From IMG/VR virus record IMGVR_UViG_3300034061_003893, positions 1 through 24,331 of that record: 24,331 bases of DNA; one strand, given 5' to 3'. The notes under the pieces are model-generated. The model made no database searches and was not told the DNA's origin. It was given only the letters and a program-made list of their open reading frames with translations. Positions 1 to 24,331 of the stretch are shown piece by piece; position 1 is the stretch's first letter; each line of letters begins with the position of its first letter. The translations under genes and the position numbers were made by a program. The DNA comes from a virus.

Positions 1-208
1 TCTCAGGAATTGAATACATTCCACGAGAAACACGCCGCGATTGATCCATGACAATCCAGTTTGGTGGAGCAACCATGTTCAAGTGAGAACAAGCAACAAG
101 AAGTTCATCACGACTAACCATCGTGCTGTTCTTCATTGCATCGGTGCGAGTTTCCTTGAGAACGCGGAGAAACTTGGTCTGAGTGTTCGTGAGAAATTTC
201 GTAGTCAT
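1..208 (-). CDS. Partial gene, N-terminal 69 residues only; possibly the start of a CobS/MoxR-like AAA+ protein
   Basis: An open frame runs from an ATG at 208 leftward off the edge without a stop, giving 69 residues that begin MTTKFLTNTQTK. It is divergent from the VWA gene at 325, and a TAA lies in frame three codons upstream of the ATG. The visible part contains a helical segment and then a conserved-looking stretch with PPNWIVMD, RRVSRG and YSIPE. From memory, a Pro-x-Trp stretch followed by an Arg-Arg-Val-x-Arg-Gly motif precedes the AAA+ domain in some T4-like phage CobS-like proteins. That would suit its position next to a CobT-like VWA gene, but this is inference, because no ATPase motif lies inside the window. 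No convincing ribosome binding site was seen. Confidence 0.6.
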   Translation of the reverse strand, partial: MTTKFLTNTQTKFLRVLKETRTDAMKNSTMVSRDELLVACSHLNMVAPPNWIVMDQSRRVSRGMYSIPE

Positions 209-289
209 GCCCAAATTTTACGCTGAAGGCAAAACCAAATCAATGACCTTTGCTGATATTTTAGAAAAAAAGATTTCTTGTTCGTAGCA

Positions 290-318
290 TTGACATGGCT
301 TTTTTATTTTGGTACAAT
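290..318 (+). promoter_or_regulatory. Consensus sigma70-type promoter for the VWA operon
   Basis: TTGACA at 290-295 and TACAAT at 313-318 are separated by exactly 17 bp. The first in-frame ATG with a plausible protein start is at 325, so the expected transcription start falls on or next to the A of that ATG. There is no room for a ribosome binding site if this promoter drives the gene. Confidence 0.75.
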
Positions 319-324
319 GGCTGC

Positions 325-2469
325 ATGGAAAAAACCGTAAACAAGAACTCAAAGTCTCTTCTCAGCCGCTTGCTTGCTACTGAGAACATCTTTGTCATTC
401 ACGATAAGAATGCAAAGACAGCATCCTTTGACATCATGAATCGCGTTCTCCGTTTGCCAATTCTCAAGGAGATGAGCGAAGAGTTGTATGATATGTTTGT
501 GGCTCACGAAGTCGCACACGCATTGTACACTCCATTCACAGAAGAAGATAAGAAGACCCTGAAGGAACATGGTTATCTTTCATCTGCAATCAAGGTGTGT
601 GGTAACACAGAAGAGGCTGCTCTTGCTCACGGCTATATGAATGTCGTTGAGGATGCTCGTATCGAACGACTCATCAAAGAGAAGTTCGCAGGGCTTCGTC
701 GTGACTTCTTCATTGCATACGGTGAACTGCACAAGAAGGACTTCTTCAAGATTTCAAAGAAAGATGTTCGGGATATGTCTTTCATCGACCGAATCAACTT
801 GTTCTTCAAGATTGGTTCTCATGTGAATATTGCATTCACAGATGAAGAAATGACTTATGTCCTCATGGTCGAAAATACTCGCACGTTCGATGATGTGGTT
901 GATGTCACCAAGAAGATTTGGGAGTACTGTAAGGACAAGAAGCGTGAACAGACTGGCGGTAGCGATATCGGCCATGAGCATGAGAGTGACGGCTCTGATA
1001 ATGAAGATGGCGAAGAAAGTCGTCAATCACCTACGCAAACGCAAAATGGAGATTCCAAAGAAAAGGGCGGTGAATTCGTCAACGGAGAATGGCATACTCG
1101 TTCCATTCGTCCTGATGAATGCCATACACAGCAAAATTTTGATGAGCGTGTGAAGTCCCTCATCAGCGACAGTATTTACGAAGAAACTTCATACTTTGCA
1201 CTTCCATCGGTCAACACAAAGAATGTTGTTGTGAATTTCAATGAAATTCTTTCGATGTTCGACAAATGTGCGACTGATTACACCAAGAAGTATTCAGAAT
1301 TCATGGATGATTCAAAGAAGTTTGTTGAATCATCAAACCGTGTTGTGAATATCCTTGCACAAGAATTCATGGCTCGCAAGGCCGCTAAGGATCATCACCG
1401 CAGTTCTGTCAATCGTACTGGTGTGATCGACACAGTTCGCATGGTTGACCATAAGTTCTGTGACGATATCTTCAAGCGATTGAAGTTTGTTCAGAAGGGT
1501 AAGTCTCACGGTCTTGTTTTCTACGTTGACTTGTCAGGCTCAATGGCTCCAGTTCTTGAAGATACCTTCAAGCAACTCGTCCAACTCGTCCTGTTCTGCC
1601 GTCGCGTAAACATTCCATTTGAAGTTTATGGATTCACGACAAAGATGCGTGACGGTTTGGAAATGGATAATTATTCAATCGACAAGGAAACACTTTCCTC
1701 TTTGTCATCAAGCCATTGGACTTATTCAAAGGTTCCGAATGAAATGAAGGAAAGCGTACACCCCTTTACTTTGATGAATCTGTTTTCATCAAAGATGACA
1801 AAGAATCAGACAGAAGTGATGATTCGCAATGTCTTTGCTCTCTCTACTTTTTACAAGCGTGGAGAAATGTACAGCATTCCGCCAATGATGTATCTTTCAT
1901 CAACTCCATTGGTCGAAGCCGTTGTTGCTTCGATTGATATGGTGCGAAAGTTCAAGGAAGATAACAAGTTGGACATCGTAAACACAATCTTCATGACAGA
2001 CGGAGAGCCTACTGGTGTTCGTTTGTCTTCTCACAACACGTTTGTGTACAAGGAGGGCATGACGTTCAAGTTTGAACACCGAAGTTCAGTTCTCGACAAC
2101 ATGATCAAGATTTTCCGTGAGTTGACGGGAATGAAGGCAATCTGTTTCTTCTTGTGTGAAAACAAGTACACGTTGAATGCTTGGACATACGGAAGCAGTT
2201 ATCATTCCGAATCGAATCAACTTGCAGAAGAAGCCAGTAAGCGGTATGCTAAGGAAGGTTGGGTTTCTGCCATGAAGAATTCCCACAAGTATGATGAGAA
2301 GTTTATCATTCGAGCACAAAATGCCGTGGAGGATGCAGATTTGGATGATGTCCTTTCAACCAAAACTACTTCTGTTTCGATTCGCAATGGCTTCATCAAG
2401 GCAATGTCTCAGACCAAGACTTCCCGCACAATGCTCAACCGTTTCATTGAACTTATCTCAAAGGAGTGA
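325..2469 (+). CDS. Large VWA domain protein with an N-terminal HExxH metallopeptidase-like motif (CobT-like)
   Basis: The product has 714 residues from the ATG at 325. A longer frame from 295 is open, but its first codons lie inside the promoter. Residues 61-65 are HEVAH, a zinc HExxH motif, and N-x-x-E-D-A-R near 106-112 could supply a further ligand (E109). An acidic, low-complexity linker covers about 215-255. A VWA domain follows, with a MIDAS signature DLSGS at D402-S406 and a second acidic site, TDGEP, at D559. This layout matches CobT-like proteins, which in other systems work with a CobS/MoxR-type AAA+ ATPase as a chaperone or chelatase-like machine. T4-like marine phages often carry such genes, and the substrate is unknown. 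It leads an operon of small genes ending at 3765. The domain call is firm; the cellular role is not. Confidence 0.85.
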   Translation: MEKTVNKNSKSLLSRLLATENIFVIHDKNAKTASFDIMNRVLRLPILKEMSEELYDMFVAHEVAHALYTPFTEEDKKTLKEHGYLSSAIKVCGNTEEAALAHGYMNVVEDARIERLIKEKFAGLRRDFFIAYGELHKKDFFKISKKDVRDMSFIDRINLFFKIGSHVNIAFTDEEMTYVLMVENTRTFDDVVDVTKKIWEYCKDKKREQTGGSDIGHEHESDGSDNEDGEESRQSPTQTQNGDSKEKGGEFVNGEWHTRSIRPDECHTQQNFDERVKSLISDSIYEETSYFALPSVNTKNVVVNFNEILSMFDKCATDYTKKYSEFMDDSKKFVESSNRVVNILAQEFMARKAAKDHHRSSVNRTGVIDTVRMVDHKFCDDIFKRLKFVQKGKSHGLVFYVDLSGSMAPVLEDTFKQLVQLVLFCRRVNIPFEVYGFTTKMRDGLEMDNYSIDKETLSSLSSSHWTYSKVPNEMKESVHPFTLMNLFSSKMTKNQTEVMIRNVFALSTFYKRGEMYSIPPMMYLSSTPLVEAVVASIDMVRKFKEDNKLDIVNTIFMTDGEPTGVRLSSHNTFVYKEGMTFKFEHRSSVLDNMIKIFRELTGMKAICFFLCENKYTLNAWTYGSSYHSESNQLAEEASKRYAKEGWVSAMKNSHKYDEKFIIRAQNAVEDADLDDVLSTKTTSVSIRNGFIKAMSQTKTSRTMLNRFIELISKE

Positions 2470-2472
2470 CGT

Positions 2473-2661
2473 ATGGATGACGAAGACGATATTTACCGTG
2501 ACATCACCATGGATAAATTCACCACGATGTCAAAACAAGAACAATTAGATTACGTTGAAAAGGCTCTCATCGAACTTTGGGACAACGATATCGTTGATCT
2601 CATCGGATTTGATGAAAATAAACAACCACTTTTTGTAAGGAAAACAAATAAGCATGGATGA
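2473..2661 (+). CDS. Small acidic protein of unknown function
   Basis: This gene encodes 62 residues beginning MDDEDDIYRDIT. It starts three bases after the VWA stop codon and has a strong ribosome binding site, AAGGAG, six bases upstream that overlaps the end of the VWA gene. The middle (MSKQEQLDYVEKALIELWD) looks helical and the last part looks like a beta hairpin (LIGFDENKQPLFVRK). The end overlaps the next gene by eight bases, which implies translational coupling within the operon. No known family was recognised. It is a credible gene because of its ribosome binding site and tight packing. Confidence 0.75.
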   Translation: MDDEDDIYRDITMDKFTTMSKQEQLDYVEKALIELWDNDIVDLIGFDENKQPLFVRKTNKHG

Positions 2662-2965
2662 TTATATCTTTTTCTCATACAACGAGGAAAACGAACAACC
2701 AAATGAGTCAAAGGTTTACAAAGATTACAAAAAGTATCTAAACACCGAAGACGAATTGGAGGATATGATCATTGACGGAGTTCTTGACGTTTATGTTGAT
2801 TCTGATGGTTCTTTCCATTATCATGCGAGCCAAGCAGCACAGGCCGCACTTCCACCAACAGTAAAGTGTAAATTTACAACTTTTGCAAGTATGCTTGAGA
2901 AGCGAGGACTGAATATAAATAGGTATAATCGCTATAAGTATATGTTGCGTAGGATGAACCCATGA
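2654..2965 (+). CDS. Hypothetical protein of 103 residues
   Basis: The ATG at 2654 overlaps the preceding gene's end by eight bases, and the stop overlaps the next start as ATGA. The N-terminal half is acidic (DELEDMIIDGVLDVYVDSDGS) and the C-terminal half is basic (LEKRGLNINRYNRYKYMLRRM), a two-part charge pattern seen in small phage proteins that bind another protein or nucleic acid. No signal peptide, membrane segment or enzyme motif was seen. The family was not recognised, so function is unknown. Position in the sigma70-driven operon suggests expression with the VWA protein. Confidence 0.75.
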   Translation: MDDYIFFSYNEENEQPNESKVYKDYKKYLNTEDELEDMIIDGVLDVYVDSDGSFHYHASQAAQAALPPTVKCKFTTFASMLEKRGLNINRYNRYKYMLRRMNP

Positions 2966-3111
2966 ATTCACAAAATGAACTTGACCATGAACAACAATCA
3001 TACTACAATGATCCCAACACGAAAAACAACCGTGATGAATTCGTGGAAGAAACCCATCAAAACAACCGATGGGAAGACCTTCCCTGTGACGACGATGAAA
3101 TTGAGGACTAG
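2962..3111 (+). CDS. Short acidic protein of 49 residues
   Basis: ATG at 2962 shares bases with the TGA of the preceding gene (ATGA), the same junction used elsewhere in this genome, and the frame stays open to TAG at 3109-3111. The product begins MNSQNELDHEQQ, is rich in Asn, Gln, Asp and Glu, and ends CDDDEIED. It is probably disordered. The overlapping frame 2975-3178 is a shadow with a low-complexity Thr/Lys composition. The gene call rests on the stop/start overlap and the operon position. The function is unknown. Confidence 0.6.
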   Translation: MNSQNELDHEQQSYYNDPNTKNNRDEFVEETHQNNRWEDLPCDDDEIED

Positions 3112-3152
3112 CCTGTTCACAAAAACGGTGCGGCCAATCAAACGTGACACCT

Positions 3153-3368
3153 ATGATGCAAATATCCAAAAGGATTAGCCTTGTATACAAGGACTGTGAA
3201 GCAGCAAAAAAACTTGCTGCTGAGGGTCGCTTTGAAGAGTCTGATGACTTCTTCATAGAAGCGTATGCAAATGCTATTGACTTACTAGAGTCATATGACG
3301 TATCATACTTTACAGACACAGAGATCGAGTTTCTAGAGACAATCATAAAAGATTTTGAGGTTGAATAA
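3153..3368 (+). CDS. Small helical acidic protein of about 71 residues
   Basis: The frame is open from a GTG at 3144, with ATG codons at 3153 and 3156. I chose 3153 as the first ATG, but the start is uncertain because no clear ribosome binding site precedes any of them. The product looks wholly helical, with a basic beginning (ISKRISLVYKDCEAAKKLA) and an acidic remainder (DLLESYDVSYFTDTEIEFLE). No family was recognised. It ends two bases before the next gene's ATG at 3370, which fits the operon pattern. Confidence 0.65.
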   Translation: MMQISKRISLVYKDCEAAKKLAAEGRFEESDDFFIEAYANAIDLLESYDVSYFTDTEIEFLETIIKDFEVE

Positions 3369-3369
3369 A

Positions 3370-3765
3370 ATGAAGAACAACACAATCGAAGTTTTCATCA
3401 ATGAGGAATACGGCTACAAGACTTGGATTTGGCGACCAAACATGACGGAAGAAGAATTCATTGCATGGTGGGAGTCTCTTACTGAGACTGACATCATCAA
3501 GTACTTTTTCAACATCAAGTCTCTTCACGGGGAGTTGAAGCCACACACCGTCAAGGAAATTGCTACGCAGGGAGATAGCGTGGCACGAATGTTTGGTGAT
3601 CCGAAGTCATATCAACCTTACTACTATTGCCATATGCACGATGTGGACGATACGTTCATGTGCATTGGCAAGAATCGGTACAACTTCCGACGCACCACCC
3701 GCCGCGATTGGAAGGACTATTGGATTGATTGGACGCTCAGGAATGAGAAGCCAGTAGCAATGTGA
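3370..3765 (+). CDS. Hypothetical protein of 131 residues rich in aromatic residues
   Basis: The product begins MKNNTIEVFINEEYGYKTWIW. The ATG at 3370 is preceded by GAGG inside the end of the previous gene, and an upstream TTG frame start at 3355 is less likely. The protein has many Trp and Tyr residues, a segment YYYCHMHDVDDTFMCIG with two Cys and two His that could bind a metal, and a basic stretch NRYNFRRTTRRDWKDYWIDW near the C-terminus. No family was recognised. It is the last gene of the first operon and is followed by a clear hairpin terminator, so this transcript probably ends here. Confidence 0.75.
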   Translation: MKNNTIEVFINEEYGYKTWIWRPNMTEEEFIAWWESLTETDIIKYFFNIKSLHGELKPHTVKEIATQGDSVARMFGDPKSYQPYYYCHMHDVDDTFMCIGKNRYNFRRTTRRDWKDYWIDWTLRNEKPVAM

Positions 3766-3779
3766 GCGGGAAATTTCAC

Positions 3780-3808
3780 AGGGGGCGTAACAGCCCCTTG
3801 ATTTTTTT
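3780..3808 (+). terminator. Intrinsic terminator ending the first operon
   Basis: GGGGC at 3782-3786 pairs with GCCCC at 3793-3797 across a six-base loop. The stem extends by a G-T and an A-T pair, and a run of seven T follows at 3802-3808. It lies 15 bases after the stop codon at 3765. Confidence 0.85.
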
Positions 3809-3816
3809 ATCGGATG

Positions 3817-3847
3817 TTGATAGTATAACAAGTCCCTGATATAAATA
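3817..3847 (+). promoter_or_regulatory. Late promoter TATAAATA with a well spaced TTGATA upstream
   Basis: The octamer TATAAATA at 3840-3847 matches the T4-type late promoter. TTGATA at 3817-3822 lies 17 bp before it, so the same site could also be read as a sigma70 promoter (TTGATA, 17 bp, TATAAA). The gene at 3867 follows, with a GAGGT ribosome binding site at about 3855-3859. Confidence 0.65.
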
Positions 3848-3866
3848 CTGGAATAGAGGTAAATAT

Positions 3867-4376
3867 ATGGCTAAAGACTACCCATCAAAGGCAAAAGAAA
3901 AATCAGAAGAAAATCCAACAACACAAAGACAAAATTTGGATGTGACGGAGTTGGAAAAACAACGTGCAGAGCGTCGAAAATCATATAAAGAGCGTGTGAC
4001 GAAACCACAAAATGAAGAACGTGGTAAAAAGGTTGCAATTTTGGCCGCTCAGATGAAGCGACGTGGATTAAATGTTGATAGTATAAAAGCCCCCGAAGTT
4101 ATCAATCGTGTAGGAAGAATGGTACTTGGTAAAGATGGTAAATTAAATGTGACACTTTCTCCACGAACAAAAGGTGAAAAGTTTAAATCATTGGTCAAAA
4201 AAATCCTGAGCGCAGCACATAGTGCTGTGACGGGAGGACATATGAATGTTAATAAAAAGAAAAAGCCTGTGACGGGTGCAGCGAAGAAAGCACAAGTACC
4301 ACCGCAAGCAACAATGAAGCAAGAAAAGACAGTTGAAGATATGTGGAGAAGTTCAAAACGTGGCATGAATAAATAA
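3867..4376 (+). CDS. Basic Lys-rich protein of 169 residues, probably virion-associated
   Basis: The start at 3867 is supported by GAGGT eight bases upstream and a late promoter. The N-terminal 60 residues are charged and helical (ELEKQRAERRKSYKERV). A segment around residues 60-115 looks folded (AAQMKRRGLNVDSIKAPEVINRVGRMVLGKDG), and the tail is Lys, Ala and Pro rich. No enzyme motif, signal peptide or membrane segment was seen. Highly basic late proteins in T4-like phages are often packaged in the head or bind DNA. That is inference from composition and timing only. The family was not recognised. Confidence 0.75.
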   Translation: MAKDYPSKAKEKSEENPTTQRQNLDVTELEKQRAERRKSYKERVTKPQNEERGKKVAILAAQMKRRGLNVDSIKAPEVINRVGRMVLGKDGKLNVTLSPRTKGEKFKSLVKKILSAAHSAVTGGHMNVNKKKKPVTGAAKKAQVPPQATMKQEKTVEDMWRSSKRGMNK

Positions 4377-4381
4377 TATTG

Positions 4382-4546
4382 ATGGAAAACTTTGAAAATA
4401 AATCAAAACGACGTTTACGCTTAACTCAGAAGAATAAGTTTAATAACTTTAAAAGAAGTGGGATTTCCCGAAAAGGAGATCCCATTTCTCATAGGTGCAA
4501 TGATTGGAAATGTATAGAATTCAGAAAACTGAAAGAAGTAGAATAA
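4382..4546 (+). CDS. Small basic protein of 54 residues
   Basis: An open frame begins at ATG 4382, five bases after the previous stop, and ends at TAA 4544-4546. It begins MENFENKSKRRLRLTQKNKF and has two Cys residues near the C-terminus in RCNDWKC. The sequence GAATAAATA just upstream resembles a weakened late promoter. A strong hairpin (4459-4484) lies inside the frame. Support is an open frame in the right place and a basic composition like its neighbours. There is no good ribosome binding site, so the call is tentative. Confidence 0.5.
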   Translation: MENFENKSKRRLRLTQKNKFNNFKRSGISRKGDPISHRCNDWKCIEFRKLKEVE

Positions 4547-4593
4547 TACTTTCTTGCAATAAGAATTATAAGCATTTATAATGTGGGATCTCC
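4459..4593 (+). other. Inverted repeat with a second copy of its left arm (possible RNA switch)
   Basis: TGGGATTTCC at 4459-4468 pairs with GGAGATCCCA at 4475-4484 across a six-base loop, with one G-T wobble. A second copy of the left arm, TGGGATCTCC at 4584-4593, is the exact complement of the same right arm. One right arm could therefore pair with either partner. No T-run follows, so it is not a simple terminator. Confidence 0.45.
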
Positions 4594-4650
4594 GTGACGG
4601 CTTTAGAAAAAAATAAAATATCCGTGACGGTTCTAGAAAGATTACAAATG
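4591..4650 (+). repeat. Two 30-bp tandem units upstream of the HNH gene
   Basis: TCCGTGACGG followed by CTTTAGAAA at 4591-4609 recurs as TCCGTGACGG followed by TTCTAGAAA at 4621-4639. The two start exactly 30 bp apart. The first 10 bases are identical in both and the next 9 differ at two positions. The unit ends 22 bases before the HNH start codon at 4673, a position suited to an operator or binding site. Confidence 0.6.
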
Positions 4651-4672
4651 CCTATAGTAAAGAAGTAATATT

Positions 4673-5116
4673 ATGGAAGAAGTTTCTTTGTATAACGTAA
4701 GATATGAAAAGATATTTGATATTGATTGGAGAAAGGCCATTCTTCTTTTATTAAATGGGAAAGTTATTTCCTGTACAGAAGAAGAATTTATTGATATACG
4801 AACTGGGTCTGGAGTATTTAAATTACCAAAACATATAGCATTAAAAAAATATATTTACATGCCATGTAAGGAGTTTAGTCCAACTCGTAAAAATATCTTT
4901 AGACGTGATCGCCATATTTGTCAGTATTGTTCTTGCAAATTAGAAGGCCCGAATGCAACTGTAGATCACGTTTTACCGAGATCCCGTGGTGGTAAACATA
5001 AATGGGATAATGTTGTTGCTTGTTGTCTTTCATGTAATCGAAAAAAAGGTGATAGAACTCCATCAGAAGCCAAGATGGATCTCCTGTCTAACCCCAAACC
5101 CCTTAAGTTTCATTGA
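4673..5116 (+). CDS. HNH endonuclease of the bacterial stand-alone type
   Basis: The product has 147 residues. The N-terminal 65 residues (YNVRYEKIFDIDWRKAILLL, then VFKLPKHIALKKYIYMP) match the beta-rich leader typical of a widespread bacterial HNH family. The nuclease core follows, with a zinc CxxC at C83/C86, the catalytic D98-H99 in VDHVLPRSRGG, the asparagine of WDNVV, and the second CxxC at C118/C121 followed by N122 and KKG. All core residues are present, so it should cut DNA. In phages such genes are often homing endonucleases or free-standing mobile genes. Its setting between small virion-type genes and behind a tandem repeat suits an inserted gene, but I cannot show recent insertion. 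A weak hairpin follows. Confidence 0.9.
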   Translation: MEEVSLYNVRYEKIFDIDWRKAILLLLNGKVISCTEEEFIDIRTGSGVFKLPKHIALKKYIYMPCKEFSPTRKNIFRRDRHICQYCSCKLEGPNATVDHVLPRSRGGKHKWDNVVACCLSCNRKKGDRTPSEAKMDLLSNPKPLKFH

Positions 5117-5123
5117 GGGGTTA
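5097..5123 (+). terminator. Weak hairpin at the end of the HNH gene
   Basis: AACCCC at 5097-5102 pairs with GGGGTT at 5117-5122. The pairing can be extended by one or two bases and encloses a loop of 10 to 14 bases. The T-run after it is poor. It overlaps the last codons of the HNH gene and sits directly before a late promoter. Confidence 0.45.
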
Positions 5124-5128
5124 TTTCA

Positions 5129-5136
5129 TATAAATA
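5129..5136 (+). promoter_or_regulatory. Late promoter TATAAATA
   Basis: An exact late octamer with the next ATG at 5144, only seven bases after it. A transcript from here would have almost no leader. Confidence 0.65.
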
Positions 5137-5143
5137 ATGTATT

Positions 5144-5296
5144 ATGGCAAAAGAATCACACAAGCAAAGAATTAGCAATTTACAGCAAAACAAAAGAAGA
5201 AATTCCCCAACATCGGCTTCAATTCGTGAGGCCATGAAAAACAAATATCCATTGGGGTTTTCAAAGAAACAAAGAGGAAATCAAGAGGGTAAATAA
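5144..5296 (+). CDS. Very basic 50-residue protein
   Basis: The frame starts at ATG 5144 just after a late promoter and ends at TAA 5294-5296, one base before the next ATG at 5298. It begins MAKESHKQRISNLQQNKRR and is rich in Lys, Arg, Gln and Ser, with a hydrophobic patch YPLGFSKKQ near the C-terminus. No ribosome binding site was seen, which fits a leaderless message. The family is unknown. Composition suggests nucleic acid binding or packaging in the head, but this is inference. Confidence 0.65.
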   Translation: MAKESHKQRISNLQQNKRRNSPTSASIREAMKNKYPLGFSKKQRGNQEGK

Positions 5297-5297
5297 T

Positions 5298-5597
5298 ATG
5301 CCAGTTTATGGATTTATTTGTGATAACTGTAGTGAAAAATTTGATCGTTTTTTGTCTATTTCGGATAGAGAACAACCCTTAACAGAATCTTGTGCTAAAT
5401 GCAATCATAAAAGCATTCGTAGAGATTATGAAAATCAAACATCTGCTTTGACAGCTGATTCATCGGTAACACCAAACAAAAAAACTGGTGGAGCATGGAA
5501 TGAACTAATGTCAAAAATGAAAAAAGGTCTTCCTAAACATACTCACGCAAATTTAGATAACGCAACAAACAGATCACTGAGGAGATGGCAGTCATGA
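5298..5597 (+). CDS. FmdB-type zinc ribbon protein
   Basis: The product has 99 residues beginning MPVYGFICDNCSEKFDRF. It has paired cysteines C8/C11 and C32/C35 in the spacing of the FmdB regulatory protein family, which is typically PxYxYxCxxCgxxFE...CPxCg. The rest is an unstructured basic tail. FmdB-like zinc ribbons are common in T4-like phages and bind zinc; their role is not established, although DNA or transcription-factor binding is usually supposed. GAGG lies upstream in the end of the previous gene. The stop overlaps the next start as ATGA. Confidence 0.85.
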   Translation: MPVYGFICDNCSEKFDRFLSISDREQPLTESCAKCNHKSIRRDYENQTSALTADSSVTPNKKTGGAWNELMSKMKKGLPKHTHANLDNATNRSLRRWQS

Positions 5598-7288
5598 GAG
5601 GAATAAACAGAATAATCAATCAAATAATGCTAACTGAAGCCGATACTGGCCAGACTCAAGCAAAGACAAAAGAACAACAAGAAGCAGAGTTTAAGTCTGC
5701 TCTTGAGGCTGCTAAGGCTAGTGGTATGCCACAAGAAGAAATTGACAGAATCACAAAGGAACGAGAGCTTCAAAAAGCTTTGGAAAATCCAGTACAATTT
5801 GATCCTAAAAATGACCCAATAGCCAAATCCGAAAAAGAAAGAACAATGCCCAGCATGGGTGCTATTAGTGACGCTGAATCTAAAATTGGTCATGCAATGG
5901 CTGTTGGTGATGCTATGCGAAAGGCCGAAGCCACTGGTAAAGTTCCTGTCGGTACATATCCAAATCAAGTAGAAGAAATAATTTATACCCCAGAAGAACG
6001 AAAAAGATTGATGCAATATCAAGCAGACGTTGGCCGTGCTGCTAGAGATGCTGGAGCCACACCAGAGCAATTAGAAGTTGCTGCTGGTCCGTTTTCTACA
6101 GCAGATACAGTAGCGAAAACATCAGCAGCCGCACAAGATATTATATTAGCAGCGGCCTCTGGTATTGGTTCTAAAGGCTTACCACAGGTTCAATCTGGAA
6201 AGCCAACACCAGCTCCAGGTTCTGTCATTTCAAAGCCAATAGAAACAAAAACATCTTCTGGGCTACCTTTGACTGCACCTACTACAGCCACAACATCGGG
6301 AATTGCTCAAAGTTCTGGTACACCAACATCTAAAAGAGAATTTTCTCCAATTAATGTAAAAAGTAAAATATTAACTGCTGGTTTAGCTACTGTCATTGGT
6401 TTACAGTCTGCTGGTATTCTCCCATCTACACCAACAGCCCCTGTTCGACAAACAACCACAACATCAACTACTGGAACTACAAGCACTCCAGCCGCAACTC
6501 CAAAGGCTCCAGCAACTCCAGCCGCAACTGCAAAGGCTCCAGCAACTCCAGCCGCAACTGCAAAGGCTCCAGCAACTCCAGCCGCAACTCCAAAGGCTCC
6601 AGCAACCCCAGCCGCAACTCCAAAGGCTCCTTCTGTCCCAGCAGCAGCCGCTGTATCTACACCAAAATCAACCCCAACAACATCATCTACCCCAGCAGCA
6701 GCCCCAGAAGTTGCTAAATCAACATCAACCACTGCGCCAGTTTCTGATACAGCAACCGCACCAACAGTTGCACCAACAGTTGCACCAACCACCGCACCAA
6801 CCACCGCAACAACAACGACATCAACAACTGATACAATTGATACACAAAATCAACAACAGCAGCAACAACAGCAACAACAGCAGCAACAACAGCAGCAACA
6901 ACAGCAGCAACAACAGCAGCAACAACAAAACCAACAACAACAGCAACAAAACCAACAACAACAGCAACAACAGAATCAGCAAAATAATAATACACAACAA
7001 ACAAAGACACCACCAAATAAACCAAATAAACCTAAACCATCAACACCAACAATAATTCCGATACCAGCATCCTCAACAACAGAACCATCAGAACCAGGAA
7101 CTATATCTAAAGTTGCTGATAACATGTATAAGTTTAATATAAATCCATACTTTATTGGTACACAGAGCAACTTAGCGAAGTTTGACGATAGAGAAAGTTC
7201 TAATATTGGTGGTGGGAAATCTAGAGAAGATTTAATTGGTTATGCTTATAATTTATTAACTAATCCATCTGGTAGAAGAGAAAGATAA
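5594..7288 (+). CDS. Late protein with a cleavable-looking N-terminus, Pro/Ala repeats and a poly-glutamine tract
   Basis: The start at ATG 5594 is favoured over 5585 because GAGGAG sits nine bases upstream and the ATG overlaps the previous stop as ATGA. This gives 564 residues. The first 16 residues end in L-T-E-A, resembling the targeting and prohead protease site of T4 internal proteins. Residues about 20-165 are charged and helical. A long Thr/Ser/Pro/Ala region follows, with five 10-residue repeats of the type APATPAATAK at about 296-346. Next come 26 glutamines at 420-445 and shorter Q runs broken by Asn. The C-terminal 75 residues look more ordered (ISKVADNMYKFNINPYF). A weakly hydrophobic stretch near 255-275 (ILTAGLATVIGLQSAGILP) could be a membrane segment. 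It looks like a stalk-like or linker virion protein; no homologue was recognised. Confidence 0.8.
   Translation: MRGINRIINQIMLTEADTGQTQAKTKEQQEAEFKSALEAAKASGMPQEEIDRITKERELQKALENPVQFDPKNDPIAKSEKERTMPSMGAISDAESKIGHAMAVGDAMRKAEATGKVPVGTYPNQVEEIIYTPEERKRLMQYQADVGRAARDAGATPEQLEVAAGPFSTADTVAKTSAAAQDIILAAASGIGSKGLPQVQSGKPTPAPGSVISKPIETKTSSGLPLTAPTTATTSGIAQSSGTPTSKREFSPINVKSKILTAGLATVIGLQSAGILPSTPTAPVRQTTTTSTTGTTSTPAATPKAPATPAATAKAPATPAATAKAPATPAATPKAPATPAATPKAPSVPAAAAVSTPKSTPTTSSTPAAAPEVAKSTSTTAPVSDTATAPTVAPTVAPTTAPTTATTTTSTTDTIDTQNQQQQQQQQQQQQQQQQQQQQQQQQQQNQQQQQQNQQQQQQQNQQNNNTQQTKTPPNKPNKPKPSTPTIIPIPASSTTEPSEPGTISKVADNMYKFNINPYFIGTQSNLAKFDDRESSNIGGGKSREDLIGYAYNLLTNPSGRRER
6481..6630 (+). repeat. 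Five 30-bp coding tandem repeats
   Basis: Units begin at 6481, 6511, 6541, 6571 and 6601, each ending GCCGCAACTCCAAAGGCTCC or with one base changed. They encode about APATPAAT(A/P)K. The near-identity at DNA level points to recent slippage or recombinational expansion. Confidence 0.9.
6851..6985 (+). repeat. CAA/CAG repeat tract encoding poly-glutamine
   Basis: Twenty-six CAA or CAG codons run without a break from 6851 to 6928. Runs of 6, 7 and 2 glutamine codons follow, separated by single Asn codons. CAA and CAG are mixed, mostly as pairs, so the tract is not a pure triplet repeat. Confidence 0.95.
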
Positions 7289-7290
7289 TT

Positions 7291-7620
7291 ATGAAAATAA
7301 AACCAAGAAAAATTAGAAGTAGGAATAAATTCAGATCTTCTATTATGGGATATTATAGAAACAAATTAGGAGGGCTTGGTAGAGTGTTTAAAGAAGAAAG
7401 ACCATTCGATCCACTAGAAACTGTTCCTGGATTGCACAGTCTTCCAGATTCAGTGCAACATGATATATCAAATTTAATTAAAGAATCTATTGGCGAAAAA
7501 CTCAGAAAACACGCATCAAGAGAAGTGTCTAAATATATGAAAACACCTGATGGTTCTTCTTTAAAATCAAAGGTGAGTGAAATTATTAAAGGTAAAATGC
7601 GTGGACCGAAAAAAGTTTAA
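7291..7620 (+). CDS. Basic protein of 109 residues, unknown
   Basis: The ATG at 7291 lies three bases after the previous stop. The N-terminal part is strongly basic (MKIKPRKIRSRNKFRSSIM), the middle has RPFDPLETVPGLHSLPDSVQ, and a helical stretch IKESIGEKLRKHASREVSKYMK follows. There is no signal peptide or membrane segment. The family was not recognised. The end overlaps the nuclease gene start at 7601 in another frame. High positive charge and late position suggest a virion or DNA-binding role, as inference. Confidence 0.7.
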   Translation: MKIKPRKIRSRNKFRSSIMGYYRNKLGGLGRVFKEERPFDPLETVPGLHSLPDSVQHDISNLIKESIGEKLRKHASREVSKYMKTPDGSSLKSKVSEIIKGKMRGPKKV

Positions 7621-8269
7621 ATTAAAATTAATAGAATCTGATAATACCGTCAGAAGTGTGGAAGAGAAGAATATAAGAATCTACTCCACACCTGACGGTA
7701 TTTTTCCATCTGTAACTACTGTTGTTGGGTGGGAGAAAAGATTATTTTTTGAGTCTTGGAGAATTCAAAATAAAAAAGAATCCGATAGAGTATGTAAAAG
7801 GGGAACTCAATTACATTCTCTCGTAGAGGATTATATCTTAGGTAAAGATTTAAAAATAAAAGAACTAGATCATAAAACTCAAGATTTATTTTATTTGATG
7901 AAGCCAAAGGTTGATGAGTTGGATGAAATCTATGCACTAGAAACTCCATTATGGAGTACTAAATTAGGTCTTGCTGGTAGAGTCGATTGTATTGGTTTAC
8001 ATGAAGGTAAAATAAAAGTAATCGACTTCAAAGGAAGTACAAGACCAAAAGATGCTAGAGATATTCAGAATTACTTTCTACAGGCAACTGCTTATTGTTT
8101 AATGTGGCAGGAAAGAACTGGGGAAAAAATAAAAGACTTCTCTATATTTTTGGCTTCTGAAGAAGGAATAATGCAAGTCTTTTCAGAAAAGACGGTTAAT
8201 TTTGTAGGTGATTTGAAAAAAACTATTGAAAAATTTAAAGAGGTAAGCAATGATTCGATTGAAGCTTGA
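7601..8269 (+). CDS. PD-(D/E)XK family exonuclease (RecB/Cas4/MGME1-like)
   Basis: The GTG at 7601 is chosen because AAAGGTAA lies just upstream. The frame extends back to a GTG at 7577, which has no ribosome binding site. The 222-residue product shows the nuclease core: an Arg-Gly-Thr-x-Leu-His segment (H72), GRVD at 126-129, I-D-F-K-G at 141-145 with D142 and K144, and Q161 with Y165 in the Q-x-x-x-Y motif. This matches RecB-type nucleases, which in T4-like marine phages are thought to trim DNA ends in recombination or replication. The core is complete, so activity is likely. It overlaps the preceding gene by 20 bases and the next by 20. Confidence 0.85.
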   Translation: MDRKKFKLKLIESDNTVRSVEEKNIRIYSTPDGIFPSVTTVVGWEKRLFFESWRIQNKKESDRVCKRGTQLHSLVEDYILGKDLKIKELDHKTQDLFYLMKPKVDELDEIYALETPLWSTKLGLAGRVDCIGLHEGKIKVIDFKGSTRPKDARDIQNYFLQATAYCLMWQERTGEKIKDFSIFLASEEGIMQVFSEKTVNFVGDLKKTIEKFKEVSNDSIEA

Positions 8270-8600
8270 AGATGTAAATAAGAGATATTCACAAACATGG
8301 GTTAAATGTAATGATGATGCTCAGAGTAAATTCTTTAGAACCAAGTTTATAGAACAATTTGGTGGTGAATTTATTTCTGAGAAAAGAGAATTTACATGGA
8401 GAGAAATACCAAAACCAACCACGGTAAGAAGAAAATTCATATTTGAAGACCCAGAAGGTAGAATTCACTTTGTCGATAACATGTATGATTTCTGTAAAAA
8501 GCGTGATCTGAAACGAGCCGCAATGTATGAAATGATTGCTGGTAAGAGAAAACAATATAAGAAATATAAATTTATTGGGGAAATACCCTGGCAATTATAA
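8250..8600 (+). CDS. Protein with a NUMOD-like DNA-binding motif and no nuclease domain
   Basis: The ATG at 8250 follows AGAGGTAAGC and overlaps the nuclease end by 20 bases. The product has 116 residues. The C-terminal half, GRIHFVDNMYDFCKKRDLKR then AAMYEMIAGKRKQYKKYKFIG, resembles the helical DNA-binding repeats (NUMOD/IENR type) that accompany homing endonucleases. No GIY-YIG or HNH core is present. It may be a stand-alone DNA-binding protein, a remnant of a homing endonuclease, or a partner of the upstream nuclease. The motif call is from pattern memory and has moderate weight. The DNA and protein show no frameshift. Confidence 0.75.
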   Translation: MIRLKLEDVNKRYSQTWVKCNDDAQSKFFRTKFIEQFGGEFISEKREFTWREIPKPTTVRRKFIFEDPEGRIHFVDNMYDFCKKRDLKRAAMYEMIAGKRKQYKKYKFIGEIPWQL

Positions 8601-8603
8601 ATA
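8596..8603 (+). promoter_or_regulatory. Late promoter TATAAATA overlapping the previous stop codon
   Basis: An exact octamer with ATG at 8609, five bases after its end. If the T4 rule holds (octamer at about -13 to -6), the transcript begins on the A of the ATG. Confidence 0.65.
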
Positions 8604-8608
8604 ACAGT

Positions 8609-9025
8609 ATGTTTTTAAATGAAAATTGGTTTTCCGAAGAAGAAATGAAGGAATTTTTAAATTCCTCGAAAGAATATCTTTTTGAGGTGGTTGAGGCTAA
8701 GACTCGCATGAAATTAGCCAGAGCAGCCAGACGAACTGCAAAAAGAAGAGCATTTCTCAGAAAATTGAGAGAAAAAAGAAGAAAACAGACACCAGCATTG
8801 AAGAAGAGAGCCTATAACGAAGTTAAGGCTGCGTTCAGAAAAAAGTTATTCAAGGGTAATTGGAAAAAATTATCATATTCTTCAAGAGCCAGGATTGATG
8901 CTGTAATACAAAAGAGAAAACCAGCCCTGAATAGAATGGTAAAAAGAATCATGCCAGCAATAATTCGTGGCGAATCTAGAAGATTACAAAATCTGTCTAG
9001 CAGAAAAAATAAAATAAATAAATAA
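8609..9025 (+). CDS. Highly basic T4-like virion-type protein of 138 residues
   Basis: The N-terminal 30 residues are acidic and end in V-V-E-A, similar to a prohead protease cleavage site. The rest is strongly basic and helical, beginning KTRMKLARAARRTAKRRAF. This Arg/Lys-rich pattern is, from memory, common in T4-like marine phages, where it is annotated only as hypothetical. Cleavage after E29 would remove the acidic part and leave a DNA-binding basic protein, as with T4 internal head proteins. That processing is inference. The late promoter lies five bases before the ATG and there is no ribosome binding site. Confidence 0.75.
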   Translation: MFLNENWFSEEEMKEFLNSSKEYLFEVVEAKTRMKLARAARRTAKRRAFLRKLREKRRKQTPALKKRAYNEVKAAFRKKLFKGNWKKLSYSSRARIDAVIQKRKPALNRMVKRIMPAIIRGESRRLQNLSSRKNKINK

Positions 9026-9044
9026 TAGTAAACGGAGAAAATAA

Positions 9045-10130
9045 ATGGCAACATATTACTGGACAGGTAAAGTAAGTTCTGATGTTCAAAATGCAAATAA
9101 CTGGTCTTTATGGGGTCCAAGTTCAGGGGTAACATTACCAGCATCAGCTGCTTCAAAGCCAGTAGATGGTTCTGATGTAGTTTTGGCTAAATATCCAACA
9201 ACTTATCCAATTTTTGGTCCACAGGGATTCTTATCAGGAGTTTCTGGTGGAACTCTAGCCGTTCAATTGGCTACGTTACAAGTAAAAGAAGATTTTAGTA
9301 AAGATATTGGAACTTCTTCCAATTATTTCAAGTTCTTTGCAAAGAATGTTGATTTAAATAAATCAGGTTCTGGTTATACTTTAGCATATATTGAACTCAC
9401 CGCAAATCCAGACGGTATAACAATGGTTGAAGATCCACATGCCATTGTTGATGTAAAATGTAAAACAAATGGCACAAAATTTTATTTTAAAGGTACAGCA
9501 TCAAGCCTTGGGGTTATATCTCAACCACAATTTGTAACAAATGCAGAAATTTATTGTTATAATTTAACAAGTTCGTTTTTTTGTTTTAATCCACTTTCTC
9601 AAGATAAATTTTATCTAGACAAAACAACTACTAATGCTACTGTTTATTCTGAAAATGGAGATGATATCACTAATTTAGTGACACAAATATTCAATGGACA
9701 ATCAAGTTTAAATATAAGTCAGGGATATCAGTCACTTTCAGAAATTTATTTAGTTGGTAACGGAACATCGATAAATTTGACACAAACTGGTGTTTCTGGA
9801 AGCAATCCATTAGATCTTCCTTATACACTATTCACTAAATTAACAGTCGGAGTATTAGGTGGACCATGCACCGTTAACTCTTATCATGAAACTTTTATAG
9901 AACAATTAAAAATTGAAAAAGGAACTATTAATTTTTATGATCCAAGTAGTGTTTCTGTAATAACATCTGGTGAATTTGATTCTCAATTAGCTTCTTTAAA
10001 TACAACAGAAAAAAATAATCTGGAAATTGCTACTTTAACTATTAAGAATATTAATGGAAAAGCAGCACCAAATATTAAATTATATGGAAATTATGACATT
10101 ACAGCGTATCCAAATGATCCGTTGGCCTAA
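9045..10130 (+). CDS. Beta-rich late structural protein, probably on the virion surface
   Basis: The ATG at 9045 has CGGAG at 9033-9037 and a late-like AATAAATA at 9013-9020. The 361-residue product begins MATYYWTGKVSSDVQNANNW, followed by WSLWGPSSG, a Trp/Asn/Gly pattern seen in phage surface and cyanophage structural proteins. The rest is rich in Thr, Ser, Asn, Gly and alternating hydrophobics, with many short repeats of the kind TLQVKEDF, ISQGYQSLSEIYLVGNG and TLTIKNINGKAAPNIKLYG. This is consistent with a beta-helix or beta-solenoid. There is no signal peptide. It is followed by a strong terminator. Whether it is a fibre, decoration protein or tail part cannot be told. Confidence 0.75.
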   Translation: MATYYWTGKVSSDVQNANNWSLWGPSSGVTLPASAASKPVDGSDVVLAKYPTTYPIFGPQGFLSGVSGGTLAVQLATLQVKEDFSKDIGTSSNYFKFFAKNVDLNKSGSGYTLAYIELTANPDGITMVEDPHAIVDVKCKTNGTKFYFKGTASSLGVISQPQFVTNAEIYCYNLTSSFFCFNPLSQDKFYLDKTTTNATVYSENGDDITNLVTQIFNGQSSLNISQGYQSLSEIYLVGNGTSINLTQTGVSGSNPLDLPYTLFTKLTVGVLGGPCTVNSYHETFIEQLKIEKGTINFYDPSSVSVITSGEFDSQLASLNTTEKNNLEIATLTIKNINGKAAPNIKLYGNYDITAYPNDPLA

Positions 10131-10144
10131 TAATTGATCGGAAG

Positions 10145-10173
10145 AACCCCCTCCAATCGGAGGGGGTTTTTTT
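10145..10173 (+). terminator. Strong intrinsic terminator
   Basis: AACCCCCTCC at 10145-10154 pairs perfectly with GGAGGGGGTT at 10159-10168 across a four-base loop. T-run 10167-10173 follows and merges directly into the next late promoter. Confidence 0.92.
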
Positions 10174-10180
10174 ATAAATA
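10173..10180 (+). promoter_or_regulatory. Late promoter TATAAATA abutting the terminator
   Basis: An exact octamer sharing its first T with the T-run of the terminator. ATG of the next gene is at 10186, five bases after the octamer. Confidence 0.7.
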
Positions 10181-10185
10181 ATAAT

Positions 10186-12243
10186 ATGAAATATTTTAAA
10201 CAACTATTAAATATAACAGAAGCATCCCCACAAGATAAGAGATTGGGTGCTCGTTTACGTAAAAGAAGACAACGAGAGCGCGAGAATGTTACTCGTCAAA
10301 CCAATCCATTTGATATGATTTTGGTTGTTAAAAATAAATCAAACGGTGAAATATTAATTATTGATAAAGAATCATACGACCCCAGATACCATGAAATATT
10401 AATTTCACCAGAAGAAATCAATCAATCTACAATTTCTGGTATCTTAAAAGATCCGAAGTTTGTACAAACCGAGACTTCTAAAAGATTATTTGGTGATGTA
10501 AAACAAGATCAACCAAAAGCAGGAGATGAAGAAAAACAAGCTTCAGCACAACAATCTGGACAAACACAAGGTGGAGGCGAAGAACAAAGACCTTTATCTG
10601 GCTCAACACCACCACCTAAAAAAGAAATACCATTTACACAGAATAACAAAGTATCTGGACCAGTAATAGCACTTGGTATGATGGCTGGTATGCAGGGTGC
10701 TCAGTTACAGAAAATGGGAGTAACCCCAGAACAACTTGAGGAATATAACTCCTCAATGGAAATTCAAGAAGTTTCAAATAAGATTGCTTCTCAAATAAAA
10801 TTCTATTTTAAAAATGTTATAGGTCGTGATATATCTGAATATGTTCCTGTAATGATTGATGAACAACCATTCCAGACCACAGATCTTTGGAAGAAAATGG
10901 GTGGATATGATTCCGCCCCCAAAGCAAATATAGTATTCAGACATATCTGCGTCGAAGCTTCTGGTAAGAATGAAAAATGCCAAAAAGAAAATTGTGAGTG
11001 TATAAAAGCTGGTGTTTCTCCATCAGAAACTTCATATTCATTCGCAATTAAATATGGTCCATCATCTATAATTAATGGTAAATTAAATAATGACACAGAG
11101 ACAACATTTTATTCTACTATTAATTTAATAGATCAATTAATTTTAAATAAACCAGTTGGTCTAGAACAAGAATTTGATGAGAAAGAGTTAAATGCTATTG
11201 AAAAATTACAAGATGATGTTAAATTCATCAAAAAAATAGCAATACAAAAGATAGATGAAAAAATTCTCAGACCAAATCAATTTCCACAAAAAAATCAAAA
11301 TCCAATAAAACAAATAGAAAAAATAGTAGATGATATCTCTAGACAAATAGAGAGAGTAATAAATTCAAATATTCTTTATAAAGAATATTACTTATTTGAA
11401 TCTCTAACTGGATATGTAAAGTTTAGTCCTGGTTCCCCTGGATTTGCTTCTGGTATAATTGCCATTATGCCAAATTCATATGATGTTGCCATGCGTGGTC
11501 TTGATTTGGATTTTGTAAGAAAAATAGCAGATGATGAAGATAATAAAATAACATTTAATTTAAAATCAAATCTATTTGAATCTCCAGACGAAAAAACAGA
11601 TCTTGAAATATGCAAAGCCAGATTTGGTGGAAAATGTCCAAAAGCATCAACACCAAAGAAATATGCCATTCGTATGTTAATATCTTCTTTCTTAAATGAA
11701 AGTAAATTTACACATTCTTCATTAAGATATCTTTTTGAGCAAGAAGATCCTGAAGCTGTTCAAGGTGATTTCATGCAGATCTTAGAGTCAGCAGAAACTA
11801 TTCAAGATTTAATGAATATCTTTTCACTTACACCAAATCAAATTACCATAACACCAATAGATCTATTTGGTGGGGCAGCAATTGATTATTCTTCAGAAAG
11901 AAATTTCATCAAAGTAAACGGAAAAATGTTCCAAATACCAGTTCAGATTGATCAACTTCCACCAAATGATCTGGAAGATATGACTGAATCATTTTCATTC
12001 ATGAAAACTTTATTGGAAAGAAAAAAAAGAAATTATCGTAAAGAATATGATGAATATCACTCAAAACCAGAACAAAGATCAAATCGTTCAAAAAGAGTTT
12101 TGGCACGAAGAAAAATGATGAAACTCGGTAAAGTAAAAAAAGGCGATGGCAAAGATGTTGATCACAAAGATGGTAATCCACAAAATAATTCAGTCGATAA
12201 TCTAAAAGCAGTGGATAAATCCCACAATAGAGGTAAACATTAA
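10186..12243 (+). CDS. Large late protein with an N-terminal capsid-targeting-like sequence and a C-terminal HNH motif
   Basis: The product has 685 residues. It begins MKYFKQLLNITEAS, close in form to the T4 internal protein leader MKTYQEFIAEA with a cleavage site at I-T-E-A. A Gln/Gly/Pro-rich linker covers about 105-145. A large central region contains cysteines in C-x-x-x-x-C-x-C order (EKCQKENCEC near 265) and another C pair near 485-493. The last 60 residues hold RSNRSKRVLARRKMMKLG, then DVDHKDGNPQNNSVDN at 657-672 and N681, the signature of an HNH_3-type nuclease (H660, N668, N681). The central part was not recognised. A virion protein carrying a nuclease or DNA-binding HNH end is the simplest reading. 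The gene has its own late promoter, and its stop overlaps the next start as TAATG. Confidence 0.8.
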   Translation: MKYFKQLLNITEASPQDKRLGARLRKRRQRERENVTRQTNPFDMILVVKNKSNGEILIIDKESYDPRYHEILISPEEINQSTISGILKDPKFVQTETSKRLFGDVKQDQPKAGDEEKQASAQQSGQTQGGGEEQRPLSGSTPPPKKEIPFTQNNKVSGPVIALGMMAGMQGAQLQKMGVTPEQLEEYNSSMEIQEVSNKIASQIKFYFKNVIGRDISEYVPVMIDEQPFQTTDLWKKMGGYDSAPKANIVFRHICVEASGKNEKCQKENCECIKAGVSPSETSYSFAIKYGPSSIINGKLNNDTETTFYSTINLIDQLILNKPVGLEQEFDEKELNAIEKLQDDVKFIKKIAIQKIDEKILRPNQFPQKNQNPIKQIEKIVDDISRQIERVINSNILYKEYYLFESLTGYVKFSPGSPGFASGIIAIMPNSYDVAMRGLDLDFVRKIADDEDNKITFNLKSNLFESPDEKTDLEICKARFGGKCPKASTPKKYAIRMLISSFLNESKFTHSSLRYLFEQEDPEAVQGDFMQILESAETIQDLMNIFSLTPNQITITPIDLFGGAAIDYSSERNFIKVNGKMFQIPVQIDQLPPNDLEDMTESFSFMKTLLERKKRNYRKEYDEYHSKPEQRSNRSKRVLARRKMMKLGKVKKGDGKDVDHKDGNPQNNSVDNLKAVDKSHNRGKH

Positions 12244-13085
12244 TGAATAAATTGATGGAAGTTTATCGAAAGTCTGGATTAGGTAGATGGTTTCATGGAG
12301 AAACAGCAACTAAGAAACCAGGTTGGGATCGTTATAACTCCGAAGGTAAAAGAGTTGGTAAATGTGGTGATGCGAAAGAAGGAAGTTCCTATTCAGCCTG
12401 TTTATCAAAGCAAAAAGCAAGACGTTTAGGTAAGAAAAAAATAGCATCATTTGTAAAGAGAAAAAGAGCAGCACAAAAAGAATCTGGTCGTGGTGAAAAA
12501 GGTGCTGGTGGTAAAGGAATGAAACCAGTTTTTGTCAAAACAGGAGTTACTGAATTGAAAGAAAATAAAATTCACTCGTTGATTGCAGAAGCAGTAGCAA
12601 AAGCATCGATGCCTTGTAATAAACCAAGAAGATCAACAAGACCAGGTAAAAAAATGATGGTCAAAGCCTGTGAAGGTGGTGTTGAAAAATTAGTACACTT
12701 TGGTGCTAAAGGTTATGGTCATAATTATTCATCAGCTGCCAGAAAATCATTCAGAGCCAGACATAAGTGCGGTGAAAAGAAATCTAAATTATCAGCACAA
12801 TATTGGGCATGTAAGAAATTATGGGCAGGACCAAAAGGTTCAACCGCTCCATGTCCAGCTGGAAGAGTATGCAAAGAAAATACTAAATATAGTTTAGCTA
12901 GTTTATTATTAGAAAAACGAAGAAGAAGAAAAAAGTATAAAAATAAAGCGTCTGATCCAGAATTATGGGGAAGAGCAATAGCAGCTGCCAAGGCAAAGTT
13001 TGATGTATATCCAAGTGCCTACGCAAATGCTTGGGCATCAAAATGGTACAAAAAGCACGGCGGAACCTGGGAAAAAATAGATTAA
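12243..13085 (+). CDS. Three-module basic protein with phage domains of unknown function
   Basis: The product has 280 residues in three parts. Residues about 17-80 (ETATKKPGWDRYNSEGKRVG, then ACLSKQKARRLGKKKIASF) resemble a repeated marine-phage module I recall as DUF6321. Residues about 123-210 (NKPRRSTRPGKKMMVKACEG and ARKSFRARHKCGEKKSKLSA) resemble a second module found in T4-like phages and some bacteria. Residues about 236-280 (ASDPELWGRAIAAAKAKF, then YANAWASKWYKKHGGTW) resemble one I recall as DUF5872. Domain numbers are from memory. IAEA at 114-117 between modules one and two could be a protease site. No catalytic motif was seen. The protein is Cys and Lys rich, so structural zinc is possible. 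Confidence 0.8.
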   Translation: MNKLMEVYRKSGLGRWFHGETATKKPGWDRYNSEGKRVGKCGDAKEGSSYSACLSKQKARRLGKKKIASFVKRKRAAQKESGRGEKGAGGKGMKPVFVKTGVTELKENKIHSLIAEAVAKASMPCNKPRRSTRPGKKMMVKACEGGVEKLVHFGAKGYGHNYSSAARKSFRARHKCGEKKSKLSAQYWACKKLWAGPKGSTAPCPAGRVCKENTKYSLASLLLEKRRRRKKYKNKASDPELWGRAIAAAKAKFDVYPSAYANAWASKWYKKHGGTWEKID

Positions 13086-13094
13086 GGAACAACC

Positions 13095-13727
13095 ATGAAA
13101 AATTTAATCAAAATATTTGAAAGAAAAATGTTGCCTGGTGAAAAAAGTGAAGAGAAAAAACTTCATAAAAAAATATCAAAAGCACCATTCATCAAGCAAT
13201 ATGGAAAAGATCGTGGTGAAGAAATATATTATGGTTATACTAAAAAATTAGCAATGGAAGATATATGCCCATGCGAAGATGAAGTTATTCTAGAAAAAGA
13301 AGGAAAGAAAAAGCGTGGATCTCCATGGTTTATTGATAAGGAAACCAGAAACCGTAATCCTCATACTGAAAGAAAGAAAATTCCTAGAAACCACCCAAAC
13401 AGAACTAAAATGACTGCATCCCAAAAGGCTGCACGACCAAGAATTGCTAAGAAGCTTATTGCATCATACAAAAAAAGAGGATTAAGTTTATCTGATCCAG
13501 CTCCAAGTGATCCAGCTAAAACAGTTGAGGAAATAATCTACGCAACCGCCACTAAACTTGCGATAGATGGTGTTTCTAGTGTTCGTAGTAAAAAGAAAAA
13601 GGGTAAGAGTAAGGCGACACAAAAGAGAGAATCAAAATTAGCAAAGAGTAAATCAGATAAAGAAGAAAGACAAAAGAGTATTCGTTCAGCCTTATCAAAG
13701 ATAGATCGCCAAAGAAGCGAAAAATAA
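13095..13727 (+). CDS. Lys-rich late protein of 210 residues
   Basis: The start at 13095 is supported by AAGGAA upstream. The N-terminal segment is amphipathic (MKNLIKIFERKMLPGEKSEEK), and then comes FIKQYGKDRGEEIYYGYTKKLAMED, a helix-rich motif with repeated use of Tyr. The rest is basic and low in complexity, with PWFIDKETRNRNPHTERKK and a long Lys/Ser tail (KKKKGKSKATQKRESKLAK). There is a Cys pair in CPCEDE near residue 56. No enzyme motif was found and no family was recognised. It sits between the three-module protein and the next late gene, so a head-packaged basic protein is likely but unproven. Confidence 0.7.
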   Translation: MKNLIKIFERKMLPGEKSEEKKLHKKISKAPFIKQYGKDRGEEIYYGYTKKLAMEDICPCEDEVILEKEGKKKRGSPWFIDKETRNRNPHTERKKIPRNHPNRTKMTASQKAARPRIAKKLIASYKKRGLSLSDPAPSDPAKTVEEIIYATATKLAIDGVSSVRSKKKKGKSKATQKRESKLAKSKSDKEERQKSIRSALSKIDRQRSEK

Positions 13728-13750
13728 TAATAAATATATCAGGAGAATAT

Positions 13751-14704
13751 ATGAAAACATTTAAAACTAGACTCAGCGAAGCTGGAACAGCAGATGGCTT
13801 TCTTGGAGATATTTCTGATGCTGAAGGTATCCGAGCCTATACAGGTAGAGGTATAACAGATCCAACCAAACAAGGTTCATTTGGAACTGTTCACCAAAAT
13901 AGAGCAGACTTTAAACCATCAAAGAATATTCAGTCACAAGAGTTAGATCAAATTCATTCAATGATCTATACGTATCTTTCTGGTGTTCATGAAGATCCTC
14001 GACAGGCTCTATACGGACTCAAAGTTCGTTTAAATCACCTTGGTCTTGATTTTGAATTTAATAGAAATGTTCCATTACCAGTTGGCCCAGTTACATTAAA
14101 GCTTACTCGTTATGGTGAAAAGTTTGGAACAACACCAACAACAAATTTAATGCAAGATGGTTTTGATCGCGGTCAAGACTACACAAATATTTCATTGCAA
14201 ATGAATTTAATGCAAGATCAATCAAAACGATTTTATTTCGATGGTATTAATTTAGTTCCAGATTCAACAATGCGAGTAACAGTTATGACACCAGTAAATC
14301 AAAAAATGACAGCAGAAAGTGTCTTTAATTTTATGGCTTCGGATGAAGATTTCTCTGAAAATGTTTTAAAACCAATTGCATTGAATCTTTATGAAAAAAT
14401 GGAAAACAATCAAATCACAGAAGAAGAATTTGATAAGAAAGTAAATTTCGTAGTTGAAAGAGCATCCAAGAGATTGGGTGTAGAGTTTTCTCAAGAAGAT
14501 AAAACAATATTAGCTGAAGGTTTAGCTAAACAAATATTAGAAGCAGAGTCTTTAACTGGTCAAGAAGGTCAGTCTGATATCAGCAGAATCGATAAGATGG
14601 CTAAAGCTTCTGGTAAGGGTGGCAAATCAGTAAAAGAGAGAAGAGCCGAAAGATTAGCTCAATTAAGAAAAGAAGTAAAGAAGCTTAAGGGTAAGAAGAA
14701 ATAA
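13751..14704 (+). CDS. Late virion-type protein with a T4 internal-protein-like leader
   Basis: The ATG at 13751 has AGGAG at 13741-13745 and AATAAATA at 13729-13736 upstream. The 317-residue product begins MKTFKTRLSEAG, the closest match in the window to the T4 leader MKTYQEFIAEA, with a candidate cut between E10 and A11. The middle is a folded region with strands (LPVGPVTLKLTRYGEKFGTT, YFDGINLVPDSTMRVTVMTP) and the remainder is helical (ASKRLGVEFSQEDKTILAEG, LAKQILEAESL). The C-terminus is basic. It resembles conserved marine T4-like virion proteins of unknown role. Packaging inside the head is inference from the leader. Confidence 0.75.
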   Translation: MKTFKTRLSEAGTADGFLGDISDAEGIRAYTGRGITDPTKQGSFGTVHQNRADFKPSKNIQSQELDQIHSMIYTYLSGVHEDPRQALYGLKVRLNHLGLDFEFNRNVPLPVGPVTLKLTRYGEKFGTTPTTNLMQDGFDRGQDYTNISLQMNLMQDQSKRFYFDGINLVPDSTMRVTVMTPVNQKMTAESVFNFMASDEDFSENVLKPIALNLYEKMENNQITEEEFDKKVNFVVERASKRLGVEFSQEDKTILAEGLAKQILEAESLTGQEGQSDISRIDKMAKASGKGGKSVKERRAERLAQLRKEVKKLKGKKK

Positions 14705-14718
14705 TTAAAAATTAACTT

Positions 14719-15096
14719 GTGAAAGATTGTTTAACAAACAATACCTTTTTGGTTTATGCGATGAAAATGTATAGCAATCCCTATTGTACGGGGGTTGAAG
14801 AGTTTCAGGAAGATATATCACGCATAAAATACATTAAAAGACTTTTGTTGAAATATAAAAAAACAAGAATTCTAAAGACAAGACTTTTATTGAACCATAT
14901 CATAGTGATGCAAAATATGTTTGGTGCTGAAGCTTGTGTTAGAATTCTTTTTTATAAGATACCAAAAGAACTACACTCTTATCTGAAATCTATTTTTGTA
15001 TATTTGAATTACTTACCAAATTCTATACCAGAAGCTCAATTAAATGAAATTAAACTTGATGAAAATATCTTGAGAAAATTAAAGGAAATAAAATGA
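14719..15096 (+). CDS. Conserved T4-like phage protein of 125 residues
   Basis: GTG at 14719 is used as start because the following residues (NNTFLVYAMKMYSNPYCTGV) match my recall of homologous starts in T4-like marine phages, where this protein is called DUF7207 or hypothetical. An ATG at residue 15 is the alternative. The core, EEFQEDISRIKYIKRLLLKY and LLLNHIIVMQNMFGAEA, is helical and conserved in those phages, usually just before a gene like the next one. Function is unknown. It overlaps the next gene as ATGA, and the pair is probably translated together. There is no ribosome binding site by the GTG. Confidence 0.75.
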   Translation: MKDCLTNNTFLVYAMKMYSNPYCTGVEEFQEDISRIKYIKRLLLKYKKTRILKTRLLLNHIIVMQNMFGAEACVRILFYKIPKELHSYLKSIFVYLNYLPNSIPEAQLNEIKLDENILRKLKEIK

Positions 15097-15644
15097 AAAA
15101 AAGAAGAACAACTACAAGAGAATTAAGTAAAGTAGTTACTTCATTTACAGTATATAAATTCATCAAAGATATAACAACACCATTCACAGAATTAAAATCA
15201 TTTGATCGTGGTGAGATTGATAAAAATGGTAATTTTATTATTGATCCTAAAAAAATAACTCCTTATGATAGGTTGATTGTAAACCTCAAAAAACTTTTAG
15301 GTAAAATTCCAGACCCAATGATTAAAGCAAGGCTGAAATATTTAACCTCAGCCATTATTCTTTTTGTTGAAGAAACAGAACAATATGGAGCAAATCCAGA
15401 TATTGTATTCAATGAAATATCAGAATTTTTAATAGAAAATGGATTGAATATTGATGAAGCATTAACATCTCTCAATGAAGATATGATCGCAAATTCTGTT
15501 TCTGGTGGCGGTATTGTTGGTGCTCGTGGAAATCCAGATGAAACCATTGTAAATCAAATGGCACATCTGAAAAGAATGAAAAAGTTAAAAAGACGAAAAA
15601 AACCAATTTATTTAAGAATAGGAACATCAAATGACCCTTATTAA
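15093..15644 (+). CDS. Conserved T4-like phage protein of 183 residues
   Basis: The ATG at 15093 has AAAGGAAATAAA upstream and shares its bases with the stop of the previous gene. The N-terminal region TSFTVYKFIKDITTPFTELK, followed by IDKNGNFIIDPKKITPYDRL and IVNLKKLLGKIPDP, matches the pattern I recall for a widespread marine T4-like protein found beside the previous one. A predicted amphipathic or weak hydrophobic helix lies near LKYLTSAIILFVEETEQ. The tail is glycine-rich and basic (GGGIVGARGNPDETIVNQMA). Virion association is assumed in annotations but not demonstrated. Confidence 0.78.
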   Translation: MKKRRTTTRELSKVVTSFTVYKFIKDITTPFTELKSFDRGEIDKNGNFIIDPKKITPYDRLIVNLKKLLGKIPDPMIKARLKYLTSAIILFVEETEQYGANPDIVFNEISEFLIENGLNIDEALTSLNEDMIANSVSGGGIVGARGNPDETIVNQMAHLKRMKKLKRRKKPIYLRIGTSNDPY

Positions 15645-15684
15645 AATCTATGTCATAATTAACACATTCATAGGTCTAATATGA
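15631..15684 (+). CDS. Possible 17-residue hydrophobic peptide
   Basis: A short frame, MTLIKIYVIINTFIGLI, begins at ATG 15631 with AGGAA upstream. It overlaps the end of the previous gene and ends as ATGA over the next start at 15681. It could be a leader peptide coupling translation of the next gene, or a chance frame. Confidence 0.3.
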   Translation: MTLIKIYVIINTFIGLI

Positions 15685-15881
15685 AAAAAAATAAAAACAA
15701 AAAAGGCAATGAAGCAAAAAATTATTACTTTTGCACCCATGTCAATAATGCTGGATATCAATTTGAATTACTTTTAACAGAAAAAGAATTTGATGCTGCT
15801 GTTAAAAGAGCAGAAATGAATCCAGAGGATATTCCTGAAGATTATATTGTTTTACAAGGAGTTAAAAAGAAATGCCAATAG
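15681..15881 (+). CDS. Small protein of 66 residues, unknown
   Basis: The frame starts at ATG 15681 and begins MKKNKNKKGNEAKNYYFCTH. Strands YYFCTHVNNAGYQFELLLTE and DYIVLQGVKKKC frame a helix EKEFDAAVKRAEMNPED, so a small mixed alpha/beta fold is likely. No motif was recognised. It overlaps the next gene's start by ten bases. The only nearby ribosome binding site precedes the short hydrophobic frame at 15631, so coupling to that frame is possible. Confidence 0.7.
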   Translation: MKKNKNKKGNEAKNYYFCTHVNNAGYQFELLLTEKEFDAAVKRAEMNPEDIPEDYIVLQGVKKKCQ

Positions 15882-16306
15882 AACTTCTCACACTTATTGG
15901 TGGATCTGCTACTGGATTCTTGTTTCGCTATATGGCAGAAAAACGCCAATCAGAACAAGAAAACTTTAAAAGACTATTAGATATTAATAACTTTAATGAA
16001 AAGACAAGAGAAACCGCTGCTAAAAGAGTACCAATTGATGCTGGTAAAGCAGTTCGTCAAATCATTGTATTGGCCGTTTTGTTTGGTACAATAGCAGCAC
16101 CATTCGTTCTTCCATTCTTTGGAATACCAACTGTGGTTGAAATCAATCAAACACATCCAGAAATTTTATTTGGTTTGATTCCACAAACATCAGAAACTAT
16201 TTTTCAGACCGTGAACGGATATTTGTTTACCCAAGAGAATCGTCAGATTTTATTAGCGATTGTTGGGTTCTATTTTGGTAGTGCTACAGCAGGAAATAAA
16301 TCATGA
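15872..16306 (+). CDS. Three-helix membrane protein, holin candidate
   Basis: The product has 144 residues. AAGGAG lies 11 bases before the ATG. Three hydrophobic segments are visible: about 3-20 (IELLTLIGGSATGFLFRY), 61-84 (VRQIIVLAVLFGTIAAPFVL) and 122-142 (RQILLAIVGFYFGSATAG). A charged amphipathic helix lies between the first two (RQSEQENFKRLLDINNFNEK). Similar proteins occur in T4-like marine phages. The size and layout would fit a holin, but T4 holin is of a different type and no homology was established. Its position immediately before a lipobox protein with a C-terminal membrane segment supports a lysis role. The stop overlaps the next start as ATGA. Confidence 0.75.
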   Translation: MPIELLTLIGGSATGFLFRYMAEKRQSEQENFKRLLDINNFNEKTRETAAKRVPIDAGKAVRQIIVLAVLFGTIAAPFVLPFFGIPTVVEINQTHPEILFGLIPQTSETIFQTVNGYLFTQENRQILLAIVGFYFGSATAGNKS

Positions 16307-16818
16307 AAAAACTATTAATTTTAATACTATGTGTATTAGCATCTTGCAAGTCCGTATGTAAAACAAATGGTATGGAAACAATTCCAGATGTCTTAAATAA
16401 GACTACGGATACTATAATAGCAAAAGATACCACAGCCGATCTGTCAAAAGGAACACATCTAAAAACAGATCCAGATAAGAAAACAGAAGTAACATTAGAG
16501 CATGATACAGTTGTTATTATAAAGGAAGAAGCAATCCAAGAAAAGCCTCTGGAAGTAATTTTACCTAAAAATACTGCTGTTATTTTACCCGAAAATACTG
16601 ATATTCAAACAAGTGATCTTACTAAGGTAAATATAGAAGCACAGACAGAAGTAAAATTACCACAAGGAACTGAAGTAAAAATGAGTAGAGTTAATTGGTA
16701 TGCTCTATTGTTTTATTTTACATTGATCTTTGGATTAGCCTGGTATTATCTTCAGGGTAAAGGTGAGGACAAAGATGGTGATGGTTTTGTAGATCAAAAA
16801 AAGACTAAGAAATCTTAA
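16303..16818 (+). CDS. Lipobox protein with a C-terminal membrane segment, candidate unimolecular spanin
   Basis: The 171-residue product begins MKKLLILILCVLASCKSV, a lipoprotein signal with V-L-A-S-C and the lipidated Cys at residue 15. Residues about 20-128 are beta-type and contain recurring Val/Leu-Pro-x-x-Thr patterns (EVILPKNTAVILPEN, EVKLPQGTEVKM). A clear membrane segment at about 130-151 (WYALLFYFTLIFGLAWYYLQ) is followed by GKGEDKDGDGFVDQKKTKKS, a basic tail that contains an EF-hand-like DKDGDGFVD. An outer-membrane lipid anchor at one end and an inner-membrane helix at the other is the layout of u-spanins such as T1 gp11, which join the two membranes during lysis. Homology is not shown. 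AGGAAA precedes the start. Confidence 0.7.
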   Translation: MKKLLILILCVLASCKSVCKTNGMETIPDVLNKTTDTIIAKDTTADLSKGTHLKTDPDKKTEVTLEHDTVVIIKEEAIQEKPLEVILPKNTAVILPENTDIQTSDLTKVNIEAQTEVKLPQGTEVKMSRVNWYALLFYFTLIFGLAWYYLQGKGEDKDGDGFVDQKKTKKS

Positions 16819-17356
16819 TTTGCTCAAATAAATACTTACAAATATAATAAGAATCTATGATGTCGGAAACTGGATTTCCGACATCTTTTTTATTAGGGGT
16901 AATTATTCCCTGTAAAGGAATCCCAGTTTCCTTTAAAAAAGCCTGATACATTTGAGTCTTATCGGCGTTTCCTTTTCCAGTTGCCATCTTTTTGATATGA
17001 GATGGGGTAACAATTTCTACTGGCATAGAAGCCTGATAGAGCTTATATTTAAGGATTCCTGTATTCTCGGCTATATGAAAAACTCTGCCCTGTGCGCCAT
17101 ACGCATAGCCTTCTAAAGCCACCTGTTCGCACCCTAATATTGATTTCATTACCCATTCTGAGATGGTATCGTACCTTTCGCATTCTTCTTTGTAGTCTTC
17201 GAATAATTTTCCATGAATATTACGAAAAAAGGTACAGGCATATTTTTTGATATCTGTTAAAAAGTGAAATTGACAATTTTCAAAGGTAAATTTATCACCT
17301 CCGAAAACACAAACAGCTGGTCCATTTAAACTATAATCAATTCCAGCAATAATCAT
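16805..17356 (-). CDS. RuvC-like Holliday junction resolvase
   Basis: The product has 183 residues. It starts MIIAGIDYSLNGPAV with D7 in the RNase H-like first strand. The remaining expected acidic residues are E82 in VALEGYAYG and D165 plus D168 in VSDIIDSY. A Gly-Lys-Gly-Asn region at 127-130 and A-D-K at 131-133 match the RuvC basic site. This family is common in T4-like marine phages, where it is thought to cut recombination or replication junctions before packaging, a job done in T4 itself by gp49. It runs opposite to the late genes on both sides. A perfect terminator for plus-strand transcripts is embedded in codons for residues 158-166. No clear ribosome binding site was seen. Confidence 0.85.
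   Translation of the reverse strand: MIIAGIDYSLNGPAVCVFGGDKFTFENCQFHFLTDIKKYACTFFRNIHGKLFEDYKEECERYDTISEWVMKSILGCEQVALEGYAYGAQGRVFHIAENTGILKYKLYQASMPVEIVTPSHIKKMATGKGNADKTQMYQAFLKETGIPLQGIITPNKKDVGNPVSDIIDSYYICKYLFEQIKIS
16859..16891 (+). terminator. Perfect 11-bp terminator inside the resolvase gene
   Basis: GATGTCGGAAA at 16859-16869 pairs with TTTCCGACATC at 16875-16885 across a five-base loop, followed by six T at 16886-16891. In the plus direction it ends the lysis-gene transcript. The DNA also codes in the minus direction for residues 158-166 of the resolvase. Confidence 0.92.
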
Positions 17357-17363
17357 ATAAATA
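17356..17363 (+). promoter_or_regulatory. Late promoter TATAAATA sharing a base with the resolvase start
   Basis: An exact octamer that begins at the A of the resolvase ATG on the other strand. The next plus-strand ATG is at 17384, 20 bases after the octamer, with TAGGAA as weak ribosome binding site. Confidence 0.65.
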
Positions 17364-17383
17364 TATAGTTATAGGAATAATAT

Positions 17384-18250
17384 ATGAATAAAAAACAATT
17401 AACGGAAAAATATTATGATATTTTAAATGAAAACTGGTTTGTCAAGTACGGTGGACAATTACTTAAAGCATTAGGTTTAGGTTCTATAATTGGTGCTGGT
17501 GCTGAGGCTGGTTCACAGGCTATTGAAAAACTTGGTGGAATTGAAGGTGTAATTTCAGCTGTCTCTGATAAAAAGCCACAGAGACAGGTAAGCCCAGAGA
17601 GAGTAGAAGCTTTGGCATCTGGTGATAAAGCAGCAAATATTAGATCATTGGCTTCTCCTGAGTTCCAGAACATGGGAATAAACCAAAGAACAAGTACAGT
17701 AACAAGAGAAAGAGCCTTGGCTCGTAATTTAGCAAAAGCAGAATTAGCAAAAGCCAAAGCCGCTGGTGATAAAGATGCCATTGAAAAATATACAAAAGCA
17801 TTCAAGGATCTAGAAACAGGTCCAATGAATCTACAACCAGTTGAGGTTCGTGGTAGTCAATCAGCAGCAACACAGCGTGGTAGAATGGCTCAACGTGGTG
17901 TAAATATATTCCAACAAGCAAGATCTGTCGATGATGCTAATCAAAGAGCAGCAGCAGAAAGAGACATCGAAAGAGAAGGCCCATTAACAGGATTTAAAGA
18001 TCGTGTTGAGGTTATGAAAGGTATGGAAGAACGAGGATATAAAATAGGTGCTGGTGATGATGATGCATTGTTTAAAGAAAGAGAAGCGGCAAAAAAAGAA
18101 GCTAATGCTGAATTCGAAAAACTTGCTGCAAAATATCCTGACGGAATTCCAGATTCTGTACTCGATGCATGGGCGCGTAAGAGAAACCAAGCCGTAGACT
18201 CTAAAACTAAAAATATTGGAACTGTTAATCCGAACGTAAAAATGAGATAA
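17384..18250 (+). CDS. Late protein of 288 residues, unknown
   Basis: The ATG at 17384 follows a late promoter. The product begins MNKKQLTEKYYDILNENWF, containing L-T-E-K and I-L-N-E-N sites that could serve prohead protease. A glycine-rich hydrophobic stretch at about 28-46 (LKALGLGSIIGAGAEAGSQA) could insert in a membrane or pack in a coil. The rest is charged and helical, rich in Ala, Glu, Arg and Lys (RERALARNLAKAELAKAKAA and LFKEREAAKKEANAEFEKLA), probably a coiled coil. No known family was recognised. The downstream terminator is shared with a convergent small gene. Confidence 0.75.
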   Translation: MNKKQLTEKYYDILNENWFVKYGGQLLKALGLGSIIGAGAEAGSQAIEKLGGIEGVISAVSDKKPQRQVSPERVEALASGDKAANIRSLASPEFQNMGINQRTSTVTRERALARNLAKAELAKAKAAGDKDAIEKYTKAFKDLETGPMNLQPVEVRGSQSAATQRGRMAQRGVNIFQQARSVDDANQRAAAERDIEREGPLTGFKDRVEVMKGMEERGYKIGAGDDDALFKEREAAKKEANAEFEKLAAKYPDGIPDSVLDAWARKRNQAVDSKTKNIGTVNPNVKMR

Positions 18251-18272
18251 ATTTATATTTTTTATATAAACA

Positions 18273-18298
18273 AAAACCCCCCATTTCTGGGGGGTTTT
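18273..18298. terminator. Bidirectional terminator between convergent genes
   Basis: AAAACCCCCC at 18273-18282 pairs with GGGGGGTTTT at 18289-18298 over a six-base loop. A T-rich tail follows in both directions: TTTTCTTTT to the right, and TTTTTGTTT reading the minus strand to the left. It serves the genes ending at 18250 (plus) and 18302 (minus). Confidence 0.92.
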
Positions 18299-18301
18299 CT
18301 T

Positions 18302-18427
18302 TTACTTATTCCAAGGTAGTTTGGAATCAATCCACTTCCAAAGTGGGCCACCGATGAGTGCTCCTGCTACAAAGACAACGACAGTATAAAAAACAGTACC
18401 TAAAGTGCTTGACATTAAAAGTTCCAT
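18302..18427 (-). CDS. 41-residue single-pass membrane protein
   Basis: A complete frame runs from ATG 18427 to TAA at 18304-18302. AAAGGAGGTT lies just upstream of the ATG, the strongest ribosome binding site in the window. The product begins MELLMSSTLGTVFYTVVVFV; residues about 9-30 form one hydrophobic helix (GTVFYTVVVFVAGALIGGPL), and the short tail is WKWIDSKLPWNK. A late promoter lies 18-25 bases upstream of the start and the terminator at 18273 follows, so it is a single-gene unit. A role in holin-like or antiholin-like lysis control is possible but not shown. Similar small membrane proteins occur in T4-like marine phages, from memory. Confidence 0.85.
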   Translation of the reverse strand: MELLMSSTLGTVFYTVVVFVAGALIGGPLWKWIDSKLPWNK

Positions 18428-18444
18428 AGGAACCTCCTTTATAG

Positions 18445-18452
18445 TATTTATA
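18445..18452 (-). promoter_or_regulatory. Minus-strand late promoter for the 41-residue gene
   Basis: TATAAATA reads on the minus strand at 18452-18445. The expected start near 18438-18439 is just upstream of or inside the AAGGAGG ribosome binding site, giving a very short leader. Confidence 0.7.
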
Positions 18453-18511
18453 AAGAAACAACCCCCTTTCGGGGGTTGTCGGACCTGAGATGCTATCTCA
18501 AGTGGGGTATC
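18453..18511 (-). ncRNA. Candidate short late RNA between two late promoters
   Basis: A transcript from the late promoter at 18517-18524 would begin near 18511 and end at the terminator at 18459-18478. It would contain the stem TGAGAT-AGC-ATCTCA (18486-18500) and a stem CAACCCCC-GAAA-GGGGGTTG. It could code for no protein of note. It may also be only the 3' end of the PEP-CTERM message. Confidence 0.35.
18454..18478 (-). terminator. Terminator downstream of the PEP-CTERM gene
   Basis: On the minus strand, CAACCCCC at 18478-18471 pairs with GGGGGTTG at 18466-18459 around the stable loop GAAA. A T-rich stretch TTTCTTT follows, read leftward. Confidence 0.88.
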
Positions 18512-18516
18512 TTACT

Positions 18517-18524
18517 TATTTATA
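18517..18524 (-). promoter_or_regulatory. Late promoter octamer directly after the PEP-CTERM stop
   Basis: TATAAATA on the minus strand begins the base after the stop codon (18525-18527). It has no protein gene before the next terminator, so its use is uncertain. Confidence 0.4.
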
Positions 18525-19193
18525 TTAGCGACGACGGCGACCCATCAGACCCGCCATACCAAGAAGAGCAATTGCCCCAGGAGCAGGAGCGGAAAGAACA
18601 AAAGCACCCCCTGCGGTATTACCGACGAATGTAGGAAGTGATCGCCAATCACCCCAGGTATATTGACCATTATCGTCTGTGAACCAGAAGTCTTGAACAT
18701 TTTGACCCTGTGACCAAACAAATTGATCGCCAGCAGAGTCATTGAGGTAAGCACCAATATTCATGTAATATGAACCAGCAGCGAGTTGAGTCACAAATGG
18801 TACATAAAATTCATAAACTGGTTCACCAAAGAAGTTGAATTCGCCTGTATCAACAACAGAAATGTTGCTGATGTTGATATTGGTTGAACTAACTGGCGAA
18901 CTAAAGTCTGAACTCCACACAATAACTTGGAATCCAGTAATGTTTCCAATACCTTGACTATTGAGTCCATTTGAAGAACCCCACCACTTCAAAGAAGAAG
19001 TTGTGTATGAATCTTCAAGATCAAATCCTTGCGCTCCACTTTGTGCATAAGTGTATGAGCCACTTGACTTATATGCATCAGAATAGAATCCAACAGTATC
19101 AACTACTGGATTATTAACAACGATGAAATCTGCCATTGCCTCAGCACCAAACATCATGGTTGCTACGATACTTGCCATTACATTCTTAATCAT
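18525..19193 (-). CDS. Secreted PEP-CTERM-like protein with its own promoter and terminator
   Basis: The 222-residue product begins MIKNVMASIVATMMFGAEAM followed by AD, a signal peptide with likely cleavage at A-M-A/D near residue 21. The last 21 residues are a PEP-CTERM-type tail: a proline motif PAPG, a hydrophobic helix AIALLGMAGLMG and a final RRRR. In bacteria such tails are recognised by exosortase and retain the protein at the cell surface or in the matrix. The body is rich in Ser, Gly, Tyr, Trp and Asn with beta strands, as in many PEP-CTERM proteins. A consensus promoter and terminator make it an independent unit, like a phage moron gene. GGAG lies eight bases before the ATG. Acquisition from a bacterium is likely. 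Confidence 0.85.
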   Translation of the reverse strand: MIKNVMASIVATMMFGAEAMADFIVVNNPVVDTVGFYSDAYKSSGSYTYAQSGAQGFDLEDSYTTSSLKWWGSSNGLNSQGIGNITGFQVIVWSSDFSSPVSSTNINISNISVVDTGEFNFFGEPVYEFYVPFVTQLAAGSYYMNIGAYLNDSAGDQFVWSQGQNVQDFWFTDDNGQYTWGDWRSLPTFVGNTAGGAFVLSAPAPGAIALLGMAGLMGRRRR

Positions 19194-19207
19194 ATTTTTC
19201 TCCGTAA

Positions 19208-19224
19208 TCCCCCAACGAGGGGGA
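19208..19224 (-). promoter_or_regulatory. 5' hairpin in the PEP-CTERM leader
   Basis: TCCCCC and GGGGGA pair around a five-base loop in the leader. The stem starts within a few bases of the predicted transcription start and lies upstream of the GGAG site. It lacks a T-run in the minus direction, so it may stabilise the message. Confidence 0.55.
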
Positions 19225-19232
19225 GTTTTAGT

Positions 19233-19260
19233 ATTATAACACCAACTCAGTTTTTGTCAA
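19233..19260 (-). promoter_or_regulatory. Consensus sigma70-type promoter for the PEP-CTERM gene
   Basis: On the minus strand TTGACA at 19260-19255 and TATAAT at 19238-19233 are separated by 16 bp. The RNR stop codon TGA (19259-19257) lies inside the -35 element. Confidence 0.82.
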
Positions 19261-21182
19261 GTTGTAAGATCGACGAGTTCACATTTATCACCACTACAGG
19301 CATATGTCTGTGATCCTGCTGTCTTATCTTCCTTTTCATAATTCGAAAGCATAGTCCAATCTACATCTTTTGGCATTTCTGCGGCCAAAGCAGTATATGC
19401 AATCTTAGTACAGTCTTGATATGGTGCTTGTCGATATGAGTGATCCGAATGTGGTAAGAATGAAATACCACTGATTTCATCAAAGTGCTTATATACCCAT
19501 GCACCAACATCCATCCATTCATGTTCACGCACTGTGATCGTGATACTCGGCTTGTGTTCACACCAATGACGTTGATATGTCAACCACAATTCAAGATGTT
19601 CGATTGCAGTCAAATCATTACGAGTAATTGAACCAACTGCCTTCATTGGGAATGAGAATACCATCGTATGATCTGGTTTCATTACGCATGGTTCTGCGGG
19701 GAATCCAAGATCAATCATCATCTGACAGAGTGGATCCTTTCGATCAGCACGAACTGTGCGAATATAATATTCACTGTGACGAGCATGAATACCAGACGCA
19801 GCATCAGTCAATTGACTAACTGTTCCCGAAGGCTTTACACAAGTAATTGCAGCAGCAGGATTTATACCAAGTTTATCAGACCATTCCTTGTTTGCATCGA
19901 TTGCTACTTTCTTAAGATCTTCTAGAACACCAGACAACAAACGATGATCCTTACTACCCATTAATGGATTATCTAGAATACCTGTAAGAGAAACACCAAG
20001 GAGTGCTTCTTCTTCACAATTCTTCTTCCATGTAGAAGAAAGGTACGGGAAGTGCGTAAGTGATGCTTGCCAAGTACCAAGAATACTTGCAATTCGTATC
20101 TTGCGAGCAACACTATCTTGTGTATCATCTGCACGAATTACAACTTCTGTAAGATTACAGAATTCACGATCACGAAGAATAATTTCACTGCATGGATTCG
20201 TTCCGAAGTCATAGGAAGAATCACGACGATCACCTAATTTTGCGACAGTTTTCTTTGCCGCTTCTCTATTGAAGATGCCTCTTTCACCACTTTTGGACTT
20301 ATAGAGAGAGATCCATTCTTCCATGAAAATTCCAATTTCTGGCTTCTCTTTATAGGCAACTGAATTATTTGCCAAGGCTCGTTGAGGGTTTTGTTCCCAC
20401 CAAGCACCGCTCTTAGCATCTCGCATTCGTTCGTCCGTGAGATTGGACAGAGAAATAAGCGCAGAGCGTCTAACGCCTCCGACAACGACAATCTCCGCGA
20501 TCTTGCAAACAATATCGTGACATTCGATGGAAGTAAGCTTTCTTCCTGCCGCTCTCTTAAAAGTATCAATGGTGAATTGAAAGAGATCAACGAGGGGTCT
20601 TGGCCCCGAAGCTCGACCACCAAATGTTTTGAGTCTTGCACCAGCAGGGCGTACTTTAGACACATCCCATTTTGGAATTTGACCTCCAATAAGTAGGGAT
20701 ACGAGTTCCCGATATGCTTTAGCCCAACCAACCTTGCTGTCCTGAACGATAATAGTGGTATCTGAATTAGTAAAGTGTTCAGCGATTGTAGGAAGTTTCT
20801 CAACATATTGTCTCTCCACACTAAACCCAACGCCCGTACCACACATGAGAACGTATAGAATCTCATCAAAGGCACGAATATTGTTTACGGCCACATATGA
20901 GCAATTGTATCCAGCAACATTATCTCGCTTCAAAGCCTCTCCTGCTGTCATTAAAGCCCGCATGGATGGCATTACTTCCAAATTTAAAACCGCTGATTCC
21001 AGTTCAGAACGAAGTTCTGCTGATAAGATATAACTCTGATTCTCCTTGAGATGTGTCTCAAAAAAATCAAAATAACGCTTTACTGTCTCTGGCCACTCTT
21101 CTCGTCTATTCTCTGATTCAATCCAGCGAGAATAACGTGACTTGTAAATAAATTCTTGGTACTGACTCGGTAAATTATTCAT
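19257..21182 (-). CDS. nrdJ: Adenosylcobalamin-dependent (class II) ribonucleoside-triphosphate reductase
   Basis: The product has 641 residues. It reduces ribonucleotides to deoxyribonucleotides with a B12 radical. Visible residues are C94 in YNCS, C331 and E333 in NPCSEI (the thiyl radical and general-base positions of this family), C342 in FCNLTE (redox partner of C94), and the C-terminal pair C629 and C634 in CSGDKC that passes electrons from thioredoxin-like proteins. All key residues are present. It is shorter than the roughly 740-residue Lactobacillus enzyme, as is usual for phage forms. The start at 21182 has AAGGAG with five bases of spacing. It lies after thyX in the DNA-precursor operon. 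The B12 cofactor has to come from the host or the medium. Its stop lies in the -35 of the next gene. Confidence 0.93.
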   Translation of the reverse strand: MNNLPSQYQEFIYKSRYSRWIESENRREEWPETVKRYFDFFETHLKENQSYILSAELRSELESAVLNLEVMPSMRALMTAGEALKRDNVAGYNCSYVAVNNIRAFDEILYVLMCGTGVGFSVERQYVEKLPTIAEHFTNSDTTIIVQDSKVGWAKAYRELVSLLIGGQIPKWDVSKVRPAGARLKTFGGRASGPRPLVDLFQFTIDTFKRAAGRKLTSIECHDIVCKIAEIVVVGGVRRSALISLSNLTDERMRDAKSGAWWEQNPQRALANNSVAYKEKPEIGIFMEEWISLYKSKSGERGIFNREAAKKTVAKLGDRRDSSYDFGTNPCSEIILRDREFCNLTEVVIRADDTQDSVARKIRIASILGTWQASLTHFPYLSSTWKKNCEEEALLGVSLTGILDNPLMGSKDHRLLSGVLEDLKKVAIDANKEWSDKLGINPAAAITCVKPSGTVSQLTDAASGIHARHSEYYIRTVRADRKDPLCQMMIDLGFPAEPCVMKPDHTMVFSFPMKAVGSITRNDLTAIEHLELWLTYQRHWCEHKPSITITVREHEWMDVGAWVYKHFDEISGISFLPHSDHSYRQAPYQDCTKIAYTALAAEMPKDVDWTMLSNYEKEDKTAGSQTYACSGDKCELVDLTT

Positions 21183-21202
21183 TCATACTCCTTAAATGCT
21201 TC

Positions 21203-21901
21203 TTATTTAGCTGTTCCTGACAATGCTTTCCAAGATACAGGAAACAATGGCTCAATTAATTCCCCCATAGCCTTGGCATATTCTTGGACTTCCCATTGAG
21301 CATGGGCATCAATTCTTTGGGCATATACGCGGCTGTAGGCCGCCAGGGAGCCTGTCCACCACCATTCGGTGTACGTAGCCTGGGGTAAAATACCACGGGC
21401 CTGTTCGGGGGCTACACCCTGCTTTAATAGCTCATCATAAGCATCCAAGGCATCTTGACAAGCATTGTCATACATGTCCAAAACATATGGATTCGGTGTC
21501 ATAAATCCAGAACTACCCTGTTTAGCCCCATCAGTAGGAGCCTTTCTCCACTTTGGTTTGTAAATATCTGGTTCATAGGTCACGTATCTACGAGAAACCT
21601 CATTCATAACCAAACCAATTTGGTGCTTACCCAATTGTGCGCGAACAAAAATAGGTGCTTTGATTCGTAAAGTTATTTGTGGGTGTGCAAATGGTGTCCA
21701 GTGCTTATGTTCAGCAAGATATTTGATCAGTTTCTTATCTTTTTCCGAAAGAATATTCGCGGGAACATGACTATCTGGATGGTCCCATTCACTTTGTTTA
21801 TTAAATGAAACACGCGCTGCGTTAACAACGGTTAAGTCATCACCCATATGTGAAATTAATTCAACATGACCTTTATCTAAAACATCAATCTTTTTTGTCA
21901 T
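21203..21901 (-). CDS. thyX: Flavin-dependent thymidylate synthase ThyX
   Basis: ThyX makes dTMP from dUMP using FAD, folate and NADPH. I place the start at ATG 21901 (MTKKIDVLDKG) with GAGGAAG upstream. A frame start at 21919 is possible but has a poor ribosome binding site. The product has 232 residues. It shows the family pattern FVRAQL near 85-90, followed by NEVSRRYVTYEP near 100-111, including the conserved N-E-x-S-x-R-Y. The usual R-H-R at the start of that motif reads as K-H-Q here, with one residue inserted by my alignment. ALDAYDELLKQGVAPEQARG and ILPQATYTEWWWTGSLAAY complete the fold. It overlaps the upstream gene by 17 bases and precedes RNR. A T4-like phage would otherwise use ThyA. 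Confidence 0.9.
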   Translation of the reverse strand: MTKKIDVLDKGHVELISHMGDDLTVVNAARVSFNKQSEWDHPDSHVPANILSEKDKKLIKYLAEHKHWTPFAHPQITLRIKAPIFVRAQLGKHQIGLVMNEVSRRYVTYEPDIYKPKWRKAPTDGAKQGSSGFMTPNPYVLDMYDNACQDALDAYDELLKQGVAPEQARGILPQATYTEWWWTGSLAAYSRVYAQRIDAHAQWEVQEYAKAMGELIEPLFPVSWKALSGTAK

Positions 21902-22157
21902 CTTTTTTATCTTCCTCATCCTCTATAGAATAGTGTAGCATTATACCAGGAACATCTTCCTCTGTAAAGGTTTTTGCATAATCTACAGCCTTTTTAAATA
22001 GTTCTGGGTTTGATTCTCGAACATATTGAGCAAAATGAGAATTAAATACCATCAATGTATCTAACATTTTTTCTAACAAATATGCTTGATCATCTTCTGA
22101 TAGATTTTCATCTTCTTCTTCGAAGAAATCATCATTTATATCATTGTTTTCTTCCAT
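21885..22157 (-). CDS. Acidic protein of 90 residues, unknown
   Basis: The product begins MEENNDINDDFFEEEDENLS, has a helical core (DDQAYLLEKMLDTLMVFNSH, FAQYVRESNPELFKKAVDYA) and ends in a very acidic or charged tail (IEDEEDKKDDKKD). It overlaps the primase end by 22 bases and ThyX by 17, so it is translationally coupled. No family was recognised. Its position between primase and ThyX and its charge suggest a small accessory protein that may contact DNA-binding partners, as inference only. Confidence 0.75.
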   Translation of the reverse strand: MEENNDINDDFFEEEDENLSEDDQAYLLEKMLDTLMVFNSHFAQYVRESNPELFKKAVDYAKTFTEEDVPGIMLHYSIEDEEDKKDDKKD

Positions 22158-23149
22158 TTTGTTAACACCAATTTAGCTTTTAAATCTGAGTATGTGTTTT
22201 GATCAATTAATTTTTTCGGATCCAATCCAGCAGAAACCATATCATTAATATCTTTCTCTGTAATGTTCTCTGGAAAAATACAAACAGTTTTTTTCATGTT
22301 TATCAACTTCTCCAATAACTGCACAGTTTCTTTTTTATATGGTTCATTATCTAATACATAAACTGCATTTGTATCATCTATTTTTTCATGGACTTGAATG
22401 AAATTACTAGATCCCAATGTAGCTATTGCATTAGGAATAAACATTGAATTAATTGGACCTTCTAGAATATAGAATTTTTTAGTCAAATCAACTTTATCTA
22501 AACCGTAATAGCATAGTTCTTTTTCTTTTTTGAGAGTAAAATATTTCATTCCTCTTTTTGTTTTCTTTGAGAAGGTTCGGCACTGAAATCCGCAAATGCC
22601 ACTGCTATTGCGAATGACAACCACAAGCCTATCCTCTTTAGAAAACCTATCTTTATACGACTCATCGAATTCCTCCGCTAGTTTACCCATATCTTCTGTA
22701 TATCCAATATCATCCCATTTTTCTTTTGGGATTTTTCGTTCAATAACGTATTGAACAGCTTTATGATCCTCTGGTAAATCTACAAGATACTGAAAATTGT
22801 AAGATTTTGGCCTAATTGCAGAGATCGGATATAGATCTTCCTGTGTAGGCTTTTTAAAGTTTCCACGATTTTCTCCAGCACAGAATCTTTCCACCGAATA
22901 ATCTTTACACAAAGATGGGGAAACGTGCTGCAAAAAATTATATACACTAAGTCCAGCACCACAGTTATGGCATTTATAAAAAAAGCTATTATTTTTAACA
23001 AAGAAATATCCTCTGGCTTTGCCTTTACTCTTTGTAGAGTCTCCACAGATTACACATCGACAATTAGCAAGTGTTTCTTTCTTCCATTTGAATTTAGGAA
23101 GCATTGAAGAAACTAAATTGATATACTTTTTATCTATGTAAAGAGCCAT
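22136..23149 (-). CDS. DNA primase, T4 gp61 type
   Basis: I start at ATG 23149, which forms a TGATG junction with the helicase stop. The frame also opens at a TTG at 23161, but coupling favours 23149. The product has 337 residues. A zinc ribbon has C32/C35 in CVICGDS and C60/C63 in CHNCGAG, as in phage DnaG-like primases. A TOPRIM-type core follows, with YILEGPINSMFIPNAIATLG supplying the glutamate (E in L-E-G) and YVLDNEPYK the acidic pair. It lays RNA primers for lagging-strand synthesis with the helicase in the same operon. T4 gp61 has about the same size (342 residues). It overlaps the next gene by 22 bases. Confidence 0.88.
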   Translation of the reverse strand: MALYIDKKYINLVSSMLPKFKWKKETLANCRCVICGDSTKSKGKARGYFFVKNNSFFYKCHNCGAGLSVYNFLQHVSPSLCKDYSVERFCAGENRGNFKKPTQEDLYPISAIRPKSYNFQYLVDLPEDHKAVQYVIERKIPKEKWDDIGYTEDMGKLAEEFDESYKDRFSKEDRLVVVIRNSSGICGFQCRTFSKKTKRGMKYFTLKKEKELCYYGLDKVDLTKKFYILEGPINSMFIPNAIATLGSSNFIQVHEKIDDTNAVYVLDNEPYKKETVQLLEKLINMKKTVCIFPENITEKDINDMVSAGLDPKKLIDQNTYSDLKAKLVLTKWKKTMI

Positions 23150-24331
23150 CACATTTTCCAATCATTAAAATTATTTTGCTTCTTTCTCCCAAAGAAATTA
23201 TCTGGTCCTTGTGGTTTTGGTTCTGGTAGAGGGACTGATGCTTCTGCTGAATATAGTTTCATTTTGCCGCGATTAATTTTCAACAAGAACTTTTTATTAC
23301 CAAGACGTTCATTATAACGGTTTTTCAACTGTTTTACTAGAATGTGGCCAGATTGTTCCAACTCATCTGTGCTGATCAACGCAAACATAAAATCAGCAGT
23401 CATTGGCAAACCGAATGATTCTGATGTGTGGGTAAGTTCAGGATCACTATTTGCAAATCCTTCCCTGTTCGTTTGAGTTGCTGTAACCAATGGTACATTG
23501 TATTCAACGGCAAGACCTCTTAATTCCTCAGAGATTGCTTTAATATATTCAAACGAATTTACTTTACCACCCTTGATTCTCGCAGAAGCGCAAATATTCA
23601 AGTAGTCAATGAAAATAATATCTGGCTTGAATTTCTTCTTAAGACTCAACTCATCCAATAGAAATCGGAAATGGTTTGAATTGGCAGTTGATGTTGGATA
23701 TTCTTTGATAATCAACTTACCTCTTACATCAGCACATGAGTTCTTAAGTTTCTTTTCATACACAGAAAGAGGAAGAGCTTTAAGATCATTGATTGCAACA
23801 TCAAGAATATTTGCATCAATCCTTTCAGCAATTTTTTCTTCTGACATTTCACATGTGATGTAAAGAACATTCTTATGCTGCTTTAAACAAGCCGCAGCAA
23901 AATGGCATAAGAACAATGATTTACCTACACCAGTACCAGCCATACAAATCGATAGAGTCTTTGGCACGATACCACCACTTGTAATCTCATTAAATACATC
24001 AAGATCAAATGGTATCTTTTGCTCTACCTTGTGATAAAACTCGTATCGCTTCTCATAATCTTCAATATAATCGTGTCCAATATGAGTATCAAAAGAAACA
24101 GCCAATGCCTTTGACAAGATATCAGGAATGGCAGTAGTTGGTGTTGTATCCTTGCCGTCAATGATATTGATTGAATTCATGATAGCATTGTAGACTGCTT
24201 TTTCTTTGCAGAAATTTTCAGTCTCATTCATGAGCCAATCAATAGAACTCTCTTCGTAATCCGAATAGAGTTCATCAACTATTTCAATAGAGTTCTGAAA
24301 ATCATCTTGAGAGATTGATTTTGTCTTTTCT
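23149..24331 (-). CDS. Replicative helicase, T4 gp41 / DnaB family, partial at its 5' end
   Basis: The frame is open all the way to the right edge (33 further codons before the ATG at 24231, no stop), so the true start lies outside. T4 gp41 is about 475 residues, so the N-terminal quarter or so is missing. Visible motifs are Walker A G-T-G-V-G-K-S at 23937-23917, CEMSEEKIAERIDANI typical of DnaB motif 1a, Walker B DIIFIDYLNIC, a conserved T-Q-T-N-R motif (VTATQTNREG), and a C-terminal KNRYNERLGNKKFLLKINRG with the arginine finger region. It is the 5'-3' ring helicase of the fork, coupled to the downstream primase by TGATG. Confidence 0.92.
   Translation of the reverse strand, partial: EKTKSISQDDFQNSIEIVDELYSDYEESSIDWLMNETENFCKEKAVYNAIMNSINIIDGKDTTPTTAIPDILSKALAVSFDTHIGHDYIEDYEKRYEFYHKVEQKIPFDLDVFNEITSGGIVPKTLSICMAGTGVGKSLFLCHFAAACLKQHKNVLYITCEMSEEKIAERIDANILDVAINDLKALPLSVYEKKLKNSCADVRGKLIIKEYPTSTANSNHFRFLLDELSLKKKFKPDIIFIDYLNICASARIKGGKVNSFEYIKAISEELRGLAVEYNVPLVTATQTNREGFANSDPELTHTSESFGLPMTADFMFALISTDELEQSGHILVKQLKNRYNERLGNKKFLLKINRGKMKLYSAEASVPLPEPKPQGPDNFFGRKKQNNFNDWKM

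Follow-up and report, generated by a model that had tools for sequence, protein, structure and literature searches.

Several proteins encoded in the window, the whole stretch of 24,331 nucleotides of DNA from a T4-like marine phage analysed here, begin with short leaders that are very probably capsid-targeting sequences (CTS), loading an exchangeable set of cargo proteins into the prohead and being removed by gp21. In T4, the CTS is an N-terminal leader of about 7 to 19 residues ending in (L/I)-x-E, with hydrophobic or aromatic residues at positions 4 and 7 directing targeting (PMC9026906). The 4 leader-like N-termini that the first-pass annotation had reported, in the proteins starting at 13751, 10186, 8609, and 5594, were all present at those positions, and the bodies behind them are unlike one another as it had claimed, the window bodies having no mutual similarity. 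Three further leaders, those of 12243, 13095, and 17384, had escaped it, as had internal sites within 12243 and 13095. The features are listed below, with proteins named by their start positions and an arrow marking each proposed cut.

5594–5638, plus strand: putative leader MRGINRIINQIMLTE↓A, at the front of a 564-aa low-complexity protein (5594–7288)
8596–8603: late-promoter-like box TATAAATA before 8609, arranged as at 10186
8609–8695, plus strand: putative leader of 8609, ending EVVE↓A, with the Glu in register in homologues
8696–9025, plus strand: predicted basic cargo body of 8609, with 41 K/R and 4 D/E past residue 30
10173–10180, plus strand: late-promoter-like box TATAAATA, 13 nt before the 10186 start codon and downstream of a hairpin-T run
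10186–10221, plus strand: putative leader of 10186, MKYFKQLLNITE↓A, with no counterpart in the fused homologue and an IPI-like end
10222–12243, plus strand: predicted cargo body of 10186, with a C-terminal HNH domain (Pfam PF13392, E = 4e-8; phrog_4590, E = 6.5e-13)
12243–12260, plus strand: putative leader MNKLME↓V, at the front of a protein with three modules, from homologue N-termini
12570–12590, plus strand: candidate cut site IHSLIAE↓A inside 12243, separating modules 1 and 2, with KTGINE↓A at the equivalent junction in relative G057
12888–12914, plus strand: candidate cut site YSLASLLLE↓K inside 12243, separating modules 2 and 3, with GKLLLE↓A at the equivalent G057 junction
13095–13121, plus strand: putative leader of 13095, MKNLIKIFE↓RKMLPGE, by comparison with relative G1
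13751–13780, plus strand: putative leader of 13751, MKTFKTRLSE↓A, by profile score
13781–14704, plus strand: predicted cargo body of the 13751 family, by a body-only HMM
17356–17363, plus strand: late-promoter-like box TATAAATA upstream of 17384
17384–17431, plus strand: putative leader of 17384, MNKKQLTEKYYDILNE↓N, with identical or near-identical copies ahead of unrelated G1 bodies

The leaders are 10 (13751), 12 (10186), 16 (17384), 15 (5594), and 9 (13095) residues long; outside the T4 range, that of 12243 is shorter (6) and that of 8609, whose N-terminus reads MFLNENWFSEEEMKEFLNSSKEYLFEVVE↓A, is longer (29, or 17 if translation begins at a possible inner codon at 8645, giving MKEFLNSSKEYLFEVVE↓A). 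Both 13751 and 10186 have Phe at position 4, with R (13751) or L (10186) at position 7, and the other leaders differ at these positions; both positions fit fully in MKSFKRYILE (19070 in relative G2) and MKTFKQFIKE (38506 in relative G3). The profile score of 13751 was 16.1, compared with 18.3 for T4 IPIII and 13.1 for IPI; among 33 ORFs, chance would be expected to give no such match. Among the 4 N-termini of the annotation, only 13751 is close to the T4 IPIII leader, while 8609 and 5594 share the leader end alone; for most window leaders apart from 13751, resemblance to that of T4 is confined to the cut end. An I-T-E↓A end is common to 10186 and T4 IPI, and an MLTE↓A end to 5594, S-BM3 gp23, and the predicted gp23 cut of relative G055.

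The [LI]-x-E motif lies within the first 31 residues of 11/31 window proteins against 10.1 expected, and this criterion is uninformative by itself because the count is at chance level. Taken alone, the cut motif used in the annotation thus has little power, and the 4 examples are of unequal quality. For [LIVM]-x-E-A within the first 35 residues (4/31 proteins against 0.8–0.95 expected), the excess was modest (P = 0.008 by shuffling; P = 0.003 compared with internal stretches).

Comparison with homologous phages, which the annotation had proposed as a check, revealed that the leader is kept while bodies are exchanged. The leader MNKKQLTEKYYxILNE stands before 3 unrelated bodies in 2 close contigs (17384 in the window; 5421 and 11435 in G1), and identity between 17384 and G1 11435 covers the upstream 60 nt together with 33 nt of the leader, after which the sequences diverge. 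Leaders are conserved at the protein level with synonymous drift. At the 5594 locus, G2, G3, and G057 encode MELKS(F/Y)KT(Y/F)L(A/H)E↓ ahead of different bodies, and the leaders of 13751 homologues read MKTFKTRINE↓T, MSLFKKLLSRLVE↓N, MKKFKQILSKLAE↓S, MTDYKKIINLLLE↓D, and MKSFKDFQNVNE↓K. Homologues of 12243 start with MIKMKFINE↓VYRKSGLG (G1) and MINE↓VYKKSGLG (G057), and in the G1 counterpart of 13095 the identical leader precedes an additional module, after which it recurs as KKIRISE↓RKMLPGE. Across diverged homologues, the Glu of the proposed cut site keeps its register; for 8609, whose homologues were picked by body and not by leader, it lies in NLNE↓A (G2 and G3), QMNE↓E (G057), VLTE↓T (G055), and DVVE↓A (HTVC008M gp142). 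The 8609 body is homologous to that of protein L267, which has the canonical leader MKSFKEYIAE, and the 12243 body matches L294, where leader-type genes occur. Three window bodies matched proteins picked by leader alone, and the remaining window proteins gave no match. A tblastn search with 13751 in isolate phages found no match; this protein was later linked through intermediates, its body-only HMM connecting it to a family with members in both environmental phages and Pelagibacter phage HTVC008M (E = 3e-4; G2 and G3, E = 1e-9).

Where 10186 is separate from 8609 it bears a leader, while relatives encode both proteins as one chain whose joints carry LxE sites, and the fused 849-aa homologue (G2 and G3) contains nothing corresponding to the 10186 residues before E12. 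Three unrelated bodies behind one leader, a leader gained at this split, and a Glu in register bear out the idea of a shared leader with an exchangeable body. Multi-unit chains include 12243 itself, with its 3 modules, and a G055 protein (116144–119062) that joins an NMNAT-like part, VLTE↓, a basic part, MLIE↓, and the 10186 body. The protease sites predicted within such chains suggest that the units may be cut apart.

We scanned phage sequences with a pattern of T4 IPIII leader spacing (MK-x-[F/Y]-x-x-x-[L/I]-x-E type), with a permuted pattern as control. The IPIII spacing occurred at least 215 times in 2 scans, 205 of the occurrences listed being near an ORF start, compared with 22 listed matches for the control, 6 of them at ORF starts. 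At least 84 unrelated bodies stand behind leaders of this spacing, and a profile built from environmental leaders retrieved T4 IPI, IPII, and IPIII. Enzyme bodies behind leaders included AdoMet lyase, ART-PolyVal (in L122, with a CTS-type leader), HD_4, cytidylyltransferase, and lytic transglycosylase. The leader profile found few matches in S-BM3 and HTVC008M, and therefore the canonical form is not universal. PADLOC returned one weak restriction-enzyme-like match and nothing else on leader-bearing bodies, and Pfam and PHROGs mostly gave nothing on the window cargo beyond HNH and a Cys/Arg module. AlphaFold models were poor (pLDDT 51 for 13751 and 42 for 10186). Among the papers searched, none prints the leader strings.

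Virion proteomics of cyanophage S-CREM2 provided a test at the protein level. Mass spectrometry is reported to have identified 52 virion proteins from 219 ORFs (PMC10665884). The strict leader occurs in 4 ORFs, and 4/4 are among those 52 proteins (P = 0.003); selection by profile threshold gave a weaker result than the strict pattern (3/49 compared with 1/170; P = 0.04). The authors caution that such enzymes could be co-purified. The agreement of leader and virion lists supports presence in the mature head, for the leader class only; taken with the profile, which places the leaders in the T4 capsid-targeting class, it lends support to the expanded set of head cargo that had been suggested. The cytidylyltransferase, SAM hydrolase, and APH-like kinase described in the S-CREM2 and S-SCSM1 virions have N-termini that are leaders of the present class, whereas the passages on virion enzymes in those papers mention neither a leader nor a loading mechanism. 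Leaders in these two phages read MKNFSSFLTE, MKRFDAFLTE, and MKDFDSFLEE.

A gp21-type protease, for which the annotation proposed a search elsewhere in the genome, was not found in the window, G1, G2, or G3, since the window and its 22–43 kb relatives are fragments. G055, the syntenic nearest near-complete relative, encodes it, as do all the complete T4-like genomes examined; the missing protease that the annotation had set as a refutation is accordingly not borne out. Judged from their exact TATAAATA boxes, 8609, 10186, and 17384 are predicted to be expressed late. Genes 14719 and 15093, in the same operon as cargo-like genes, resemble baseplate assembly genes, and certain families that look like cargo may be components of the tail or baseplate.

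Leader-bearing proteins might instead be core or scaffold substrates of head maturation, which shape the prohead, are cut up, and leave, like T4 gp67, gp68, and most of gp22. Such a role would suit strongly basic, repetitive, multi-site proteins such as 13095, a triple-repeat protein of G3, and 5594 with its poly-Q run, and the several cut sites of T4 core proteins (PMC9026906) likewise fit. However, the bodies differ between close relatives and include enzymes, and leader-bearing enzymes are present in finished S-CREM2 virions, making this explanation improbable. It is more doubtful still that the leaders serve expression or assembly elsewhere (translation start context, or baseplate or tail attachment) with coincidental LxE ends. 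Although leader genes adjoin baseplate-assembly-like genes, and 8609 and 10186 have unusual promoters with the start codon at +1, the synonymous drift under a conserved leader peptide, the Glu in register, the match to T4 CTS spacing and internal proteins, and the agreement with virion enzymes argue against it. That short N-terminal motifs were simply chosen by eye from chance matches would accord with the chance-level LxE count in the window, but the comparative tests and the permuted-pattern control leave this hardly credible; chance is refuted for 13751, 10186, 8609, 12243, 13095, and 17384, and the case against it is weakest for 5594.

Under the capsid-targeting explanation, the cargo proteins would be made late in infection, their first 6–29 residues would bind the prohead core, and they would be enclosed together with the scaffold. 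A gp21-type protease would then cleave [L/I/V/M]-x-E on the C-terminal side of its Glu, leaving free cargo in the head alongside the DNA; several cargo units would also be made as fused chains with the identical type of site between units. Bodies could be gained, lost, or swapped behind leaders because any leader-bearing protein can be loaded. We infer loading and cutting in the window phage itself; most speculative are injection into the host and the role of each body, such as an HNH nuclease domain in 10186 and DNA-binding basic proteins in 8609, 12243, and 13095.

Like T4 IPI, IPII, and IPIII, the window proteins combine a short leader ending in (L/I)-x-E, often MK-x-[F/Y]-x-x-x-[L/I]-x-E, with unlike, basic bodies, predicted late expression, and a gp21-type protease (here in relatives). 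They differ in having many more bodies, several lineage-specific leader forms, enzyme bodies, and fused multi-unit chains with internal sites, and packaging in the window phage is predicted. The L122 protein recalls T4 Alt, a head-packaged, N-terminally trimmed ADP-ribosyltransferase, although the window has no Alt homologue. In phiKZ and SPN3US, a gp21-like protease also cleaves many head proteins behind a Glu, and these proteins accompany the DNA, but motif and propeptide form differ and the likeness is not one of demonstrated sequence relation. Polyvalent proteins (PMC5512222) are likewise multi-domain effector chains predicted to be packaged, and the ART-PolyVal domain recurs; here, in contrast, cargo mostly consists of one body behind a short leader, and joints carry protease sites.

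On balance, we favour the broader view that a head-loading system is general among marine T4-like phages, in which one short gp21-cleaved tag has been freely recombined onto at least 84 unrelated bodies and onto cargo chains, delivering proteins for anti-restriction, ADP-ribosylation, nucleotide handling, wall cutting, and nuclease activity alongside the DNA as soon as infection begins. If so, an N-terminal tag in the sequence would tell which phage proteins travel in the head, enzymes repeatedly met in cyanophage virions would have a mechanism, and dozens of hypothetical late genes would become testable first-minute effectors against host defences. Cargo sets would change over evolution as bodies are exchanged behind a constant tag and as chains split or fuse at protease sites. 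A separate host search with a PEP-CTERM-like gene gave a match in one bacterial bin.

The window, a 24.3-kb virus record, is part of a T4-like phage whose rightward late-type genes span 5.6-18.3 kb. All four proteins to which the first-pass annotation had assigned T4 internal-protein-like leaders lie among these genes. The leaders were found exactly as described (slashes mark the proposed gp21 cut, after the Glu of the leader), and the bodies behind them are, as claimed, mutually dissimilar.

Features of the window
5594: late-type gene, leader MRGINRIINQIMLTE/A
8609: late-type gene, leader ...EYLFEVVE/A
10186: late-type gene, leader MKYFKQLLNITE/A
13751: late-type gene, leader MKTFKTRLSE/A
Left part: VWA protein with relatives in Kyanoviridae
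19257-: ribonucleotide reductase homologue
21203-: ThyX homologue
22136-: primase homologue
23149-: replicative helicase homologue

As evidence, the motif is weak: within residues 1-31 of the window proteins, (L/I)-x-E was at chance level (11 seen versus 10.1 expected), and the same motif followed by Ala was modestly enriched (4 of 31 window proteins versus fewer than 1 expected; p = 0.003-0.008). The motif alone is too weak to carry the cargo claim, which was therefore tested by comparison with relatives. Within 5585-7288, the body of 5594 carries a long poly-Q run and TPAATPKAPA repeats. A Cys/Arg-rich module within 12243-13085, common to phrog_220 (annotated as minor head protein and DNA pilot) and to many podophages, gives an independent hint of a virion location.

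Scanning of viral contigs yielded the relatives G1 (22 kb; most proteins in common with the window 80-99% identical), G2 (30 kb) and G3 (42.5 kb), the VWA proteins of the latter two being about 45% identical to that of the window; G055 (156.7 kb), G057 (48 kb) and G054 (27 kb) were retrieved later, using the body of 8609 as query. tblastn of the window proteins revealed two copies in G1 of the 17384 N-terminus (residues 1-19), without the remainder of the protein. One leader stands before three bodies, MNKKQLTEKYYDILNE/NWF (288 aa), MNKKQLTEKYYKILNE/SFL (144 aa) and MNKKQLTEKYYIILNE/QFD (462 aa), with no significant similarity among the three, which is the pairing of conserved leader and variable body that the first-pass annotation had proposed to seek in homologous phages. 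Between window 17384 and G1 11435, sequence identity covers the 60 nt upstream and the initial 33 nt of the gene; beyond that the two diverge, ILNE being retained with synonymous changes. Another of the three genes, G1 5421, is inserted between the 10186 and 12243 homologues, and a G2 leader gene (MKSFKRYILE/T, 386 aa) is missing from the corresponding place in G3. In the G1 homologue of 13095 the leader end, RKMLPGE, occurs a second time inside the protein, the two copies bracketing an extra module, and a G3 insertion is flanked by three copies of SGIVSEEI versus one copy in G2.

The Glu at the proposed cut is kept in register. Against homologues retrieved by body, the 8609 region EVVE/AKTRMKLA aligns with NLNE/AASVRTRMKLA, QMNE/EVSVQTRMKLA and VLTE/TVSAQGRMKLA, and gp142 of HTVC008M, another homologue, has DVVE/A ahead of the basic domain. 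The 13751 family reads MKTFKTRLSE/, MKTFKTRINE/, MSLFKKLLSRLVE/, MKKFKQILSKLAE/, MTDYKKIINLLLE/ and MKSFKDFQNVNE/; 12243 and its homologues begin LME/VYRK, INE/VYRK or INE/VYKK and have IAE/A or INE/A and LLE/K or LLE/A at two module joints. In G2, G3 and G057 the 8609 and 10186 bodies form a single protein of 849-875 aa. Alignment of 10186 to this fused homologue starts only at the leader Glu (residue 12), and the leader is therefore a sequence added on the separate gene. At the joint the fused forms have L-x-E sites, NLRE/E (G2/G3), ILTE/E (G057) and MLIE/Q (G055); the longer G055 chain has an NMNAT/cytidylyltransferase-like part in front, joined via ...EEIQEFANNQEVLTE/.

In T4, packaging of IPIII requires only its first ten residues, MKTYQEFIAE, with residues 4 and 7 serving targeting and 8 and 10 cutting, and gp21 cleaves after L/I-x-E (PMC9026906); use of this capsid-targeting sequence for various proteins in T4-like phages has been suggested already (PMC9026906). 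Two leader patterns (MK-x-FK-x-F-[ILMF]-x-E and a second one) occurred at least 215 times in viral contigs, at least 205 times with 30 or fewer open codons upstream, before bodies that at E 1e-2 group into at least 84 clusters unrelated to one another; one cluster, with 87 members, is linked chain-wise by modules in common. A permuted control pattern, equal in information, matched 22 times across the whole collection, 6 of them at plausible ORF starts. Among the matches listed, free positions of the first pattern are still biased (T/S at 3, Q/E at 6). Some contigs hold several leader genes, with five consecutive in L107 (5915-9422), two of which show possible metalloprotease or ART-like features when read by eye. 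A profile built from the environmental pattern-matched leaders and IPIII, with IPI left out, retrieved IPI, IPII, IPIII and gp61.1 from 267 T4 ORFs; 13751 scored 16.1, between IPIII (18.3, part of the profile) and IPI (13.1, outside the profile). T4 gp61.1 (NC_000866 18966-19130, 54 aa) has a perfect leader, MKTFKEFIKE/D, scoring above IPIII. By body only, 8609, 12243 and, via G2, 13751 match proteins collected by leader alone, and no other window protein does; targeting residues 4 and 7 are both present in some relatives only. At the sequence level the window set resembles the T4 internal proteins, and its leaders appear to belong to the T4 class; the set would probably work in the same way.

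The window is a fragment unable to show a prohead protease; G055 is syntenic with nearly all of it (reductase 81% identical). The gp21-type protease that the first-pass annotation had proposed to look for is present there (PF03420, E 2e-40) together with gp20, gp22 and gp23, and the N-terminal region of gp23 (...RALAEGMLTE/APAN) has the same tetrapeptide plus Ala as 5594. gp21 also occurs in T4, S-BM3, S-SSM4, HTVC008M and S-CREM2; of 50 contigs with leader genes, 12 encode it, among them the two longer than 160 kb.

The published proteome of cyanophage S-CREM2 lists 52 virion proteins of 219 ORFs (PMC10665884, Table 3). Four ORFs of this genome fit a strict form of the leader, M[KR]x[FYL]xx[FY][LIMVF]xE.

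S-CREM2 ORFs with the strict leader
ORF6: SAM hydrolase, MKDFDSFLEE
ORF13: hypothetical, MKDLHSFLTE
ORF14: APH-like kinase, MKRFDAFLTE
ORF154: cytidylyltransferase, MKNFSSFLTE

Each of the four belongs to the 52 proteins of that table (hypergeometric p = 0.003, only indicative since the pattern was picked after some of these N-termini were seen). The fourth non-structural, non-lysis enzyme in the table, ORF12 (annotated Cas9), has LRFASFMAE/A behind an N-terminal extension. The authors proposed that the enzymes ride in the virion, with some doubt as to whether they might be contaminants. Cytidylyltransferases of seven other isolates, 30-66% identical, all start with such a leader, then E/A; the families matched by other bodies with a leader are AdoMet lyase, ART-PolyVal, HD_4, DnaJ, lytic transglycosylase and cytidylyltransferase. 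A second module of about 35 residues (GLxxxGHGxYxDxxGxIxAxTVxGKL) lies directly behind the leader in unrelated cargo enzymes (S-CREM2 ORF12 and ORF14, S-SSM4 132679, S-SM2 SSM2_161, S-BM3 65663 and 10457 of viral contig G011).

We propose that the leader would bind the prohead core and that cargo would be enclosed in the prohead, cut after the leader Glu and kept with the DNA in the head; injection into the host, and the individual job of each body, are speculative. The cargo of the window probably comprises basic proteins (8609, 12243, 13095) and the HNH-bearing 10186. In openly searchable literature we found no description of the breadth of leader use, lineage-specific leaders, fused chains with sites at joints or the link to cyanophage virion enzymes.

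At both 8596-8609 and 10173-10186, TATAAATA precedes the start codon by exactly 13 nt, so that the ATG falls where a late promoter of T4 type would have its +1, and the 8609 and 10186 late mRNAs are possibly leaderless. A terminator-like hairpin at about 10147-10172 precedes the second box. The minus-strand gene at 18525-19193 encodes a secreted protein with the PEP-CTERM-like end APAPGAIALLGMAGLMGRRRR, a type we take to be associated with Planctomycetes; proteins of the same region in relatives (G3 28169-29212; G057 34635-36410) have dockerin-like D-x-N-x-D-G repeats, and the two features may hint at a planctomycete host.
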